From Candidatus Merdivicinus excrementipullorum (GTDB lineage: Bacteria; Bacillota; Clostridia; Oscillospirales; Ruminococcaceae): 64,000 nt of DNA. Each line of letters starts with the position of its first letter. Position 1 is the first letter of the stretch. The notes beneath the pieces are model-generated. The model saw only the letters and a program-made list of their open reading frames with translations, made no database searches and was not told the origin of the DNA. Below are positions 1-64,000 of this stretch, piece by piece. The position numbers and the translations under genes are program-made. The stretch spans positions 1 to 64,000 of the forward strand of contig DVJP01000050.1 of assembly GCA_018716725.1 (NCBI GenBank). Reading direction: 5' to 3'.

Positions 1-88
1 CGCCGTCATTTTGCTTGCAAAATGACGGGTTAGAATTTTCCAAGCTTTTATTCACAGCTCATTTGCGTCAGCAAACAACACCTCTTTG
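1..88. repeat. short palindromes at window edge
   Basis: Two perfect inverted repeats follow each other here. The first has 11-bp arms (positions 4-14 and 17-27) with a 2-nt loop. The second has 5-bp arms (62-66 and 71-75). They resemble the palindrome chain near 60.7 kb in style, including TTTTGC and GCAAA cores. No gene is visible in this stretch. Confidence 0.55.
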
Positions 89-127
89 TGCAATTTGCCA
101 GACCATACTCTCTTTTTCGACAGGCTG

Positions 128-160
128 AAACTCTATGAGGATCCTTTCCCCATAGAGTTT
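128..160. terminator. hairpin downstream of malQ
   Basis: An inverted repeat with 10-bp arms AAACTCTATG / CATAGAGTTT is separated by 13 nt just beyond the malQ stop codon. The T-rich tail lies on the plus-strand side (TTTTCTTTTA), so it may stop plus-strand transcripts as well as ending malQ. Confidence 0.55.
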
Positions 161-164
161 TCTT

Positions 165-1664
165 TTATCCCCGGCTGAACAGGGCGTTGATTTCAGCAAA
201 ATAATCCGCGTCCAGCTCCTCCAGGTTGTTTTCGCCGATGCGGAACCGCCAGTGGTTGGCGTCGGAACCCGGGACGTTCATCCGGGTGTCGGAGCCGAAG
301 CCGCACATATCCTGGATGGAAATAATGGCCGTGTCCGCCGCCGAACGCCAGACTGCCTCGATAATGGCCCGGCAGGAGGGGCTTTTGTATCCGCCTTGGC
401 TCCAATCGCCGCCGGAGAACCCGCAGTACCGCAGAGCGAAGGCCCGTTCTTCGGGAGTTGCCTCCCATAGCCATCCCAGCAGGGTGTTATTGTCGTGGGT
501 CCCCACATAGGCTACGCATTTGTGGGGGTAGTTGTGGGGAAGATGGGAACTGTCCGCCCCCGGCTCAAAGCCGAACTGAACCACCCGCATCCCCGGCAGG
601 CCGGATTTTTCCAGGAGTTCTACAACGTCCTCCCCAAAAACGCCCAAATCCTCGGCGATAATTTTCGGCGGTTCCGGGAAGGCCTTTTTGACAGCATCAA
701 AGAACGCCATGCCCGGCCCTTTCATCCAGCCGCCCTCCTTGGCGGTTTTGGCGGTTACCGGCACGGCCCAGAAGGAGGCCAGCGCCCGGAAGTGGTCGAT
801 GCGGACGATGTGGTAAAAATCCATGGCCGCCTTCAGCCGGGACATCCACCAGGCAAAGCCGTCCTCCGCCATTTTGCCCCAGTTGTAAAGGGGGTTGCCC
901 CAGAGCTGGCCGTCCTCGGAAAAATAGTCCGGCGGCACTCCGGCCACCTTTTCCGGCTCGTAAGTATCCGGGTCCAGCAAAAACAGTTCCCGGTTGGCCC
1001 ACACGTCGCTGGAATCACGGGAAACGTAAATGGGCATATCCCCGATGACTTCGATTTCCTTTTCTTCCGCGTAGGATTTGATTTCTGCCCACTGGCGGAA
1101 AAATTCGTACTGGACAAACTTCCAAAAGGCTGTTTCCGTCTCGTATTCCCGCCGGTGTTCCAGGGCCAGTTCATATTTCGCCAATTCCTCCGGCCATTCC
1201 CACCAGGGCTTGCCGTCCTGCTCCTTTTGGATGGCCATAAACAGGGCGAAGGGGGGGAGCCAGGCTTGATTTTCGGCAAATTCCCTGATTTTTTCCGCCT
1301 GCTTCCCGTTTAACCGGGAAAAGGCCAGCCGCAGAAGGTTAAGCCTGGACGCTTTGGCGAAGGCGTAATCCGCTGTGTAGGGGGAGCCGGGATATTCGGC
1401 TTCTTCTGCTTCCTGCTTTGTCAGCAGCCCTTCCTCCGCAAGGCCCCTGGGATCAATAAACAGGTAGTTCCCCGCGAAAGCGGAAACGCTGGCGTAAGGG
1501 GAGTTGTAAGCGTCCACCATGGTAAAGGGCAGGACCTGCCATTTGTGGAATTTCATGGCAGCCGCTTTGTCCAAAAAAGCCCGGGCTTCTTTCCCGAAAA
1601 CGCCGACGCCATAAGGCGAAGGCAGGGAAGAAACGGGCAGAAGAATGCCTGCTGATCTCGTCAT
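165..1664 (-). CDS. malQ: 4-alpha-glucanotransferase (amylomaltase)
   Basis: Cytoplasmic enzyme that transfers alpha-1,4-glucan segments between malto-oligosaccharides. The 499-residue length is normal for bacterial MalQ (GH77). The three catalytic carboxylates are visible: Asp in RIDHFRAL (about residue 290), Glu in IIAEDLG (about 340) and Asp in GTHDNNTLLGW (about 390). The N-terminus SAGILLPVSSLPSPYGVG is typical of the family. ATG follows AAAGGAG at 11 nt and a good sigma-A promoter. It appears monocistronic: no other glycogen or maltose gene is adjacent, and its role in glycogen or maltodextrin use is inferred from the family. Confidence 0.96.
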   Translation of the reverse strand: MTRSAGILLPVSSLPSPYGVGVFGKEARAFLDKAAAMKFHKWQVLPFTMVDAYNSPYASVSAFAGNYLFIDPRGLAEEGLLTKQEAEEAEYPGSPYTADYAFAKASRLNLLRLAFSRLNGKQAEKIREFAENQAWLPPFALFMAIQKEQDGKPWWEWPEELAKYELALEHRREYETETAFWKFVQYEFFRQWAEIKSYAEEKEIEVIGDMPIYVSRDSSDVWANRELFLLDPDTYEPEKVAGVPPDYFSEDGQLWGNPLYNWGKMAEDGFAWWMSRLKAAMDFYHIVRIDHFRALASFWAVPVTAKTAKEGGWMKGPGMAFFDAVKKAFPEPPKIIAEDLGVFGEDVVELLEKSGLPGMRVVQFGFEPGADSSHLPHNYPHKCVAYVGTHDNNTLLGWLWEATPEERAFALRYCGFSGGDWSQGGYKSPSCRAIIEAVWRSAADTAIISIQDMCGFGSDTRMNVPGSDANHWRFRIGENNLEELDADYFAEINALFSRG

Positions 1665-1696
1665 GCTGCAAATCTCTCCTTTAAAATGATAAGAAT

Positions 1697-1725
1697 ATTA
1701 TAGCGTTTTGCTGCAAAAAAATCAA
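1697..1725 (-). promoter_or_regulatory. sigma-A promoter of malQ
   Basis: On the minus strand TTGATT is followed after 17 nt by TATAAT, about 30 nt upstream of the malQ start codon. The -10 is perfect and the -35 matches 4 of 6 bases. Confidence 0.7.
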
Positions 1726-1766
1726 GGGCCCTCCGGAAAATTAAAATAAATTCCACAACATATCGC

Positions 1767-1994
1767 CTAATCCTCAAAATCGAACAGCTGGCTCGGCTTT
1801 ACGTTCAAAGCGTCGCAGATGTCAAAGACAACCGGCAGGGAAACAGCCCCGTCCGCCGTTTCAATCCGGCTCATATGGGTCCGGCTGATGTTGACGGCCT
1901 CCGCCAGCTGGTTTTGGGAAAGCCCCCGTTTTTTGCGGAAATAGGAAATATTCAGCCCCAGCGCTTTCAGTTCTTTTTGATGCGCGTTCTTCAT
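1767..1994 (-). CDS. XRE-family helix-turn-helix regulator
   Basis: A 75-residue protein made almost entirely of a Cro/C1-type HTH. The pattern FRKKRGLSQNQLAEAVNISR with THMSRIE covers the two helices, and the tail VFDICDALNVKPSQLFDFED is the usual end of the fold. It has no sensor domain, so it probably acts as a dimer on DNA. It lies between malQ and the ABC-F gene, divergent from the latter. Its ATG follows GGTGATGATTT, a weak ribosome site. The target is unknown. Single-domain XRE proteins of this size are common in clostridial core genomes, so no mobile element is implied. Confidence 0.85.
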   Translation of the reverse strand: MKNAHQKELKALGLNISYFRKKRGLSQNQLAEAVNISRTHMSRIETADGAVSLPVVFDICDALNVKPSQLFDFED

Positions 1995-2005
1995 AAATCA
2001 TCACC

Positions 2006-2033
2006 ATTATAAGTGTACAGGGGATTTTATCAA
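2006..2033 (-). promoter_or_regulatory. promoter of the XRE regulator
   Basis: Minus strand TTGATA, 16-nt spacer, TATAAT, placed just upstream of the regulator start codon. Confidence 0.6.
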
Positions 2034-2210
2034 AAAACGACAACGCTTTCCGTTACAAATATAACTTTATATGTTATAAAATCTGTGTTATCCTGAACAC
2101 AGAGAAGGGAAAAGATCAGGAAAGCGCCTTTGCCGGAAAAAGAGAGAGAAAATAGGGTGCGCGGAAACCGAACTATTTTTGGGCAAGCCCTTCTCTTTTT
2201 GAAACAAGTA

Positions 2211-2219
2211 TGGTATAAT
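2211..2219 (+). promoter_or_regulatory. extended -10 promoter of the ABC-F gene
   Basis: TGGTATAAT gives a perfect -10 with the TG extension 43 nt before the ABC-F start codon. No good -35 is present. The same TGGTATAAT core occurs ahead of the activase gene (20821) and the Asp23 gene (37404). Confidence 0.6.
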
Positions 2220-2261
2220 AGCAGTCGCACGCTGAAATGAATCGAAAGAAAGGAATACCAT

Positions 2262-3857
2262 ATGATTACCGTTTCAAATTTGAGCCTGAGCTTTAACGGC
2301 CAGGCGCTGTTTAAGAATGTGGACTTAAAGTTCTTAGAAGGAAACTGCTACGGCGTCATCGGCGCCAACGGCGCGGGGAAGTCCACCTTTCTGCGCATCC
2401 TTTCCGGCGAATTGGAGCCGTCCAGCGGCGAAGTGGTCATGGACGCCAAAAACCGGATGTCTGTCTTAAAGCAGGACCACTTTGCATATGACGCATATAC
2501 TGTGCTGGACGCCATTATCATGGGCAACCAGCGCCTTTATGACATTATGCAGCAGAAGGACGCCCTTTATGCCAAGGAGGATTTTTCCGAGGAGGACGGG
2601 ATTTTAGCGTCGGAATTGGAGTACGAATTCTCCGAAATGGGGGGCTGGGAGGCCGAAACCGAGGCCGGGAAGCTTTTGCAGGGATTGGGTCTTTCCCTGG
2701 ATTTATTAAGCGAATCCATGGCCAGCCTGCCGGTGAAGCAGAAGGTGAAGGTTTTGCTGGCCCAGGCGCTGTTTGGCCAGCCGGACATTATCCTCTTAGA
2801 CGAGCCGACCAACCATCTGGACAACGACTCCATCACCTGGTTGGAGGATTTCCTTATGGATTATCCCGGCACAGTCATCGTGGTTTCCCACGACCGGCAC
2901 TTTTTAAACAACGTCTGCACCCATATTGTGGATGTGGACTACAACCAGATTAAGATTTATGTGGGCAACTACGACTTCTGGTACGAATCCAGCCAATTGA
3001 TGCAGCGGCTTATTAAGGAGCAGAACCGGAAGGTGGAGGAAAAAATCAAGGATTTGCAGGAATTCGTGGCCCGGTTCTCCGCCAACAAGTCCAAATCCCG
3101 CCAGGCGACTTCCCGCCGGAAGCTGCTGGAAAAGCTGGCGGTGGAGGAAATGCCCGCTTCTTCCCGGCGGTACCCCTTTGTGGCCTTTAACATGGACCGG
3201 GAGCCTGGCAAGGAAATTTTGGAAGTAAAAGACCTGACCAAAACCATCGACGGGGTCAAGGTGCTGGACCATGTGTCCTTCCGCTTAAACCGGGGGGACA
3301 AGGTGGGCTTTGTGGGGGAAAATGAAATCGCCGTCACCACCCTGTTCCAAATTTTAATGGAAGAGATGGAACCGGACGAGGGAAGCTTCAAATGGGGCGT
3401 CAGCACCAGCCGTTCCTATTTCCCCAAGGACAATTCCGCTTATTTTGACGGCTGCCGCCTGTCCATCTTGGACTGGATCCGGCAGTACGCGCCGCCGGAG
3501 GCTTTGGACAGCTTCCTCCGGGGGTTCTTAGGCAAGATGCTTTTTTCCGGGGACGATGTGCTGAAACCTGTGGAGGTGCTTTCCGGAGGCGAGAAGGTGC
3601 GGTGCATGCTGTCCCGGATGATGATGTTCGGCTCCAACGTCCTTTTGCTGGACCAGCCCACCAACCATCTGGATTTGGAATCCATTACGGCGGTGAACAA
3701 CGGCCTGACGGCATTTAAGGGCATTGTCCTTTTCGCGTCCTATGACCACGAGTTTATCCAGACGGTGGCCAACCGGATTATGGAGTTTACGCCGGAGGGG
3801 CTTATTGACCGGGTGTGTACCTACGATGAATATCTGGAATGGAAAGCGGCCCGGTAA
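2262..3857 (+). CDS. ABC-F family ATPase, YbiT/YkpA-like, with one degenerate ATP site
   Basis: A soluble twin-ATPase protein of 531 residues without membrane segments, as in ribosome-associated ABC-F factors. NBD1 has Walker A GANGAGKST (about 34-42), Walker B LLLDEPTNHLD and the switch SHDRHF. The inter-domain arm contains RFSANKSKSRQATSRRK (about 270-286), typical of the YbiT group. NBD2 carries LSGGEKVR but its Walker A reads GENEIAVTT, its Walker B LLLDQPTNHLD has Gln for the catalytic Glu, and its switch His is Tyr (ASYDHEF). The NBD1 signature is LPVKQK instead of LSGGQ. All four changes fall on the same composite ATP site. A role in translation or antibiotic protection is possible from the family but not shown. 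Confidence 0.93.
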   Translation: MITVSNLSLSFNGQALFKNVDLKFLEGNCYGVIGANGAGKSTFLRILSGELEPSSGEVVMDAKNRMSVLKQDHFAYDAYTVLDAIIMGNQRLYDIMQQKDALYAKEDFSEEDGILASELEYEFSEMGGWEAETEAGKLLQGLGLSLDLLSESMASLPVKQKVKVLLAQALFGQPDIILLDEPTNHLDNDSITWLEDFLMDYPGTVIVVSHDRHFLNNVCTHIVDVDYNQIKIYVGNYDFWYESSQLMQRLIKEQNRKVEEKIKDLQEFVARFSANKSKSRQATSRRKLLEKLAVEEMPASSRRYPFVAFNMDREPGKEILEVKDLTKTIDGVKVLDHVSFRLNRGDKVGFVGENEIAVTTLFQILMEEMEPDEGSFKWGVSTSRSYFPKDNSAYFDGCRLSILDWIRQYAPPEALDSFLRGFLGKMLFSGDDVLKPVEVLSGGEKVRCMLSRMMMFGSNVLLLDQPTNHLDLESITAVNNGLTAFKGIVLFASYDHEFIQTVANRIMEFTPEGLIDRVCTYDEYLEWKAAR

Positions 3858-3904
3858 CCGGGCGGAGAGACCCCGCTGGATTAGCCAGCATGCCTGCTTG
3901 ATGG

Positions 3905-3985
3905 CGCGGCCGCACAGTCTCGCGCCAACCGCTGGACGGCGAAAATGTTCGCCGTATGGGGAGGTTTCATTTCTGTCGTTTTTAC
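3905..3985 (+). repeat. partial mosaic repeat with exchanged palindrome
   Basis: The segment around 3920-3975 has CCGCTGGA, then a palindrome ACGGCG/CGCCGT, then ATGG..AGG.TTTCA.TTC. The same order with different palindrome interior occurs at 37058-37110. It lies between the ABC-F gene and its terminator. Confidence 0.6.
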
Positions 3986-3996
3986 AAAACCAAACG

Positions 3997-4025
3997 AAAA
4001 ACACCGGGACGTTCCGGTGTTTTTC
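3997..4025 (+). terminator. terminator after the ABC-F gene
   Basis: AAAAACACCGG, 6-nt loop, CCGGTGTTTTT. The stem is strong and A/T flanked, so it can act on both strands. Confidence 0.85.
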
Positions 4026-4038
4026 TCATCATATAAAA

Positions 4039-4069
4039 ACAGCAGCACGGCTTTTTACCGTACTGCTGT
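4039..4069. repeat. inverted repeat between convergent genes
   Basis: ACAGCAGCACGG and CCGTACTGCTGT pair with one mismatch around a 7-nt loop containing CTTTTT. A related CAGTACGG/CGGCTTTTTA arrangement lies at 30383-30400. It may be a second terminator or a small repeat. Confidence 0.5.
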
Positions 4070-4122
4070 CAGCCACGCCTGTTATGGCTTAACTGCCTAA
4101 ACGGGATTTTTATACAGGCTGC

Positions 4123-4148
4123 CCCCCGCTTTTTTGTGCGGGGGTTTT
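4123..4148 (+). terminator. GC-rich hairpin before the capD-like gene end
   Basis: CCCCCGC, loop with six T, GCGGGGG, then TTTT on the plus strand. It lies in the gap between the convergent ABC-F and dehydratase genes. Confidence 0.65.
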
Positions 4149-4149
4149 C

Positions 4150-5139
4150 CTATTTTCTTTGATAATCCGGCACAGCCTCTTTGAGGAGGGAAAAAATTTC
4201 CTCCCGGTTTCCGGCCTGCGCCGCGTCTTGGAACCGGCGCAGCAGGTTTTCCAGCTCTTCCGGCCGGAACGGGTCGGTTTTGACCCGCAGGATTTTCCCC
4301 ATCCGGACAGCTGTTTGTTTCTCTTCCGGGGTAAGCAGCCTTTCTTCCAGCCTTTCGCCGGGGCGGAGGCCGGTGAAGCGAATGGGGACGTCCGTCCTTC
4401 CCGATTCCCGGACGAGCTTTTCCGCCAAAGCCAGAATAGAAACCGGCTCTCCCATATCCAGCACAAACAGGCCGCCGTTTTCCCCAAGCCGGGCCGCTTC
4501 CAAAACCAGCCCCGCCGCTTCCGGAATGCTCATAAAATAACGGGTCATGCGAGGGTCCGTGACTGTTACAGGGCCGCCTTCCGCAATCTGCCGCCGGAAC
4601 AGGGGGAGCACAGACCCGGCGGAATCCACAACATTGCCGAACCGAACCGCCGCCTTAATGGTCCTGCCGGGGAGGAGCATCCGTTCCGTCACCCGTTTGG
4701 AGGCCCCCATGACGCTTTGCGGCTCCACCGCCTTGTCTGTGGAAATCAGCACCAGTCGTTCTACATCGGCCTGTTCCGCTGCTTGGATCACATTCCAGGT
4801 ACCCAGAATATTATTCTTCACCGCTTCTTCGGGAAACCGCTCCATAAAGGGGACATGCTTGTGGGCTGCCGCATGGAGGATGATGTCCGGCCGGAAGGAA
4901 GAAACAAGCTGCTCTATCCGGCCCCTGTCCCGGATAGAGGCGATGACAGCCTGGAACGGGACGTCCGGCCCGTATCGCTCCCACAGCTCCTGTTGTACGG
5001 CAAAAAGGCCGTTTTCGCTGACGTCTGCGGCGGCCAAGGCGGCTGGTTTTTGGGCGGCGGCCTGGCGGCAAAGTTCGGAGCCGATGGATCCTCCGCCGCC
5101 GGTAATGAGTACCCGTTTTCCTTGCAGGAATGGCTGCAT
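4150..5139 (-). CDS. nucleotide-sugar 4,6-dehydratase/epimerase, soluble CapD/FlaA1 type
   Basis: Extended short-chain dehydrogenase of 329 residues. The NAD-binding loop GGGGSIGSELCRQ lies at residues 14-26. HAAAHKHVPFME and STDKAVEPQSVMGASKR follow, the latter with the catalytic Met and Lys (MxxxK) that replace YxxxK in the UDP-GlcNAc 4,6-dehydratase group. ITDPRMTRYFM-type sequence (TVTDPRMTRYFMSIPEA) is the usual substrate-binding signature. The membrane-spanning N-terminal half of long CapD/PglF proteins is absent, so it resembles the short soluble form. No glycosyltransferase is adjacent, so the polymer served is unknown. It has its own promoter and RBS GAGGGG. Confidence 0.85.
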   Translation of the reverse strand: MQPFLQGKRVLITGGGGSIGSELCRQAAAQKPAALAAADVSENGLFAVQQELWERYGPDVPFQAVIASIRDRGRIEQLVSSFRPDIILHAAAHKHVPFMERFPEEAVKNNILGTWNVIQAAEQADVERLVLISTDKAVEPQSVMGASKRVTERMLLPGRTIKAAVRFGNVVDSAGSVLPLFRRQIAEGGPVTVTDPRMTRYFMSIPEAAGLVLEAARLGENGGLFVLDMGEPVSILALAEKLVRESGRTDVPIRFTGLRPGERLEERLLTPEEKQTAVRMGKILRVKTDPFRPEELENLLRRFQDAAQAGNREEIFSLLKEAVPDYQRK

Positions 5140-5170
5140 AATACCCCTCTTTTACACATGGTCTGGTGTT

Positions 5171-5199
5171 ATTGTAGCATATCCAGCGAGAAATTACAA
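5171..5199 (-). promoter_or_regulatory. promoter of the dehydratase gene
   Basis: Minus strand TTGTAA, 17-nt spacer, TACAAT, about 30 nt before the start codon. Confidence 0.6.
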
Positions 5200-5202
5200 C
5201 AA

Positions 5203-5232
5203 AAAAGATGCCGCACAGGAGACCTGTGCGGC
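5203..5232 (-). terminator. terminator of the isomerase gene at 5340
   Basis: Minus strand GCCGCACAGG, 3-nt loop, CCTGTGCGGC, then ATCTTTTTT: a textbook intrinsic terminator located just upstream of the next promoter. Confidence 0.85.
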
Positions 5233-5339
5233 TAAATCAATGGAAAAGATCAGGGAAAAGGATAGGAGATTTGCCTACTATATCGTAACACAAGGGAATC
5301 AAAAATTTTGTCGGATATAGTCCCCGGCAAAAAAATTTT

Positions 5340-6143
5340 TCAGATTCTGTACTCGTCCCGAATCTGCCGGAGAACCCGCCCCGCTTCCAGGACGTCCCGG
5401 TCAAAATTTTCCGTGCGGCCTTCTACGCTGACGCCGCCCCGGTATCCCGCCTGCCGGAGCATGGAGAAGAGAAGGGAATGCTCCTTGAAAGTTCCCTCCC
5501 GGGGGAAGCCCCGGTCCATTAGGTTTGCCGTGTGGATATGGCGCAGCATGGGGGAAGCCGATAAAATATCCAGCGGGTCCTCCCGGTTGCGCTGAAGGTG
5601 GTAAAAGTCCGCCAGCAGGCCGATGCGGGGACGGTTTGCGTCTGTGGCCAGGCGATAGCCCTCCATAAGGGTGTTCAGCGCGTTGCATTCCGCCCAGCAG
5701 AGAGGCTCAATGGCGATTTCAAGGCCGTGCGGGGCGCAGTAGCTGTTTGCCAGCCGCAGAAAGCCCACCAGCTGAACCCAGGCGATTTCCCGGGAAAATC
5801 CCACCGGGATGCGCCGGGCGGCGCCGCTGCCGAATACGACGGTTTTGGCCCCCAGCTCTTTGGCGGCCGGGAATGCCGTTTCCAGGTATTCCCGCACCTT
5901 GCCCAAATCCGCTTCCGGCCCCACCACCGGCAGGCTGCCCGGCAAAAGGCAGTTCATGGCCCGGCAGGGCAGCCCCGATTCCTCCAGGAACCGAGCGGCC
6001 TCCCTGCGTTCCCCAGGGGTCAGGGCCGCGGCGGCTTGAAAATTCAGCTCCACATAATCAAACCCGGCCTCTTTGATTTTGCAGATTTTCTTCCGCGCGG
6101 CTTCGCTGACGGGGATATCGGTGCAGCACCCTAACTCTATCAT
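5340..6143 (-). CDS. sugar phosphate isomerase/epimerase family TIM barrel
   Basis: A 267-residue xylose-isomerase-like TIM barrel (AP endonuclease 2 fold). Visible landmarks are the early FDYVELNFQ strand, the acidic metal-binding residue in IAIEPLCWAE (about 150), the LLADFYHLQ segment (about 185) and RHIHTANLMD (about 205), with a final GVSVEGRTEN strand giving the last acidic ligand. These are the expected metal-site positions for isomerases and epimerases of this family. It is transcribed alone from its own promoter, with a terminator on each side, so it may be regulated separately from the similar proteins encoded at 6300 and 8287. The substrate cannot be told from sequence. Confidence 0.82.
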   Translation of the reverse strand: MIELGCCTDIPVSEAARKKICKIKEAGFDYVELNFQAAAALTPGERREAARFLEESGLPCRAMNCLLPGSLPVVGPEADLGKVREYLETAFPAAKELGAKTVVFGSGAARRIPVGFSREIAWVQLVGFLRLANSYCAPHGLEIAIEPLCWAECNALNTLMEGYRLATDANRPRIGLLADFYHLQRNREDPLDILSASPMLRHIHTANLMDRGFPREGTFKEHSLLFSMLRQAGYRGGVSVEGRTENFDRDVLEAGRVLRQIRDEYRI

Positions 6144-6175
6144 GAATCTCCCTCCTGTATGGTTTGGATGGCCTT

Positions 6176-6204
6176 ATTCTACCACAGGGAAAAGATGTTT
6201 TCAA
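6176..6204 (-). promoter_or_regulatory. promoter of the isomerase gene at 5340
   Basis: Minus strand TTGAAA, 17-nt spacer, TAGAAT, followed by RBS GGAGGGAG before the ATG. Confidence 0.65.
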
Positions 6205-6257
6205 GAGATTTCGCCTTTGTTTTTTGAAAATATTGTGCAGGATTGATAGCAGCATAC

Positions 6258-6283
6258 AAAAAATACCCCCGGAAAACCGGGGG
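6258..6283 (-). terminator. terminator of the sugar operon
   Basis: Minus strand CCCCCGG, TTTT loop, CCGGGGG, then TATTTTTTG, right after the 6300-7163 gene. It marks the end of the three-gene operon running from 9129 to 6300. Confidence 0.88.
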
Positions 6284-6299
6284 CAGTAAAGCGTAAAAA

Positions 6300-7163
6300 T
6301 TATTCTCCGTACACTTCGGCGATGTAGCGGCGGAGGTTTGCAAGGCCGATGGAGATACCCTGGATGCAGTCCTCCATGCCCTCAAATTCCACGCCGATGT
6401 AGCCGTCGTAACCGGCGTTTTTCAGCACCTTCAGGCACTGCTTCACCGGCACAGCGCCGTGGCCGATGATGGTGCCCCGGAGGTAGTTGCCGGAACGGGA
6501 GGAGAAGAAGCCTTCGCCGGGGTCCGGCTCATTGCCGCTTTTGACAATGAAGTCCTTGGCGTGGGCGTAGAAAGCGTAGGGGGCCGCCTTGCCGTAAGCC
6601 TTGGCCGGGTCCTCGTCCGCGCAGAGGAAGTTGCCCATGTCGCAGAGCCAGCCGAAATTGGGATGATTCACGGTGTTGATGAGGGTTTCCACCCGGTCGG
6701 CATCCTGGAGGAAAAAGCCGTGGTTTTCCACCATGGTGCGGATGCCCTTGGAAGCGGCGTATTCCGTCACTTCCCGGATGCCGGCGGCAATGCCGTCCAC
6801 CATGTTCTTGAGCCCCTGGGATTTGGAGGGGCCGGACCAGGTGGCGTCATGACGCATGCTGGCGGTGCCCAAAATGGCGGCAATGTCCACCTTCTTTTTC
6901 AGCCGTTCCACTTCCTCGGCAACGCTGGTCTTTAAGAAATCCGCGCCGATGGTGTAGTTGGAAACAGGCAGGCCCACCCGGTCGCACTCGGCCTTGATCT
7001 GCCGGGCGAATTCCTCCTCGCTGACGCCTTCCGGAGGCTGGAGGTCGGTAAACTCGATGGCGTCAAAGCCCAGTTCCTTGGCCTTTTCGATGCAGGTAAA
7101 CTGGGTCAAAAGCCCTTTCCCCATGTACTGGGAAAAGCTGTAAGAGCTGACAGCAATTTTCAT
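6300..7163 (-). CDS. sugar phosphate isomerase/epimerase, last gene of sugar operon
   Basis: A 287-residue TIM-barrel protein. Landmarks are LGFDAIEFTDLQPP (about 32-45), the acidic ligand in TMVENHGFFLQ (about 148), GWLCDMGNF (about 178), FYAHAKDFIVKSG (about 206) and YIGVEFEGMEDC near the C-terminus. This spacing of Glu, Asp, His and Glu is the usual divalent-metal site. It starts 12 nt after the Gfo/Idh/MocA gene with RBS AAAGGAG, so the two are co-transcribed. Such pairs act on oxidised (keto) sugars, inositols or related polyols in known systems. The specific substrate here is unknown. Confidence 0.85.
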   Translation of the reverse strand: MKIAVSSYSFSQYMGKGLLTQFTCIEKAKELGFDAIEFTDLQPPEGVSEEEFARQIKAECDRVGLPVSNYTIGADFLKTSVAEEVERLKKKVDIAAILGTASMRHDATWSGPSKSQGLKNMVDGIAAGIREVTEYAASKGIRTMVENHGFFLQDADRVETLINTVNHPNFGWLCDMGNFLCADEDPAKAYGKAAPYAFYAHAKDFIVKSGNEPDPGEGFFSSRSGNYLRGTIIGHGAVPVKQCLKVLKNAGYDGYIGVEFEGMEDCIQGISIGLANLRRYIAEVYGE

Positions 7164-7175
7164 AGAGCTGCTCCT

Positions 7176-8252
7176 TTACTGGTTGATGATAACTTCGTGG
7201 CCGGTGCGGGCGGACTCATAAATAGCGTCCAGGATCTCCATCAGGGTTACGCCGTCCTCCGCAGGGGATTTGCACTCAGTGCCGTTCATAACGCAGTCCA
7301 CATAATGGTCGATTTCGTTTTCAAAGAGGCCGTCAAAGCTCAAAGCGGTGGGGGTGCAGAGGTTCACGTCCGCCATGTAGCCGTTGATGTCGGTGTACAT
7401 TTCCAGTTCGGGGTCCAGCTTCGCGCCGGCCTTGGTGCCGAAGAACTCGATCTTGCCCTCGTCCTTTTTGATGTTCAGAGAGAAGGAAGCCTCAATGGAA
7501 ACCACAGAGCCGTTGTCGTAGCGGATCATGGCGGTGGCCAGGTCTTCAACGTTGAAAATATCCTTGTCAGCGCCCTTGGAGGAAGAAGCCACATAGCCCT
7601 TCTTGTCCTTCAGCTCCCGGCGGTCGCCCAGCTTATGGAAGGTGGCGCCGTAAACGGAAACGGGTTTGGGGTTGCCCAGCAGGTAACGGGTCAGGTCGGT
7701 AACATGGACGCCCAGGTCGATGAGAGGACCGCCTGCGGAGAAGTTCTTGTCGCCGAACCAGCCTCCGGGGGAGCCGTTGCGGCGCAGGTAAGTGGCCTTG
7801 GCGTAGTAGATGTCGCCGAAGAAGCCGTTGTCGATATAGTCCTTCATAATGGCGCAGTCGTTGCCGTAGCGGCGGACAAAGCCGATCATCAAAAGCTTTC
7901 CGGCCTCTTTTGCGGCGGCCAGCATCTCCTTCGCCTCTTTGGCGGAGGTAGCCATGGGCTTTTCGCACAGGACGTTTTTGCCGGCCTTCAAAGCGGCGAT
8001 GGTGCAGGGGGCGTGAGCGGAGTTCCAGGTGCAGACGCTGACGGCGTCGATTTCCGGCAGCTCTTTGAGCATGGTTTCTTCGTCGGTATAAAGGCGGGTG
8101 ACGCCGTATTTTTTGCCCATTTCGTTTAAGCGCTCTTCCCGGATGTCGCAGAATGCGTACAGGTCAACGTTAGGGTTATTGAGATAGCCGTGAATGTGGC
8201 TTTCGGCAATATTGCCAACGCCGACCACTGCCACTTTAATTTTTTCTGCCAT
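7176..8252 (-). CDS. Gfo/Idh/MocA family NAD(P)-dependent oxidoreductase
   Basis: A 358-residue two-domain dehydrogenase. The Rossmann half opens with VAVVGVGNIAESHIHGYL (residues 7-24). The conserved cofactor and catalytic motif reads GKNVLCEKPMATS (about 90-102), with Lys of EKP. GGPLIDLGVHVTDLTRYLLG (about 170-190) supplies the Asp and His of the active site. Family members oxidise or reduce sugars, inositols and aminosugars at one hydroxyl. It sits between two TIM-barrel isomerase genes, 34 nt after one and 12 nt before the other, which suggests a short pathway that first oxidises a sugar and then isomerises or cleaves the keto product. Confidence 0.9.
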   Translation of the reverse strand: MAEKIKVAVVGVGNIAESHIHGYLNNPNVDLYAFCDIREERLNEMGKKYGVTRLYTDEETMLKELPEIDAVSVCTWNSAHAPCTIAALKAGKNVLCEKPMATSAKEAKEMLAAAKEAGKLLMIGFVRRYGNDCAIMKDYIDNGFFGDIYYAKATYLRRNGSPGGWFGDKNFSAGGPLIDLGVHVTDLTRYLLGNPKPVSVYGATFHKLGDRRELKDKKGYVASSSKGADKDIFNVEDLATAMIRYDNGSVVSIEASFSLNIKKDEGKIEFFGTKAGAKLDPELEMYTDINGYMADVNLCTPTALSFDGLFENEIDHYVDCVMNGTECKSPAEDGVTLMEILDAIYESARTGHEVIINQ

Positions 8253-8286
8253 GATAAAAGTCCTTCTTTCCTGTTTTATGCATTGA

Positions 8287-9129
8287 TTAGCGGATGTGGG
8301 CGTTTAAGAAGTCCACCGCTTTGCGGATATCTCCTTCCGGATTGTCGCCGACTTCCCGCTCGATGGTCAAAAAGCCGTGGTAGCCGATTTCGTCCAGGGC
8401 TTTCAGATAAGCGGGGAAGGGCACGTCGCCGTCGCCCAGGGGCAGCTCAATAAAGGAGGGGCTGGCCAGCATTTCATCCTCAGCCAGGCCGTACACTGCT
8501 TCCGGATCCCGGTAATAATTGCGGCGGCCGTCCTTGGCGTGGGTGTGGACAATGTAATCCTTCAGAGTGTAAACAGCCTGTACCGGGTCGTCGCCGGTGA
8601 CCATAACAAAGTTTGCAGGGTCCAGGTTGACGGCCACGCCGGTGGAGTGGAGGCTGTCCAGGAAGCTTTTCAAGGTCACAGCGGTTTCCGGGCCGGTTTC
8701 GATGGCAAAATGGGCGTCCAGGGAATCGGCGTACCGGGCAAGCTGACCGCAGGCGTCCTGCATGATCTGGTAACGTTCATGGGCCGGGTCGCCGGGGACA
8801 ACGCCGATGTGGGTGGTGACGATGTCGGTTTCCAGTTCCTTGGCCATGTCCAGGATCCGCTTGGACTGCTCGATGAGGCCGGGGTTCAGCTCTGCGTTGC
8901 CGAAGCCGTGGCCCAGGTCGCCGCAGAGGGCGGAAATGACCAATCCGTTGTCCTTAACCATCTTTAAGAAGTCTTTCCGCTTCTGGCCAACCAGGTTTTC
9001 CGGGGCCATGTTGCCGTGGGTAGCATAGACCTGAACGCCTTTTGCCCCCATAGCGGCGGCTTTTTTCAGAGCCGTTTCCGTGTCGGTGCGGAAGGATTCC
9101 AGCATAACGCCAATGGAAAAATTGTACAT
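8287..9129 (-). CDS. sugar phosphate isomerase/epimerase, first gene of sugar operon
   Basis: A TIM-barrel protein of 280 residues if it starts at MYNFSIGVM. That ATG follows AAAGGAG by 9 nt, whereas the longer reading from 9171 would place the Shine-Dalgarno sequence inside the gene. Landmarks are AAMGAKGVQVYATHG, the Asp/His strand DIVTTHIGVVPGDPAHERY (about 110-130), HFAIETGPE with the metal Glu (about 150), VNLDPANFVMV (about 180), IVHTHAKDG (about 210) and FLTIEREVG near the end. The set is the complete metal site of the family. It leads the operon and is transcribed divergently from the AraC-type regulator. Confidence 0.85.
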   Translation of the reverse strand: MYNFSIGVMLESFRTDTETALKKAAAMGAKGVQVYATHGNMAPENLVGQKRKDFLKMVKDNGLVISALCGDLGHGFGNAELNPGLIEQSKRILDMAKELETDIVTTHIGVVPGDPAHERYQIMQDACGQLARYADSLDAHFAIETGPETAVTLKSFLDSLHSTGVAVNLDPANFVMVTGDDPVQAVYTLKDYIVHTHAKDGRRNYYRDPEAVYGLAEDEMLASPSFIELPLGDGDVPFPAYLKALDEIGYHGFLTIEREVGDNPEGDIRKAVDFLNAHIR

Positions 9130-9175
9130 ATCATCCATCTCCTTTGCAGGGTTTTGTTGACGTATTTTCATCTTT

Positions 9176-9203
9176 ATTATATAATATTGGGTGAAAAAGT
9201 AAA
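9176..9203 (-). promoter_or_regulatory. promoter of the three-gene sugar operon
   Basis: Minus strand TTTACT, 16-nt spacer, TATAAT in the 137-bp divergent gap shared with the AraC-family gene. The region is AT-rich and is the natural place for regulator binding. Confidence 0.55.
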
Positions 9204-9266
9204 GGGATGAAATTGCCGTAAATTAACACAATCTTGCTTTTTTGTCCCCAAAAGGAGGGAGCGGCG

Positions 9267-10097
9267 CTGATCCAGCAGTCGTCTTATGAAACCATGGCCT
9301 TTCCGGAGGAAGAATTTCCGGTGATATTCCATTACGACGTCCTGCGGAAGGACACGGAGTTTTTCATGCACTGGCAGGACAACCCGGAATTCCTTTATTT
9401 TACGGAAGGGGAAGGGGAGGTGGTGTCGGACACCCAGCGGGTCCGCTGCAAACCGGGGGACATCGCCTGTGTAAACCCCGCCCATCTCCATTCCGTGGAG
9501 CCGGTGACGCCGGAGTGCCGCTATTATTGCCTGATTGTGGAGCGGGAATATTTGGAAAGGCAGGGCCTGCCTGTTGGGGATATCCGCTTAAAGCTCAAAG
9601 TGTCGGACAGCATGCTCCGGGAGTATTTTGACCAGGTTGTGCGGGAAATGCTGGAGCGGGAGCCCTATTACAAAACAGCGGCCAAGGCCCGGATATTAGG
9701 GCTTGTTTCCTGCCTTTGCCGCCATTACGCCGAAAACGGGGCCGTTTCCACCCCAGCCCAGAACCGGCGGCTTTCCATGGTCAAGACGGCCATCCGCTAT
9801 ATCCAGGAGCACCTTTCGGAGGGACTGGACATTGAGGCCATCAGCGCGGCGGCAGGGTTCAGCAAATATTATTTCTGCCGGGGATTTAAGGAGATCACTG
9901 GCCGGACAGTGATGGATTATGTGAATTTTGCCCGGTGCAGCCACGCTAGGCGCCTGCTGATAACAGGGCGATACAATGTGACGGAAGCGGCCCAGCGCAG
10001 CGGATTTGAAAATCTGTCCTATTTTACCCGGACCTATAAACGGTACATGGGGGCGCTGCCGTCCCGGGAGGACACGGCGGCGAATCGCCAACGATAA
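9267..10097 (+). CDS. AraC-family transcriptional regulator with cupin sensor domain
   Basis: Residues about 10-90 form a cupin: HYDVLRKDTEFFMHWQDNPE, then GEGEVVSDTQRVRCKPGDIA with CVNPAHLHSVEP. The C-terminal 100 residues are a double HTH: LDIEAISAAAGFSKYYFCRGF and the second helix set VTEAAQRSGFENLSYFTRTY. It lies divergent to the sugar operon, so it most likely controls that operon in response to its sugar. Start choice is unusual: AAAGGAGG is followed after 8 nt by CTG at 9267, giving 276 residues. A TTG at 9234 would put the ribosome site inside the gene, and the first ATG is at 9294. Confidence 0.85.
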   Translation: MIQQSSYETMAFPEEEFPVIFHYDVLRKDTEFFMHWQDNPEFLYFTEGEGEVVSDTQRVRCKPGDIACVNPAHLHSVEPVTPECRYYCLIVEREYLERQGLPVGDIRLKLKVSDSMLREYFDQVVREMLEREPYYKTAAKARILGLVSCLCRHYAENGAVSTPAQNRRLSMVKTAIRYIQEHLSEGLDIEAISAAAGFSKYYFCRGFKEITGRTVMDYVNFARCSHARRLLITGRYNVTEAAQRSGFENLSYFTRTYKRYMGALPSREDTAANRQR

Positions 10098-10465
10098 TCT
10101 TATCGGGCCAGGCGACCCGGCCCCTACAACCGGCGAGCCGCCGGCGGCAATTCGCCGCGGCCGTCCTACCACGCGCCAGGTTTATAAACGGCGGGATGAA
10201 CCGCCGTTTTCGGTACGGGTTCCCCGAAACGATATTCACATATATTGTAGGGGCGGGCATTGCGCGCCCGCATATAACGCCAGGACATTCCGTGTGATAC
10301 ACGGGCGGGCATTGCCCGCCCCTACAAATCCGTTGCCTGTTCCGTTTTACCAAAACGATAGGAATAGAATCCCATCGAATCGGCGAGTCGTCGTGAATTT
10401 ATTCACAACAAGAGCATGTCCAGCGGTTGGATAGGGGTTGAAGGCCGCGTCGCGTCGTCAAGCTA
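10098..10465 (+). repeat. mosaic palindromic repeat, copy A
   Basis: No gene is visible. The stretch is built of successive palindromes: CGGCG..CGCCG blocks, GTAGGGGCGGGCATTGCGCG, GGGCATTGCCCGCCCCTAC, GTCGTGAATTTATTCAC and GTCGTCAAGCTAGCTTGACGAC. About 190 bp (10240-10430) is collinear with 26611-26800, including the unpaired links CCTGTTC.GTTTTAC and GTCCAGCGG.TGGATAGG. Its last 50 bp recurs inverted at 37012-37066. Confidence 0.85.
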
Positions 10466-10480
10466 GCTTGACGACAAACA

Positions 10481-10501
10481 GCGGGGTTACCCCGCCTTTT
10501 T
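10481..10501 (+). terminator. terminator downstream of the AraC-family gene and repeat A
   Basis: GCGGGG, TTA, CCCCGC, then CTTTTTT on the plus strand. The T run also forms the stop codon of the small minus-strand ORF that ends at 10500. Confidence 0.75.
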
Positions 10502-10658
10502 ACCGGGCACAGCAGCGGATCATGCCGCAGAACATGTAATTTGCCATCTCCATGGCTTCCTTTTCAATTTCATCAAACATCTGAATGTCCGCCGCGAAAT
10601 TCCCCTGCAAACGCAGGGCGGCTTCCTTTTCCGTCATATCCAGGTGGCTGTACATCAT
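10500..10658 (-). CDS. small protein of unknown function (52 aa)
   Basis: A short minus-strand reading frame starts MMYSHLDMTEKEAALRL and ends CGMIRCCAR. GGAG stands 4 nt before its first ATG, codon use is like the surrounding genes, and the product is a plausible amphipathic helical protein with three cysteines near its end. I do not recognise it. Its start region overlaps or nearly touches the plus-strand ORF at 10644/10680, leaving no room for separate promoters, so one of the two may be a remnant. Confidence 0.45.
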   Translation of the reverse strand: MMYSHLDMTEKEAALRLQGNFAADIQMFDEIEKEAMEMANYMFCGMIRCCAR

Positions 10659-10679
10659 CTGTCTCCATTTGATCAAGGG

Positions 10680-10898
10680 ATGATTGAGGGGATCAATCGA
10701 AAAATGAATCTTGATTTTCCAGAGGATGTAAAGGGGATGGAAGAACGCTGGGTGATTGAATTATTTGGGGCAGAAGTAATCATTCAGGAATTAAAATACG
10801 GGAAATACGCCGATATTTCGGAAGTAAACCGATTCTTTACCGTGGAAAAATGGCGGAATATTGTCCTAAAGTATTTGAACGCTTGCGGGATTCGGTAA
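10680..10898 (+). CDS. AT-rich hypothetical ORF, possible gene remnant
   Basis: An open frame giving MIEGINRKMNLDFPEDVKGM and ending LKYLNACGIR, 72 residues from the ATG at 10680 (84 from a GTG at 10644). Its base composition is clearly more AT-rich than the neighbours, and the only upstream purine run is AAGGG. Acidic and aromatic residues are spread evenly, with no membrane segment. I do not recognise the family. The sharp change in composition at about 10665 suggests a joint where a foreign or truncated gene meets resident DNA. Confidence 0.35.
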   Translation: MIEGINRKMNLDFPEDVKGMEERWVIELFGAEVIIQELKYGKYADISEVNRFFTVEKWRNIVLKYLNACGIR

Positions 10899-10958
10899 AG
10901 CCAGGCAGATTCTTTTCGGTATGAAGGTTACAACTATTTATATCAGCGTATGACAAAA

Positions 10959-10993
10959 CAAATCCGCACCCACGAAATGTGTGTGCGGATTTG
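10959..10993 (-). terminator. terminator of the DUF1538/P-II-like operon
   Basis: Minus strand CAAATCCGCAC, 13-nt loop, GTGCGGATTTG followed by TTTTGTC, 24 nt after the stop codon of the P-II-like gene. Confidence 0.8.
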
Positions 10994-11016
10994 CTGATTT
11001 ATTCAGATTCAGGGGT

Positions 11017-11709
11017 TTACTCTTCTTCCGGCGTTTCCCGCAGGCCCATCATATCCTCAACCGGCAGGGAGAATAAAAGCCCCCGGCATTCGGTGGTAAG
11101 GCCGGCCACCTTATTGATAGCCCGCATAATCTGCATTTTCTTTTCCCGGGGCGTTAAAATGGCCACAATCTCTTTTTCCGGCTGCAAGGTAAACCCAACC
11201 AGGTTTTCCACATCCTCCAATCCGACCCGGCGGCCGTGCAGAGCCGTACCGCCCCGCGCTCCCTGCGCCCGGGCAGCGTCCATGACAATATCCAGGCTGT
11301 CCCGGTTGACTACAACCAGGATCAAATCATACTTTGTAACAGCCTCCACAGTCTTTTCCTCCTCTACTTTGGTTTCCGCCCCCTTGCAGAGTACCTGGGG
11401 GATTTGCCCGCTGACCGCTGAAAGGGTCAGGCTGAAGATAATGCCCCGGCCCGGGCTGGACAGATGGAACCGTTCGTCTACCAATTTCATCAGCTCCCGC
11501 ACCCGGGAAGCGGGCGTCAGGGTAAAAACCACGTCCTTTTCGGTCTCCGACAGCCCGAAATAATCGAGAATCTGGGAATTGGCTGTGCCAAGCCCCATGC
11601 AGAGATAATCAAAATGCAGCCCGTTGGACCGGTAAATATCCACGGCGGCGCTTCCTTTGCCCCGGTCCACAATGGTTACCAGCAGCTTGATCTTATCATC
11701 CTTGAGCAT
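11017..11709 (-). CDS. P-II-like regulatory protein paired with DUF1538 membrane protein
   Basis: A 230-residue soluble protein starting MLKDDKIKLLVTIVDRGKG; GGAGG lies 9 nt before this ATG. It looks like two ferredoxin-like modules in tandem: the first begins IKLLVTIVDRGKGSAAVDIY, the second YDLILVVVNRDSLDIVMDAA, each followed by a Gly-rich loop (GLGTAN; GARGGTALHGRR) and a late strand (IIFSLTLSA; IVAILTPREKK). GGTALHGRR resembles the T-loop region of GlnB/P-II proteins. The start overlaps the end of the DUF1538 gene by 14 nt, so translation is coupled and a direct regulator-transporter pairing is likely. The ligand is not known. Confidence 0.75.
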   Translation of the reverse strand: MLKDDKIKLLVTIVDRGKGSAAVDIYRSNGLHFDYLCMGLGTANSQILDYFGLSETEKDVVFTLTPASRVRELMKLVDERFHLSSPGRGIIFSLTLSAVSGQIPQVLCKGAETKVEEEKTVEAVTKYDLILVVVNRDSLDIVMDAARAQGARGGTALHGRRVGLEDVENLVGFTLQPEKEIVAILTPREKKMQIMRAINKVAGLTTECRGLLFSLPVEDMMGLRETPEEE

Positions 11710-13243
11710 CTGCGGCAGCCTCCTCTGTGTAATCAATAATATCGTCGGTGAGCATCCGTTCTTCTTCCTCGGTGACGTCCTTGGTCCGGGCCAGCTTGCG
11801 CTGGTAGAACAGGCCCAGGATCTGAATGGTAATCAAAGGGGTCATGGCTACCATGGCCACTACGCCGAAAGCGTCCATGAGCATGTCGCCCCCCAGCATT
11901 TGGCAGGCCCCCATGGCAAAGGGAAGCAGGAAGGTGGCCGTCATGGGGCCGGAGGCCACGCCGCCGGAGTCAAAGGCAATGGCGGTAAAAATCTTAGGCA
12001 CCCGGAAGGTCAGGGCCAGGGCCAGCAGGTAGCCCGGCACTAGGAACCAGTAAATGGGGATGTGCAGCCAGACCCGCATCATGGCAATGCCGATGGAAAC
12101 GGCAACGCCAATGGACAAAGACAGCCCGATGGCCTTCTGCGGAATGGCGCCGCTGGTGACCTCCTCCACCTGCCGGTTCAAAACATGGACAGCCGGTTCG
12201 GCGGCCACAATGAAGTAACCCACAACCATCCCCAAAGGGATCAGCAGCCAGCTGGGGGCGTTTTCCGCCATGGTCTGCCCCAGGAAATATCCAACCGGCA
12301 TAAAGCCCACATTGGCGCCGGTGAGAAAGAGGACCAGACCGATAAAGGTGTACCCGATCCCCACGCCGATTTTAATTAAGGAACGGCGGGCCAGCCGCAG
12401 GGCGATAAACTGGAAGACCAGGAAAAACAGGACAATGGGCAGCAGGCCAAAGAACACCTCGGACAGATATTCCGGCAGGCCGTGCAAAAATTCCCGGCCC
12501 GCATCCTGGGAAGTTTCCACTACGGGGATCTGGAAGGGGGTGTAAGCCACCTCGGTGGAATTATAAAGCAGCCCCAGGATCATAACTGCCAGGATAGGCC
12601 CTACGCTGCAAATTGCCACCACGCCGAAATTGTCGTCGTCGTTGCCTTTAATACTGGCAAGGCCCGCCCCCAAGGCCATAATAAAGGGGACGGTGATGGG
12701 GCCGGTGGTGACGCCGCCTGAATCGAAGGCCACCGCCAGGAATTCATTGGGGACAAAGATGGAAAGCAGGAATACCAGTCCGTACAGCGCAATCAGCGCG
12801 TATTGCAGGGAAAACCCCAGCCGCGTCCGCAGCATGGCCAGCACCAGGAAAATCCCCACCCCAACGGCCACAGTCAGGATGATGGTCAGGTCCGGCACCG
12901 CCGGAACCTGACGCGCCAGCACCTGCAAATCCGGTTCCGCGATGGTTACAGTGAAGCCAATGAGGAAAAAGATGAGCACTGCTATTATAATGCTTTTCGA
13001 GCTGCCCAGCTTGTAGCCCATCTGCTCCCCCATAGGCATCATAGCCACGTCCGCGCCAAGGGAGAAAAAGCCCATGCCCAAAATCAGAAGGGCGGCTCCC
13101 AGCAGGAAAAGCACCAGGGTGCCGATTGGCATGGGGGCCAGGGTGAAGGAAAGCAGCAGGACGATGACGGTGATGGGGAGGACCGAGGAAATGGCCTCCA
13201 TGATTTTTTCTTTTAGTTTTTTCCGCATAGATTCACCTCTCAA
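11696..13243 (-). CDS. DUF1538 membrane protein with internal duplication
   Basis: A polytopic protein of 515 residues with about 12 hydrophobic segments. The two halves are homologous. Each contains IAEP followed by VLxRQV (about residues 98-111 and 338-351), a long hydrophobic stretch, and the motif AFDSGGVxxGPxT (about 172-185 and 415-428). This inverted-repeat-like architecture with helix-breaking SGG/GP motifs is typical of secondary transporters. I assign DUF1538 from memory of the family pattern. The transported substrate is unknown. The downstream P-II-like gene overlaps it, as GlnK does with AmtB in ammonium uptake, suggesting regulation by direct contact. Confidence 0.85.
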   Translation of the reverse strand: MRGESMRKKLKEKIMEAISSVLPITVIVLLLSFTLAPMPIGTLVLFLLGAALLILGMGFFSLGADVAMMPMGEQMGYKLGSSKSIIIAVLIFFLIGFTVTIAEPDLQVLARQVPAVPDLTIILTVAVGVGIFLVLAMLRTRLGFSLQYALIALYGLVFLLSIFVPNEFLAVAFDSGGVTTGPITVPFIMALGAGLASIKGNDDDNFGVVAICSVGPILAVMILGLLYNSTEVAYTPFQIPVVETSQDAGREFLHGLPEYLSEVFFGLLPIVLFFLVFQFIALRLARRSLIKIGVGIGYTFIGLVLFLTGANVGFMPVGYFLGQTMAENAPSWLLIPLGMVVGYFIVAAEPAVHVLNRQVEEVTSGAIPQKAIGLSLSIGVAVSIGIAMMRVWLHIPIYWFLVPGYLLALALTFRVPKIFTAIAFDSGGVASGPMTATFLLPFAMGACQMLGGDMLMDAFGVVAMVAMTPLITIQILGLFYQRKLARTKDVTEEEERMLTDDIIDYTEEAAADAQG

Positions 13244-13285
13244 TCGTTTCAGAAAATCCCACGTTTGGGAAATATCTTTTATTTA

Positions 13286-13315
13286 ATTATAACATAAAAA
13301 GAGAAAGCCGCGCAA
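13286..13315 (-). promoter_or_regulatory. putative promoter of the DUF1538 operon
   Basis: Minus strand TTGCGC, 18-nt spacer, TATAAT. The -35 lies inside the terminator stem of the preceding CofE-like gene, so the two signals overlap. Confidence 0.45.
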
Positions 13316-13331
13316 TATTTTCCTGCGCGGC
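13307..13331 (-). terminator. terminator of the CofE-like gene
   Basis: Minus strand GCCGCGCA, 9-nt loop, TGCGCGGC then TTTCTCTTTTT. Confidence 0.8.
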
Positions 13332-13362
13332 TGTTTTTAAATGTTTTATAAACTTCCGGGGA

Positions 13363-14565
13363 TTAGCCTTTGACGTAGTTGTCGAAATAACCCTGGATGA
13401 GGATAATGGGGGTGCCCTTGTCGCCGGAGCCGGAGGTCAGGTCGCAGAGGGAGCCGATGAGGTCGGTCAAGCGCCGGGGAGTGGTGCCTTGGGTGGCCAT
13501 AGTGCCCTTCAGGCTCTCGTTTTTGGCGTCTTTCTCCGCAATGGCCTTGGAAATAGCTTCCTTCAAAGCTTCGCCGCTTAAGTCGGCGAAATCGTTGTCC
13601 GCCAGATATTTGAGCTTCAGCTCATTGGGCTGGCCAATAAGGCCGTCGGTGTGGCCGGGGGAAACCACCGGGTCCGCCAGCTCCCAGATTTTTCCAACGG
13701 GGTCTTTGAAAGCGCCGTCGCCGTAAACCAGCACTTCCAGGCATTTGCCGGTGCGCTCTAAGAACATTTTCTGCACCTTTTCCGCGAAAGCCTTGCAGTC
13801 CCGGGGGAAGAGCTTCACCGTGGACTCGGTGGCCTTGTTGGAGCCAAGCAGGCCGTAATCCGCGTTGTAGCCGCTGCCGTTTACCGGGGCGGTCATGATT
13901 TCGTCCAAGCCCAGGACGGTGTTGGCGCCGGCAGCCTGAAGGCGGCGTTTGGTCAGGGCGCGGGTGTGGATGTCGCAGTGGAGGACGTCCTTGGTGTAGT
14001 TTAAGATGGCCCGGCAGTTGTTGGCGAAAATCACTTCCGCCTCAGCGCCTTCTTCCTCAATCAGGGACTTGTAGTATTCCACATAGTCCACGCCGGTGAA
14101 GGTGTGCTTCTGATAGCCGAACAGCTCCCGGTATTTGGCCTCGTCCAGGATGTCGGTCCAGGGATTGACGCCCTTTTCATCCAGCTCGTCCTCGGTGACC
14201 AGGTGGTTGCCCACCTCGTCGGAAGGGTAGCTGAGCATCAGGGTGATCTTCTTAGCGCCCTTGGCGATGCCCCGCAGGCAGATGGCGAAGCGGTTCCGGG
14301 ACAGGATGGGGAAAATCACGCCGATGTGGCCGCCGGGGAATTTTGCCCGGACGTCTGCGGCAATGTCCTCGGTTGTGGCATAGTTGCCCTGGGCGCGGGC
14401 TACCACAGCTTCGGTAATGCCCACGACATCCCGGTCGTGAAGGGGGAACCCCTCCGATTCAGCGGCAGCGATGACGCTGTCCACAGCGATTTTGGCCATA
14501 TCGTCCCCTTCCCGGATAATGGGGGCACGGATGCCGCGGGAAACAGTTCCTACCAATCTTTCCAT
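13363..14565 (-). CDS. coenzyme F420-0:L-glutamate ligase-like (CofE family) protein
   Basis: A 400-residue protein whose N-terminal half follows the CofE/FbiB ligase pattern: VSRGIRAPIIREGDDM, then HDRDVVGITEAVVARAQG (about 42-60). It also contains GGHIGVIFPILSRNRFAICL and LVYGDGAFKDPVGKIWE. It is much longer than archaeal CofE (about 250 residues). I see no F420 biosynthesis gene nearby, and most Clostridia are not known to make F420, so the real substrate of this amide ligase is uncertain. It is flanked by its own promoter and terminator. Confidence 0.8.
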   Translation of the reverse strand: MERLVGTVSRGIRAPIIREGDDMAKIAVDSVIAAAESEGFPLHDRDVVGITEAVVARAQGNYATTEDIAADVRAKFPGGHIGVIFPILSRNRFAICLRGIAKGAKKITLMLSYPSDEVGNHLVTEDELDEKGVNPWTDILDEAKYRELFGYQKHTFTGVDYVEYYKSLIEEEGAEAEVIFANNCRAILNYTKDVLHCDIHTRALTKRRLQAAGANTVLGLDEIMTAPVNGSGYNADYGLLGSNKATESTVKLFPRDCKAFAEKVQKMFLERTGKCLEVLVYGDGAFKDPVGKIWELADPVVSPGHTDGLIGQPNELKLKYLADNDFADLSGEALKEAISKAIAEKDAKNESLKGTMATQGTTPRRLTDLIGSLCDLTSGSGDKGTPIILIQGYFDNYVKG

Positions 14566-14639
14566 AACAGATACCCTTTCTTTCTAAAGTCAGCAGTCTG
14601 GCGCGCCGTCACTGGAATCGGCGCGTTCTTAACAGACCT

Positions 14640-14668
14640 ATTATACAATAAAATAGATCAAAGGACAA
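14640..14668 (-). promoter_or_regulatory. promoter of the CofE-like gene
   Basis: Minus strand TTGTCC, 17-nt spacer, TATAAT. The leader of about 70 nt contains a hairpin with arms CGCGCC/GGCGCG (near 14599-14624). Confidence 0.65.
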
Positions 14669-14710
14669 GGGGTTCTTGGATTTCCGGCAAAAAATTTTTT
14701 AAAAACCCCC

Positions 14711-14739
14711 TTGCAATCGGCGGACAAGTATGTTATACT
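14711..14739 (+). promoter_or_regulatory. promoter of rpmE
   Basis: TTGCAA, 17-nt spacer, TATACT, leaving a leader of about 80 nt before the rpmE start. Confidence 0.7.
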
Positions 14740-14827
14740 AAAAACAATCTGTTCTCCCTGGGGGCACTCTGCTTTGTTTTGGCATCCGGCTGCCTCGAGA
14801 GACAGTATTTGTAAAGAGGTGAATGAA

Positions 14828-15031
14828 ATGAGAGAGGGCATCCATCCCAAGTACGAAAAGGCCACCATCCGGTGCGCTTGCGGCAACGTCATCGAAACCC
14901 GTTCCACCAAGGGTGATATCACCGTCGAGGTTTGCTCGAAGTGCCATCCTTACTTTACCGGGAAGCAGAAACTGGTTGATACCGGCGGACGTGTTGACAG
15001 ATTCAAAAAGCGTTTCGGCCTGGGCAAATAA
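14828..15031 (+). CDS. rpmE: 50S ribosomal protein L31, zinc-binding form
   Basis: A 67-residue ribosomal protein, [20 protein letters not shown] to the end FGLGK. The four zinc cysteines are present as CAC and CSKC, so this is the zinc-containing type and not the zinc-free paralogue made under zinc limitation. The ATG follows AAAGAGGTG. It is a single-gene unit: a promoter lies 90 nt upstream and a strong terminator follows 20 nt after the stop. Confidence 0.97.
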
Positions 15032-15049
15032 GTTCAGTTTGAATCCTCT

Positions 15050-15084
15050 GAGGCGGTGTATCAAGTGCACCGCCTCTTTGTTTT
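15050..15084 (+). terminator. rpmE terminator
   Basis: GAGGCGGTG, 9-nt loop, CACCGCCTC, then TTTGTTTT. Its tail runs up to the ribosome site of the next gene. Confidence 0.9.
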
Positions 15085-15103
15085 CTCCAAAAGGAGGCGC
15101 GAT

Positions 15104-15727
15104 ATGAAAGATTACATCACCATCGAGGGGGAAGCCCAGGCGGAGTTTGTGGAACGGAAATCCCGGTTCATCGGTTACTGCCGCCATGTGGAAACGGAAA
15201 CCGAGGCCCTGGCCTTTGTGGAGCAGTTAAAAAAACAGAACTGGGACGCCACCCACAACGTCTTTGCTTATTCCCTGCGGGAAGGCCAATTGAAGCGGTG
15301 TTCCGACGACGGGGAACCCCAGGGGACTGCCGGCGTGCCGGTGCTGGATGTTTTGCAGAAATCCGGGGTGGTGGACGTCTGCATGGTGGTCACCCGGTAT
15401 TTCGGCGGCATTTTGCTGGGGGCCGGCGGCCTGGTGCGGGCCTATTCCCACGGGGCGTCCATTGCCCTGGAAGCGGCAAAAAAACTCCATATGACCCCCT
15501 GCACCCGGCTTTCCCTGGACATGGACTACGGCTGGTACGGCAAGGTGAGCTATATTTTGCCCCAGTACAACATCCTGGTGGAGGAGTCCTCCTTTACTGA
15601 CCGGGTGAGCATGACCCTGCTTATCAAATCCTCCCGCAAGGAAAAATTCCAGGCGGATCTTGTCGAATTGACTAACGGATGCGTCGTTCCGAAGGAAATA
15701 ATTGAGGAATACGCAGATATGCAGTAA
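15104..15727 (+). CDS. YigZ/IMPACT family protein
   Basis: A 207-residue protein of the UPF0029/IMPACT family with a C-terminal DUF1949-type domain. The family core is visible: VERKSRFIGYCRHVETE near the N-terminus, WDATHNVFAYSLREG (about 48-62), CSDDGEPQGTAGVPVLDVLQ (about 66-85) and VVTRYFGGILLGAGGLVRAY (about 95-115). Eukaryotic IMPACT modulates translation through Gcn2; the bacterial function is not settled. ATG follows AAAGGAGG after 8 nt. The gene lies between rpmE and dgt in the same direction. Confidence 0.93.
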   Translation: MKDYITIEGEAQAEFVERKSRFIGYCRHVETETEALAFVEQLKKQNWDATHNVFAYSLREGQLKRCSDDGEPQGTAGVPVLDVLQKSGVVDVCMVVTRYFGGILLGAGGLVRAYSHGASIALEAAKKLHMTPCTRLSLDMDYGWYGKVSYILPQYNILVEESSFTDRVSMTLLIKSSRKEKFQADLVELTNGCVVPKEIIEEYADMQ

Positions 15728-15760
15728 AAAAATTGCGGATTTAGAAGGGAAAACCCGCCT

Positions 15761-15792
15761 TTTCCGGTATAATATAGTATAGAAACCGGAAA
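15761..15792 (+). promoter_or_regulatory. -10 region of the dgt operon inside an inverted repeat
   Basis: TATAAT at 15768-15773 lies between the arms TTTCCGG (15761-15767) and CCGGAAA (15786-15792). No good -35 is present. The arrangement could be an operator covering the promoter of dgt-dnaG-rpoD. Confidence 0.45.
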
Positions 15793-15805
15793 GGGGCGGG
15801 AAAAT

Positions 15806-16816
15806 ATGGACAGCAAAGAATATCAGCTTTGTTTTGAAGAGGAATACCTCTCCCCTTTGGCGGCCCGCTCCGCCCGGAGCAGGGGAAGAGCCAGGCCGGA
15901 AACGCCCTGCCCCCTGCGGACGGATTACCAGCGGGACCGGGACCGGATCCTCCACTGCAACGCTTTCCGGAGGTTAAAGCACAAAACCCAGGTGTTTTTG
16001 GCGCCCCGGGGGGACCATTACAGGACCCGGCTCACCCACACCTTGGAGGTTTCCCAGATTGCCCGGACCATCGCCCGGACCCTGCGGCTCAACGAGGACC
16101 TGACGGAAGCCATCGCTTTAGGCCACGACCTGGGCCACACGCCTTTCGGCCACGCCGGGGAACGGGCCTTGAACCGGGCCTGCCCCTTTGGATTTTCCCA
16201 CCACCTGCAAAGCGTCCGGACGGCCCAGCGGCTGGAACGGGATGGGAAGGGGCTAAACCTTACCTGGGAAGTCCAAAACGGCATTGCCTGCCACTCAAGG
16301 GGCGGCGGGAAAATTCCCCTGCCCAAAACCCTGGAAGGCCAGGCGGTGCGGCTGGCGGACAAAATCGCCTATGTAAACCACGACATTGAGGACGCCGTCC
16401 GGGCGGAGGTGATTTCCGAAACCGACCTGCCCTGGGAAACCGTCTATGTTTTGGGGCGGGGCAAATCGGCGAGATTGACCACCGTAATCCGCTCCATTAT
16501 GGAAAACAGCGGGGAAACCCTGCGGATGGCCCCGGAAATCCAGGCGGCCCAGGATATGCTGGAGCAGTTTTTATATGAGAACGTCTACACCAGCCCCATC
16601 GCCAAGGGCCAGGAGGCCAAGGCGGAAGCCATGCTGGAACGTTTGTATGAATATTACTGCCGGAATCTGGAAAAGCTGCCGGATTTTTACCAGGAGCTGC
16701 TCGCCAACACGCCGCCGGAGCGGGCGGTGTGCGATTACATTGCCGGGATGACCGACCAGTACGCCGTGGAGGTGTACGAGGAATTGTTTATTCCTCGGTT
16801 TTGGACCAAATCGTAG
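15806..16816 (+). CDS. dgt: deoxyguanosinetriphosphate triphosphohydrolase-like HD protein
   Basis: Cytoplasmic dNTP triphosphohydrolase of 336 residues, the short clostridial/Bacillus type. The HD metal site is complete: RTRLTHTLEVSQIART gives the first His (about 75), LGHDLGHTPFGHAGE the HD pair and following His (about 110-124), and KIAYVNHDIEDA the last Asp (about 190). NAFRRLKHKTQVFLAPRGDH is a strong family signature. It heads the dgt-dnaG-rpoD run, with dnaG 18 nt after its stop, an arrangement widespread in Clostridia. Confidence 0.95.
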   Translation: MDSKEYQLCFEEEYLSPLAARSARSRGRARPETPCPLRTDYQRDRDRILHCNAFRRLKHKTQVFLAPRGDHYRTRLTHTLEVSQIARTIARTLRLNEDLTEAIALGHDLGHTPFGHAGERALNRACPFGFSHHLQSVRTAQRLERDGKGLNLTWEVQNGIACHSRGGGKIPLPKTLEGQAVRLADKIAYVNHDIEDAVRAEVISETDLPWETVYVLGRGKSARLTTVIRSIMENSGETLRMAPEIQAAQDMLEQFLYENVYTSPIAKGQEAKAEAMLERLYEYYCRNLEKLPDFYQELLANTPPERAVCDYIAGMTDQYAVEVYEELFIPRFWTKS

Positions 16817-16834
16817 AAGAAGGGAGGGGGATTT

Positions 16835-18592
16835 TTGGCAATCCCAAGGAGCTTTATTGAAAACCTGCGGATGAGCTGCGACATGGAGAATATTGTGTCC
16901 TCTTATGTGAAGCTGAAGCGCCAGGGCCGGAACCTGGCGGGGCTTTGCCCTTTCCACTCGGAAAAGACCCCTTCTATGGTGGTGTATCCCGACACCCAGT
17001 CCTTTTTCTGCTTCGGCTGCGGGGCTGGAGGGGACGTAATTTCTTTCATTATGCGGATCGAGAATCTGGATTATGTGGAAGCGGTGAAATTTTTAGCCCA
17101 GCGGGTGGGCATGACGGTGCCGGAAGGGGAAACTGAGGACCGGGCCTCCCGGATGAAGCCCATTATTTTGGAGATCAACCGCCTGACCGCCCGGTTTTAC
17201 CACGACATACTGAAATCCCCGGATGGGGAGCCGGGAAGGGCCTATTTCGCCGGGCGGCAGCTCACCCCCAAAACCATGGTCAAATACGGCCTGGGCTACG
17301 CCCCCAACACCTGGGACGCCCTGCGGAATTACCTGAAGGAAAAGGGCTTTTCCTATGAGCAGATGGCTGAGGCCGGGGTGGTGAATAAGGGCCGTTCCGG
17401 CAGCTATTACGACGCTTTCCGCAACCGGGTCATGTTCCCCATTATCGACCTGCGGAAAAACGTCATCGGCTTCGGGGGCCGGGTGCTGGACGACAGCAAG
17501 CCCAAGTATTTGAATACCAACGACACCCTGGTGTTCAAAAAGAGCCGGAACTTGTTTTCTTTAAACTTCGCCAAGAACCACACCGACGGGCGGCTGATCC
17601 TGGCGGAAGGGTATATGGACGTTATCGCCGTCAACCAGGCGGGCTTTGAAAACGTGGTAGCCACCCTGGGGACGGCTTTGACCCCGGAGCAGGCCCGGTT
17701 GATTGCCGGATACGCCAAGGAAGTGATTATCGCCTACGATTCCGACGGGGCCGGCCGCAAAGCCACCGACCGGGCGGTGGGGCTTTTGGAGGAAGCAGGA
17801 GTGTCCGCCAAGATTCTGCAGATGCGGGGGGCCAAGGACCCGGACGAGTATATCAAAAAATTCGGCGCCCAGCGGTTTAAACTGCTGCTGGACGGGGCCG
17901 GGAATGTCACCGCTTACCGTTTGGGGGACATCCGCTCCCGCTACGACCTGGAAACCCCGGAGGGCCGCAGCGGCTACCTGACGGAAGCCTTAAAATACCT
18001 GGCCACCTTAAAAAGCCCGGTGGAACGGGAGGTTTACGCCGGAGAACTGGCCAGCCAGACGGGAATTTTACGGGAAACCGTCCTTTCCAACCTGGAATGG
18101 GAGGTCAAAAAGAACTTCCGCCGGGAAAAGAAAAAGGAGTGGCAGGACATCGCTTCCTCCCGGGAGCTTTACGGCGACCGGGTAAACCCTCAGCGGGCCT
18201 CCAATTTAAGCGCCTCTCTGGCGGAGGAGGGGATCATCGCCTTCCTCTTTAAAAACCCGGACTATCTGGCCCGGATTTTGGAGAAAACCGGGGAAGAACA
18301 GTTTGTGACGGATTTTAACCGGAAGCTCTTCCATTCCCTTGTGGAAAAGCTCCGCTTAAACGGCGGCGCGGCTTTGTCGGATTTTGCCGGGGAGCTTTCG
18401 CCGGAGGAAATGGGGCGGCTGTCCGCCATTGTCAACCGGGACCTGCCTATGACCGAGCAGGTGCTGGAGGATTACATCCGGGGGCTTGAGGACGCGAAAT
18501 GTAAAAATATCAGCAAAAAAGCCGGGGAGCTTTCCCGGGAGGAGCTGCTGGCCGCTGTGCGGGAATTGCAGCGCAAAAAGAGAGAGTCGTAA
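16835..18592 (+). CDS. dnaG: DNA primase
   Basis: Makes the RNA primers for replication. The CHC2 zinc site reads CPFHSEKTPS with CFGCGAGGD (about residues 37-68). The catalytic TOPRIM core has LAEGYMDVIA (about 250) and IIAYDSDGAGRKA (about 302-314), with all acidic residues present. The C-terminal helicase-binding part is present but diverged. Start codon is TTG, chosen because GGGAGGGGG stands right before it and MAIPRSFIENL is the usual N-terminus. It is followed by rpoD after 43 nt. Confidence 0.97.
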   Translation: MAIPRSFIENLRMSCDMENIVSSYVKLKRQGRNLAGLCPFHSEKTPSMVVYPDTQSFFCFGCGAGGDVISFIMRIENLDYVEAVKFLAQRVGMTVPEGETEDRASRMKPIILEINRLTARFYHDILKSPDGEPGRAYFAGRQLTPKTMVKYGLGYAPNTWDALRNYLKEKGFSYEQMAEAGVVNKGRSGSYYDAFRNRVMFPIIDLRKNVIGFGGRVLDDSKPKYLNTNDTLVFKKSRNLFSLNFAKNHTDGRLILAEGYMDVIAVNQAGFENVVATLGTALTPEQARLIAGYAKEVIIAYDSDGAGRKATDRAVGLLEEAGVSAKILQMRGAKDPDEYIKKFGAQRFKLLLDGAGNVTAYRLGDIRSRYDLETPEGRSGYLTEALKYLATLKSPVEREVYAGELASQTGILRETVLSNLEWEVKKNFRREKKKEWQDIASSRELYGDRVNPQRASNLSASLAEEGIIAFLFKNPDYLARILEKTGEEQFVTDFNRKLFHSLVEKLRLNGGAALSDFAGELSPEEMGRLSAIVNRDLPMTEQVLEDYIRGLEDAKCKNISKKAGELSREELLAAVRELQRKKRES

Positions 18593-18635
18593 ACAGGCCG
18601 CCGGGCCTAAAGGATACAGGTAAAGGAGAATTGCT

Positions 18636-19727
18636 ATGGCAACTGAAAACAAAAAAAGCGCCGTTGTGGAACTCATGGAGCAAGGCAAGCAGAAAGGCAA
18701 GCTGACCACCAAGGAGATCACCGACGCTTTGGAGGAACTGGACTTTGACGTGGAGCAGATGGACAAGCTCTACGAAAGCCTGGAAAGCCTCAATATTGAG
18801 ATTATCGAGGATTTTGACCCGGAGCAGGACCTGGACCTGGATTTGGACGATGTGCTGGAGGATGTGGAGGACGATTCCTTCTTTACCGCCGACGGCATCA
18901 ACATCGACGACCCGGTAAAGGTGTACCTGAAGGAAATCGGCCGGGTGCCCCTTCTCACCAACGAAGAGGAGCAGGAGCTTTCCGAACGGATGGCCGCCGG
19001 GGACATCAGCGCCCGGAAGCGGTTAAGCGAGGCCAACCTCCGGCTGGTGGTCAGCATCGCCAAACGGTATGTGGGCCGCGGGATGCAGTTTTTGGACCTG
19101 ATCCAGGAGGGCAACCTGGGTCTTATCAAAGCGGTTGAAAAATTCGACCACACCAAGGGCTTTAAATTCTCCACCTACGCCACCTGGTGGATCCGCCAGG
19201 CCATTACCCGGGCCATTGCCGACCAGGCCCGGACCATCCGCATCCCGGTGCACATGGTGGAAACCATCAACAAGGTGAAAAAAGTTTCCTCCCAATTGCT
19301 GCACCAGAACGGCCACGAGCCTTCCGCTGAGGAAATCGCCAAGGAACTGGATATGTCCGTGGACAAAGTGCGGGAGATCCTGCGGGTGTCCCAGGAGCCG
19401 GTTTCCCTGGAAACCCCCATCGGCGAGGAGGAGGACAGCCATTTGGGCGACTTTATCCAGGACGACGAGGCCCCCTCTCCGGCCGACGCCGCTTCCCACA
19501 CCCTGTTAAAGGAACAGTTGGGCAACGTTTTAAGCACCCTGACTCCCCGGGAGGAAAAGGTACTGCGGCTGCGCTTCGGCTTAGAGGACGGCCGGAGCCG
19601 CACTTTGGAGGAAGTGGGCAAGGAGTTTAACGTGACTAGGGAGCGCATCCGCCAGATTGAGGCCAAAGCTTTGCGGAAACTGCGCCATCCCAGCCGCAGC
19701 AAAAAGCTCAAGGACTTTTTGGATTAA
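18636..19727 (+). CDS. rpoD: RNA polymerase primary sigma factor (sigma-70/SigA)
   Basis: Housekeeping sigma factor of 363 residues, the size seen in Gram-positive SigA. An acidic region 1.1 (about 1-80) is followed by [16 protein letters not shown] (region 1.2), [20 protein letters not shown] (region 2), [20 protein letters not shown] (region 2.4, -10 recognition) and the region 4.2 [26 protein letters not shown] follows AAAGGAG. It is the last gene of the macromolecular-synthesis run; 23 nt separate it from the Rrf2 gene. Confidence 0.98.
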
Positions 19728-19750
19728 AACACAGAAAGGTTTCTATTACT

Positions 19751-20194
19751 ATGCATATTACGCTGGAATCGGATTACGCAATCCGTATCGTCATCTTTCT
19801 TTTACAGTATGGGAAACGGGCCGACGCTAAAAAAATCGCGGAAAACACCCAGGTGACTCTGCGCTTTTCCCTGAAAATCCTGCGGAAGCTGGCGGCGGCC
19901 GGGCTGGTTCGCTCCTATAAGGGGGCGTCCGGCGGGTACGAGGCCGCTAAAAAGCCGGAGGAAATCTCCCTGGCGGACATTATGGAAGTTATCGAGGGGA
20001 CCTACTGCCTAAGCCGGTGTTTGGAATCTCACGACAACTGCGCCCACGAAGGGGAGGGCTGCTGCAAGGTGCGGCAGGCTTTCGGGGAAATCTCGGAAAT
20101 GGTCCGGAAAAAGCTTTCGGAAACTACCTTTGATAAACTGATCTGCGGCGGGTGCGGCCGCCCATTTGAGCAAGAGCCCGTTTCAAAAGAGTGA
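19751..20194 (+). CDS. Rrf2-family transcriptional regulator
   Basis: A 147-residue winged-helix regulator. MHITLESDYAIRIVIFLLQY and KKIAENTQVTLRFSLKILRK are typical of IscR/NsrR/CymR relatives, and GLVRSYKGASGGYEAAK is the wing. The sensor segment has the cysteine cluster CLSRCLESHDNCAHEGEGCC, and a second pair LICGGCG lies near the C-terminus, so an Fe-S or other metal cofactor is plausible. It is downstream of rpoD and upstream of a strong terminator. The targets are unknown. Confidence 0.9.
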   Translation: MHITLESDYAIRIVIFLLQYGKRADAKKIAENTQVTLRFSLKILRKLAAAGLVRSYKGASGGYEAAKKPEEISLADIMEVIEGTYCLSRCLESHDNCAHEGEGCCKVRQAFGEISEMVRKKLSETTFDKLICGGCGRPFEQEPVSKE

Positions 20195-20198
20195 TGAT

Positions 20199-20236
20199 GC
20201 GGCCTGCCGGGAATCCATCCGGCGGGCCGTTTTTTG
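20199..20236 (+). terminator. terminator after the Rrf2 gene
   Basis: GCGGCCTGCCGG, 8-nt loop, CCGGCGGGCCGT with one bulge, then TTTTTT. It closes the dgt to Rrf2 transcription unit and abuts the next ribosome site. Confidence 0.85.
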
Positions 20237-20246
20237 AAGGAGGAGC

Positions 20247-20750
20247 ATGGTGGAAGAATGGATTGACCTGTACGATCGTTCCGGCCGGCCGTTAGGCCGG
20301 AAAATCCCCAAAGGCGTGAAACGGGAAAATGGGGAATATTACCGGCACGTCCACATAATTTTATATAGCAGGCAGGGCGGGTGGCTTATCCAGCAGCGTT
20401 CCATGGGCAAGGAATTTTTTCCCGGGAAATGGGACGTCACCGGCGGCGGGGTCATAGCCGGGGAGGAAAGCCGGGACGCCGCCCTGCGGGAGGTCCGGGA
20501 GGAACTGGGCCTTTCCATCCCGCCGGAAGAACTGCGGTATGCCGGCGGGATGGTTGTGGAGGAGGCGGGGCGGTGCCTTTTGGACGTCTGGTACGCCCTG
20601 CTGGACTTTAGGCCGGAGGAATGCGTTTTGCAGAAAGAGGAGGTTCAGGCGGTCAAGCTGGTTTCCTTTGAGGAACTGCTGGCTTTGTGCCTGGATAAAG
20701 GCCCGGAATACCGGGCGCTGCTGGAAAAAACAGGCGGCGGCCTCTACTGA
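20247..20750 (+). CDS. NUDIX hydrolase
   Basis: A 167-residue NUDIX protein. The box GGGVIAGEESRDAALREVRE followed by ELGL matches GX5EX7REUXEEXGU with the metal-binding glutamates intact. The N-terminal EEWIDLYDRSGRPLGRKIPK and RHVHIILYSRQGGWLIQQRS resemble the isopentenyl-diphosphate isomerase-like/YfcD subgroup, but the isomerase-specific cysteine is not obvious, so pyrophosphohydrolase activity is more likely. AAGGAGGAG stands directly before ATG; GTG at 20250, one codon later, has the better spacing. The substrate cannot be inferred. Confidence 0.88.
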   Translation: MVEEWIDLYDRSGRPLGRKIPKGVKRENGEYYRHVHIILYSRQGGWLIQQRSMGKEFFPGKWDVTGGGVIAGEESRDAALREVREELGLSIPPEELRYAGGMVVEEAGRCLLDVWYALLDFRPEECVLQKEEVQAVKLVSFEELLALCLDKGPEYRALLEKTGGGLY

Positions 20751-20820
20751 AGTAGGAAAATTTGCGGGCTTCTTTTTGGACACTTTGTGGAGAGTGTGGG
20801 TAGACCATTAGAGAGAAACG

Positions 20821-20829
20821 TGGTATAAT
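20821..20829 (+). promoter_or_regulatory. extended -10 promoter of the activase operon
   Basis: TGGTATAAT about 90 nt before the activase start, with a poor -35 (TAGACC at 17 nt). Confidence 0.5.
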
Positions 20830-20918
20830 ATTTCTTGTATGCAGAAAAATGCGTTAATGAAGCGCTTTTCGTCGAATTTTAGCGAGACTTGCGTCCCAGG
20901 GAGGACAGGAGGAAATTC

Positions 20919-23858
20919 ATGCTCAAGGTTGGAATCGATATTGGCTCTACAACGGTCAAGGTTGTGGTCATGCGGGAAAAGGAACTGCTTTTCAAGCACT
21001 ATGAACGGCATTTTTCCCAGGTTCGGCAGAAAACCGCCGAAATCTTAAAGGAAGCCGCCCCGGTCATCGGGGAGGAGGAATTTGCCGCGGCGCTGTCCGG
21101 CTCGGCGGGCTTCGGCCTGGCCAAGGCGGCGGGGCTGGAGTTTGTCCAGGAGGTCTTTGCCACCGGAAAGGCGGTGACCTATTTCTCCGACGGGGTGGAT
21201 GTGGTCATCGAGCTGGGCGGCGAGGACGCCAAGATTCTTTTTCTAACCGGCGGCGTGGAGGAGCGGATGAACGGCACCTGCGCCGGCGGCACCGGGGCCT
21301 TTATCGACCAGATGGCGTCCCTTTTGGACGTGACGCCGGAGGATTTGAACCACCTGGCTTCCCGGCATGAGAAAATTTATCCCATCGCCTCCAGGTGCGG
21401 CGTATTCGCCAAGTCCGACATCCAGCCCCTGTTAAACCAGGGCGCCCGGAAGGAGGACATTGCCGCCAGCATTTTCCAGGCGGTGGTGGACCAGACCATT
21501 ACCGGCCTGGCCCAGGGGCGGCAGATCAAGGGCAAGGTGGCCTTTTTAGGCGGCCCCCTGCACTTTTTCACCGAGCTTCAGAAGCGGTTTACCGAAACCC
21601 TGCGCCTTTCCCCGGAAAACGCCCTGTTCCCCGATTTGGGCCAGTTTTCCGTGGCGCTGGGCACCGCCATTTACGCGGAGGATTCCGGCGACCGGCTGAC
21701 ATTAAACGAACTGATTTCCAAGGTGGAAAGCGCCAAAAGCGAGATTTCCGCTGATAAGCGGCTGGACCCTCTGTTCCGGAATGAGGAGGAGTATGCGGAA
21801 TTTTCCGCCCGCCACGCCAAGGCCTGTGTGCCGGAAAAGGACATTTCTCAGTATGAAGGCCCGGCTTACTTAGGCATCGACTGCGGCTCCACCACCACCA
21901 AGGTGGCCCTGATTTCCGAGGACGGCAGCCTCCTTTATACCTATTACGGATCCAACCGGGGCAGCCCCGTTCAGATCATCCGGGAACAGCTGATGAAAAT
22001 CCGCGCCCTCTGCGGCGACCGCATTGAGATCCGGGGCAGCGCCGTCACCGGCTACGGCGAGGAGCTGATCCAGAACGCCTTTGCCGTGGACGCTGGCTTG
22101 GTGGAAACTATGGCCCACTTTAAGGCGGCCCGGTTCTTCCAGCCGGAGGTGGACTTTATCCTGGACATCGGCGGCCAGGACATCAAGTGTTTCCAGGTGA
22201 AGAACAACTCCATTGACAGCATCATGCTAAATGAAGCCTGTTCCTCCGGCTGCGGCTCCTTTATTGAAACCTTCGCCCGTTCCATGGGCTACGAAATCGC
22301 AGATTTCGCCAAGAAGGGCTTGTTCGCCAAGCATCCGGTGGATTTAGGCTCCCGGTGCACCGTGTTTATGAACTCCTCCGTCAAGCAGGCCCAGAAGGAC
22401 GGCGCCGGAGTGGAGGACATTTCGGCGGGGCTTTCCATGAGCGTTGTGAAAAACGCCATTTACAAGGTCATCCGCGCCCATTCGGCAGAAGAATTGGGCA
22501 AGCATATCGTGGTGCAGGGGGGGACCTTCCTAAACGACGCCGTTCTGCGCAGCTTTGAGCAGGAAATCGGCGGGGAAGTGGTGCGCCCGGTTATCGCGGG
22601 GCTTATGGGGGCTTACGGCGCGGCCCTTTACGCCAAGAGCCTAAAGCTTTCCAAATCCACCCTCTTTTCCATGGAGGAGCTGGAACATTTCACCCATACG
22701 GCCAAATCCGCTAACTGCGGCCTCTGCGCCAACCACTGCGCCCTGACGGTGAACATTTTTGCAAACGGCAAGAAATTCATCTCCGGCAACAAATGCGAGC
22801 GCCCCCTGGGGGTCAAAGGCAAGGAAAAGCTGCCGGACATGTACCAGTGGAAAATCGACCGGATTCAGGCCTTAAAGCCGGTGCAGGGCAAACGGGGCAA
22901 AATCGGCCTTCCGCTGGCACTCAATATGTACGAAAACCTGCCCTTCTGGTTCGCTTTCTTTACGGACTTAGGCTTTGAAGTGGTGGTGTCCCCTGTGTCC
23001 ACCCTGGAGCTGTACAGCAAGGGCCGGTACACCATCCCTTCGGACACCGTCTGCTATCCCGCCAAAATGGTCCACGGCCACATCGAGTGGCTGCTGGAGC
23101 AGAAACTGCCGGTGATTTTCTACCCCTGCCTGGCATACAATTTTGACGAGCACAAAGGGGATAACCATTATAACTGCCCGGTGGTGGCCTACTATCCGGA
23201 GCTTCTGAAATCCAATATCGCCCGTTTGCTGGAAACCCGGTTCTTGTACCCCTATTTCGGCCTGCACCGGCCCAAGGACTTTGTGAAGAAAGCCTCCGCT
23301 TACTTTGGGGAGCAGTTCCCCGGCATTACGCCTAAAGAGGTGAAGCACGCCGCCAAGGCCGCCTATGACGCCTACGCCAAATGGCAGGCGGACCTGAAGG
23401 CGGAAGGGGCCAAAGTGCTCAAATGGGCGGAAGAAAACCACAAAAAGGTGGCGGTTCTGGCCGGGCGGCCCTATCACATCGACCCGGAAATCAACCACGG
23501 CATCCATAAGCTGCTGACTTCCTTAGGCATGGCCGTCATCACCGAGGACTGCGTTTCCGATTTGGTGGAGCCGCAAAAGGTCAACGTTTTGAACCAGTGG
23601 ACCTACCACGCCCGCCTTTACAACGCCGCCAAATATGTGACCCTTCACAAGAACATGGAGCTCATTCAGCTGGTGAGCTTCGGCTGCGGCATTGACGCCA
23701 TCACCACCGACGAGGTGCGCTCCATTCTGGAAAAGGGCGGGAAATTCTACACCCAGCTGAAAATCGATGAAATCAACAACCTTGGTGCCGTCAAGATCCG
23801 CCTCCGCAGCCTTTTGGGGGCCATTGAGGAGCGGGACGCCGCCGGAGAAAGGAGCTGA
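20919..23858 (+). CDS. fused double-domain 2-hydroxyacyl-CoA dehydratase activase (BadF/HgdC type) with C-terminal DUF2229-like domain
   Basis: An ATP-driven electron donor of 979 residues. Two ASKHA ATPase domains lie in tandem, beginning VGIDIGSTTVKVVVM (about 5) and LGIDCGSTTTKVALI (about 317). Each keeps both Fe-S ligand cysteines: NGTCAGGTGAF with IASRCGVFA, and NEACSSGCGSF with LGSRCTVFM. The usual homodimer is therefore encoded as one chain. A cysteine segment CGLCANHCAL...GNKCERP (about 597-627) precedes a DUF2229-like third part of about 320 residues. GGAGG lies 6 nt before this ATG. The next gene, 5 nt on, encodes the presumed electron acceptor. The substrate is unknown. Confidence 0.9.
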   Translation: MLKVGIDIGSTTVKVVVMREKELLFKHYERHFSQVRQKTAEILKEAAPVIGEEEFAAALSGSAGFGLAKAAGLEFVQEVFATGKAVTYFSDGVDVVIELGGEDAKILFLTGGVEERMNGTCAGGTGAFIDQMASLLDVTPEDLNHLASRHEKIYPIASRCGVFAKSDIQPLLNQGARKEDIAASIFQAVVDQTITGLAQGRQIKGKVAFLGGPLHFFTELQKRFTETLRLSPENALFPDLGQFSVALGTAIYAEDSGDRLTLNELISKVESAKSEISADKRLDPLFRNEEEYAEFSARHAKACVPEKDISQYEGPAYLGIDCGSTTTKVALISEDGSLLYTYYGSNRGSPVQIIREQLMKIRALCGDRIEIRGSAVTGYGEELIQNAFAVDAGLVETMAHFKAARFFQPEVDFILDIGGQDIKCFQVKNNSIDSIMLNEACSSGCGSFIETFARSMGYEIADFAKKGLFAKHPVDLGSRCTVFMNSSVKQAQKDGAGVEDISAGLSMSVVKNAIYKVIRAHSAEELGKHIVVQGGTFLNDAVLRSFEQEIGGEVVRPVIAGLMGAYGAALYAKSLKLSKSTLFSMEELEHFTHTAKSANCGLCANHCALTVNIFANGKKFISGNKCERPLGVKGKEKLPDMYQWKIDRIQALKPVQGKRGKIGLPLALNMYENLPFWFAFFTDLGFEVVVSPVSTLELYSKGRYTIPSDTVCYPAKMVHGHIEWLLEQKLPVIFYPCLAYNFDEHKGDNHYNCPVVAYYPELLKSNIARLLETRFLYPYFGLHRPKDFVKKASAYFGEQFPGITPKEVKHAAKAAYDAYAKWQADLKAEGAKVLKWAEENHKKVAVLAGRPYHIDPEINHGIHKLLTSLGMAVITEDCVSDLVEPQKVNVLNQWTYHARLYNAAKYVTLHKNMELIQLVSFGCGIDAITTDEVRSILEKGGKFYTQLKIDEINNLGAVKIRLRSLLGAIEERDAAGERS

Positions 23859-23863
23859 CCCCC

Positions 23864-25099
23864 ATGGACCGCGTAATTTTTACCAAGGAAATGAAGGATA
23901 CCCACACCATCCTCATTCCCACCATGCTGCCCATCCACTTTAACCTTATGTCCCAGATCATGAACCAGCACGGCTACCACACGGAGGTGCTGCAAAACGA
24001 AAGCCAGTCGGTGGTCAATGAGGGCCTGCGCAACGTTCACAACGACACCTGCTATCCGGCCCTGCTGGTCATCGGCCAGATGATCGACGCTTTGGAAAGC
24101 GGCAAATATGACCTGGATAAGGTGGCCCTGCTGATTACCCAGACCGGCGGCGGATGCCGGGCCTCCAACTATATCCACCTGCTGCGGAAAGCCCTGAAAA
24201 AGGGCGGCTACGGCAACATCCCCGTCATTTCCTTAAGCTTCGGCGGCCTGGAAAAAAATCCCGGCTTCAAACTCACTCCGGGGATGCTTTTGCAGCTTCT
24301 TTACGCCGTTTTGCTGGGGGATTTGCTGACCCTCCTTTCCAACCAGTGCCGGCCCTATGAAAAAAATCCCGGCGACACCCAGAAAGTTGTGGATCAATGG
24401 ACCAAAAAGCTCTTAGACGACTTTGCCCATTCCAAAATCGTCCATTACAGCCACATCAAGCGGTTTTATAAGGAAATCTTAGAGGACTTCGCCAAAATCC
24501 CCCGGACAAAGGAAAAGAAGGTTCGGGTGGGAGTTGTAGGGGAGATTTACGTCAAATATTCCCCCCTGGGCAACAACAATCTGGAAGCCTTCCTGCTGTC
24601 CGAAGGGGCGGAAGTGGTGGTGCCGGGGCTTTTGGATTTCTGCCTGTACTGCGTTTACAACGGCATCCACGACCGGGAGCTTTACGGCGGCGGATTGCTC
24701 AAAAGCCTGGGCAACAAGGCCGCTTACAAGCTGCTTTTGAAAAAACAGATGGACGTTATCAACCTGGTGAAGGAGCAGGGCGTCTTTATGCCCGCCACCC
24801 CCTTTTCCGAAGTGGTGACCCTTTCGGAGCCGTACATTGACCACGGGGTGAAAATGGGAGAGGGCTGGCTCCTTACCGCCGAAATGGTGGAGCTGATCAA
24901 CGAGGGCGTGGAAAACATCGTCTGCACCCAGCCCTTCGGCTGCCTGCCCAACCACATTGTGGCCAAGGGCATGATCCGGGCCATTAAGGAGAAGAACCCC
25001 AGCGCCAACATCGTGGCCGTGGACTACGACCCGGGGGCCAGCGCCGTCAACCAGCAGAACCGCATCAAGCTGATGCTGGCCAACGCCAAAATCAAATAG
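23864..25099 (+). CDS. 2-hydroxyacyl-CoA dehydratase-like Fe-S protein, partner of the fused activase
   Basis: A 411-residue protein of the HgdB/FldB-like superfamily. Cysteines that could bind clusters occur in NDTCYPALLVIGQ (about 58), TGGGCRASNYIH (about 98), NQCRPYEKN, FCLYCVYNG and CTQPFGCLPNHI (about 350-361). The C-terminal VAVDYDPGASAVNQQNRIKL is characteristic. It starts 5 nt after the activase gene, so the two form a two-component system in which ATP hydrolysis drives electrons to this protein. No CoA-transferase or second dehydratase subunit is nearby, so it may reduce something other than a hydroxyacyl-CoA, as in double-cubane cluster proteins. Confidence 0.85.
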   Translation: MDRVIFTKEMKDTHTILIPTMLPIHFNLMSQIMNQHGYHTEVLQNESQSVVNEGLRNVHNDTCYPALLVIGQMIDALESGKYDLDKVALLITQTGGGCRASNYIHLLRKALKKGGYGNIPVISLSFGGLEKNPGFKLTPGMLLQLLYAVLLGDLLTLLSNQCRPYEKNPGDTQKVVDQWTKKLLDDFAHSKIVHYSHIKRFYKEILEDFAKIPRTKEKKVRVGVVGEIYVKYSPLGNNNLEAFLLSEGAEVVVPGLLDFCLYCVYNGIHDRELYGGGLLKSLGNKAAYKLLLKKQMDVINLVKEQGVFMPATPFSEVVTLSEPYIDHGVKMGEGWLLTAEMVELINEGVENIVCTQPFGCLPNHIVAKGMIRAIKEKNPSANIVAVDYDPGASAVNQQNRIKLMLANAKIK

Positions 25100-25114
25100 G
25101 CAGGAGGAAAGGCA

Positions 25115-25984
25115 ATGCTCCAAACCATTTGCCAGTGGTTTTTGTATTTTTCCATTTACAGTGTCCTGGGCTGGGTGTGCGAAACGGTGTACTGCTCCGT
25201 TATCCAGCGGAAATTTGTCAACCGGGGCTTTCTAAACGGCCCCGTCTGCCCGGTTTACGGGGTGGGCGCCGTTTTGGTGATCTATCTGCTCCAGCCGGTG
25301 GCCGGGAACGTCCTGGCGCTGTTCCTCACGGGGATGCTGGTCACCACGGTTTTGGAATACCTGACCTCTGTTTTGCTGGAAAAGCTGTTTCACATGAAAT
25401 GGTGGGATTACTCCCAATTTAAGCTCCAGATTAACGGCCGGGTGTGCCTTTTAAACTCCCTGATGTTCGGGGCCCTTTCGGTGTTTGTCATGCTGGCGCT
25501 CCATCCCCGGGTCCAGAAGCTGGTGGGCTTTATCCCGGCGGCGGTTCTGCCCTGGCTTTCCCTGGGGATCGCCGCGGTGTTTATCGCCGATACGGTTTTG
25601 ACCGTCCGGTCCATCCTGATCCTCAAGGGCAAATTGGAGGAGGTCCGCCGCGCCCTTGCCGATATTCGGGAAAAGAGCGAACAGGTCAAAGCCCAGTTTA
25701 AAGTGGAGTGGCTGGCCCGGGTGCTCCAGGCCAAGGAACAGCTCCAGGATAAAGCGGACGATATTGCGGAATATCTGGAAAAATTCCGTCTGCCCGAGGG
25801 GATTTCCCTGCGGGAATATGTGGAGGACCGGGCTAAGAGACTGCCAAGCCTTGCGAAAAAAGGCCGCTGGATGAACCTGCGCCTGGTGCGGGCTTTCCCC
25901 AGCCTAAATTCGCCCCGGTACGCCGATATTTTGGAACAGCTAAAGGAACGGCTGAAAATCCGCCGGTGGGGGAAAAAGGGTTGA
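25115..25984 (+). CDS. putative CmpB-type membrane protein (ABC transporter type IV family)
   Basis: Integral membrane protein of 289 residues with five or so hydrophobic segments in the first 170 residues: CQWFLYFSIYSVLGWVCETV, then NGPVCPVYGVGAVLVIYLL, then VLALFLTGMLVTTVLEYLT. WWDYSQFKLQINGRVCLLNS is a hallmark of the PF06541 group. The C-terminal third is a charged, probably coiled-coil cytoplasmic tail (about 170-280). It follows the dehydratase-like gene by 15 nt and may be co-transcribed. The family is often called an ABC permease, but no ATPase is adjacent and transport is unproved. A shorter relative is at 47754. Confidence 0.8.
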   Translation: MLQTICQWFLYFSIYSVLGWVCETVYCSVIQRKFVNRGFLNGPVCPVYGVGAVLVIYLLQPVAGNVLALFLTGMLVTTVLEYLTSVLLEKLFHMKWWDYSQFKLQINGRVCLLNSLMFGALSVFVMLALHPRVQKLVGFIPAAVLPWLSLGIAAVFIADTVLTVRSILILKGKLEEVRRALADIREKSEQVKAQFKVEWLARVLQAKEQLQDKADDIAEYLEKFRLPEGISLREYVEDRAKRLPSLAKKGRWMNLRLVRAFPSLNSPRYADILEQLKERLKIRRWGKKG

Positions 25985-26009
25985 TTTTTTGGCGGGAAAA
26001 TGGTAGGAT
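25981..26009 (+). promoter_or_regulatory. putative promoter of the gene at 26034
   Basis: TTGATT, 17-nt spacer, TAGGAT, about 25 nt before the start codon. Confidence 0.5.
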
Positions 26010-26033
26010 AAAAGAAAAACGGGAGGTCTTTCC

Positions 26034-26597
26034 ATGAAAAAGTGGATTGCTCGTTCTGTCTTTATCCTGCTGGCCGCCGGGGTGATTTCCCTGGGGGCTG
26101 TGAGCGTGCATTTCTACCAGGAAAGCCGGTCTTATCAGGAAAAGCTGGCGGGGGAGTACCAGGCAAATTGGGGGCGGCTTGAGGATGTCACAGATTTGGC
26201 GGCCAGTTTGTATGGGGAAAATCTGGTGGCTTATGGGGACTTGGACGCTCCCGCTGTCCGGCTCCACGTTGCCATGGCTGTCAATAATCTGTATCTGCCT
26301 CCGCATACTGTTTTGGAAGACAGCGGCAGTTTTCGCGATTTCGTGCGGTATTACCTTTATTTGGTGGACGATTTGGACGACCCGGAATATGCGGCGGACG
26401 TGACGCCGCTGTTTCAGGATATGAACCGGGATCTGCGTGAACTCTGCCAGGAGATGACGGAGTCTTATTCTGAAAATACAGCGGACATGACTGACCCGGA
26501 ATCGGATGCCTACCGGGAAGCGGAAGTCAAAATCCAGGCTTTTATGGACGAATACAAGGATCCCCTTTCGGAATATTTGGGGGTTGAGATTTCCTGA
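26034..26597 (+). CDS. membrane-anchored extracytoplasmic protein of unknown function
   Basis: A 187-residue protein with a basic N-terminus and one hydrophobic segment (about 5-25, ARSVFILLAAGVISLGAVSV) that has no clear cleavage site, so it is probably anchored outside the membrane. The rest is acidic and helical, with DDLDDPEY and many Glu/Asp residues. RBS GGGAGG lies 7 nt before ATG. I do not recognise the family. It stands alone between its promoter and mosaic repeat B. Confidence 0.7.
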   Translation: MKKWIARSVFILLAAGVISLGAVSVHFYQESRSYQEKLAGEYQANWGRLEDVTDLAASLYGENLVAYGDLDAPAVRLHVAMAVNNLYLPPHTVLEDSGSFRDFVRYYLYLVDDLDDPEYAADVTPLFQDMNRDLRELCQEMTESYSENTADMTDPESDAYREAEVKIQAFMDEYKDPLSEYLGVEIS

Positions 26598-26607
26598 ATT
26601 TGTTAGT

Positions 26608-26845
26608 GTTGTAGGGGCGCGCATTGCGCGCCAGGCGATAAATCGCGGCGTTTTTGTGGAATCGCGGGCGAATCCAGTTCGCCCCTACAAATGCGTTTCC
26701 TGTTCAGTTTTACAAAACGATAGAAAATGAATCCTATCAATACGGCGAATCGTCGTGAATTTATTCACGACATGAGCACGTCCAGCGGGTGGATAGGAAT
26801 ACCCCGCCCGCGTCGAATTGCCAGCGGCGGCTCGCCGTGGGCCTT
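26608..26845 (+). repeat. mosaic palindromic repeat, copy B
   Basis: No gene is visible. GTAGGGGCGCGCATTGCGCGCC, then GGGCGAATCCAGTTCGCCC..TAC, the link CCTGTTC.GTTTTAC.AAAACGATAG, the palindrome GTCGTGAATTTATTCACGAC and GTCCAGCGGGTGGATAGG follow in the same order and orientation as in copy A. It ends exactly where the next promoter begins (TTGACA at 26844). Confidence 0.85.
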
Positions 26846-26872
26846 GACAACTTGGATGGATTCTGCTATAAT
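26844..26872 (+). promoter_or_regulatory. consensus sigma-A promoter of the CBS/DUF21 gene
   Basis: TTGACA, exactly 17 nt, TATAAT: a perfect consensus, the best promoter in the window. It drives a leader of about 250 nt. Confidence 0.9.
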
Positions 26873-26878
26873 AAAAAC

Positions 26879-27132
26879 GATTTTATGAATGAAAGGGGGA
26901 ACCGATTTCCGTGGGAGATTCTGCTGACCCGCGACGAACCGGTTTTCAACTGAATAGGAATGGGAGTCCGCATCATGGGAAGACAGGGAAAGACTGTCCT
27001 TTTTCTGGTGCGTTTTTTTGTACATCCCGGCCCTTTGAAAACCGCTGCGCCATGTGGTATTTCTGGCTCCGCTTGTAGCTTGGCAGTGTAAAGCCATTTG
27101 ACACCTACTGATACTTAAGGAGAGAAATAATC
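26879..27132 (+). ncRNA. structured leader with intrinsic terminator, candidate riboswitch
   Basis: The leader starts near 26879. Stem AACCG/CGGTT (26900-26904 with 26940-26944) encloses stem CGTGGG/CCCGCG (26910-26915 with 26928-26933), leaving internal loops ATTTC and ACGAA. A terminator follows: CGCATCA (26969-26975) pairs with TGGTGCG (27006-27012), with an inner GACAG/CTGTC, and seven T follow. The gene begins 114 nt later behind AAGGAGAG. This is the layout of transcription attenuation by a ligand-binding RNA. I could not match it to a known riboswitch class. Confidence 0.6.
26969..27019 (+). terminator. leader terminator (attenuator) ahead of the CBS/DUF21 gene
   Basis: Outer stem CGCATCA/TGGTGCG and inner stem GACAG/CTGTC with TTTTTTT at 27013-27019, all upstream of the coding region and downstream of a perfect promoter. 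Confidence 0.75.
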
Positions 27133-28263
27133 ATGAGCGCAGTGCCCAGTATACTTTTATTGGTCGTCTTAATTTCGTTAAACGCCTTTTTCGCCATGAG
27201 CGAAATCGCAATTTTATCCATCAATTCCAAAAAAATCGAAAAAATGGCGGAGGAGGGCAATAAGCGGGCCTCCCTGCTGGTCCGTATCACAGAGGATCCT
27301 TCCGATTTCCTTTCCACTATCCAAATCGGCATTACTCTGGCAAACCTGCTGTCCTCAGCGGTGGCGGCGGAAAGCTTCAGCGTGTATTTTGACCAGTGGC
27401 TGTCCTTCCTGCCTATCAGCCCCGCACTGCTTCACAGCATCGTGCTGGTGATCCTGACCTTAATTTTAACCTATATCACCCTGGTTTTCGGGGAACTGAC
27501 CCCCAAGCGCGTTGCTATGAAGTCCCCGGATTCCATCGCCCTGAAGGTGGTGGGCGTCCTGTGGGCGCTGTATAAGGTATGCCGCCCCTGTATCCGGATG
27601 CTTACTGCCAGCGTAAACCTGATGCTCCGCCTTTTGGGCATTAACCCTCACGAGGAGGAGGAAAAGGTCACCGAGGAGGAAATCCGCCTGATGGTGGAGG
27701 CTGGTGAAGAGGAAGGCGCTATTGAAGAGCGGGAAAAAGATATGATTGAAAATATCTTCGAGCTGAACGACCGCCGGGTTTCGGAACTGATGACCCACCG
27801 CACCGAGGTTTGCGCGGTGTCCTCTACCAGCACCCTGCGGGACCTGGTGGATATCGCCAAGGAGGAACGGTATTCCCGCATCCCGGTTTATAAAGAGAAC
27901 ATAGACGATATTATCGGCGTTATCCACATTAAGGACTTGATTCCCCTGCTCAATGAAGGGGCGCTGGACAGCCAGAACCTGCTGGATTTCCTGCGGCCGG
28001 TGATTTATGTGCCGGAGACGGTTTATACGACGAACCTGCTGAAACAGTTCCAGGAGCAGAAAATCCATCTGGCCGTAGTGGTGGACGAATACGGCGGCAC
28101 TGCCGGCATTGTTACGCTGGAGGACCTGCTGGAATCTATTGTAGGCGAAATTGACGACGAATACGACGATCAGAAGGAAGCCTATCAGCATTCCCGCCCC
28201 AGCTCCAAGCAGAAAATAGCGGCGAGCCTGCTGGCGGATGAGGAAAAGACAGATTCTGATTGA
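27133..28263 (+). CDS. CNNM/CorC-type transporter with DUF21 and CBS domains, lacking the usual C-terminal domain
   Basis: A 376-residue membrane protein of the hemolysin-C/CNNM family. DUF21 covers about 1-190 with [17 protein letters not shown] and the helix [36 protein letters not shown] leads into a CBS pair (about 215-350): [20 protein letters not shown] and [20 protein letters not shown] with [10 protein letters not shown]. Common relatives have a further CorC_HlyC domain of about 80 residues; here only a short polar tail remains. Relatives move Mg2+ or Na+ or alter cation balance. Expression probably depends on the attenuator in its leader, consistent with ion sensing. Confidence 0.88.
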
Positions 28264-28307
28264 CTGCCGGATGCTGGATAAACTGTCAGATTTTTGACGC
28301 TTTCAGG

Positions 28308-28346
28308 AAAAAGCTGCGAACGCATTAATTGCGTTCGCAGCTTTTT
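28308..28346. terminator. bidirectional terminator between convergent genes
   Basis: A perfect 17-bp inverted repeat AAAAAGCTGCGAACGCA / TGCGTTCGCAGCTTTTT with a 5-nt loop. Its right arm also encodes the last residues of the anti-sigma factor, whose TAA stop lies in the loop. Confidence 0.93.
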
Positions 28347-29095
28347 CCGTGTCTTTTTTGCTGTCCCCGGCCTTTTCCGTTTCCGCGGGTTCCTCCAGTC
28401 CCGTTGCCGGTTCCTGCATCATCGCTTTCACCGTCAGTGAAACTTTGAATCAAATCCCGGATTTCCCGCATGGGCATATTCCGGATTTCTTCTGCGGTAA
28501 TGGACGGGTCAAGCTCCTGCAATTCTAAAAACGCCCGATATTTCCCGTAGGAAAGGCCCAGCTCATGGGCCGCCTCCACCTCTTCCGGGCTTGCGGAGTA
28601 ACAGGCGGCGTTTTTTTCTCCGGCCGTACAGGCCTGCACGCCGGAAAGGATCTGCTCCCTTTGGGCTTCATCGTCCCCAACAACGGCAATGGTCAAAATC
28701 CCGTCCTTGGACAGCAGCGCGGCCACTTTCTCGTTTTCCAAAACCCGGTTCACCGCTTCGGTATATTCCAGGTTCCATACATCAAGGGAACCGGCCAGTT
28801 CCTTCCCGTCCTCATTCCAGCCGTCAACGGAAATCACCCGGTCGAACCGGTTGACGGCCAATTCAATGGAAGGGTTAATGTCCATGCTGATTTCCGCAGT
28901 GGGGGTGAAGTACAGCCAATAGCCTCCCAGGAAAAGGAAGAGCATACAGGCGGCTGCCGGAAGGAAAATCCTGAAGCCTGCCTTTTTTGCCCGTTTGCAG
29001 CCCTGTGTTTTCTGAAAGACATACTCCTTGGTCTTTTGCTTTAATTCTCCTTCGGCCCGCACCTGGTCCAGCGCTTTTTTCAGGCTGTCATGCAT
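28325..29095 (-). CDS. RsgI-type anti-sigma factor
   Basis: A single-pass membrane protein of 256 residues. A short cytoplasmic part (about 1-40) is followed by a transmembrane helix (FLPAAACMLFLFLGGYWLYF, about 45-65) and an outside domain starting EISMDINPSIELAVNRFDRV, the RsgI signature; the Asn-Pro in DINPS corresponds to the autocleavage position reported for such domains. The tail is rich in Gly, Arg and Lys. The start at 29095 is preferred because GGGAGG lies 8 nt upstream and it overlaps the sigma gene in ATGCATGA. It should hold the sigma factor encoded just upstream. The signal it senses is unknown. Confidence 0.85.
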   Translation of the reverse strand: MHDSLKKALDQVRAEGELKQKTKEYVFQKTQGCKRAKKAGFRIFLPAAACMLFLFLGGYWLYFTPTAEISMDINPSIELAVNRFDRVISVDGWNEDGKELAGSLDVWNLEYTEAVNRVLENEKVAALLSKDGILTIAVVGDDEAQREQILSGVQACTAGEKNAACYSASPEEVEAAHELGLSYGKYRAFLELQELDPSITAEEIRNMPMREIRDLIQSFTDGESDDAGTGNGTGGTRGNGKGRGQQKRHGKSCERN

Positions 29096-29570
29096 CTTCC
29101 TCACCTCCCAGCTTCTCCCGGAGCAGTTGTTTGGAACGGTTCAGGAGCGTATAAACCGTGTTCACATTTTTCCCCAGAATCCGGCTGATTTCCGGGGCCG
29201 TGTACCCTTCATAGTAGTGCAGATACACGGCGTCCTTGTATTTTGGGGGGAGCGACAGGACCGCCTCCAACACTTCCCGATGGTCCGGCGGCATTTCAGC
29301 CGGCTGTTCCATGATTTCATCCAGGGGGACGGTGCGGCTGCGGAAAAAGCTTTTCAGCAGATCCTTGCAGGCGTTTATGGCGACCCGGAGGAACCACGCT
29401 TTTTCGTGTTCCACATTTTCAAAGGGCACGGAGCTAAGGGCATATTTCAAAAACACAGTCTGAAATATGTCCTCGGTATCCGCGTAATTTTTCAAATGGA
29501 TCATACAAAGCCGCCGGACCATATCGGCATACTGCTCGACTGCCCGGTTGACTTCCTGTTCGCTCCGCAT
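29088..29570 (-). CDS. ECF-type RNA polymerase sigma factor
   Basis: A 160-residue sigma factor with regions 2 and 4 only. Region 2: YADTEDIFQTVFLKYALS with EHEKAWFLRVAINACKDLLK. Region 4: LPPKYKDAVYLHYYEGYTAP, then EISRILGKNVNTVYTLLNRS, the HTH that binds the -35. It overlaps the anti-sigma gene by a few bases and lies 21 nt after the secreted Ca-binding protein gene, so the three are one operon. ECF operons of this type usually control their own promoter; a possible one is at 30012-30040. Confidence 0.92.
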   Translation of the reverse strand: MRSEQEVNRAVEQYADMVRRLCMIHLKNYADTEDIFQTVFLKYALSSVPFENVEHEKAWFLRVAINACKDLLKSFFRSRTVPLDEIMEQPAEMPPDHREVLEAVLSLPPKYKDAVYLHYYEGYTAPEISRILGKNVNTVYTLLNRSKQLLREKLGGEEDA

Positions 29571-29591
29571 CGCATCCTCACCTGCCGTTTT

Positions 29592-29963
29592 CTACCGGCC
29601 CCGTCCGCCCCGGAACCCTTTGCCTTGTCCTAAGCCCCGTCCGGCGGCATAACCGCAAGGGCCGTCCCTGTTTTCCGCCCGGTCGCAGACGCCGTCGTGG
29701 TCCGCGTCCACAAAATATTTCCCACAGCCGTTTTGTGAAAGGCAGTCCGTTTGATTCCTGCCGCAGCTGTCGCAAATTCCGTCCTCATTGGCGTCCGCGT
29801 ACCGGCAGACGGTTTCCCGGCAGTCGCAAATTCCGTCCCCATTGGCGTCGGTAAAGTTTTTTCCGGCTCCCGGTCCGGCCGCAAACACGCTGGTTGTACC
29901 AACAGCCAGTACCGCCGCAACCATCAAAACGCCGGCACACGTCCTTTTTAGCAATTTCCCCAT
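29592..29963 (-). CDS. secreted Cys-rich protein with three Ca-binding-like DxDxDG repeats
   Basis: A 123-residue precursor. MGKLLKRTCAGVLMVAAVLA to VFAA is a signal peptide. Three short repeats follow: DANGDGICD, DANEDGICD and DADHDGVCD, each the loop pattern of dockerin or EF-hand calcium sites, with cysteines at the end of each and extra CxxC pairs. The C-terminus is rich in Gly, Arg and Lys (GRGLGQGKGFRGGRGR), like the tail of the anti-sigma factor. It is the first gene of the sigma operon, so it may be the main output or the thing whose state is sensed outside the cell. RBS is GGAGG. Confidence 0.8.
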   Translation of the reverse strand: MGKLLKRTCAGVLMVAAVLAVGTTSVFAAGPGAGKNFTDANGDGICDCRETVCRYADANEDGICDSCGRNQTDCLSQNGCGKYFVDADHDGVCDRAENRDGPCGYAAGRGLGQGKGFRGGRGR

Positions 29964-30011
29964 CCGTCATTCCTCCAGTTATTTGAGATAGCCATATCCG
30001 GCTTCACCAGT

Positions 30012-30040
30012 AATACGACTGATCAGGAGGAATCCATTCA
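30012..30040 (-). promoter_or_regulatory. possible ECF promoter of the sigma operon
   Basis: Minus strand TGAATG, 17-nt spacer, CGTATT. It resembles the TGAAAC/CGTC layout of Firmicute ECF promoters and stands upstream of the ECF operon. The match is weak. Confidence 0.35.
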
Positions 30041-30263
30041 CTTTATTTTATCATTTTTTTCGCCTGAAAGAAAGGGTTTGTTGGAAACTGTATGCGGTGC
30101 ATGGTCATATTTTAAATGCTTCCTCTGCGGCAATCTTTCTTGGTTTGGAAAATCAAAACTCCCTCGCGCCATTGTGCAGAATAAAAGCTTAAACTTAAAT
30201 GATTCAGAAGTTAAAAATCATTTTGATTTCTGTTTCCGTGATTTTTTGCTGGAAACAAACGAA

Positions 30264-30309
30264 AACCTCAGCCGGGCGCCTTTATATGCGCTGGTTGAGG
30301 TTATTTTTT
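30264..30309 (+). terminator. strong plus-strand hairpin terminator in AT-rich island
   Basis: AACCTCAGCC and GGTTGAGGTT pair around an inner GCGC stem, then ATTTTTTC. There is no annotated plus-strand gene ahead of it. Confidence 0.7.
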
Positions 30310-30366
30310 CTTTGACTATATTGTTTATACAGATAAATAGAGCATCTAAAACTTCGGTTCCCTTTT

Positions 30367-30416
30367 AGAAGGATTCACTGACCGCAGTACGGCTTTTTAT
30401 CCTTCTGTTGTTTTTA
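30367..30416 (+). terminator. second hairpin between the sigma operon and the membrane protein gene
   Basis: AGAAGGAT/ATCCTTCT arms enclose GACCGCAGTACGGCTTTTT, followed by GTTGTTTTTAT on the plus strand. Confidence 0.55.
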
Positions 30417-30418
30417 TA

Positions 30419-30880
30419 TCAGGATTTTTTGGGATGATGCTTTCGCCGGAAAGCGCAGAACACAGTGCCGCCAATGAGGAGAAGGGCGTATCCGCCCCAC
30501 AAGAGCCAAGCTGTTTGGCCGCTGGAATCCGCTTCCTCCACGCGTTCTAAAACAACGGCCAGGCTTTTTTCACACTGGGTCCGTTCTTCTTTTGAGAGGC
30601 CCAGTTTTTGGATTTGCGTTTCCTGCTCTTTAGAAAGCTGATCCGGCGGGGTGTCCTGCACGATTTCCGCGTATTTCCGGATGGTTTCCAGGCTGGCGGA
30701 ACCGGCAAAGGGGTTCTCCTCCCGGAAAGCGGGGATCTCTTCCGCTGTTCCGGAAACCACCGCTTCCTCCGAAAAGAAGGCGATTGGGCTGCACAAGAGG
30801 AGGGGCAGCAGAAGCAGCCCCAATATAATCAGCAGGATTCCCCACCGTTTCAGCCAACTGTTCCGGTCCTTTTCCGCCAT
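30419..30880 (-). CDS. small membrane protein of unknown function
   Basis: A 153-residue protein with two hydrophobic segments: WGILLIILGLLLLPLLLCSP (about 10-32) and WLLWGGYALLLIGGTVFCAF (about 120-142). The part between is acidic and probably outside the membrane, with helices ASLETIRKYAEIVQDTPPDQ and LSKEERTQCEKSLAVVLERV. The tail RRKHHPKKS is basic. The start at MAEKD is preferred because AAGGGGGG lies 6 nt upstream; ATG two codons earlier is inside that spacing. I do not recognise the family. Confidence 0.7.
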   Translation of the reverse strand: MAEKDRNSWLKRWGILLIILGLLLLPLLLCSPIAFFSEEAVVSGTAEEIPAFREENPFAGSASLETIRKYAEIVQDTPPDQLSKEQETQIQKLGLSKEERTQCEKSLAVVLERVEEADSSGQTAWLLWGGYALLLIGGTVFCAFRRKHHPKKS

Positions 30881-30994
30881 ATCCATCCCCCCTTTTTGCT
30901 ATGCTTCTATTGTACCGGGGGAGTGTGACGGCTGTGTGAAATCCCATTGAAGAAAATCCGAAACATTTATGCCAAAGTGAAAAAGCAGAGATTT

Positions 30995-31876
30995 TTACCG
31001 GACGGAAAAACGCAGGATATGGCGTTTAACTTCTCCCGGTTCCAACACCTGGACGCCCCGTTTGCTTAAGAAGCTGTCGTCCTCGTCGCTGCACGAAGAC
31101 AGCCCCTGCCAAGGCTCCATGCAGAGGAACGCCCCGCCGTCGGTCCAGAAAGCGATGTAATCGAAGCCTTCAAAGCCCAGGGTCAGCTTCCGTCCGGTGC
31201 GGTTGTCCACCAAATCCACGCTGGAGGAATTCATTTTGTCAAAAATAATGGTCCCCGCCCGGTCAATGACCCCGTAATCCAGCCGGATGGTCCGGTTGTC
31301 CGGCTCTAAGAAAGAAGCCCGGTTTTCCACGTTGATTTCCCCTTTTGCGCCGTCGTAAAGGGGGCAGCTGTTTTCCTCCTCCTTTTCAAAAACCACGGAG
31401 TAATCCTCAAACCGGCTTTCCGACCCGTCAAAGGGCACGCCAAAGCCCGGATGGGTGCCCAGGCAGTAAGGCATGGGCCGGTTATCCCGGTTTTGGACGG
31501 TAACTTCCAGGGTGAGAACGCCGCCTGCAAGGGTGTAGCAGGCGTCCATGGCAAAGCGGAAGGGGTAGGCCGTTAAGGTTTCGGGGGTGTCCGTCAGCCG
31601 CAGAGTGACGGAATTCTCCGATTCCTTGACTGCCTCCCAGCAGAGTTTCCGGGCGAAGCCGTGCTGCTTCAGGTGATAAGGCTTGCCCTCAATGTATACC
31701 GTGTCCTGCCGAACGTTGCTGGCAATGGGGAAGAGGAAGGGGGAGCTTTCGCCCCAGTGGATCCCGTCCCCCTGCCAAATGTATTCGTGCCCGCCGGTGC
31801 GGAAGGATTTCAGCTCCCCGCCCATATCCCGGATGACGGCGGAACTGCCCTGTTTGTCCTGAATGGTAAAATCCAT
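30995..31876 (-). CDS. aldose 1-epimerase family protein
   Basis: A galactose-mutarotase-like beta-sandwich of 293 residues. FTIQDKQGSSAVIRDMGGEL, EYIWQGDGIHWGESSPFLFP, then HGFARKLCWE with the expected His, and CLGTHPGFGVPF with the second conserved His. It fits the YihR/LacX-like group that interconverts alpha and beta anomers. ATG at 31876 follows AAAGGAG by 8 nt. It has a good promoter overlapped on its upstream side by a 10-bp palindrome and is divergent from the spoIIIA operon. Confidence 0.87.
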   Translation of the reverse strand: MDFTIQDKQGSSAVIRDMGGELKSFRTGGHEYIWQGDGIHWGESSPFLFPIASNVRQDTVYIEGKPYHLKQHGFARKLCWEAVKESENSVTLRLTDTPETLTAYPFRFAMDACYTLAGGVLTLEVTVQNRDNRPMPYCLGTHPGFGVPFDGSESRFEDYSVVFEKEEENSCPLYDGAKGEINVENRASFLEPDNRTIRLDYGVIDRAGTIIFDKMNSSSVDLVDNRTGRKLTLGFEGFDYIAFWTDGGAFLCMEPWQGLSSCSDEDDSFLSKRGVQVLEPGEVKRHILRFSVR

Positions 31877-31903
31877 AAAAATCGCTCCTTTCCTTCTGCT
31901 TCC

Positions 31904-31932
31904 ATGATACGATATTTTCCGCCCTTTGTCAA
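31904..31932 (-). promoter_or_regulatory. sigma-A promoter of the aldose epimerase gene
   Basis: Minus strand TTGACA, 17-nt spacer, TATCAT. A perfect -35 only 3 nt from the palindrome at 31936. Confidence 0.75.
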
Positions 31933-31935
31933 ACG

Positions 31936-31970
31936 GTTCTATCCTCCTATGGGCCTGCATAGGATAGAAC
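31936..31970. promoter_or_regulatory. palindrome between aldose epimerase and spoIIIAA
   Basis: GTTCTATCCT (31936-31945) and AGGATAGAAC (31961-31970) are perfect 10-bp arms with a 15-nt spacer, containing the nested pair CCTAT/ATAGG. It ends 20 nt before the spoIIIAA start and touches the epimerase -35. It looks more like an operator or 5' hairpin than a terminator, since no T run follows. Confidence 0.55.
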
Positions 31971-31990
31971 ACAAAGGATGGTGGAAATCA

Positions 31991-32944
31991 ATGGACGAGT
32001 ATGGAACGCTTTTGCCGTATTTCAGCGGATGGATGCGCCAAAGGCTGGAAGCAGTGCCGGAGGGGAGCCGCCCCTCTATCCGGGAAATCCGCCTGCGGCT
32101 GGGACAGCCTGTTGCCCTGACGGCAAAGGACGGCCCCTTTTTCCTGTCCCGGGAAGGCCGCCTGCTGCCAAGGCCCCCGGCTTTCCCGGAACGGGCCTTG
32201 CGGGAGGAGCTTTTGGAGATTTTAAAGAAGGTCTGCGGCTATTCCCTGCAAAGCTGCCAGCAGGAGCTGGCCCAGGGGTATTATACCCTTCCCGGCGGCC
32301 ACCGGGTGGGGATTGCCGGAACGGTTTCGGCGGAAAAGGGCCGGGTAAACGCCCTTTGGCAGCCAATGTGCTTAAATTTCCGAATCGCCCGCCAGCTTCC
32401 GGGAGCGGCGGGGGATTTGCCCCAGAAACTCTATTCCGGCGGGAAAATCCCCTCCGTTTTGATTGCCGGCGTCCCTTCCAGTGGGAAAACCACCCTTCTG
32501 CGGGACTTAATCCGGCGGCTTTCCATGGGGGAAACCGGGCGGTGCCTGCAAATCGCCGCAGTGGACGAACGGGGGGAGCTGGGCGGCGGCCGGGAACAGG
32601 GGACGGGCCTGGATTTAGGCCCCTGCACCGACCTGTTAAGCGGTTATCCCAAAGGAGCGGGGATGGAGATTGCCCTGCGGACCCTTGCGCCGGACGTCCT
32701 GGCCTGCGATGAAATCGGCGGGGAGGGGGAAGCGGCGGCAATCCTTTCCGGGGCCGGGGCCGGAGTCCCTCTGCTGGCCACAGCTCACGGGGAAACCTGC
32801 CGCCAGATTATGAGCCGCCCCGCCCTCCGGCCCCTTTTGGAGGCCGGGATTTTCGACCGGCTGGTTTTACTGGATTCCAGCAAAAATCCCGGAACCGTCC
32901 GGGAGATTCTCGATCTGCACCATCGGGAGGAGGGGAGCGCGTGA
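31991..32944 (+). CDS. spoIIIAA: stage III sporulation protein AA (ATPase)
   Basis: Secretion-type ATPase of 317 residues that energises the SpoIIIA-SpoIIQ feeding channel in the mother cell. Walker A is AGVPSSGKTTLLRDLIRRLS (about 160-178), Walker B VLACDEIGGEGEA (about 237-250). LPGGHRVGIAGTV and ALRTLAPDVLACDEIG are strong family landmarks. It starts at ATG 31991 after a weak GGTGG and is followed by spoIIIAB with a 4-nt stop/start overlap. Operon expression is expected under the mother-cell factor sigma-E; a clear sigma-E promoter was not found. Confidence 0.95.
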   Translation: MDEYGTLLPYFSGWMRQRLEAVPEGSRPSIREIRLRLGQPVALTAKDGPFFLSREGRLLPRPPAFPERALREELLEILKKVCGYSLQSCQQELAQGYYTLPGGHRVGIAGTVSAEKGRVNALWQPMCLNFRIARQLPGAAGDLPQKLYSGGKIPSVLIAGVPSSGKTTLLRDLIRRLSMGETGRCLQIAAVDERGELGGGREQGTGLDLGPCTDLLSGYPKGAGMEIALRTLAPDVLACDEIGGEGEAAAILSGAGAGVPLLATAHGETCRQIMSRPALRPLLEAGIFDRLVLLDSSKNPGTVREILDLHHREEGSA

Positions 32945-33447
32945 AGCTGCTGGGGATTTTGCTGGGAGGGCTGGCCCTGTTCCTTATGGGGAACAGCCTG
33001 GCCGCCCGGCTGAAAGAGGAGGCGGGCCTCTTACGGAAAGGACAGCTTCTCATCCTCCGGGTCCGGCGGGAACTGACGGTGCGGAAGCTGCCCACGGGCC
33101 AGCTTCTCCGGGAACTGGCGGAAGATGCGGATTTTGCCTGTTTCCCCTTCCTTCAAAAAATGGCGGACCGGTTTACCGGGACGGAATCCCCGGCCTTCAT
33201 CTGGCAGGAGGAGATTGACCGCTGGAAAGGGCTTCCCCATTATCCCGCCGGCCGGGAAGCGTTCAGGGAGCTTGGGGGGATACTAGGCGGCTCCGACGGG
33301 GAATCCCAGGCGGCGGCTTTGCTGCTTTTGGAGGAACGGATGCAGAACGCCCTTTCCCAGGCGGAAAAAAAGGCGGCGGCGGACGGAAAGCTCTGCCGGT
33401 CCTTGGGGGCGCTGGCGGGGCTGATGCTGGCGGTGCTGGCCATATAA
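32941..33447 (+). CDS. spoIIIAB: stage III sporulation protein AB
   Basis: A 168-residue GspF-like membrane protein. An N-terminal transmembrane helix (LLGILLGGLALFLMGNSLAA) is followed by helical segments such as RVRRELTVRKLPTGQLLREL and a C-terminal helix (LGALAGLMLAVLAI). The start is GTG in the GTGA overlap with spoIIIAA. Its place as second gene in the AA-AH order confirms the assignment even though the sequence itself diverges. Confidence 0.92.
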   Translation: MKLLGILLGGLALFLMGNSLAARLKEEAGLLRKGQLLILRVRRELTVRKLPTGQLLRELAEDADFACFPFLQKMADRFTGTESPAFIWQEEIDRWKGLPHYPAGREAFRELGGILGGSDGESQAAALLLLEERMQNALSQAEKKAAADGKLCRSLGALAGLMLAVLAI

Positions 33448-33461
33448 GGGAGGGAAAAAGA

Positions 33462-33659
33462 ATGGATGTGGATTTGATCTTCCAGATTGCCGCCATCGGC
33501 ATTATTGTGGCGGTGTTAAACCAGGTGCTGATCCGTTCCGGCCGGGAGGAGCAGGCCATGATGACTACCTTGGCGGGGCTGATTGTAGTGCTGATGATGG
33601 TAATTACCCAGATCAGCACCCTCTTTGACACCATTAAGCAGCTTTTCGGGCTGTGGTGA
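33462..33659 (+). CDS. spoIIIAC: stage III sporulation protein AC
   Basis: A 65-residue membrane protein with two helices. DLIFQIAAIGIIVAVLNQVL and EEQAMMTTLAGLIVVLMMVI are the family signature. RBS GGAGG lies before ATG. It partners SpoIIIAD in the channel base. Confidence 0.94.
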   Translation: MDVDLIFQIAAIGIIVAVLNQVLIRSGREEQAMMTTLAGLIVVLMMVITQISTLFDTIKQLFGLW

Positions 33660-33673
33660 CGGGGGGACGCGCT

Positions 33674-34063
33674 GTGGATTTGATTGCCATTGCCGGGGCG
33701 GGGCTGATTGCCGCTGCGGCCGCCGTCCTGTTAAAACAGTACAAGCCGGAATACGCCATGCTGGTTTCCCTGATGGCGGTTGGGGTCATGTTTTTCTGGA
33801 TTCTGGGGGAATTCTTTCCGGCCCTCAGCACGCTGCGGGGGATGATGGAGCGCACCGCCTTTTCCTCCCAGGCCCTGCGGACCTTAATGAAATGCCTGGG
33901 GGTCTGCTACCTGTGCGAAATTGCCGGGCAGGTTTGCCGGGAGGCGGGACAAACTGCCATCGCCTCCAAGGTGGAGCTGGCGGGGAAAGCGGCGGTGCTG
34001 TTGCTCTGCCTGCCCATGTTTGAGGAGCTTTTGGAAATCGCCCTGACGTTAATCAACCTGTAA
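33674..34063 (+). CDS. spoIIIAD: stage III sporulation protein AD
   Basis: A 129-residue protein with four predicted membrane helices: DLIAIAGAGLIAAAAAVLLK, YAMLVSLMAVGVMFFWIL, the middle FSSQALRTLMKCLGVCYLCE region, and the C-terminal LAGKAAVLLLCLPMFEELLE segment. The start is taken as GTG 33674, which has GGGGGGA 6 nt upstream; the earlier GTGs overlap the spoIIIAC stop without a ribosome site. Confidence 0.92.
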   Translation: MDLIAIAGAGLIAAAAAVLLKQYKPEYAMLVSLMAVGVMFFWILGEFFPALSTLRGMMERTAFSSQALRTLMKCLGVCYLCEIAGQVCREAGQTAIASKVELAGKAAVLLLCLPMFEELLEIALTLINL

Positions 34064-34075
34064 GGAGGATGTCCC

Positions 34076-35209
34076 ATGTGGAGAAAAGCGGCCCTTTGCC
34101 TGGTTTTGCTGGCGGCAGTGTGGTTCTTCATTCCAGGAACTGCATACGCCGCGGATACGGAAACCCAGGTGGAGGAACAGCTGGAAAAAAGCGGCGTAAA
34201 GGAGCTGCTCCCTCTCATTCCGGAGGAAGGGGAGGGGGTGGCGGAAAATGAGGAGCTGATACAGGGGGATATTTCCGGCTGGACGCCCCAGGCGGTGTTC
34301 TCCGCCCTTTTTGAAACCCTCCGGGAAAAGCTGGGGGCGCCTTTGAAGCTTTTGGGAAGCCTTTGCGGCATTTTGCTCCTGTGCGCCCTTCTGCGGGCAA
34401 TCTCCGGGGAAATGGAAAATTCCGACTGCCAGGGGGCTTTCCGGGTGGCGGGAAGCCTTTGCGCGTCGGCGGCCATTTTGACGGCGGTCATCCCGGTAAT
34501 TGAGCGGGCGGCCAAGGCCATTGGGGAACTGTCCGCCTTTATGATGGGGTTTATTCCGGTTTATTCCGGGGTCATCGCCGTTTCCGGGCGTCCGGCCTCG
34601 GCGGTGGCTTACCAGACGGTGACCCTGGCGGCGGCCCAGTTTTTTTCCCAGCTGGCTAACACCATGATCGTCCCCCTGGTGGGGATTTTCCTTGCCGTCT
34701 GCGCCGCCGGCTCCGTGACAGAAGGCGTTGACGTGAAAGGCATTGCCCAGGGGGCCAAGAGCTTGGCCATGTGGGTGCTGGGGCTGTGCCTGACCATTTT
34801 CGTGGCCCTTCTCACCTTGCAGAGCCTGACGGCTGGGGCGGCGGACAACGTGGGAACCCGGGCGGTGAAATTTGTCATCAGTTCCGCGGTGCCGGTGGTG
34901 GGCGGCGCGTTAAGCGAGGCATACAGCTCTTTAAGCGGGTGCCTGGGACTTGTCAAAAACGCCGTGGGGATTTTCGGCATTGTGGTCATGGCCGCTTCTT
35001 TCCTGCCGGTGCTCATAAGTGTCGGGCTGACCATGCTGGCCTTAAACCTGGCCGGATGCGTAGGGGACATTCTGGGGGAAAGCCGCACTGCGGGTATCAT
35101 GCGGTCGGCCTCCTCGGCCCTGGCTGTTTTGGGAGGGCTTATCCTCTGTTACGGCATGATGATCCTGTCCTCGGCGGCCATCCTCCTTTGGATGGGAACG
35201 CCGGGCTAA
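34076..35209 (+). CDS. spoIIIAE: stage III sporulation protein AE
   Basis: A 377-residue polytopic membrane protein with a cleavable signal sequence (ending PGTAYAAD), a short acidic outside part (about 27-75) and seven or so helices. FMMGFIPVYSGVIAVSGRPA with SAVAYQTVTLAAAQFFSQLA (about 160-200) is the family core. RBS GGAGG stands 7 nt before ATG, and the gene follows spoIIIAD by 12 nt. It is the large membrane component of the channel. Confidence 0.95.
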   Translation: MWRKAALCLVLLAAVWFFIPGTAYAADTETQVEEQLEKSGVKELLPLIPEEGEGVAENEELIQGDISGWTPQAVFSALFETLREKLGAPLKLLGSLCGILLLCALLRAISGEMENSDCQGAFRVAGSLCASAAILTAVIPVIERAAKAIGELSAFMMGFIPVYSGVIAVSGRPASAVAYQTVTLAAAQFFSQLANTMIVPLVGIFLAVCAAGSVTEGVDVKGIAQGAKSLAMWVLGLCLTIFVALLTLQSLTAGAADNVGTRAVKFVISSAVPVVGGALSEAYSSLSGCLGLVKNAVGIFGIVVMAASFLPVLISVGLTMLALNLAGCVGDILGESRTAGIMRSASSALAVLGGLILCYGMMILSSAAILLWMGTPG

Positions 35210-35222
35210 GGGAGGGGAGAAG

Positions 35223-35729
35223 ATGGACAGTATCCGAAGCGCGGCTGTGTCGCTGTGCATCGCCCTGGTGGCGGCGGGGATTTTTTCCATGCTGACGCCA
35301 AGCGGCAGCTGGAACCGCTTCGCCCGGTTTGGGGTGCAGCTTTTCCTGCTTTTGAGCCTTGCGTCCCCTTTTTTCAGCGGGGAATTAAACTGGACCATGG
35401 AAACCGGGGAGCTTTTAGAGGAAGCCGACAGCGCCAGAACGGAAATGTCCGCCCTGGCCGAGGAGCAGCTTTTGGAGAACTTTTCCGAGAACCTGGAACA
35501 AAGCGCCCGGGATGTTCTGGAAAACGCCGGTTTTTCCCCTTTGGAAATTGAAGCCTGGGTACATATTGCGGACGAACAGCGCATAGATATTAGTGAACTG
35601 AATATCACACTGCCGGAGGAGGAAAAAAGCCGCGGGGACCAAGCGTCCCAGCTGATTGCGGAGGCTTTTGGAACGGAGCCGCAGCTTACCTTTTCCGGCC
35701 AAACGGGAGGAAAAAACAGTGGAGAATAA
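35223..35729 (+). CDS. spoIIIAF: stage III sporulation protein AF
   Basis: A 168-residue protein. Two N-terminal hydrophobic helices (about 5-25 and 33-50) are followed by a soluble ring-building-like domain outside the mother-cell membrane (about 80-150) with FSPLEIEAWVHIADEQRIDI and a beta strand SELNITLPEEE. It overlaps spoIIIAG by 11 nt, so the two are translationally coupled. Confidence 0.9.
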   Translation: MDSIRSAAVSLCIALVAAGIFSMLTPSGSWNRFARFGVQLFLLLSLASPFFSGELNWTMETGELLEEADSARTEMSALAEEQLLENFSENLEQSARDVLENAGFSPLEIEAWVHIADEQRIDISELNITLPEEEKSRGDQASQLIAEAFGTEPQLTFSGQTGGKNSGE

Positions 35730-36273
35730 AAAAGCCCTGCTTTCCCGGGTGCGGGAGATCTGGAAAACGCCGGAAAAACGTTCCCGGTGGATTGTCATTC
35801 TGGGCCTTTGCGGCATCGCGTTGATTTTCCTTTCCAGCCTGGGCGGGAAAAAAGAGGAGCCGCAGCCGGTCTCGGAAGAACAAACTGCCAAGGCTTACGC
35901 CGCCGCTTTGCAGGAGGACCTGGCCAAAATGGTGGGCCAAATCAGCGGGGCCGGGGAAACCAAGATCATGGTGACCCTCCAAAACGACGGCGAAACTTTG
36001 TACGCCAAGGAACAGAAGCTGGATAAGGACAGCACCCAGACCGCCGGGGAAACTGTAAGCGATCGGGAAAGCCGGGAGGAAAACTACGTTCTCATTGACG
36101 GCGCGGAGGGCCGCGACGCCCTGGTCCGCACCCGGATGGAGCCGGTGGTAAAGGGGGTGGTGGTGGTCTGCGAAGGGGGCGATGACCCTGTTACCGCGGC
36201 TAGAGTCATGGACGCGGTAACAACAGCCCTGGACATCAGTTCAGCGAAGGTCTGCATTACAAAATTAGCATAG
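35719..36273 (+). CDS. spoIIIAG: stage III sporulation protein AG
   Basis: A 184-residue ring-forming protein of the feeding channel. One membrane helix (WIVILGLCGIALIFLSSL, about 22-40) precedes the outside domain. LQEDLAKMVGQISGAGETKI followed by MVTLQNDGETLYAKEQ and VKGVVVVCEGGDDPVTAARV are family landmarks of the ring-building fold. Start GTG 35719 lies inside the end of spoIIIAF, after GGGAGG. Confidence 0.94.
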   Translation: MENKKALLSRVREIWKTPEKRSRWIVILGLCGIALIFLSSLGGKKEEPQPVSEEQTAKAYAAALQEDLAKMVGQISGAGETKIMVTLQNDGETLYAKEQKLDKDSTQTAGETVSDRESREENYVLIDGAEGRDALVRTRMEPVVKGVVVVCEGGDDPVTAARVMDAVTTALDISSAKVCITKLA

Positions 36274-36284
36274 GAGGATTGGAC

Positions 36285-36839
36285 ATGAAACTCAATATGA
36301 TTTTAGGGAAAAAACAAATCGTGCTGGCATCGCTGGTACTGGTGCTGGGCGCCGCCATCTACTTAAATTACACCTTTTCCCAGACCGGCCAGCCCTATGA
36401 CATCACCGCCGCCAACGCCGGGGTTTCCGGGGAGGATAAGGAAACCTACGGGGAAGCCCAGCTGACCGACGCGGAAGCGGAGAACGCGGAGGATTATTTC
36501 GCCGAGGCCCGTTTGGAGCGCAAAAAGAGCCGGGATGAAGCGGTGGAAACCCTGGCCACCACCCTTCAGAACGCGGAACTGAGCGATGAGGAAAAGGAAC
36601 TGGCCACAGCCAAGGCATTGGAGGTTTCCCGGCAGATGGAAAGCGAAACCAATATTGAAACCCTGGTCAAGGCCAAGGGGTTTGAGGACTGCCTGGCCAT
36701 GGTCAGCGACGACAGTGTGAAGGTCATGGTGAAAACCGAGGGGTTAAGCGCGGAGCAGGCCGCACAGATTAAGAACATCATCTTAGAGGAAACGGATATT
36801 TTAGCGGAAAACGTGTCCGTCTCCGAGGTCGCGGGGTAA
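36285..36839 (+). CDS. spoIIIAH: stage III sporulation protein AH
   Basis: A 184-residue protein that on the mother-cell side pairs with forespore SpoIIQ. One N-terminal helix (IVLASLVLVLGAAIYLNYTF) and an outer YscJ-like domain: LERKKSRDEAVETLATTLQN and ARQMESETNIE-type helices, then KGFEDCLAMVSDDSVKVMVK and the final strand. ATG 36285 has GGAGG 7 nt before it; the upstream TTG would be too close. It is the last gene of the operon, directly before mosaic repeat C. Confidence 0.94.
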   Translation: MKLNMILGKKQIVLASLVLVLGAAIYLNYTFSQTGQPYDITAANAGVSGEDKETYGEAQLTDAEAENAEDYFAEARLERKKSRDEAVETLATTLQNAELSDEEKELATAKALEVSRQMESETNIETLVKAKGFEDCLAMVSDDSVKVMVKTEGLSAEQAAQIKNIILEETDILAENVSVSEVAG

Positions 36840-37250
36840 CCGGCGGCGAACCGCCGCTGGTAATCCGCCGCGGCCACACACCCCGCGCCAGACTTCGGTT
36901 GGCGCGCGACTGGCTGCGCGCCTCTGCGAAAGGTTCCCCGCTATCTCCAAATAAACGGCGGGGAGGCCCCGCAGCCAATTCAACGCAGACCCGGAATTCG
37001 GGCCGATTGTCGTCAAGCTTGCTTGACGACGCGACGCGGCGCTTCAACCCCTATCCAACCGCTGGAACGGCGCGACAGGCTGCGCCGTTATGGAAGGATT
37101 TCAGTTCCTTTTGATAGAAAAAAGAAAAGTTTTACTCGATTTTGTTTCATGTCGTGAACAAGTTCACGACCAATCGTGGGTGGTCCATTCCGTGAATTAG
37201 TTCACGGCGGCTCGCCGGTTGTAGGGGCGCGCATTGCGCGCCCGTGTTTT
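36838..37250 (-). repeat. mosaic palindromic repeat, copy C (inverted relative to A)
   Basis: No gene is visible. The block holds CGGCGGCGAACCGCCG, GGCGCGCGACTGGCTGCGCG, the palindrome GTCGTCAAGCTTGCTTGACGAC followed by CGCGACGCGGCGCTTCAACC and CCTATCCAACCGCTGG, the last being the reverse complement of 10415-10465. GTCGTGAACAAGTTCACGAC and GTAGGGGCGCGCATTGCGCG close it. Order and orientation of blocks differ from copies A and B. Confidence 0.85.
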
Positions 37251-37384
37251 TTCCAGTACGTTCCGGCGTTTTATACGGGTCAGGTTTCCCGCCCCTGTTC
37301 GTTGGAAAACCTTCGGAAAAGGGAAAAAACAAGGTTTCTCCCAGCCCGTTTTGGGGTTGGGATTCATTTTTTTGCAAAAAAAGG

Positions 37385-37412
37385 TTGTTTCTTAGTGAAA
37401 GTATGGTATAAT
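37385..37412 (+). promoter_or_regulatory. promoter of the Asp23-nusB operon
   Basis: TTGTTT, 16-nt spacer, TATAAT with TGG extension, and a leader of about 105 nt. Confidence 0.6.
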
Positions 37413-37524
37413 ATCCTCAGAGGTTTTTTGCCGCGGGCAACCGCCGCTTGGAAAAAATGCGCGCCCGCCATGAATCCGAAGAGGGTTCGCGGCGCTTGAT
37501 ATGACTTGGAAAGGATGGGTTTCT

Positions 37525-37872
37525 ATGGAACAAAAGACATCGACCAGCGGAAGCATGAAAATTTCCGAGAATGTGATCCGTACCATCGTCCGGACAGTTT
37601 TAAGCGAAATTGACGGCGTCCATTCCTTGGCGTCCCGGACGGGGGAGGGCTCCGGCTGGAAATCGCCCGTGCTTTCCCCGGTTACTGTGTCCCTGGAAGC
37701 GGACGTGGCCGTTATCGACATTGGGATAAACCTTTGCGCCGGGTTCCGCCTGCGGGATGTAGCGGAGCAGGTTCAGCGCCGGGTCAAGGACACGGTGCAG
37801 GATATGACCGGCATCGCTGTCAGCCGGGTAAACGTCCAGGTTGCGGATGTCCGCGCCAAGGAAGCAGTGTAA
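37525..37872 (+). CDS. Asp23/Gls24 family envelope-associated protein
   Basis: A 115-residue Asp23-fold protein without membrane segment. GSMKISENVIRTIVRTVLSE, then VTVSLEADVAVIDIGINLCA and VAEQVQRRVKDTVQDMTGIA with VSRVNVQVADVRAKE are the family core. In Firmicutes these proteins lie next to nusB and link to envelope stress and shape. ATG 37525 follows AAAGG at a long spacing. It is the first gene of a long run ending at recN. Confidence 0.93.
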   Translation: MEQKTSTSGSMKISENVIRTIVRTVLSEIDGVHSLASRTGEGSGWKSPVLSPVTVSLEADVAVIDIGINLCAGFRLRDVAEQVQRRVKDTVQDMTGIAVSRVNVQVADVRAKEAV

Positions 37873-37894
37873 TAATCCGTTTTGGGAGGACAAC

Positions 37895-38308
37895 ATGAAA
37901 AAAATATCTCGTCATCAGATGAGGGAAAACGCTTTTATTTTGACTTTTGAAAAAATGTTTAACGACGATTCCGTGGAGGAAATCCTTAATACTGCACGGG
38001 AATGCGACGACATTGAGGTGACGGACCAGGTGGAGTCCATGTTCCGGGGCGTCGTCCAGAACCAGGACGCCATTGACAGCGTCATTGAGCCAAACTTGAA
38101 GAAATGGACCAAGGACCGGATTTCCCGGGTGAGCCTTGCCATCCTCCGGCTGGGGGTTTACGAGCTTATGTACACCACCGATGTGGACGCGGACATTATC
38201 GTCAGCGAATGCGTAAAGCTGGCCACCACCTTTGCCCATGAGGACGACGTTTCCTTCATAAACGGCGTGCTGGGCGCCATTGTGCGGAACCAGGCGAAAA
38301 AACCATGA
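37895..38308 (+). CDS. nusB: transcription antitermination factor NusB
   Basis: An all-helical RNA-binding protein of 137 residues that joins NusE to boxA RNA in rRNA operons. SRHQMRENAFILTFEKMF at the N-terminus and DRISRVSLAILRLGVYELMY followed by ISECVKLA-type VSECVKLATTFAHEDDVSFI and NGVLGAIVRNQ at the end are standard. RBS GGGAGG. The stop overlaps the start of the next gene (ATGATG). Confidence 0.96.
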   Translation: MKKISRHQMRENAFILTFEKMFNDDSVEEILNTARECDDIEVTDQVESMFRGVVQNQDAIDSVIEPNLKKWTKDRISRVSLAILRLGVYELMYTTDVDADIIVSECVKLATTFAHEDDVSFINGVLGAIVRNQAKKP

Positions 38309-39252
38309 TGTTTTTGGGAATCGACACCAGCAATTACACCACCTCCGCCGCCCTTTACGACCCGGCTTCCGGGGAAGTCCGGATGGAGAAAAAGCTCCTG
38401 CCCACAAGCCCCGGGGCTTTGGGCCTGCGGCAGAGCGACGCCGTGTTCGCCCATGTGAAGCAGTTAGGGGAAATCGCCGAAGGGCTTTTTTCCTCCCTTC
38501 CCCAAAAGCCGGAGCTGTCGGCCGTGGGGGTGTCCGCCTTTCCAAGGCGGGAGGAAGGCTCTTATATGCCCTGCTTTTTGGTGGGGGAAACTGCGGCCCG
38601 GGTGCTGGCTTCGGCGGAGGGGGTTCCCCTTTTCCGGTTTTCCCACCAGGAAGGCCATGTGGCGGCGGCTTTGTACAGCGCCGGAAAGCTCTCCTGGCTG
38701 TCCCGGCGTTTTTTGGCTTTCCATCTTTCCGGCGGCACTACCGACGCCCTTTTGGTGGAGCCGGAAAACGGCTTTTTTACCATTAAAAGGGTGGGAGGAA
38801 GCCTGGATTTAAAGGCCGGACAGGCTGTGGACCGGGTGGGGCTGATGCTGGGGCTTTCCTTCCCCTGCGGGCCGGAGCTTTCCGGTCTGGCGGCCCGGTG
38901 GACGGAACCGGTGCGGGTAAAGCCCGTGTTAAAGGGGACAGGCTGCTGTCTTTCCGGTATTGAAAACAAATGTGCTGATTTTGCCCGCCAGGGGAAACCG
39001 GCGGCCTTTATTGCCCGGTACTGTTTGGAGTCCATTTATGCGGCTTTGGCGGGGATGACGGAGGCCCTTTTGCAGGAATACGGGGAGCTGCCTCTCCTTT
39101 ACGCCGGGGGCGTCATGAGCAGCCAAATCATCCGGGAGAAAATGGAGCGGGAATACGGCGGGGTCTTCGCCGAACCCAAATATTCCTCGGATAACGCCGC
39201 CGGGACGGCTGTTTTGGCGGCAATGGCCATGGAAAAAGGCGGTGTGCAATGA
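38305..39252 (+). CDS. TsaD/Kae1-like ASKHA protein (peptidase M22 family paralogue)
   Basis: A 315-residue relative of the tRNA-modification protein TsaD. FLGIDTSNYTTSAALYDPAS is the phosphate loop, FRFSHQEGHVAAAL gives the HxxxH metal site (about 110-120), FHLSGGTTDALLVE and LKAGQAVDRVGLMLGLSFPC follow, and PLLYAGGVMSS with the DNAAGTAVLA end completes the ASKHA fold. Genuine TsaD proteins normally reside elsewhere in the genome; this paralogue sits between nusB and xseA, translationally coupled to both. Its own function is not known. Confidence 0.85.
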   Translation: MMFLGIDTSNYTTSAALYDPASGEVRMEKKLLPTSPGALGLRQSDAVFAHVKQLGEIAEGLFSSLPQKPELSAVGVSAFPRREEGSYMPCFLVGETAARVLASAEGVPLFRFSHQEGHVAAALYSAGKLSWLSRRFLAFHLSGGTTDALLVEPENGFFTIKRVGGSLDLKAGQAVDRVGLMLGLSFPCGPELSGLAARWTEPVRVKPVLKGTGCCLSGIENKCADFARQGKPAAFIARYCLESIYAALAGMTEALLQEYGELPLLYAGGVMSSQIIREKMEREYGGVFAEPKYSSDNAAGTAVLAAMAMEKGGVQ

Positions 39253-40463
39253 CGGGGATGGTTTACACGGTTTCCCAGATAAACCGGATGCTCAAAGGCA
39301 AGCTGGACGGCGACCCGGCCTTTCAGGACGTCTTTGTCCGGGGGGAAATCTCCAATTTCACCCACCACATGAAAACCGGGCATTTTTATTTCACCATCAA
39401 AGATCAGTCGGCCTCCATTAAGGCCATTATGTTCCAGTGGAACACCCGCCGCCTGCGGTTTCTGCCCCAAAACGGCATGAACGTGATCCTCTTCGGGAAC
39501 ATCCAGCTCTTTGAGCGGGACGGCATCTGCCAGGTCAACTGCCTGGACATGCAGCCGGACGGGGTAGGGGCTTTGGCCATTGCCTTTGAGCAGCTGAAAG
39601 CCAAGCTGGCGGCCCAGGGGATTTTCGACCCGGCCCACAAGCGGCCCCTGCCGCCCCTGCCAAAGAAAATCGGGGTGGTGACCTCCAAAAACGGGGCGGC
39701 CCTGCAGGATATCCGCCAGATTTTAAGCCGCCGTTACCCGGTGGCGGAACTTATATTGTTCCCGGTGCTGGTGCAGGGGGAAAACGCCCCGGAATCTATC
39801 TGCGCCGGGATTGCCGCAGCCCAGAACGCCGGTTTGGACGTGCTCATTGTGGGCCGGGGCGGCGGCTCTTTGGAGGATTTGTGGGCCTTTAACGACGAAC
39901 GGGTGGCGCTGGCCATTTACAATTCCAGGGTCCCGGTGATTTCCGCCGTGGGCCATGAGGTGGACGTGACCATCGCCGATTTGGCGGCGGATTTAAGGGC
40001 GCCGACTCCATCGGCTGCGGCGGAGCTGGCTGTCCCGGACCGGGAAACCATATTGGCGTCCTTAGCCGATGTCCGGGAACGGCTTGCCCAGGCGGCCGGG
40101 CGGATTTTGGACGCAAACCAAAGCCGGTGCGAAGCGCTGGCTGTGCGGCTGGAGAAAAATTCCCCGGAAAACCGGTGCAGGATGCTGGCGGACAGGCTGG
40201 ATTCCTTAAAAATCCGCTTAAGCCAGCAGGAAAGCCTGCTGATAGAACGCCCGGCGGCGCGGCTGCGGCAGAACGCGGCCAAATTGGAGGCGTTAAGCCC
40301 CTTAAAGGTCCTGCTGCGGGGATATGCGGCGGTGTTTGACGGAAAACAGGCGGTTTCCTCCGTTTCCAAGCTGGAAAAGGGGGACCGGGTTTCCATCCGC
40401 TTTGCCGACGGCAGTGCGGAAGCGGAGATTTTGGCGGTGTCGCCGGAAAGGAACGAACCATGA
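39249..40463 (+). CDS. xseA: exodeoxyribonuclease VII large subunit
   Basis: Catalytic subunit of the single-strand DNA exonuclease, 404 residues. An OB domain (VYTVSQINRMLKGKLDGDPA, VRGEISNFTHHMKTGHFYFT) is followed by the nuclease core (KKIGVVTSKNGAALQDIRQI, VLIVGRGGGSLEDLWAFNDE, VISAVGHEVDVTIADLAADL with RAPTPSAAAE) and a coiled region. Starts in a 4-nt overlap with the previous gene; MVYTV at 39258 is an alternative start. Ends 4 nt into xseB. Confidence 0.97.
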   Translation: MTGMVYTVSQINRMLKGKLDGDPAFQDVFVRGEISNFTHHMKTGHFYFTIKDQSASIKAIMFQWNTRRLRFLPQNGMNVILFGNIQLFERDGICQVNCLDMQPDGVGALAIAFEQLKAKLAAQGIFDPAHKRPLPPLPKKIGVVTSKNGAALQDIRQILSRRYPVAELILFPVLVQGENAPESICAGIAAAQNAGLDVLIVGRGGGSLEDLWAFNDERVALAIYNSRVPVISAVGHEVDVTIADLAADLRAPTPSAAAELAVPDRETILASLADVRERLAQAAGRILDANQSRCEALAVRLEKNSPENRCRMLADRLDSLKIRLSQQESLLIERPAARLRQNAAKLEALSPLKVLLRGYAAVFDGKQAVSSVSKLEKGDRVSIRFADGSAEAEILAVSPERNEP

Positions 40464-40684
40464 GCGCTATGACCTTTGAAAAGGCCCTTGAAAAATTGTC
40501 CGGGGTGGTTTCCCAGCTGGAAAGCGGAAATTTACCCTTGGAAAAATCCATGAAGCTTTATGAGGAAGGGGTATCCCTGACGGCTTTCTGCGAACAGGAG
40601 CTGCAAAAAGCCGCCCTCCGCATCCGGGAAATCCGGCCGGAAACCTCAAAACAGCAGGAAGGCGGGAATGAAGATGAAGAATGA
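40460..40684 (+). CDS. xseB: exodeoxyribonuclease VII small subunit
   Basis: A 74-residue helical protein. TFEKALEKLSGVVSQLESGN and LPLEKSMKLYEEGVSLTAFC are the family signature. It overlaps xseA by 4 nt and ispA by 17 nt, so all three are coupled. Confidence 0.96.
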   Translation: MSAMTFEKALEKLSGVVSQLESGNLPLEKSMKLYEEGVSLTAFCEQELQKAALRIREIRPETSKQQEGGNEDEE

Positions 40685-41531
40685 ATGGCTGGAACAGATC
40701 GAATCGGCCTTGAAAGAGGCGGCGGCTGTGCCGGACATGCCTTATAAACAGACAGCCGAAGCTATGGCGTACAGTTTAGAAGCCAGAGGAAAACGGCTGC
40801 GGCCCATGCTGGCGCTGGAATTCTGCCGGCTGGCAGGTGGGGAGCCGGAAAAAGCCATGCCTTTCGCCTGCGCGGTGGAAATGATCCACACCTACTCTTT
40901 AATTCACGACGACCTTCCCTGCATGGACAACGACGATATGCGCCGGGGCAAGCCCTCCTGCCACAAGGCTTTCGGGGAGGCCACCGCCCTTTTGGCCGGG
41001 GACGCTTTGCTGACCAAGGCCTTTGAAATGCTGTCCAAAGCGGAGCTTCCGCCGGAACGGATTGTTAAGGCCGCTGCCATCCTGTCCCGGTGCGCCGGGA
41101 TCGACGGCATGATCGGCGGACAGGCTGTGGATCTGCTAAACGAGGCGCAGGCCCCTGATTTTGATATATTGGAGCTTACCTGCCGCCTGAAAACCGCCGC
41201 CCTGCTGCAGGCCGCCTGCCTTTTGGGCACGGCTGCGGCCGGAAATGACCAAATGGCGGACAAGGCACGGGAATACGGGCTGAATTTGGGACTTGCCTTC
41301 CAGATTGTGGACGACATCTTGGACGTCACGGGGGACTCCGCCCTTTTGGGGAAACCTGTGGGCAGCGACGCGGAAAACGGGAAAACCACCTTTGTCACCC
41401 TCTGCGGCCTTGAAAAGGCCCGGGAGCTGGCGGAAAAGTACAGCCGGGGGGCTGTTGAGGTTTTGGCCCAAATCCCCGGCAGCGAGGATTTGTCCCGTTT
41501 GACAGAGCAGCTTCTGCTGCGGAAACATTGA
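40668..41531 (+). CDS. ispA: polyprenyl (farnesyl) diphosphate synthase
   Basis: Builds farnesyl diphosphate from DMAPP/GPP and IPP, 287 residues. The first Asp-rich motif is LIHDDLPCMDNDDMRRG (about 83-99) and the second FQIVDDILDVTGD (about 208-220); GKRLRPML precedes them. The spacing DDxxxxD and residues before it fit a farnesyl-type bacterial synthase. It overlaps the end of xseB. With dxs 500 bp downstream and uppP at 48 kb it serves the isoprenoid and undecaprenyl pathway. Confidence 0.95.
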   Translation: MKMKNEWLEQIESALKEAAAVPDMPYKQTAEAMAYSLEARGKRLRPMLALEFCRLAGGEPEKAMPFACAVEMIHTYSLIHDDLPCMDNDDMRRGKPSCHKAFGEATALLAGDALLTKAFEMLSKAELPPERIVKAAAILSRCAGIDGMIGGQAVDLLNEAQAPDFDILELTCRLKTAALLQAACLLGTAAAGNDQMADKAREYGLNLGLAFQIVDDILDVTGDSALLGKPVGSDAENGKTTFVTLCGLEKARELAEKYSRGAVEVLAQIPGSEDLSRLTEQLLLRKH

Positions 41532-41567
41532 CGAAATTAGGCTCCAGCGGCCGGAAAGGGGTTTGTT

Positions 41568-42011
41568 ATGGACCAACTGCTGCAAATCTTTGACAACCGG
41601 GTTTTGTGGATTTCGATTGCCGGCTGGTTCGCGGCTCAATTTTTGAAAGTGGTTTTTTACGCCTGCAAAAACCGGAAGTTCAGCCTGGAACGGCTCATGG
41701 GGGCGGGCGGGATGCCCAGCTCCCACAGCTCCACCGTCTGCGGAATGACGGTGGCTGTGGGGCGTACATACGGCCTGGACTCGCCGCTTTTTGCCATTTC
41801 CCTGATAGTGGCTTTTATTGTCATGTACGACGCCACAGGCGTCCGGCGGGCGGCCGGGGAGCAGGCCCGGGTGCTGAACCGGCTTTTGATGGAGCACGAT
41901 AAAGCGGAAGCGCAGAAGGCGCTGAAAGAATTCCTGGGCCACACGCCGCTGGAGGTTCTGGGCGGCGCGGTATTGGGCATCGCCCTGGGCTTCCTCATCC
42001 CAATCGCGTAA
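41568..42011 (+). CDS. divergent PAP2 family membrane phosphatase-like protein
   Basis: A 147-residue membrane protein of the DUF212/divergent PAP2 family with about four helices. GAGGMPSSHSSTVCGMTVAV and FIVMYDATGVRRAAGEQARV carry the Ser-His and Arg residues of the family, and LKEFLGHTPLEVLGGAVLGI closes it. Its place between ispA and dxs suggests a role with polyprenyl phosphates, but no substrate has been shown. Confidence 0.9.
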   Translation: MDQLLQIFDNRVLWISIAGWFAAQFLKVVFYACKNRKFSLERLMGAGGMPSSHSSTVCGMTVAVGRTYGLDSPLFAISLIVAFIVMYDATGVRRAAGEQARVLNRLLMEHDKAEAQKALKEFLGHTPLEVLGGAVLGIALGFLIPIA

Positions 42012-42025
42012 GGAGCTTAACTGTA

Positions 42026-43873
42026 ATGGGGAAATATCCGATATTGGAAACGGTCCATTCCCCGGCGGACATCCGGAAAATGGACTATCAGACGCTGGAG
42101 CAGCTCTGCGGGGAGATCCGGGAATTCTTAGTGGAAACCGTATCTCAAACCGGAGGGCATTTGGCGTCCAACCTGGGGACGGTGGAGCTGACCCTTGCCA
42201 TCCACCGGGTTTTTCACACGCCGGAAGATACGGTGGTGTGGGACGTGGGCCATCAAAGCTATACCCATAAAATCATCACCGGCCGCCGGGAGCAGTTTTC
42301 CACCCTGCGTCAGCCGGGAGGAATCTCTGGGTTCCCGAAGCCGGGCGAAAGCGTTTACGACGCCTTTACCGTTGGGCACAGCTCCACTTCTATTTCTTCC
42401 GCCTATGCGGCGGCCTGCGCCAATAAAATGCGGGGCAACGACCTTTGCTCCGTGGCTGTTATCGGGGACGGCGCCTTTACCGGCGGCATGGCCTATGAGG
42501 CTTTGAACAACGCCGGGCGCAGCAAAACCAACCTGATTATTATTCTGAACCACAACGCCATGTCCATCAGCCGGAATGTGGGGGCTTTCGCCCGGTATCT
42601 GGCTGTGATCCGCTCCAAGCCCTCCTACCTGCGGCTGAAGGAGCGGACGGAAAAGGTTTTGGATCACCTTCCGGTGATCGGGCCTCACATGAAGGAGACC
42701 TTGCGCTCCTCCAAATCCCTTCTGAAGTTTTTGCTTTACCACGCAACTTTCTTTGAGGAAATGGGATTTGCCTATTTCGGCCCGGTGGACGGCCACGACC
42801 TGCCTGCCTTAGAGCAGACCCTCCGGCGGGCCAGGGAACTGCACAGCCCCGCCTTTATCCATGTGGAAACTACCAAGGGCAAGGGCTATGAATTTGCGGA
42901 AAAGGACCCCATGGCCTATCACGGCGTTGGGGGATTTGATATTGAAACCGGCAACCCGGACCGGCCGGCTATGGATTCTTTCTCCACGGTTTTTGGGGAG
43001 AAGCTGTCGCAAATGGCTGACCAGGACGACAAAATCTGCGCCATTACGGCGGCTATGAAGGAGGGTACCGGCCTTTCCGGCTTTGCGTCGGCCCATAAGA
43101 ACCGCTTTTTTGACGTAGGCATCGCGGAGCAGCACGCCGTGACCTTTGCGGCGGGCCTGGCCTCCAAAGGATTCCGGCCGGTATTTGCCGTTTACTCCAC
43201 CTTTTTGCAGCGGGCCTATGACCAGATCCTCCACGACGCGGCCATTGGCCGTCTCCATGTGGTGCTGGCCGTCGATAGGGCCGGTTTGGTGGGGGACGAC
43301 GGCGAAACCCACCAGGGGATTTACGATGTGGCTTTTTTAAGCAGCATCCCCGGGGTGCAGATTTTCGCCCCGGCGTCCTATCAGGAGCTGGAAGCCCTGC
43401 TGGAACGGGCCGTGTACCGGGAAACCGGCGTTATCGCAGTCCGCTATCCCCGGGGGAGCCAGCCGGAAGGGCTGCCGGAACCGGACAGCGGGGACGGGGA
43501 TTACCGCCGGTTGGGAGAATCCGGGAAACGGGCGGCGGTTTCCTACGGCCGGACGTTTGCCTCCCTTTGGAAGGCTTCCCGGGAATTGGAACAGCCTCCG
43601 GCGATTTACCAGCTGCGGAAAATTTACCCTCTGCCGGAGGGACTGCTGGAAGAACTTTTAGAATTTCAGGAGATTTTCTTTTTTGAGGAAGCGGAGGCCG
43701 CCGGTTCCATTAGCGAGCATTTGGAAGCGGCCCTCTGCGCACGGGGATGGAAAGGCCGTTTTGAGGCGGTGACTTTGCCGTCCGCCTTTATCCCCCAGGG
43801 CAGGGTCCCTGATTTGCTGGCGGAATACGGCCTGGATCAGGAGTCGATCCGGCGGCGTTTACAGGAGGAATGA
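42026..43873 (+). CDS. dxs: 1-deoxy-D-xylulose-5-phosphate synthase
   Basis: First enzyme of the MEP isoprenoid pathway, thiamine-diphosphate dependent, 615 residues. The ThDP motif GDGAFTGGMAYEALNNAG lies at about 150-167; the catalytic His region HVETTKGKGYEFAEKDP and the transketolase-like second part with DVGIAEQHAVTFAAGLA (about 362-378) and AVDRAGLVGDDGETHQGIYD (about 415-434) follow. RBS AAGGAG lies 9 nt before ATG. It is co-directional with ispA. Confidence 0.97.
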   Translation: MGKYPILETVHSPADIRKMDYQTLEQLCGEIREFLVETVSQTGGHLASNLGTVELTLAIHRVFHTPEDTVVWDVGHQSYTHKIITGRREQFSTLRQPGGISGFPKPGESVYDAFTVGHSSTSISSAYAAACANKMRGNDLCSVAVIGDGAFTGGMAYEALNNAGRSKTNLIIILNHNAMSISRNVGAFARYLAVIRSKPSYLRLKERTEKVLDHLPVIGPHMKETLRSSKSLLKFLLYHATFFEEMGFAYFGPVDGHDLPALEQTLRRARELHSPAFIHVETTKGKGYEFAEKDPMAYHGVGGFDIETGNPDRPAMDSFSTVFGEKLSQMADQDDKICAITAAMKEGTGLSGFASAHKNRFFDVGIAEQHAVTFAAGLASKGFRPVFAVYSTFLQRAYDQILHDAAIGRLHVVLAVDRAGLVGDDGETHQGIYDVAFLSSIPGVQIFAPASYQELEALLERAVYRETGVIAVRYPRGSQPEGLPEPDSGDGDYRRLGESGKRAAVSYGRTFASLWKASRELEQPPAIYQLRKIYPLPEGLLEELLEFQEIFFFEEAEAAGSISEHLEAALCARGWKGRFEAVTLPSAFIPQGRVPDLLAEYGLDQESIRRRLQEE

Positions 43874-43879
43874 CTTAGG

Positions 43880-44713
43880 ATGACCAAAAATCGTTTGGAT
43901 GTGCTGATGGTGGAGCAGGGCCTGGCCCCCAGCCGGGAAAAGGCCAAAGCGCTGATTATGTCCGGCATTGTGTTTGTGGGGGATGAAAAAATAGACAAGG
44001 CGGGCGCCATGGTTCCCACGGACGCTGTGATCCGGATTAACGGGGAAACTCTGCCCTTTGTCAGCCGGGGCGGATTGAAGCTGCAAAAGGCCATTGAAGC
44101 CCATGATTTGGACTTGTCCGGCTACGTCTGCGCGGATATCGGGGCCTCTACCGGCGGTTTTTCCGACTGTATGCTCCAGCACGGGGCCAAAAAGGTTTAC
44201 GCCATTGACGTGGGCTACGGCCAGCTGGCCTGGAAGCTCCGCACCGACCCCCGGGTGGTCAATCTGGAACGGACCAACATCCGGTATGTGACGGAGGAGC
44301 AGATCCCGGAGGCCCTGGATTTCGGCTCCATTGACGTTTCCTTTATCTCCCTGACCTTGGTGCTGCCGGTGCTGCACCGGTTTTTAAAAGAAGGGGGCGG
44401 CGGCGTCTGCCTGGTGAAGCCCCAGTTTGAGGCGGGAAAAGGCAAGGTGGGCAAAAAAGGCGTGGTCCGGGACCCGGCCGTTCACCTGGAAGTGCTGAAA
44501 AAGATTTATGATTTCTGCGGGGAACTGGGACTCTGCATCAAGGGCGTCCATTTTTCCCCCATTAAAGGGCCGGAAGGCAATATCGAGTACCTTTATTACT
44601 TTGTGAAGTCCCCGGAAGCAACGATGTTTACAGAAGGCGATTTGCAAAAGCTGGTATCGGATTCCCACGCCCAGCTGGACCGAAAGGATGAAAGCCGTGA
44701 AACTGCTGATTAG
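43880..44713 (+). CDS. tlyA: TlyA family rRNA (2'-O) methyltransferase
   Basis: A 277-residue protein with an N-terminal S4 RNA-binding domain (RLDVLMVEQGLAPSREKAKA, about 4-60) and an FtsJ-like methyltransferase. The SAM site is ADIGASTGGFSDCMLQHGA (about 91-109), followed by VYAIDVGYGQLAWKLRTDPR and the FDFISLT-like segment SIDVSFISLTLVLPVL. K-D-K-E residues expected of the family are present in part. Relatives methylate 16S and 23S rRNA. The end overlaps nadK. Confidence 0.93.
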   Translation: MTKNRLDVLMVEQGLAPSREKAKALIMSGIVFVGDEKIDKAGAMVPTDAVIRINGETLPFVSRGGLKLQKAIEAHDLDLSGYVCADIGASTGGFSDCMLQHGAKKVYAIDVGYGQLAWKLRTDPRVVNLERTNIRYVTEEQIPEALDFGSIDVSFISLTLVLPVLHRFLKEGGGGVCLVKPQFEAGKGKVGKKGVVRDPAVHLEVLKKIYDFCGELGLCIKGVHFSPIKGPEGNIEYLYYFVKSPEATMFTEGDLQKLVSDSHAQLDRKDESRETAD

Positions 44714-45557
44714 GCCGAATCTGGATAAGGAAGGCGCCGCCCTCTGCGCGCGGCAGGTCTGCGCCATTGTCCAGGAGTGCGGCATGACGCCCTGGATGGA
44801 AAAATCCCTGGAACCCCTGTTTTCCACCTGCCCCGGGATGCAGTTTGTGGAGCCGGAAACCGCTTTCCGGGACTGCGACGTGTGCATTGTCATCGGCGGC
44901 GACGGGACTATCCTTCATACCGCCCAGCAGCTGATCCCATACGCCCGCCCGGTGCTGGGCATCAACTTAGGGCGGCTGGGATTTTTGGCCACCTTGGAAG
45001 CCGACCAGCTGCCCATGCTGGAACGGCTGGCGTCGGGGGACTATTCCCTGGAAAACCGGATGCTTTTGGAAGTGATCCTAACCAAAGGCGGGGAGGAAAA
45101 GACCTTCTTAGCTTTAAACGACGTGGTGGTTTCCAAGGTGGAAATGGCCAAGATTGTGGATATCCAGGTTTCCTGCGGCGGCCGGAAGGTGGGGAATTAC
45201 CGGGCTGACGGCGTGATTTTCGCGGCTCCCACCGGCACGACGGCCTACTCCCTTTCGGCAGGAGGGCCTATTGTGGACCCGGGCATGGACTGCATCGCCA
45301 TGACTCCCATCTGCCCTCATTCCCTGTTTTCCCGCACCATCCTCTTTAGCGGGGACAGCGTGCTGACGGCTCGGCCCGGGGCCCATGGCCAAAACCTTTA
45401 CCTGACAGTGGACGGGGAAGAAGGCGGATTTTTTCCGGATGACGCGGCGCTGACTGTGCGCCGGAGCCAGGTTCGCCTGTCCCTTATCAACCTGACGGGG
45501 AACGAATTTTATGAAGTGCTGAACAACAAGCTGCTGCGGCGGGCTTACGATGAATAG
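44697..45557 (+). CDS. nadK: NAD(+)/NADH kinase
   Basis: Makes NADP from NAD and ATP, 286 residues. VIGGDGTILHTAQQLI contains the GGDGT phosphate site (about 63-78), NLGRLGFLATLE follows, and APTGTTAYSLSAGGPIVDPG is the substrate-binding motif (about 178-197). The start is taken as GTG 44697 because AAAGGA lies 8 nt upstream; the ATG at 44688 directly abuts that sequence. It begins inside the tlyA end, so the pair is coupled. Confidence 0.95.
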   Translation: MKLLIRPNLDKEGAALCARQVCAIVQECGMTPWMEKSLEPLFSTCPGMQFVEPETAFRDCDVCIVIGGDGTILHTAQQLIPYARPVLGINLGRLGFLATLEADQLPMLERLASGDYSLENRMLLEVILTKGGEEKTFLALNDVVVSKVEMAKIVDIQVSCGGRKVGNYRADGVIFAAPTGTTAYSLSAGGPIVDPGMDCIAMTPICPHSLFSRTILFSGDSVLTARPGAHGQNLYLTVDGEEGGFFPDDAALTVRRSQVRLSLINLTGNEFYEVLNNKLLRRAYDE

Positions 45558-45568
45558 GAGGGCTGTGG

Positions 45569-46033
45569 ATGAAAGCCATGCGTTTGGCCAAAATTGTGGA
45601 GCTGGTGGAAAAAAATGAGATTTACACCCAGGAGGATCTGCTGGTCCTTTTGGCCAAGGAGGGGATCTCCACCACCCAGGCCACAATTTCCAGGGATATT
45701 AAGGAACTGAACCTGGTCAAGACTATTACGGAGGACGGCAAATACAAATATACCACCACCCGGAAGAAAAAAAGCGATTCCATGGAAAAAAAGTTCCGGG
45801 CTGTGTTTGTGGAATCAGTCATCAGCGTGGATTACGCTTTGAATACGGTGGTCATTAAGTGCCACACCGGCATGGCCAACGCGGCCTGCGCCTCCTTGGA
45901 CTCCATGGCGGAAATGGAGGGGATCGTCGGGACTTTGGCCGGGGACGACACCATTTTCGTGCTGATGCGCACGGAGAAAATGGCGGAGCATCTGACCAGC
46001 CATATCCGGGAAATGACCGGGCAGACAGATTGA
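45569..46033 (+). CDS. argR: arginine repressor
   Basis: A 154-residue regulator. The winged HTH covers LAKIVELVEKNEIYTQEDLL and STTQATISRDIKELNLVKTI (about 5-50). The C-terminal hexamerising arginine-binding domain has AGDDTIFVLMRTEKMAEHL with the two Asp residues (GDD), as in ArgR/AhrC. RBS AGGAGG. In Clostridia argR commonly lies next to recN as here; it controls arginine genes elsewhere. Confidence 0.95.
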   Translation: MKAMRLAKIVELVEKNEIYTQEDLLVLLAKEGISTTQATISRDIKELNLVKTITEDGKYKYTTTRKKKSDSMEKKFRAVFVESVISVDYALNTVVIKCHTGMANAACASLDSMAEMEGIVGTLAGDDTIFVLMRTEKMAEHLTSHIREMTGQTD

Positions 46034-46042
46034 GGGGAAACT

Positions 46043-47725
46043 ATGTTAGCAGCGTTATATATTGAAAACCTTGCAGTCATTGAAAAAACATATGTGGAAT
46101 TCCCCCGGGGCTTTACTGTGTTTACCGGGGAAACCGGCGCGGGGAAATCCATCCTCATCGACGCCATCAACGCCTGCCTGGGCCAGCGCACTACCCGGGA
46201 AATTGTCCGCACCGGCGCGAAAAAGGCCAGCATATCGGCCGTTTTTCGGGAGATTCCCCGGGATGCGGCGGATATGCTCCTAAAAAACGGGTATTCTGTT
46301 GAGGAAAGCGGCGAGCTGCTCCTGGACCGCACAATCCATGCAGACGGCCGCACCAGCGCCCGTGTAAACGGCCGGCCGGCGGCTGTGGGGTTTCTGCGGG
46401 AAATTGGCCCCCGGCTCATCAACATCCATGGCCAGCACGACAGCCAGACCCTCCTTTCCCCAGAAAAGCACCTGGGGATTTTGGACAATTTCGGCGGCCT
46501 TCACGAGGAAACCGCCGCTTATCAGGAAAAATTCCTGGCCCTGCGGGACACGGTGCGGAAATTAAAATCCCTTTCCGCCAAGGAAACCGGCAATTCCAAA
46601 CGGGCGGAAATGCTGCGCTTTCAGATTGAGGAGATCCGGGCCGCCAAGCTCACCCCGGGCATCGAGGAACGGCTCATGGAAAAATCCCGGCGGTTCCAAA
46701 GCGTGGAGCGCATCGCCCGTGCCTTGGAATCCGCCTGCGTTTCCCTTTTGGGGGATGAGGAGGAATTGCAGGGGGCGGTGGATTTAGTGGAATCCGCCCA
46801 GGGGGAAATGTCGGCTTTGTCGGAATTCCCTGAATTTTCCGCCGCGGCGGAAACTCTGGAAGGGATTTCCCTAGAGCTTTCCGAGCTTTCCGCAAACCTC
46901 CGGGGCCAGCTCTCCGCATTGGAGTACGACCAGCAGGAGGCGGATCTGGTGGAGGCCCGTTTGAGCCAAATTCACCGGCTGAAACTGAAATACGGCAGCA
47001 CGGTTTCGGAAATTTTAGACTTTATGGAGGACGCAAAACGGGAGCTTGCCGGCATCGAGTCCGGGGACGAGCAGCTCCGGGAGCTGACCAAGCAGGCCGC
47101 CCTTCAGAAAAAGGAAGTGGCCCGGCTGGCCGCCCGGCTGACGGAACACCGGAAGGAAGCCGCCGCGCGTTTTGTGGAAAAAGTGTCCGGGGAAGCCCGT
47201 TTCCTGGAAATGCCCAGTCTGCGCATGGAAGCGGATTTCCGCCCGGCCAAGCTGGGAATCCAAGGGGACCACACCATGGAGCTTTTGATTTCCGCAAACC
47301 CCGGGGAGCCGCCGAAACCCATTTCCAAAATCGCTTCCGGCGGCGAATTGTCCCGGATCATGTTGGCCATCAAAAGCGCCCTGGCGGAAAAGGACGATGT
47401 GGACACCCTGATTTTTGATGAAATCGACACCGGCGTCAGCGGCCGCGCTGCCCAGAAAATCGGCATGAAGCTGCGGGAAGTGGGGGCCTCCCGCCAGGTA
47501 TTTTGTGTCACCCATTCCGCCCAGGTGGCATCCCAGGGGGATTCCCAGTTTTTAATCCGGAAATCTTCTGACAAGGAAAAAACCTTTACAGAGGTTCTTC
47601 CCCTGGATATGGAAGGCCGGGTGGCGGAAATCGCCCGGATTATGGCCACCGACCAGGTCAGCGGCCTGGCCCGGGAAACCGCCCGGCGGATGCTGGAGGA
47701 AAACCAGGCCCCGGCTGATTTGTGA
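46043..47725 (+). CDS. recN: DNA repair protein RecN
   Basis: An SMC-like ATPase of 560 residues used in double-strand break repair. Walker A: FTGETGAGKSILIDAINACL (about 29-48). A coiled-coil arm of about 250 residues follows. The C-terminal part has KIASGGELSRIMLAIKSALA (ABC signature) and LIFDEIDTGVSGRAAQKIG (Walker B and D-loop). It follows argR by 9 nt. It closes the run that began at the Asp23 gene. Confidence 0.97.
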   Translation: MLAALYIENLAVIEKTYVEFPRGFTVFTGETGAGKSILIDAINACLGQRTTREIVRTGAKKASISAVFREIPRDAADMLLKNGYSVEESGELLLDRTIHADGRTSARVNGRPAAVGFLREIGPRLINIHGQHDSQTLLSPEKHLGILDNFGGLHEETAAYQEKFLALRDTVRKLKSLSAKETGNSKRAEMLRFQIEEIRAAKLTPGIEERLMEKSRRFQSVERIARALESACVSLLGDEEELQGAVDLVESAQGEMSALSEFPEFSAAAETLEGISLELSELSANLRGQLSALEYDQQEADLVEARLSQIHRLKLKYGSTVSEILDFMEDAKRELAGIESGDEQLRELTKQAALQKKEVARLAARLTEHRKEAAARFVEKVSGEARFLEMPSLRMEADFRPAKLGIQGDHTMELLISANPGEPPKPISKIASGGELSRIMLAIKSALAEKDDVDTLIFDEIDTGVSGRAAQKIGMKLREVGASRQVFCVTHSAQVASQGDSQFLIRKSSDKEKTFTEVLPLDMEGRVAEIARIMATDQVSGLARETARRMLEENQAPADL

Positions 47726-47753
47726 CGGAAGAATTCAGAAAGCCTCCGGGCTT

Positions 47754-48161
47754 TCAATGAAGATACCGGCAAAAATAGTTCCGGATTGACCGGGCAACCC
47801 GGAATACCGGGGCGCACAGCAAAAACCAAAGGGCAAAATACAGCGGGCAGACCTGGCCCAACAGGTTCCCGAAAAGGTCGGAATAATCCCAAACCGCCCA
47901 CTTGAGCTTCAGGTTTACAACACACCCGACGATGAATTCTATAGCGGTGATCCAGCAGGCCCCCCGCAGACATTTGGCGGGGAGCCGCTCTGTTTCATGC
48001 CGCCCGTCGATCTGATAGAGCAGAAGGAAACAGACGCCGCCGGTGACCGCCATGGTCCAGTGGGTGAACCCGCGCCAGAGAATCTCAATCAGGCTGTAGC
48101 CGACAGAGCCAATCAGATATATGATCCCGCATTCTTTCGCTTTATGCAGAGTTTTTTCCAT
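47754..48161 (-). CDS. small CmpB-like membrane protein
   Basis: A 135-residue protein with about four hydrophobic segments: GIIYLIGSVGYSLIEILWRG, TMAVTGGVCFLLLYQIDG, CWITAIEFIVGCVVNLKL and LGQVCPLYFALWFLLCAPVF. WDYSDLFGNLLGQVCP is the landmark shared with the PF06541 group (compare the protein at 25115). It lacks the charged tail of the longer protein. It is convergent with recN. Function unknown. Confidence 0.75.
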   Translation of the reverse strand: MEKTLHKAKECGIIYLIGSVGYSLIEILWRGFTHWTMAVTGGVCFLLLYQIDGRHETERLPAKCLRGACWITAIEFIVGCVVNLKLKWAVWDYSDLFGNLLGQVCPLYFALWFLLCAPVFRVARSIRNYFCRYLH

Positions 48162-48266
48162 TTTATCCCATCCTTAATTCTTGGTGGTATATGGGTATTC
48201 TGTCCCATGAATAGTGAAATATGAACCTGCGGGAAATGAAAAAAGGATTAAGAATGGAAGATTCCG

Positions 48267-48295
48267 TTGACCGGATGCATAAGCTGTGCTATACT
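48267..48295 (+). promoter_or_regulatory. sigma-A promoter of uppP
   Basis: TTGACC, 17-nt spacer, TATACT, about 35 nt before the uppP start codon. Confidence 0.75.
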
Positions 48296-48329
48296 CATAA
48301 AGGAAATTCTGGAAACTGTGGGGGATATT

Positions 48330-49166
48330 ATGGACTTTTTGGAAATACTCAAAGCGATTTTGTACGGCATTGTGGAAGGCGTCACCGAATGGCTGCCGGT
48401 GAGCAGCACCGGCCACATGATTTTGCTGGATAAGTTTGTAAAGTTAAACGTCAGCCCGGAATTCTGGGAGATGTTTCTGGTGGTCATCCAGCTGGGGGCC
48501 ATTTTGGCGGTGGTCGTCCTCTTTTGGAACAAGATCTTCCCGTTCCGCTTTGAAAAAGGCGTGCATATCGACAAGCCCAAATTTGTCATGTGGTTCAAAA
48601 TCCTGGTGGCCTCCATCCCGGCCGGCGTAGTGGGCATTTTGTGGGACGACGAGCTGAACGCCCTGTTTTACAATTATGTCACTGTGGCCATTATGCTGAT
48701 TTTGGTGGGCGTTTTGTTCATCCTCATTGAAAATTACAATAAAAAGCAGAAGCCCCGGGTCAATTCCATCAGCGGCATCACCTATCGGGCCGCCTTGGTC
48801 ATCGGGGTGTTCCAGCTGATTGCAGCCGTATTCCCCGGCACATCCCGTTCCGGGGCCACCATTATCGGCGCTTTGCTTCTGGGGATTTCCCGGGTAACGG
48901 CGGCGGAATTCACCTTTTTCCTGGCTATCCCCGCCATGTTCGGCGGCAGCGCCATTAAGCTTTTAAAATTCGGCTTTGATTTTACGGGGACGGAAATTAC
49001 CATCCTGCTGGTGGGCATGATCGTAGCCTTTGTGGTTTCGGTGCTGGTGATCCGGTTCCTGATGGGGTACATTAAAAAGCACGACTTTAAGGTGTTCGGC
49101 TGGTACCGGATCGTGCTGGGCATTTTGGTGCTGCTTTACTTCCTGCCCCAGTCCCTGGCGGCCTGA
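48330..49166 (+). CDS. uppP: undecaprenyl-diphosphatase (bacitracin resistance protein)
   Basis: Recycles the lipid carrier of cell-wall synthesis by dephosphorylating undecaprenyl pyrophosphate, 278 residues, integral membrane. The two active-site motifs are EGVTEWLPVSSTGHMILLDK (about 17-36) and VFPGTSRSGATIIGALLLGI (about 169-188). GGGGG precedes ATG 48330 at about 7 nt. The next small gene starts on its stop codon (TGATG). Confidence 0.96.
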   Translation: MDFLEILKAILYGIVEGVTEWLPVSSTGHMILLDKFVKLNVSPEFWEMFLVVIQLGAILAVVVLFWNKIFPFRFEKGVHIDKPKFVMWFKILVASIPAGVVGILWDDELNALFYNYVTVAIMLILVGVLFILIENYNKKQKPRVNSISGITYRAALVIGVFQLIAAVFPGTSRSGATIIGALLLGISRVTAAEFTFFLAIPAMFGGSAIKLLKFGFDFTGTEITILLVGMIVAFVVSVLVIRFLMGYIKKHDFKVFGWYRIVLGILVLLYFLPQSLAA

Positions 49167-49363
49167 TGCGCTGCCGGGACTGCGCTTTCAGCTGGGAGGA
49201 CCGCCGGGAAACGGTTTACCGGCGGGAGGACTGCTGGTTCTGCCGGAAAAAAGGCCCTTTTTTCAGCCGTTCTTACCGGATAGGGGAAAAGACCCGGGTG
49301 GACCCGGACGCTCCGGCCTGCCCGGAATTCCAATCAAAAAACGAAAACCGCCGGGAACTGTAA
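49166..49363 (+). CDS. small Cys-rich, possibly zinc-binding protein
   Basis: A 65-residue protein with six cysteines: MRCRDC, a pair EDCWFC, and a later PDAPACPEF. The two CxxC pairs suggest a zinc ribbon. The ATG overlaps the uppP stop (TGATG), so it relies on coupled translation. Codon use matches its neighbours. I do not recognise it; similar small Cys proteins are poorly annotated in Clostridia. A terminator hairpin overlaps its last codons. Confidence 0.55.
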   Translation: MRCRDCAFSWEDRRETVYRREDCWFCRKKGPFFSRSYRIGEKTRVDPDAPACPEFQSKNENRREL

Positions 49364-49377
49364 AACGCAGCTCCCGG
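49351..49377 (+). terminator. hairpin closing the uppP unit
   Basis: CCGGGAACTG and CAGCTCCCGG pair with one mismatch around TAAAACG, then ACTTTTGC. Confidence 0.6.
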
Positions 49378-49424
49378 ACTTTTGCATATCCGCATTTTCC
49401 GGAATGCGGTGGGGAGGACAGATC

Positions 49425-50360
49425 ATGAAAATTCAGGAATTTATTGAAGAAATTCAGAAATCTTTTGTGGGGAACCCGCAGATCATTTATAAGGTGTTCT
49501 GCGCCCTGCTGGCCGGAGGGCACGTCCTGCTGGAGGATATCCCCGGCGTGGGCAAAACCACCCTGGCCAAAGCCTTTTCCCAGGTTTTGAACCTGGAATG
49601 CAAGCGCATCCAGTTTACCCCGGACGTGATGCCTTCGGACATCACCGGCTTTACTATGCTCCGGCCGGAGGACCGGGCAATGGTCTACCAGCCCGGCGCA
49701 GTCATGTGCAGCCTGTTGCTGGCCGATGAGATCAATCGCGCCTCCTCCCGCACCCAGTCGGCCCTGCTGGAAGCTATGGAGGAATACACCGTCACAGTGG
49801 ACGGCGTCACCTATCCGCTGCCGGACCCCTTTATGGTCATCGCCACCCAAAACCCGGCGGGCTCCTCCGGCACCCAGCTTCTGCCGGAGTCCCAGACCGA
49901 CCGGTTTATGCTCCGGCTGTCCATCGGATACCCGGATGAAGAAATGGAATTCACCATGCTGTCCAGGAAAAACGGCCTTTCCGAGCCGACCTCCCTGCGC
50001 ACCCTGGCGGATGCGGAAACCATCCGGGAGATGCGGAAGAAGGTTGCCGCCGTCTATCTGGATGACTCCATTTACCGCTATATTTTGAAACTGGTGCGGG
50101 CAACCAGGGAACGGCCGGAAATTTCCCAGGGTGCAAGCCCCCGGTGCAGCGTGGCCCTGACCGCTGTTTCCCAGGCGGCGGCCTGGGTATCCGGCCGGGA
50201 TTATGTGATTCCGGAGGATGTGCAGTCGGTTTATATAGACTGCGTGGCCCACCGGCTGGTTATGTCCTCCCAGGCCAAGCGGGACCGGATTTCCCCGGAA
50301 ATGGCGCTGGAAAAAATCTTAAAGGACGTCCAGCCGCCCAAGCTGAAGGTGGAATCATGA
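49425..50360 (+). CDS. MoxR-family AAA+ ATPase
   Basis: A 311-residue AAA+ protein. Walker A LEDIPGVGKTTLAKAFSQ (about 37-54), Walker B LLLADEINRASSRTQSALLE (about 100-119), sensor 1 MVIATQNPAGSSGTQLLPES (about 136-155). ATG 49425 follows GGGGAGG. It forms a recurrent trio with the next two genes: MoxR, DUF58 with a degenerate VWA-like fold, and a transmembrane transglutaminase, each overlapping the next by 4 nt. The trio is thought to act in envelope biogenesis or metal-dependent assembly. Confidence 0.94.
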   Translation: MKIQEFIEEIQKSFVGNPQIIYKVFCALLAGGHVLLEDIPGVGKTTLAKAFSQVLNLECKRIQFTPDVMPSDITGFTMLRPEDRAMVYQPGAVMCSLLLADEINRASSRTQSALLEAMEEYTVTVDGVTYPLPDPFMVIATQNPAGSSGTQLLPESQTDRFMLRLSIGYPDEEMEFTMLSRKNGLSEPTSLRTLADAETIREMRKKVAAVYLDDSIYRYILKLVRATRERPEISQGASPRCSVALTAVSQAAAWVSGRDYVIPEDVQSVYIDCVAHRLVMSSQAKRDRISPEMALEKILKDVQPPKLKVES

Positions 50361-51391
50361 GCCGCAAAGAAAAAAGCCGGGTCAGGCTCCGGCATCGGGA
50401 GGCCCTTTATATCCTCCTGCTGGCCGCCGCTGCCGGGTACTATCTTTACGATACCTCCTACCTGTCCTGGCTGGCGCTTTTGGCGGCGGTTTTGGTTCCC
50501 ATCTTCGATTGGGGGATCAGTTTTTTCCTTCTGCGAAAGGGCCGGATTATCCCCGAAGCCAGCGCGGAGGTGACCTTGCAATCCGCAGGGCTTTCCTTTT
50601 CAATACAGATCGCGCCGCCTCAGGTTCCGGCGGCAATCCGCGGGGAAATGCGGGCGGTGAACCTGTTTTCCGGGGAAAAAATGAAGAAAAAGCTGGCCAT
50701 TCCGCCGGGACAAAGCGGAGAGCTGGAATTGGGGCAGTTTAAGGGGACTTTGCCCGGGGTGGTCCAATGCCGGGTAATGAAAACCCGCGCCAGGGACCTG
50801 CTGGGGCTGTTCCCGGTGCCAATTCCGGCCGCGGCCCCAGTGAAAGCCCTGATTCTGCCGGAGCCGGCGCCTTTTCCGGGGGAATTGGCCCGTTCCGGCG
50901 TTATGGAGGATATCTCCCGCCTGAGCGTCCCCGGGGCTGAAGGCCAGCGGGAATGGAAGGATATCCGGGAATACCGCAGCGGCGACCTTTTGCGGGACAT
51001 CCACTGGAAGCTGTCCGCCCGGCGGGACCAGGTCATCGTCCGGGAATACGCCGTGGCCGGAGGCAGCGCCGTGCCGGTGCGGATGCGCTGGGCCGGGACG
51101 CCTGAGGAAATCTCCGGGAAACTCGGCCGCCTTTTGGGCCTTTTGGAGGGCCTGCGGCGGGAAGATCTGCCCTTTGCCCTGCGGGTCCAGCTGCCGGACG
51201 GGGAAGAGCTGGCCGCCGGTTCGCTGGAAGAAACAGAAGCCGTCCTTTGGGACCTGCTGGCCAGGCCCTGCCCTACAGCCCAGACGGAAGGGAATTTTGT
51301 GGAGGACAGCCTGCCGGAGCAATGGTTGGAAGCGGAAAAGGACGCCATTGTGCTTTATCGAGACGGCGTGCCGGAGGAGGTGCTCTCATGA
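50357..51391 (+). CDS. DUF58 domain protein
   Basis: A 344-residue protein with two N-terminal membrane helices (ALYILLLAAAAGYYLYD and WLALLAAVLVPIFDWGISFF) and a DUF58 segment: GQREWKDIREYRSGDLLRDI with HWKLSARRDQVIVREYAVAG (about 195-235). It starts in the ATGA overlap with the MoxR gene and ends in the same type of overlap with the next. In family members this part binds or presents a client to MoxR. Confidence 0.9.
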   Translation: MSRKEKSRVRLRHREALYILLLAAAAGYYLYDTSYLSWLALLAAVLVPIFDWGISFFLLRKGRIIPEASAEVTLQSAGLSFSIQIAPPQVPAAIRGEMRAVNLFSGEKMKKKLAIPPGQSGELELGQFKGTLPGVVQCRVMKTRARDLLGLFPVPIPAAAPVKALILPEPAPFPGELARSGVMEDISRLSVPGAEGQREWKDIREYRSGDLLRDIHWKLSARRDQVIVREYAVAGGSAVPVRMRWAGTPEEISGKLGRLLGLLEGLRREDLPFALRVQLPDGEELAAGSLEETEAVLWDLLARPCPTAQTEGNFVEDSLPEQWLEAEKDAIVLYRDGVPEEVLS

Positions 51392-53850
51392 CGGATTCTT
51401 TGCGGAAATTCCCTTTGGAAAAAGCCGGATACCTGCTGCTTTTGCTTTGCGGCGTTTTGGGGACATGGGGGGCCTTCCTGGACCGCTACCGCCTGCCTTA
51501 TGCGGAATTTCTCCTGCCTGGGGCGGTTTTGGCGGCCGCCTTACTGGGCGGGCTGGCTTTCCTGCCTAAAAAGGCCCGCATTGGATGCTCCCTGGGGCTT
51601 CTTGCCGTCTGGGTTTTTGTGTGCGTCCGTTATTGGCGGCAAATCGCCTGGGGCCTTGTCCGGTGCTTTGAACGCCTGCTGCCTACGGTTACCATATATA
51701 TCTCTCTGGATTTCCCGGCGCTGCCGCCCATTTCGCCCTGGGAAGAGAGAATGGCCCTGCTGGCCGCCTGCTGCCTGCTTCTGCCCTATTTGACGCTGCT
51801 GGCCTGGGCGGTTGTGGGCCGGAAAAGCTTCTGGTTCAGCTTCCTGCTGACCTTTCCGGTTTTTGTCTTTTCATGGGGACCCCAGACGGCGGCGCCTGTG
51901 TACGCCGTTGTGTGCAGCGCCTTCTTTTGGATGGCCATGCTGCTGCAAAACGGCATCCCCCGGCGGTTCCGGGGAAGCTCCGGCAGGGCGTTGGGGTGGA
52001 TTCTCCTGGCATCCGGGCTGGTGTCGTCTTTGGTGATCCTGGCCCCGCCGGAACGGTATGAACCCTGGGACGGCGCGGCGGACGTCCGTGCCCAGCTAAA
52101 CGACGCGGCCAGCGGGATGGCCCGGTGGTTCCCGGGCGGACAGGGCGGCGGGACTGTCCTGTCCGGCGAGGACGGGGAGATTGACCTGGATGAAACCGGG
52201 AACCGCAGCCAGCCGGATGGGGACGCTCTGCGGGTTTACAGCTATCGAATACCGGAACAGCTGTATCTGCGGGGGTATTCCGCTGCTGTTTACACCGGCC
52301 ACAGCTGGGAACAGCTGGAAGAGGGGATGTACTCCTCGAAAATGCTTGGCTTTCAGCCTCTTTCCTTTTTGGAACGCCGGGCAGAGGGGACTGCTGCAAA
52401 CGTCACCGTGGAGCCTCTGGTTCCATCCCGATGGGTTTACGCCCCTTACCTGATTACCGATATGGAGCCGCGCCTGCAAACGGAAGATGACGTCGGCTTT
52501 TTGGCAAACGGACAGGAACAGTATTCCTTCCAAAGCCTGGCCAGCAGCGAATGGGGGGTCATCAACGGGGAAAACGGCGGGCAGTGGCTGGAATATCCGA
52601 CTTTTTCCTACTCCTACCTGATGGTCGACTCCTTTATGTATGACGGGGAGCTTTTGACCTACATGACGGAACCCGGCCGCGGCCCGGTGATCCAAAATTT
52701 AAGCCAGCTGTCCCCGGAACAGGAAATCGCCGCCTACAATTACCTGTACAATTTCCTGGAAGGACAGGGCCTGTATACCGTGCCGTCCTATGCGCGGGAC
52801 AGCAGCTATGTGAGCTTTTTGCAGGGGTATTACACCCAGCTGCCGGAAGGGCTGCGGGAAAGCCTGTTGGAATGGTGGCGGGAAAATTACGCGCCGGGCA
52901 CGGGCAGCATGGCACGGGACCAGGCTATAACCGGAACCATCCCGGAAACCGGCGTGCCCTACTGGCTGTGGGGCTATGCCGCCGGGGAGGTGGCCCGGAC
53001 CATCCGGGATTCCGGCGTTTATACCCTGACTCCCGGCCTTCAGCCAAGGAACCGGGATTTTGCGGAATATTTCCTGACCGAAAGCAATGAGGGCTACTGC
53101 GTCCACTTTGCCACCGCCGCAGCCGTTATGCTCCGGGCCTTGGGCATCCCCGCCCGGTACGCGGAGGGCTATGCGGTGGACGGAAGCAGCTTTGACAGCC
53201 AGGGCTGGGTTACGGTTCCCGCCAGAAACGCCCACGCCTGGGCGGAAATCTGGCTTCCCGGAACCGGCTGGGTCCCTGTTGAAGCCACTCCCGGCGGCCC
53301 GGCAGGCGTAACCGGCGGCCAGGAATCCAGCGAAGAATCCTCCCTGCCGGAGGAAAGCGAGCCGCCCTCCTCCAGCGCGGAGGAGCCGTCTGTCTCCTCT
53401 GCTCCGGAGGAGGAAAGCGCGCCGGAAATCTCCCAGCCGGAATCCTCGGAAGCGGCAGGGGAAAACACCCCGGAAAGCCAAGACAGCTGGGTTTGGAGCA
53501 TTGCCCTTGGAGGGCTTCTGCTGATTCTTGCGGCGGCCGCGCCCTTTGGCGCGCGCTGGCTCAGAATGGCGGGCCGGAAAAAGAAGATGTTCCAGCCGGA
53601 CTCCCGCAAAGCGGCTTTGGAAATCTACGGCGTTATAATGAGCCTTAGCCGCTTCGGCGGGCCGGACCCTTCGCCGGAAGCCCTTGCAATCGCCCGGAAG
53701 GCCCGGTTCAGCCCCCATGAGATTTCAGCGGACGAGCTGGAAACCCTTCTTGGGGAATACCGGGAACACCGCCAAAAGACGTGGGAAAATCTGCCCAAAC
53801 GCAGGCGGCTGCGGTTCTGGTTCTGGGGGTACCCGGAAGGGCGTTCATAA
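51388..53850 (+). CDS. membrane transglutaminase-like protein (TgpA type)
   Basis: An 820-residue protein. The first 240 residues hold seven or so membrane helices, then a large extracytoplasmic part. The transglutaminase triad is visible: Cys in GYCVHFATAAAVMLRALGIP (about 570), His in ARNAHAWAEIWLPG (about 614) and the third residue in VPVEATPG (about 631). A Ser/Glu/Pro linker of about 50 residues (EESEPPSSSAEEPS region) precedes a last membrane helix (WVWSIALGGLLLILAAAA) and a short cytoplasmic tail. Third member of the MoxR-DUF58 trio. Confidence 0.92.
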   Translation: MTDSLRKFPLEKAGYLLLLLCGVLGTWGAFLDRYRLPYAEFLLPGAVLAAALLGGLAFLPKKARIGCSLGLLAVWVFVCVRYWRQIAWGLVRCFERLLPTVTIYISLDFPALPPISPWEERMALLAACCLLLPYLTLLAWAVVGRKSFWFSFLLTFPVFVFSWGPQTAAPVYAVVCSAFFWMAMLLQNGIPRRFRGSSGRALGWILLASGLVSSLVILAPPERYEPWDGAADVRAQLNDAASGMARWFPGGQGGGTVLSGEDGEIDLDETGNRSQPDGDALRVYSYRIPEQLYLRGYSAAVYTGHSWEQLEEGMYSSKMLGFQPLSFLERRAEGTAANVTVEPLVPSRWVYAPYLITDMEPRLQTEDDVGFLANGQEQYSFQSLASSEWGVINGENGGQWLEYPTFSYSYLMVDSFMYDGELLTYMTEPGRGPVIQNLSQLSPEQEIAAYNYLYNFLEGQGLYTVPSYARDSSYVSFLQGYYTQLPEGLRESLLEWWRENYAPGTGSMARDQAITGTIPETGVPYWLWGYAAGEVARTIRDSGVYTLTPGLQPRNRDFAEYFLTESNEGYCVHFATAAAVMLRALGIPARYAEGYAVDGSSFDSQGWVTVPARNAHAWAEIWLPGTGWVPVEATPGGPAGVTGGQESSEESSLPEESEPPSSSAEEPSVSSAPEEESAPEISQPESSEAAGENTPESQDSWVWSIALGGLLLILAAAAPFGARWLRMAGRKKKMFQPDSRKAALEIYGVIMSLSRFGGPDPSPEALAIARKARFSPHEISADELETLLGEYREHRQKTWENLPKRRRLRFWFWGYPEGRS

Positions 53851-53858
53851 AAAATTCC

Positions 53859-53887
53859 TTGCAAAAAGCCGAAAAAGGCGTTATAAT
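53859..53887 (+). promoter_or_regulatory. sigma-A promoter of the 53905-55512 genes
   Basis: TTGCAA, 17-nt spacer, TATAAT, 10 nt after the transglutaminase stop codon. The start of the next gene is only about 18 nt downstream. Confidence 0.75.
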
Positions 53888-53904
53888 ATCAACCAGGAAA
53901 GGAA

Positions 53905-54174
53905 GTGTACAGAATTTTGAAGATTGAACTTCCGAATTTTCACTATTTTTATTCCAAAAATCCATACAGCGGCAGCTTAGGCGGGTTCCGGTTCCGGCTG
54001 GAGCCTGGGGACGGGCAGCTGAAAGCCATTGCCTGGCCGGGCCCAAACTGTATGGAAGCAACGGACCCGGCCCTGCTGCGGACAGAGGAATTTGCCTTGA
54101 CGGAAGAAGGGCTGGGGGCTGCTGGGGAATGGCTTACCTCCCAGTGCGAGGAATGGACCTATAAAGGAGTGTAA
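53905..54174 (+). CDS. hypothetical small protein upstream of the MltG-like gene
   Basis: An 89-residue soluble protein with FHYFYSKNPYSGSLGGFRFR and a C-terminal helix AGEWLTSQCEEWTYKGV. The start is uncertain: GTG 53905 sits right after AGGAAAGGAA, and TTG 53917 is another choice. It precedes the secreted MltG-like gene by 3 nt and is surely co-transcribed with it. I do not recognise the family. Confidence 0.65.
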   Translation: MYRILKIELPNFHYFYSKNPYSGSLGGFRFRLEPGDGQLKAIAWPGPNCMEATDPALLRTEEFALTEEGLGAAGEWLTSQCEEWTYKGV

Positions 54175-54177
54175 AGG

Positions 54178-55512
54178 ATGTCTAAATTGATGAAACGGGC
54201 GGCCTGCGTCTTTGCTGCGGCCTGCCTTGCGGTATCGGCCGCTGCGCCGGTTTCCGCCGCCTGGCAGAACACCCAGTCCGGCTGGAAATATACCACGGAA
54301 AACGGCGGTTATGCCGCCGGCGGATGGCGGATGATTGACGGGAAATGGTACTATTTCGGCCAGGACGGGATTATGAAAAACGGCTGGATTTTCGATAACG
54401 GCAAATGGTATTACTGCAACCAAAGGGGCGAAATGCAGACCGGCTGGGTCTGGGACGGCAGCCGCTGGTACTGCCTGGATCAAAGCGGCGCCATGCGGAA
54501 GGGCTGGATTCATGAAAATGACAAATGGTACTACTGCAACCAGAGCGGCCAGATGCTGTACGGCTGGGCGGACGTGGACGGCGTCACCTATTTCTTCAAC
54601 ACCAGCGGGGAAATGCAGACCGGCGTAATCCAGGTGGAAGGGGAAAATTATGAATTTGCCTCCAACGGTGCCCTGATCGGGGAAAGCTCCGCGGCATTCC
54701 CGTCCGCAGCTTATACCCTGGACGGCCATCCCACGGAAATCGTAGACAAAGCCCAGGACGGGCAGACGGTCAGGGTTACCATTTACGAGGGTATGAGCGC
54801 CACAGAAATCGCCGACCGCTTGGAGCAAAGCGGCGTCTGCCGGGCGGAGGATTTCCTCAAGGCCATTAACCAGTATCAGACCGCCTCGGCTACCTTTGAC
54901 GAATTTAAAAACAACCAGGATTTGTTCTACTACTATGAAGGCTGCCTGTATCCGGATACCTATGAGTTCTACGCCAACTCCGCCCCGGAAACCGTGATCC
55001 GGAAAATGCTCATCAATTTTGACAACAAAATCACCGATGAGATGAAAGAGCAAATGGAGGAAAAGGGCCTCACTCTGTTTGAAACCATCACCTTCGCGTC
55101 CGTAATCCAGCAGGAGGCCGGAAAACCGGAGGATATGGCCAAGGTTTCCGCTGTATTCTGGAACCGCTTAAACAGCGACGGCCAGTTCCCCTTATTGCAG
55201 TCCAATCCCACCAGGGAATATGTGGAAAGGGAGATTCTTCCCCATTTAGATTGGGGCAATTCTTCCGTTGATACGGATACTTATGACACTTATAAAACCT
55301 CCGGCCTGCCCGCCGGCCCCATCTGCAATCCCAGCGTAGAGGCTATCGAGGCGGTTCTGAACCCGGAGGAGGGCATCGACGCTTATTTCTTCTGCACCGA
55401 TAAGACCGGGAAATTCTATTTTGCCGTGACCTTAGCAGAGCATAAGGAAAATATCGCCGAAGCCCAGAAAGTCAACGCCGCTTTGGAAGAGAACAAGGAA
55501 AGCGCGGAATAG
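54178..55512 (+). CDS. secreted MltG-like endolytic transglycosylase fused to cell-wall-binding repeats
   Basis: A 444-residue precursor with an N-terminal signal peptide (cleavage near VSAAW). Residues about 30-160 are five or six repeats of 20 residues of the choline-binding/CW_binding type (GWxxxxGKWYYxxxxGxM). Residues about 185-440 match MltG/YceG: RVTIYEGMSATEIADRLEQS, EGCLYPDTYEFY, ASVIQQEAGKPEDMAKVSAV with the catalytic Glu, LLQSNPTREY and TSGLPAGPICNPSVEAIEAV. Normal MltG is held by one membrane helix; here that is replaced by a signal peptide plus wall-binding repeats. It should cut nascent glycan strands, perhaps outside the usual elongation site. Confidence 0.88.
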   Translation: MSKLMKRAACVFAAACLAVSAAAPVSAAWQNTQSGWKYTTENGGYAAGGWRMIDGKWYYFGQDGIMKNGWIFDNGKWYYCNQRGEMQTGWVWDGSRWYCLDQSGAMRKGWIHENDKWYYCNQSGQMLYGWADVDGVTYFFNTSGEMQTGVIQVEGENYEFASNGALIGESSAAFPSAAYTLDGHPTEIVDKAQDGQTVRVTIYEGMSATEIADRLEQSGVCRAEDFLKAINQYQTASATFDEFKNNQDLFYYYEGCLYPDTYEFYANSAPETVIRKMLINFDNKITDEMKEQMEEKGLTLFETITFASVIQQEAGKPEDMAKVSAVFWNRLNSDGQFPLLQSNPTREYVEREILPHLDWGNSSVDTDTYDTYKTSGLPAGPICNPSVEAIEAVLNPEEGIDAYFFCTDKTGKFYFAVTLAEHKENIAEAQKVNAALEENKESAE

Positions 55513-55532
55513 GACGGATTTTGCGCCTTCCC

Positions 55533-55561
55533 TTGAAATCATACCCTGAATATAGTATAAT
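55533..55561 (+). promoter_or_regulatory. sigma-A promoter directly followed by a terminator
   Basis: TTGAAA, 17-nt spacer, TATAAT. The terminator stem begins 4 nt after the -10, so a transcript from here would be about 35 nt unless termination is prevented. Confidence 0.65.
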
Positions 55562-55564
55562 GAA

Positions 55565-55601
55565 ACCAGAGCAGGAGGTTTTCTGCTCTGGTCTTGTTTT
55601 T
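55565..55601 (+). terminator. terminator after the MltG-like gene
   Basis: ACCAGAGCAG, 8-nt loop GAGGTTTT, CTGCTCTGGT, then CTTGTTTTT. Confidence 0.85.
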
Positions 55602-55656
55602 ATATGCAGTATTTTTGACAGAGGAATACCGGATTAAATAATAAGGAGGGACAAGG

Positions 55657-56724
55657 ATGTTGAAAAAGAAAAGCGCGGCCGCCATACTGGCCGGCGTAAT
55701 GATTTGCGGAAGCCTGCTTACGGCATGCGGGCGGGAGCCGGAGGTCGTAACGGATGAGACATCCGCTGTTTCCGAATCATCAGATACCCAGGCGGAAATG
55801 GCCCCGGAATATATTGTGGAAGATATGGAAACTCCCTTGGCCAATGGCGGCGGAGGCTCCGGCGGCAGTTCAGAAGGGCCTACCGTCCAAGCCGGCGCAG
55901 ACGGCAGCTATACCGGCGCCATCAATATTGTGGAAAATAAAGCGCCGGGCACTGTGGTTTATCAAAACGGCGGCTCCGTCATTGACGCCAGCAACGCCGG
56001 CAAGGGCTATGTCATGGTGAAGCAAAGCGGCGTTTCCCAGCGGCTGAAGGTTCAGATTGTTATGGGGGACAAAAAATATAACTATGACCTGAACAATGCC
56101 GGGAATTATGAGGCGTTCCCTTTGCAGATGGGCAACGGCGCTTACAAGGTCCGTATTATGCAGAACAAGGAGGGGAACACCTACTTTGAACTGTTTTCCG
56201 CGGACATCAACGTGACCCTGGATTCCGCCTACGCCCCCTTCCTGGCCCCCAGCCAGTATGTCAATTACAGCGCTTCTTCGGCGACTGTTAAGAAGGCTTT
56301 CGACCTTTGCTCCAAATCCACCACGGATGTGGAGAAGCTGACGGTGATTTACAACTGGATTATCAGCAGCATCACTTACGACACCCAAAAGGCGGCCACG
56401 GTGCAAAGCGGGTACCTGCCCAATGTGGACGGTGTTTTGCGGTCCAAAACCGGCATCTGCTTTGACTATGCGGCGGTAATGGCGGCCATGCTCCGTTCCC
56501 AGGGCGTGCCCGCGAAGCTGGTAGTGGGCACTGTTTCGGCGGCGGATTTAAACCACGCATGGAACGAGGTTTACCTGGAGGGGAAAGGCTGGGTAACGGT
56601 CCGGATGTATTTTGAGGGTTCTGCCTGGGAGCGGATGGACCCCACTTTTGCGGCTTCCGGCGGCGCCAATATTGAGCAGTACGTAGGAAACGGCAGCAAT
56701 TACACCACCCTTCGCATCTATTAA
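55657..56724 (+). CDS. transglutaminase-like lipoprotein
   Basis: A 355-residue lipoprotein precursor with lipobox LLTAC (Cys 24). A Ser/Gly-rich linker (about 55-75) follows. The C-terminal half is a papain-like transglutaminase core: YNWIISSITYDTQKAATVQS, Cys in GICFDYAAVMAAMLRSQGVP (about 268), His in LNHAWNEVYLEGKGWVTV (about 301) and Asp in WERMDPTFAASGG (about 328), a complete triad. Such proteins are common in clostridial envelopes, with peptidase or cross-linking roles. RBS AAGGAGGG. Confidence 0.9.
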   Translation: MLKKKSAAAILAGVMICGSLLTACGREPEVVTDETSAVSESSDTQAEMAPEYIVEDMETPLANGGGGSGGSSEGPTVQAGADGSYTGAINIVENKAPGTVVYQNGGSVIDASNAGKGYVMVKQSGVSQRLKVQIVMGDKKYNYDLNNAGNYEAFPLQMGNGAYKVRIMQNKEGNTYFELFSADINVTLDSAYAPFLAPSQYVNYSASSATVKKAFDLCSKSTTDVEKLTVIYNWIISSITYDTQKAATVQSGYLPNVDGVLRSKTGICFDYAAVMAAMLRSQGVPAKLVVGTVSAADLNHAWNEVYLEGKGWVTVRMYFEGSAWERMDPTFAASGGANIEQYVGNGSNYTTLRIY

Positions 56725-56843
56725 GCATAGGATACCGCTGAAAAGCAGCGGTTAAAACGGAAGGAAAAGCACAAAGGAAGATGATTTCCGGCTGTAAATG
56801 GAAGGAGGAAACCACGGCTTTTGCGGCTATGGTTTGAAAGCGT

Positions 56844-57869
56844 ATGAAACAGGCAGCATTACCGGCAGGGGATCTTTCCCTGTTTTGTTCCCAGGCGGCG
56901 CTACTCATGAAATCCGGCATCCCTTTGGACGACGGCCTTGCCGCCATTGGGGAAACCATGCCGGAAAGCGGCAGGAAAATCCTGTCCCAGGTGGAAACCG
57001 ATTACCATGAAACCTATTCTCTGGAAACAGCCCTGGAAAAATCCGGCGTGTTCCCGGACTATTTCGTGAAAATGGCGGGCATCGGCGAACGTTCCGGAAA
57101 ACTGGAGGAGGTTTTGGAATCCTTAAGCGTCTACTACGACCGGGATTCCCGGATGAAGGAACAGGTCCGGCGGGCGGTGCTGTACCCCATGGCGTCTGTC
57201 TGCGCTATGGCCATTGTGGTGGCGGTGCTGGTTTGGAAGGTGCTGCCGGTTTTTGAGGATGTGCTGGAATCCCTGGGCGGTTCCGCCGGGGCGCTGTCCG
57301 GCCTGGGGCCGGGGCTTGGCATCGGCGTGCTGGTGTTTTTGGGCATTTTGATCCTCTGCGCGGCTGCCGGCGCGGTTTTGGTAAAAACCGGCCATGGCAG
57401 CCTTCTTGGAAAAATTTTCGGCAGAATCGGCCCGGTGCGGCGGGTACTGGAAAAGGTTTCCGCCGCCAGGTTTGCGTCGGTGCTGTCCATGCTGCTGTCC
57501 AGCGGCTACCAGATTGAGGAGGCTCTGGAATTCCTCCCGGCTATCCTGCCGGACAAGGATTCCGCGGAAAAGGTGCGCCGGATTGGAACCCGCATGAGCG
57601 AAGGGGAACCTTTACCCGATGCGGTCCAGTCCGAAGGGATTTTCCCCGGCCTTTACTCCCGCATGGTGTCTATCGGGTTCCACACCGGCGCTATGGACAC
57701 AGTTATGGCCAAGCTGGCGGCCATTTACGAGGAGGACGCCGACAACGCCATCCAGTCCCTGATTGGGACGCTGGAACCGCTGCTGGTGGGGATTTTGTCC
57801 GCCGCTGTCGGGGTTATCCTCTTTTCAGTGATGCTGCCCCTTTTGGGCATTATGTCCGCCATTGGATAA
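56844..57869 (+). CDS. type II secretion/type IV pilus inner-membrane protein (GspF/PilC-like)
   Basis: A 341-residue polytopic protein with two GspF domains (about 10-125 and 205-330). ALLMKSGIPLDDGLAAIGET and LSMLLSSGYQIEEALEFLPA are the matching first helices of the two halves, each followed by a membrane helix; SRMVSIGFHTGAMDTVMAKL with YEEDADNAIQSLIGTLEPLL is the family signature. An in-frame stop lies just before this ATG, so the start is secure although the ribosome site is weak. First gene of a six-gene run to 60654. Confidence 0.9.
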   Translation: MKQAALPAGDLSLFCSQAALLMKSGIPLDDGLAAIGETMPESGRKILSQVETDYHETYSLETALEKSGVFPDYFVKMAGIGERSGKLEEVLESLSVYYDRDSRMKEQVRRAVLYPMASVCAMAIVVAVLVWKVLPVFEDVLESLGGSAGALSGLGPGLGIGVLVFLGILILCAAAGAVLVKTGHGSLLGKIFGRIGPVRRVLEKVSAARFASVLSMLLSSGYQIEEALEFLPAILPDKDSAEKVRRIGTRMSEGEPLPDAVQSEGIFPGLYSRMVSIGFHTGAMDTVMAKLAAIYEEDADNAIQSLIGTLEPLLVGILSAAVGVILFSVMLPLLGIMSAIG

Positions 57870-57881
57870 GGAGGGAAGGTC

Positions 57882-58232
57882 ATGCGCCTGTATCAGCGGG
57901 ATACCCTTTGGAGCCGGGTGAAAGGCTGGCTGCCTGCGGCGGGCGGGCTGCTGATTGCGGCCCTGTTTTTGGGGGCTGTCTGGAACGCTTCCGATTCGGT
58001 GGAGGAGGAACAGCTCCGCATGGCGGAGGAGTCCATCCGCCGGGCGGCTGTCAGCTGCTACGCTGCGGAGGGAAGCTACCCGCAGAATGTGGAGTACCTT
58101 ACTGAGCACTACGGCGTCCAGCTGGACACCCGGAAATATGTGGTAAATTACACCGTTATGGGTTCCAATACCCTGCCGTATATCGAAGTGGTGCCGAAAG
58201 GCGGCCGCTCCCGGCTGGATATTGGATTTTAA
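57882..58232 (+). CDS. pseudopilin-like membrane protein
   Basis: A 116-residue protein with one N-terminal hydrophobic helix (WLPAAGGLLIAALFLGAVWN, about 16-36), then RRAAVSCYAAEGSYPQNVEY and LTEHYGVQLDT, which resemble the loop of minor pilins. No Gly-Phe-Thr prepilin peptidase site is present. RBS AAGGAGGG. It overlaps nothing but is 12 nt from the GspF-like gene. Confidence 0.7.
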   Translation: MRLYQRDTLWSRVKGWLPAAGGLLIAALFLGAVWNASDSVEEEQLRMAEESIRRAAVSCYAAEGSYPQNVEYLTEHYGVQLDTRKYVVNYTVMGSNTLPYIEVVPKGGRSRLDIGF

Positions 58233-58253
58233 TGGAAGGAGAAGCGGGGATTT

Positions 58254-58751
58254 ATGCTGACAAACGGGAAAAAACACTCTGCCGAAACCTTCCTGACCCT
58301 GGGCGTTTTTGGGATTTTTGCCATCCTGGCAGTTTTGCTCACCTTAATGGGGGCAAGGGCCTATCGGAGAATCGCAGGGCGGATGGATGAGAATAACGCC
58401 CTGCGTTCCTCCCTGTCCTATGTGGCCAATAAGGTCCGGGCCGGGGACCATGCAGGCGGCGTTTCCCTGGAAATACGGGGGGATTTGGAGACCCTCTGCC
58501 TTTCGGAAACGGCGGAGGGGGAAACCTACGAAACCCTTTTGTTTTTCGCGGACGGCTGGCTGCGGGAATACGCGGCGGTAGCCGGGGCGGCCCGGGAGCT
58601 TTCCCCGGACAGCGGCGAAAAAATCGTGGAGCTGGCGGGCTTTTCCATGGAGCAGGAGGGGGATACCCTGCGCTTAGCCGCGGAGGCCAAGGGCGGCGCT
58701 TCCATGGAATTGACGGTGGCTGTCCGCAGTGAAGGGGGGCTGGTTTCATGA
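58254..58751 (+). CDS. DUF4860-like pilus-cluster protein
   Basis: A 165-residue protein with one hydrophobic helix (FGIFAILAVLLTLMGARAY, about 18-38) and an outside beta-rich part: NALRSSLSYVANKVRAGDHA is the recognisable segment. I assign DUF4860 from memory of that motif. It ends in an ATGA overlap with the next gene. Confidence 0.7.
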   Translation: MLTNGKKHSAETFLTLGVFGIFAILAVLLTLMGARAYRRIAGRMDENNALRSSLSYVANKVRAGDHAGGVSLEIRGDLETLCLSETAEGETYETLLFFADGWLREYAAVAGAARELSPDSGEKIVELAGFSMEQEGDTLRLAAEAKGGASMELTVAVRSEGGLVS

Positions 58752-59152
58752 GCAGTCCTTCTCGTGTCCAGAGCTTTTTTCTGGAACTTGCCATGGTGAT
58801 TCTGTTCTTTTCTCTGGCGGCGGCCGTTGTCATCCGCTTTTTCGCGGCGGGCAGCCAACTGAGCAACTGCAGCCGGGATGTGAACGGGGCCATATTGGCG
58901 GCGCAAACCGCTGCGGAAGCCGTTGCGGCCAGCCCGGAAATCCAGGAAAACTCTACGGTTTATTACGACAGCCAGTGGAACCGGACGGACAGCCCGGACG
59001 CATTCCGGCTGGAAGTTTCGGCAAATTCGGAACTATCCGGCGCAGGAACCCTCTGCCATTACAGTATTATTGTGACGGCGGAAGGGGATGAAAAGCCGCT
59101 TTTTGAGCTGGATACCGCCAAATATTGGCCCAAGGAGGGGAAGGCTTCATGA
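58748..59152 (+). CDS. pilin-like protein without a recognisable prepilin site
   Basis: A 134-residue protein. The hydrophobic helix FFLELAMVILFFSLAAAVVI (about 10-29) has a Glu where mature type IV pilins have Glu5, but the preceding residues are VQS, not Gly. IVTAEGDEKPLFELDTAKYW is at the end. It overlaps both neighbours by 4 nt. Confidence 0.7.
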   Translation: MSSPSRVQSFFLELAMVILFFSLAAAVVIRFFAAGSQLSNCSRDVNGAILAAQTAAEAVAASPEIQENSTVYYDSQWNRTDSPDAFRLEVSANSELSGAGTLCHYSIIVTAEGDEKPLFELDTAKYWPKEGKAS

Positions 59153-59580
59153 AAAAGAAGGAATCCGCCCCTTTTGGCGCGGGGATGTCCTCTTTGTTGA
59201 TGGTTTTTGTGGTGCTCTGCCTGACGGTGTTCGGGGTGCTGGCTTATATGACCGCCCGGGCGGACAGCCGCCTGACCCAGCGTTCGGCACAGATGGTTCA
59301 GGCATATTACGCGGCGGACGCCGAAGCTGAGGAGGCTTTGGCACGGCTGGACGCCGCCCTTTTGGAGATGCCGGAAAAAGAAGCTTTGGAATCCGCGGGA
59401 TTTACCGTAGGCGCTAATGAACAGCCTTTGACGGGGAAACTGGAAATCCCGGTGGACGGGACCCGGATTTACCGGATGCAGGTGGAGATTTCCGGCGGGG
59501 ATTACCGTATAACCGTCCGGCAGACAGAGGACAACACCGTTTGGGAGGATGAAATTCTGGACGTCTGGGACGGCCGGTAG
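59149..59580 (+). CDS. pilus-cluster membrane protein, PilX-like
   Basis: A 143-residue protein with a single helix (MSSLLMVFVVLCLTVFGVLA, about 13-33). AQMVQAYYAADAEAEEALAR follows, resembling the start of PilX-type minor pilins. ATG 59149 follows AAGGAGGGG. It precedes the ATPase by 15 nt. Confidence 0.7.
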   Translation: MKKKESAPFGAGMSSLLMVFVVLCLTVFGVLAYMTARADSRLTQRSAQMVQAYYAADAEAEEALARLDAALLEMPEKEALESAGFTVGANEQPLTGKLEIPVDGTRIYRMQVEISGGDYRITVRQTEDNTVWEDEILDVWDGR

Positions 59581-59595
59581 AAGGGGAGAAGTGTT

Positions 59596-60654
59596 ATGAC
59601 CAATATGCTGGAGGCTTTGCAAAAGGCCATTGAAAACAAAGCGTCGGATATTTTTATCGTTTCCGGTTTTCCCATGGCGTTTAAGATCAACGACGTCATT
59701 GAACCGGTGGACGAGGAACGGCTGATGCCGGACGCCACGGAGGACTTGATCCGGCAGATTTATCAGCTGGAAGGCTCCCGGAGAATGGAGCAGCTGACCC
59801 AAACCGGCGATGATGACTTTTCTTTTTCCATTAAAGGCTTGGGCCGGTTCCGCTGCAACGCCTATAAACAGCGGAATTCCCTGGCGGCGGTATTGCGGGT
59901 AGTGTATTTTGACCTGCCGGATTACCGCACCCTGAACATCCCGGAAACTGTGGTGAACCTGTCCGCCAAGAAAAAGGGCATGGTGCTCATTACCGGTTCC
60001 GCCGGAAGTGGCAAATCCACCACCTTGGCCTGTATCATCGACCGCATCAACCGCACCCGCCGCAGCCATGTCATCACCATTGAGGACCCTATTGAGTTCC
60101 TCCACAGCCACAAAATGAGCATTGTCAGCCAGCGGGAAGTTGCCCACGACACCCAAAGCTACGCCCAGGCGCTGCGGGCGGCCCTGCGCCAGTCCCCGGA
60201 CGTCATCCTTTTGGGGGAAATGCGGGATTTCCAAACCATCCAGACAGCCCTGACCGCCGCCGAAACCGGCCAGCTGGTGCTTTCCACCCTTCATACCATC
60301 GGCGCTGCCAAAACCGTGGACCGGATTGTGGACGTGTTCCCAGGGGACCAACAGCAGCAGGTGCGGATCCAGCTTTCCATGGTGCTGGAAGCGGTGGTTT
60401 CCCAGCAGCTGCTTCCCACGGTGGACGGCAAGCTGGCGCCGGCCTTTGAGATCATGCTGGTGAACAGCGCCATCCGGAACCTCATTCGGGAAGGGAAGGG
60501 CCATCAGATCGACAACGTCCTCTTTACCGGGGCCGTCGAGGGGATGCGCACCATGGACGGCGACATTTTAAGGCTTTATAAGGCCGGGATCATTTCCCGG
60601 GAAAACGCCCTGCTTTACGCCGTCAACCCGGACGCCCTCTCCAAAAAGCTGTAA
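59596..60654 (+). CDS. PilT/VirB11-like secretion ATPase
   Basis: A hexameric motor ATPase of 352 residues. Walker A LITGSAGSGKSTTLACIIDR (about 130-149), Asp box HVITIEDPIEFLHSH (about 158-172), Walker B SPDVILLGEMRDFQTIQTAL (about 199-218) and His box LSTLHTIGAAKTVDRI (about 229-244). The short N-terminal domain and the absence of a zinc site fit the retraction ATPase PilT and not the assembly ATPase PilB. No other motor is in the cluster, so this one may do both or drive secretion. Confidence 0.9.
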   Translation: MTNMLEALQKAIENKASDIFIVSGFPMAFKINDVIEPVDEERLMPDATEDLIRQIYQLEGSRRMEQLTQTGDDDFSFSIKGLGRFRCNAYKQRNSLAAVLRVVYFDLPDYRTLNIPETVVNLSAKKKGMVLITGSAGSGKSTTLACIIDRINRTRRSHVITIEDPIEFLHSHKMSIVSQREVAHDTQSYAQALRAALRQSPDVILLGEMRDFQTIQTALTAAETGQLVLSTLHTIGAAKTVDRIVDVFPGDQQQQVRIQLSMVLEAVVSQQLLPTVDGKLAPAFEIMLVNSAIRNLIREGKGHQIDNVLFTGAVEGMRTMDGDILRLYKAGIISRENALLYAVNPDALSKKL

Positions 60655-60699
60655 AACCAAAAAAGGCCCGGTTATTTTAGACAGTCGGGTCAATGTTTC

Positions 60700-60945
60700 A
60701 AAAGTAGTGCTTTGCTAGCGCAAATGGACCGGGGAGAAAAACTTAGAAGATTCTATCATTCGATTTTGCAAAGCAAAATCGAATCGCGGGGTCATCCGCG
60801 GGCGGTCTGCGGACCGCCTTTTTTCTTAATGTTCGCGGCCGAGCCGCGAAGAGTAAGAATTTCGTGCTCTGCGGAGCACGACCAAAGGCTTTGCCTTTGG
60901 AAACCACAAGCTTTTGAAAAAGCTTGACCAAAACTTTTATTGTTC
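60700..60945. repeat. chain of six adjacent perfect palindromes
   Basis: No gene is visible. CGATTTTGC/GCAAAATCG, GCGGTC/GACCGC, TTCGCGGC/GCCGCGAA, CGTGCTC/GAGCACG, CCAAAGGC/GCCTTTGG and AAGCTTTT/AAAAGCTT follow one another, each with a loop of 2 to 4 nt and short spacers, between about 60762 and 60925. The second, followed by CTTTTTTC, would also act as a terminator for the PilT-like gene. Confidence 0.8.
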
Positions 60946-60988
60946 TCTTTTATGCAATTTTATCTCAAAATGTTTTTTTGGGTACTCT

Positions 60989-61023
60989 AAGGCCCGGCCG
61001 TTTCAAACAGCCGGGCCTTTTTC
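60989..61023 (+). terminator. terminator between the PilT-like gene and the DUF4838 gene
   Basis: AAGGCCCGGC, 12-nt loop, GCCGGGCCTT then TTTCT. It points plus but, being a symmetric stem, may also end the convergent DUF4838 gene. Confidence 0.8.
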
Positions 61024-61028
61024 TATCC

Positions 61029-62645
61029 TCAGATTTTCGCCATTGCGTCGGTGACAAATTTATCCACGGTGATTTTCCATTCCTCCACCATGACTAAGCC
61101 GGTTTTCCGGGCCTGCTCCGCGAATTTCTCAATCCGCCGGAGCTTTTCCTCCCGGTCGCCGTACTCCAGGACAATGCCCGCGTAATAAATGGGCAAAGCG
61201 GCGGTTTTCACCCGGAACTGGGTGTCCGCATCCCCCTGGGTCAGGGAAATGGCTTCCCCAAAGAGGGCTTCGTACTGGCGGAACAAATCCTCCCGCATGT
61301 AAGTGTCCTTGGCGTCCAGGGGGCCGCCGAAAATGTTCAGCTCCCCGCCGGCTTTTTCCATTTCATCGTGGATCAAGTCGATATACTGCAAAATTACCGG
61401 CCCGGCCTGCTTGTAGTAACCGTTCAGGAAATCAATCATGACCTCCCGTTCGTTGATGTAAGGGTCCCACATGAGCTTGGCCAGCAGATAGCCCCGCAGT
61501 TCGTGGAATTCCCCGCCGATTTCCCGGTTGCTCTGGCTGAACAGGGAACGGACGTTGTTTTCCACAAAGAACCGAATGTTGGGGCCTAAAACCCGCAGGT
61601 TGGGGAAGGGGCTTACCAGGTTGCGGAACTGGACGCAGTAGTCCCACAAGAAAACATTCTGGCAGATTTCCTTCCAGTCTAAAAGCTCCTGCCGGGAGCC
61701 GCTGGATTTTTCATCCGTTTCAATGGGCAGGCCCCGGTTGGCCTCAATGTTGCAGAGCATAATGTGGACGTTCTCCGCAGGCCGGGTAATCGCCGGGGCT
61801 TTCCGGGTGTACCAGTATGCCAGGGTAGAAATCACCTTGTCCGGGAAGTGTTCGGCAATGCGGTTGACAAAGTTCAGCACGGAACCCATAGGGGAGCCGT
61901 CCCGTTCGTTCATTTCCCGGCATTTTTCACACTGGCAGTAGGCCGCGTTGTCGTTCTGGGAAACCGACCAGTATTTGGCCTTGGGGTTTTCGTCCATGTG
62001 CTTTTTCAAATTCTTCAGAACGATGTCGAAAACATCCGGATTGGACAGGCAGAGCTGGGCGTTTTTCCCCACCCGCTTGCCTTCGTACAGGGAGAAATAC
62101 TCCGGATGCTCGTCAAAATATTCCTCCGGCGAACAGAGGGTTCCAAAAGAATGGCACCAGAATCCCCAGTTTTCATCCCGTTTGCATTGGGGGACAATTT
62201 TGTGCTTTTCGGCAAACTCCGGGTCAAAGAAATCCCGGTAGTGGATTTCCCTGTACTGCAAAATGGGGGAGAACTGATACTCCTCAAAGCAGACGGTCAG
62301 GTTGGCGTCAAAGGGGATATACTCGTATGTGCGGGAGTAGTAACGGCAGCCTGCAACCCGTTCCAGCCAGTCATAAACGGCGTACACCATAGCCTGCCCG
62401 TTTCCGGCTTCGATTTCAATGTCCTTGTCGAAAATGCGGTACAAAAAGCCGCTTTCCCCGTGATCTGCGCATTTTAACACGATGCTGGGGTACACGGTGG
62501 TGGTTTCCTGGATGGTAAACTCAGCGTCGGTTATCTTGTTCAGGTATTTAGCCAGAATGGCGGCGGCCCGAGGAAACTCCTTGGACACGATTACCACGCT
62601 GGCAGTTTTGTTTTCAGCAATGCAGATAGGTTTGCACAGATTCAT
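61029..62645 (-). CDS. DUF4838 protein, alpha-glucuronidase-like
   Basis: A 538-residue protein without signal peptide. The N-terminal part (about 1-120) resembles the GH67-type helper domain (KEFPRAAAILAKYLNKITDA, YAVYDWLERVAGCRYYSRTY). The DUF4838 core follows: PILQYREIHYRDFFDPEF, WGFWCHSFGTLCSPEEYFDE, then YWSVSQNDNAAYCQCEKCRE and FVNRIAEHFPDKVISTLAYW. Relatives act on uronic-acid or glycan chains, but the acid/base residues are not established. Start MNLCKPIC at 62645 is preferred since AGGAG lies 9 nt upstream. It has its own promoter. Confidence 0.85.
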   Translation of the reverse strand: MNLCKPICIAENKTASVVIVSKEFPRAAAILAKYLNKITDAEFTIQETTTVYPSIVLKCADHGESGFLYRIFDKDIEIEAGNGQAMVYAVYDWLERVAGCRYYSRTYEYIPFDANLTVCFEEYQFSPILQYREIHYRDFFDPEFAEKHKIVPQCKRDENWGFWCHSFGTLCSPEEYFDEHPEYFSLYEGKRVGKNAQLCLSNPDVFDIVLKNLKKHMDENPKAKYWSVSQNDNAAYCQCEKCREMNERDGSPMGSVLNFVNRIAEHFPDKVISTLAYWYTRKAPAITRPAENVHIMLCNIEANRGLPIETDEKSSGSRQELLDWKEICQNVFLWDYCVQFRNLVSPFPNLRVLGPNIRFFVENNVRSLFSQSNREIGGEFHELRGYLLAKLMWDPYINEREVMIDFLNGYYKQAGPVILQYIDLIHDEMEKAGGELNIFGGPLDAKDTYMREDLFRQYEALFGEAISLTQGDADTQFRVKTAALPIYYAGIVLEYGDREEKLRRIEKFAEQARKTGLVMVEEWKITVDKFVTDAMAKI

Positions 62646-62674
62646 CTTCATCAGCTCCTAACGTTTCTGACCTT

Positions 62675-62703
62675 ATTTTACAGGAGAAGGGATAAAAAAG
62701 CAA
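62675..62703 (-). promoter_or_regulatory. promoter of the DUF4838 gene
   Basis: Minus strand TTGCTT, 17-nt spacer, TAAAAT, about 30 nt before the start codon. Confidence 0.6.
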
Positions 62704-62761
62704 GAGCTATTTTCAAAAATTCGTGAAATCAGATAGAAAAATTCAGTAACATACGGGTTGT

Positions 62762-64000
<1,239 letters not shown>

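Follow-up and report, generated by a model that had tools for sequence, protein, structure and literature searches.

Here, we describe a two-gene unit that probably encodes a DUF1538 (UmpAB)-family antiporter exchanging monovalent cations for protons, together with a dedicated PII-like regulator. The unit lies in a 64,000-nucleotide stretch of contig DVJP01000050.1 from the bacterium Candidatus Merdivicinus excrementipullorum, hereafter the window. DUF1538 is a little-studied transporter family, found in 101 of the 299 genomes sampled from the phylum, and is now linked to a PII-like partner of its own. If our reading is right, it extends PII-type control towards Na+/K+/pH homeostasis. The natural series of lone, paired and fused DUF1538 genes, accompanied by one or two PII modules, provides a test bed both for the evolution of inverted-repeat transporters and for the stoichiometry of PII control. 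Our literature searches, outside which many subscription papers lay, found no paper linking DUF1538 with PII, and the link is new to the literature as far as it was searched.

A duplicated transporter gene overlaps a PII-like gene

Both genes lie on the minus strand. The DUF1538 open reading frame spans 11696–13243, with a TTG at 13243 as a possible alternative start; the likely start is an ATG at 13228, five bases downstream of a likely ribosome-binding site (AGAGGTG, 13234–13240), and the resulting gene (11696–13228) encodes 510 amino acids comprising two fused DUF1538 halves. The PII-like frame spans 11017–11736 and probably starts at an ATG at 11709, giving a double PII-like protein of 230 amino acids (11017–11709). 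Its likely ribosome-binding site (GAGGAGG, 11719–11725), nine bases 5' of the ATG, lies within the DUF1538 gene, the end of which overlaps the PII-like gene by 14 bases (11696–11709). The initial annotation had placed an overlapping pair at 11017–13243, which is correct to within the start codons and as to the overlap. A terminator-like hairpin with ten pairs and a T-rich tail (13306–13332, minus strand; a match to consensus only) stands between an upstream F420-ligase-like gene and the gene pair, and the pair may therefore have its own transcript; the region holds 8 terminator-like sites against a mean of 5.7 in shuffled sequence.

The sole Pfam family that the transporter matches up to E 1 is PF07556 (455.6 bits, cut-off 22.6), in two separate matches covering the first half (12566–13174, 225 bits) and the second half (11807–12436, 243 bits). 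Motif pairs recur across the halves, and the internal duplication proposed in the initial annotation is borne out by both lines of evidence. IAEPDLQVLARQV (12905–12943) in half 1 corresponds to AAEPAVHVLNRQV (12167–12205) in half 2, and AFDSGGVTTGPIT (12692–12730) to AFDSGGVASGPMT (11939–11977). The acidic residues of these motifs (E103, E349, D174 and D425, respectively, numbered from the TTG start) are invariant in all 14 rows of the DUF1538 alignment. In the structural model the two glutamate motifs sit at helix breaks, the D174 motif spans a membrane-helix break and the D425 motif likewise spans a helix break. A Foldseek search of the PDB with the DUF1538 model found no match at E up to 1e-3, an absence that does not make the fold new, and VIA returned nothing that reached Z 5, its best hit being CLC-ec1 (Z 4.8 over 120 residues).

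Cation/proton exchange is argued by analogy with UmpAB, a DUF1538 pair from Halomonas zhaodongensis that was measured as a Na+(Li+,K+)/H+ antiporter (PMC5484666). The window protein falls far below the equivalog cut-offs for UmpA (NF041627, 167.5 against 490) and UmpB (NF041628, 152.1 against 500), reaching only 30–34% of them, and it may therefore carry a different ion from that of UmpAB. Furthermore, the measured relative comes from a halophile and the closest loci carry titles of gut Clostridia such as Candidatus Merdivicinus. A transporter under PII control whose substrate in this lineage is not Na+/K+ and H+ but another cation or an organic ion would account for this distance; against it, the invariant acidic residues in or near predicted helix breaks would fit a cation site, and DUF1538 is listed in a feature table for pH adaptation (PMC13255231). 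We consider such a substrate unlikely, although it deserves serious attention, and retain monovalent-cation/proton exchange as the preferred reading.

Two PII-superfamily modules in tandem make up the small protein

Profile comparison and a predicted structure identify the small protein as a PII homologue built from two PII-superfamily modules. Module 1 (11413–11691, minus strand) is diverged, and its modelled secondary structure runs strand-helix-strand, short T-loop, strand-helix-strand; module 2 (11047–11331, minus strand) is nearer to canonical PII and carries the PF00543 stretch. The protein passes the Pfam P-II cut-off narrowly (26 against 25 bits), and by its second module only. PF00543 matches 14/14 proteins of the PII-like alignment at E up to 1. 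It also matches nine of ten other single-module or split proteins (33–50 bits), the exception being the first module of one split gene pair (L057:4427-4783). A P-II profile search of the whole genome at E 0.001 returned no match and did not list the window protein itself, and a PDB sequence search with the double protein returned no meaningful match.

Profiles of the N and C modules match each other strongly (hhalign 99.8%, E 1.6e-27). Against canonical PII, the C-module profile gives a match (95%, E 3e-8) and the N-module profile only a weak one (14%, E 0.002). In a module tree of few columns and long branches, the N modules of relatives group in a single clade. For these comparisons and for the residue counts below, identical rows and repeat loci were removed and the sets exclude the window's own modules, L187 and L192; L055 is labelled single though tandem, and L146 and L154, with two complete systems each, are labelled split.

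The predicted structure (m013ab40d58e6; pLDDT 61, pTM 0.63) contains the beta-alpha-beta-beta-alpha-beta fold twice, with low confidence in both T-loop regions. All of the top 31 VIA rows are PII entries (Z 11.0–10.0, rmsd 2.0–5.1, 74–96 residues), 27 by title and four titled only TT1020, a PII protein. The match to PII 1hwu (Z 11.0, rmsd 2.3, 77 residues) covers model residues 135–226, in module 2. T-loops are mostly 14–15 residues long, against 20 between columns 37 and 58, making them five to six residues shorter than that of GlnK. The initial annotation had read the gene as two fused P-II/ferredoxin-like modules, and this reading is sustained by the mutual match of the N and C profiles, by the PII entries that lead the structural matches and, in the profile search that it had suggested, by the match of the second module; ferredoxin-like folds, whose absence it had named as counting against the idea, appear twice in the model.

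The two genes stay together across genomes

Among 245 genomes of one order, either gene is present in 112 and both in 109 (Fisher p about 1e-66, with shared ancestry ignored), and 109 of the 110 genomes with the PII-like gene have DUF1538 too. Where a place is listed for each gene (87 genomes), the two always share contig and strand and lie no more than 2 kb apart. Across the phylum, the PII-like gene is downstream of DUF1538 at 77 of 79 loci (one per genome, from 79 of the 101 DUF1538 genomes, among the matches listed, in which weaker matches are under-represented). Of 72,556 plasmid records, nine carry DUF1538 and the same nine carry the PII-like gene. They come from Clostridia and Alphaproteobacteria; linkage across phyla is represented by three Alphaproteobacteria plasmid records from two genera. 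Co-occurrence in other genomes, on which the initial annotation had staked its proposal, is thus found in order, phylum and plasmid surveys alike. Because nearly all bacteria examined keep the two genes together, we infer that the PII-like protein regulates the DUF1538 transporter and is probably the transporter's own regulator.

Exceptions are few. Two DUF1538 loci lack the PII-like gene (G158 and G461), and the AFDSGG motif region is altered in both. One genome (G058) has a PII-like pair and no DUF1538. Another from the order survey (G171) has DUF1538 without a PII-like hit, and its second half is short (58 of 211 positions), probably cut by a contig end. A 109-residue frame in G186, counted among the 109 genomes, joins the start of DUF1538 to the end of a PII-like module; we rejected it as a working fusion and regard it as a deletion remnant. 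We likewise rejected a natural gene fusion in G126: its 752-residue frame, which covers the PII-like hit and overlaps a separate DUF1538 gene, is a shadow frame in G+C-rich sequence. DUF1538 was also seen in seven records labelled phage.

Charge bias and phylogeny point to an antiparallel origin

DUF1538 genes occur in lone, paired and fused forms, with about seven hydrophobic segments per unit. In the first half of the window protein, lysine and arginine number 10 on side A and 1 on side B, and this pattern says that the N-terminal side of the half is cytoplasmic. The counts are reversed in the second half (1 and 11), which is probably inverted relative to the first, opposite bias being what is expected of a half lying upside down. 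The same signature runs through the family: the K+R bias is +3 to +14 in fused N halves (78/78) and −2 to −11 in fused C halves (78/78), +2 to +9 in the first gene of a pair (33/33) and −2 to −10 in the second (33/33). Shifting the loop borders by −4 left one of the 78 fused C halves no longer negative.

The nine true lone genes have a bias of −2 to +2 (9/9), a range that changes with where the loops are delimited (−1 to +6 with borders moved by −4, −3 to +2 with borders moved by +4). They were taken from 12 rows labelled single after dropping L200 and L193, cut by contig ends, and L114, a pair whose mate had been lost to a length filter. With so little bias, the lone proteins are candidate dual-topology homodimers. 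In a quick-search tree of 83 DUF1538 units, the lone, A and B groups separate and a single origin of the fusion receives 98–99% SH-aLRT; for the units sampled, the fused genes trace back to one event among paired genes.

An arrangement with both halves parallel, in which the charge pattern has another cause such as the PII-like protein binding different loops, gains what room it has from the way topology was read, namely from counts of charged residues, from hydropathy and from secondary structure in a single AlphaFold model. Such an arrangement is improbable given that the same columns carry opposite signs in every fused and paired protein and near-zero values in every lone one, and given a segment number per unit like that predicted for UmpA and UmpB. 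We therefore proceed with inverted halves.

The number of PII modules follows the DUF1538 architecture in the loci compared. Over 112 loci, all 73 fused DUF1538 genes are accompanied by two modules and all nine lone genes by one; among the pairs, 10 have one and 20 have two. For this count 120 loci were entered, of which L137, L146 and L154 (two systems), L056, L175, L193, L194 and L200 were left out; L083 and L084 never entered it.

Canonical ligand residues are mostly lost while cleft-lining parts stay best conserved

We compared residue columns in 160 module rows with those in 32 canonical PII rows. K90, R101 and R103, the ATP phosphate contacts of PII, are all present in 32/32 canonical rows and are kept in 0, 3 and 15 module rows, respectively. 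Q39, the 2-oxoglutarate residue, is kept in 4/160 against 32/32, and the column of Y51, the uridylylated tyrosine, holds tyrosine in 0/160 against 26/32. A tyrosine occurs elsewhere in the T-loop in 27 of 55 tandem N modules. The lysine of column 58 is kept in 150/160 module rows, in a column that adjoins an alignment gap. With nearly every canonical ligand residue gone, the modules are unlikely to copy the nitrogen PII mechanism.

By the same token, an ordinary nitrogen-sensing PII that stands beside DUF1538 for other reasons is a most improbable account. It has in its favor the Pfam P-II match and the name P-II family nitrogen regulator that the small protein bears in five annotated plasmid neighbourhoods. 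It conflicts with the residue counts, with the near-constant company of DUF1538 in the order survey and with the absence of AmtB, as the Amt profile (PF00909) matches neither the window transporter nor anything else in its whole genome.

Conservation is highest at positions 27–36 in single modules and in the second modules of tandem and split proteins; in the first modules of tandem and split proteins it peaks in the B-loop/strand 4 region. Both stretches line the nucleotide cleft in PII. That these cleft-lining parts stay best conserved suggests that the PII-like modules bind a ligand. A search for RNA families that might hint at the ligand gave two matches in the window region, both far below threshold. 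At 34 further loci, five isolated matches exceeded the threshold (RNase P, two c-di-GMP families, molybdenum and guanidine), none of them common to the pair as a group.

This conservation also weighs against a PII-like protein that senses nothing and serves as a constitutive subunit or assembly factor, stabilising or orienting the antiparallel transporter from the cytoplasmic side. Such a role would be in keeping with a module number that tracks transporter architecture, with the loss of nearly all canonical effector residues, and with the strict linkage and the overlap of the genes. In E. coli, the two DUF1538 genes sufficed for UmpAB activity (PMC5484666), so that a PII-like protein was not required there. 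A purely structural role thus seems rather unlikely to us, and we continue with a dedicated regulator.

A model for PII-like control of ion exchange

We propose that the PII-like protein would use its modules to assemble on the transporter's cytoplasmic face, where its short T-loops would slow or lock ion exchange, and that a small effector binding in the cleft between modules would release it. This effector would not be read as ATP and 2-oxoglutarate are in GlnK, because K90, R101, R103 and Q39 are almost all replaced. Candidate signals include c-di-AMP, an adenine nucleotide bound in another manner (as SbtB binds AMP), and ions or pH acting directly.

A more far-reaching scenario is that a PII regulator controls an antiparallel cation/proton antiporter of dual-topology descent rather than a trimer. 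The transporter would have passed from a lone to a paired to a fused inverted-repeat form with its PII partner co-duplicated, such that two distinct PII modules in one chain read the two distinct cytoplasmic faces of its inverted halves, with a ligand other than ATP/2-oxoglutarate. We advance it tentatively, and judge it somewhat more apt to fail than to hold as a whole.

Comparison with known systems

In the AmtB-GlnK system, GlnK blocks AmtB from the cytoplasm (as described in PMC10710835). There, too, a PII-superfamily protein is encoded with a membrane transporter, and a cytoplasmic block is the model we propose for the window pair. However, the window transporter belongs to an unrelated family, its PII-like protein is doubled with a shorter T-loop, the ATP/2-oxoglutarate residues and Y51 are absent or rare in the modules, and no nitrogen link was seen. 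The initial annotation had suggested AmtB-GlnK logic with unrelated partners; the strict linkage and the unrelated transporter agree with this, whereas the small protein turns out to be a PII homologue itself.

SbtB is a single PII-like module. It inhibits the bicarbonate transporter SbtA and responds to AMP, and the combination of a secondary transporter with a PII-like protein resembles the window pair; SbtA is described as a trimer (PMC10710835), whereas DUF1538 proteins seem to consist of two antiparallel units.

UmpAB shares the Pfam family with the window transporter and likewise has two homologous DUF1538 units, UmpA and UmpB, each predicted with about seven segments (PMC5484666). It differs in being a heterodimer, whereas the window protein is a single fused chain far below the UmpA/UmpB cut-offs. 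The words PII, P-II and topology are absent from the main text of that paper. The initial annotation had considered a new transport system gated by a P-II-like protein plausible; with UmpAB measured, the transporter is not wholly unknown.

The evolutionary course has its closest parallel in the DUF606 family, whose antiparallel proteins come in single, paired and fused forms (Lolkema et al. 2008, as summarised in PMC3962082). Both families comprise three gene forms in which a pair diverges and then fuses, with orientation read from charge bias. The families are not the same: DUF1538 has units of about seven segments, and a PII-like protein accompanies it in nearly all of its forms.

Gene pair and protein families

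The window’s minus strand carries both genes: a DUF1538 open reading frame (11696–13228) and, downstream of it, a double PII-like gene (11017–11709) that overlaps it by 14 bases. Each probably begins at an ATG with a good ribosome-binding site. The initial annotation had the pair and the overlap right, but its starts (13243 and 11736) are TTG codons 5’ of these ATGs, so both genes are probably slightly shorter. An F420-0:gamma-glutamyl ligase-like gene (13363–14565, minus strand; PF01996, 191 bits) lies directly 5’, and since a terminator-like hairpin (13306–13332) separates it from the pair, the latter may form its own unit. Whole-genome searches (2.78 Mb, 85 contigs) found one DUF1538 gene and no Amt match; no P-II match was listed at E 0.001, the window’s own near-cut-off double gene being likewise unlisted.

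The membrane protein matches PF07556 at 455.6 bits, and each half does so separately (225 and 243 bits), which bears out the internal duplication noticed initially. Against the NCBIfam equivalog profiles for UmpA and UmpB it scores far under both cut-offs. Halomonas zhaodongensis has a DUF1538 pair, UmpAB, whose two subunits are both needed for its activity, antiport of Na+(Li+,K+) against H+ (PMC5484666); the terms PII, P-II and topology are absent from the main text of that paper. The AlphaFold model is helical and fairly confident (pLDDT 78, pTM 0.76); E103 and E349 coincide with breaks in its helices, and D174 and D425 directly precede such breaks. Structural comparison with the PDB gave no good match.

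The annotation’s two P-II-like modules are supported by profile and model. Module 2 just passes Pfam P-II (26 vs 25 bits). Profile comparison shows the two modules to be homologous (hhalign 99.8%), module 1 having weak likeness of its own to canonical PII (14%). The predicted structure, whose confidence is low to medium (pLDDT 61, pTM 0.63), repeats the PII topology twice, with T-loop regions that are unsure in both modules. Single-module and split (two-gene) relatives pass clearly in nine of ten cases tested (33–50 bits), the remaining one, a split first module, giving no Pfam P-II match. PII entries fill the first 31 rows of the structural comparison, counting four titled just TT1020, a PII protein. 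These rows include AmtB-bound GlnK of E. coli (2ns1, Z 10.1); CutA and SbtB come next after the 31 rows, tied with them at Z 10.0.

We compared 160 module rows with 32 canonical PII rows. Canonical K90 is kept in 0, R101 in 3, Q39 in 4 and R103 in 15 module rows, and none has tyrosine in column 51. T29 is kept in every tandem (one-gene) C, split second and single row, G35 in 145/160 and G89 in 154/160. The T-loop mostly spans 14–15 residues, versus 20 in canonical PII. Fold and profile matches, combined with the loss of most canonical ligand residues and the short T-loop, place the modules in the PII superfamily, outside its nitrogen-sensing type. K90 and R101 contact ATP and Q39 contacts 2-oxoglutarate in canonical PII; their loss argues against that ligand pair.

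Linkage across genomes

Among 245 genomes of one order, DUF1538 occurs in 111, the double-PII profile in 110 and both in 109. DUF1538 stands without a PII-like gene in G158 and G171 (an incomplete match), and a PII-like pair without DUF1538 in G058. Wherever the place of both genes was listed (87/87 genomes), they share contig and strand less than 2 kb apart. Across the phylum, DUF1538 is present in 101/299 genomes; in usable loci fetched from 79 of these, the PII-like gene lies directly downstream on the same strand in 77, the exceptions being G461 (altered DUF1538) and G326 (locus cut by a contig end). Literature searches found no paper on the pair.

Tblastn of 72,556 plasmid records from a separate collection, once with the window’s DUF1538 and once with a Methylocystis PII-like protein, matched the same nine records. 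Annotated order is DUF1538, DUF1538, P-II on Chelativorans and Methylocystis plasmids and fused DUF1538, P-II on those of Paraclostridium, Peptoclostridium and Vescimonas; two further fetched regions carry no annotation. Plasmid annotation already calls the neighbor a “P-II family nitrogen regulator”.

Several loci depart from the common arrangement. G186, counted among the 109, holds only a 109-residue remnant joining a DUF1538 start to a PII-like module end (L084, 1737–2066), a deletion scar across the pair. Fused DUF1538 genes of G158 (L083, 2433–3989) and G461 (L175, 2837–4336) lack a PII-like gene and have altered AFDSGG motif regions (AFDGSGATTGD and AFDSGGATTGS); they perhaps represent a second, unregulated subfamily. 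The two neighboring PII-like genes of G058 (L056, 4618–5324; genome judged 92% complete) have either lost their transporter or serve another target. Loci L137, L146 and L154 each carry two complete systems side by side. DUF1538 also appears in seven records labelled as phage, three of them from Listeria phages and the others MT837261, MT835770, MT835548 and MT839021; these may be contigs of bacterial origin or contain host DNA that was carried along. We rejected a 752-residue frame (L055, G126, 1603–3861) as a gene fusion, since it is a shadow frame that arises where DNA is rich in G+C and could mislead automated searches for fusions.

Probable inversion of the halves and co-duplication

Hydropathy gives about seven segments per DUF1538 unit, as likewise predicted for UmpA and UmpB (PMC5484666). 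We aligned all units to the window’s first half and counted loop K+R per side in identical columns, with borders from the window’s model. The bias is positive in 78/78 fused N halves (+3 to +14) and 33/33 first genes of pairs (+2 to +9), negative in 78/78 fused C halves (−2 to −11) and 33/33 second genes (−2 to −10), and near balance in nine lone genes (−2 to +2). Shifting borders by up to 4 residues left fused and paired signs stable, save one of 78 C halves at −4; lone-gene values move with the borders (−1 to +6 at −4, −3 to +2 at +4). Seven of the nine lone-gene genomes contain a single unit; G284 and G325 have three. As judged from sequence, this is the charge signature of antiparallel proteins, like that reported for the DUF606 family and others (PMC3962082), and we infer that the halves lie antiparallel in the membrane. 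The observation that the DUF1538 halves are probably inverted is new here.

In an unrooted tree of 83 units, lone genes form a separate group (98% SH-aLRT), first genes and fused N halves a group A (99%) and second genes and fused C halves a group B (99%), fused N and C halves each having a single origin, within A and B respectively. Lone genes attach at the junction of A and B and, depending on the root, the lone form may have come first.

Module number follows transporter form in 112 loci: two PII modules (one gene or two) in 73/73 with fused transporters, one in 9/9 with lone DUF1538, and one in 10 and two in 20 with pairs (Fisher p 2e-8 and 1e-6, significance that is overstated because the loci share ancestry). 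A tree of the modules, built on few columns and showing long branches, groups tandem N modules with split first genes in a single clade (31 rows, 99%) apart from two mislabelled loci, a grouping that suggests a single regulator duplication.

Proposed mechanism

To the families, predicted fold, linkage, charge pattern and copy-number pattern observed for the pair we add a proposed function. By analogy, the PII-like protein is best explained as a physical regulator of the transporter, because of gene neighborhood, overlap, matched copy number and a conserved cleft and T-loop. It would contact the DUF1538 protein directly, inhibit it and respond to a ligand, and the window’s transporter would, like UmpAB, exchange a cation for protons. 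Our fuller model is tentative, and we consider it less likely than not: a PII regulator controls an antiparallel cation/proton antiporter, not a trimer; the transporter passed from lone to paired to fused form as its PII partner co-duplicated; two modules in one chain read two different cytoplasmic faces; and the ligand is other than ATP/2-oxoglutarate.

The model for such control is AmtB-GlnK and SbtA-SbtB, likewise a transporter with a PII-type regulator, GlnK regulating AmtB and SbtB regulating SbtA (PMC10710835). PII-transporter pairs and the UmpAB transporter were already known; the pairing of DUF1538 with a PII-like protein is, as far as the literature searched shows, new.
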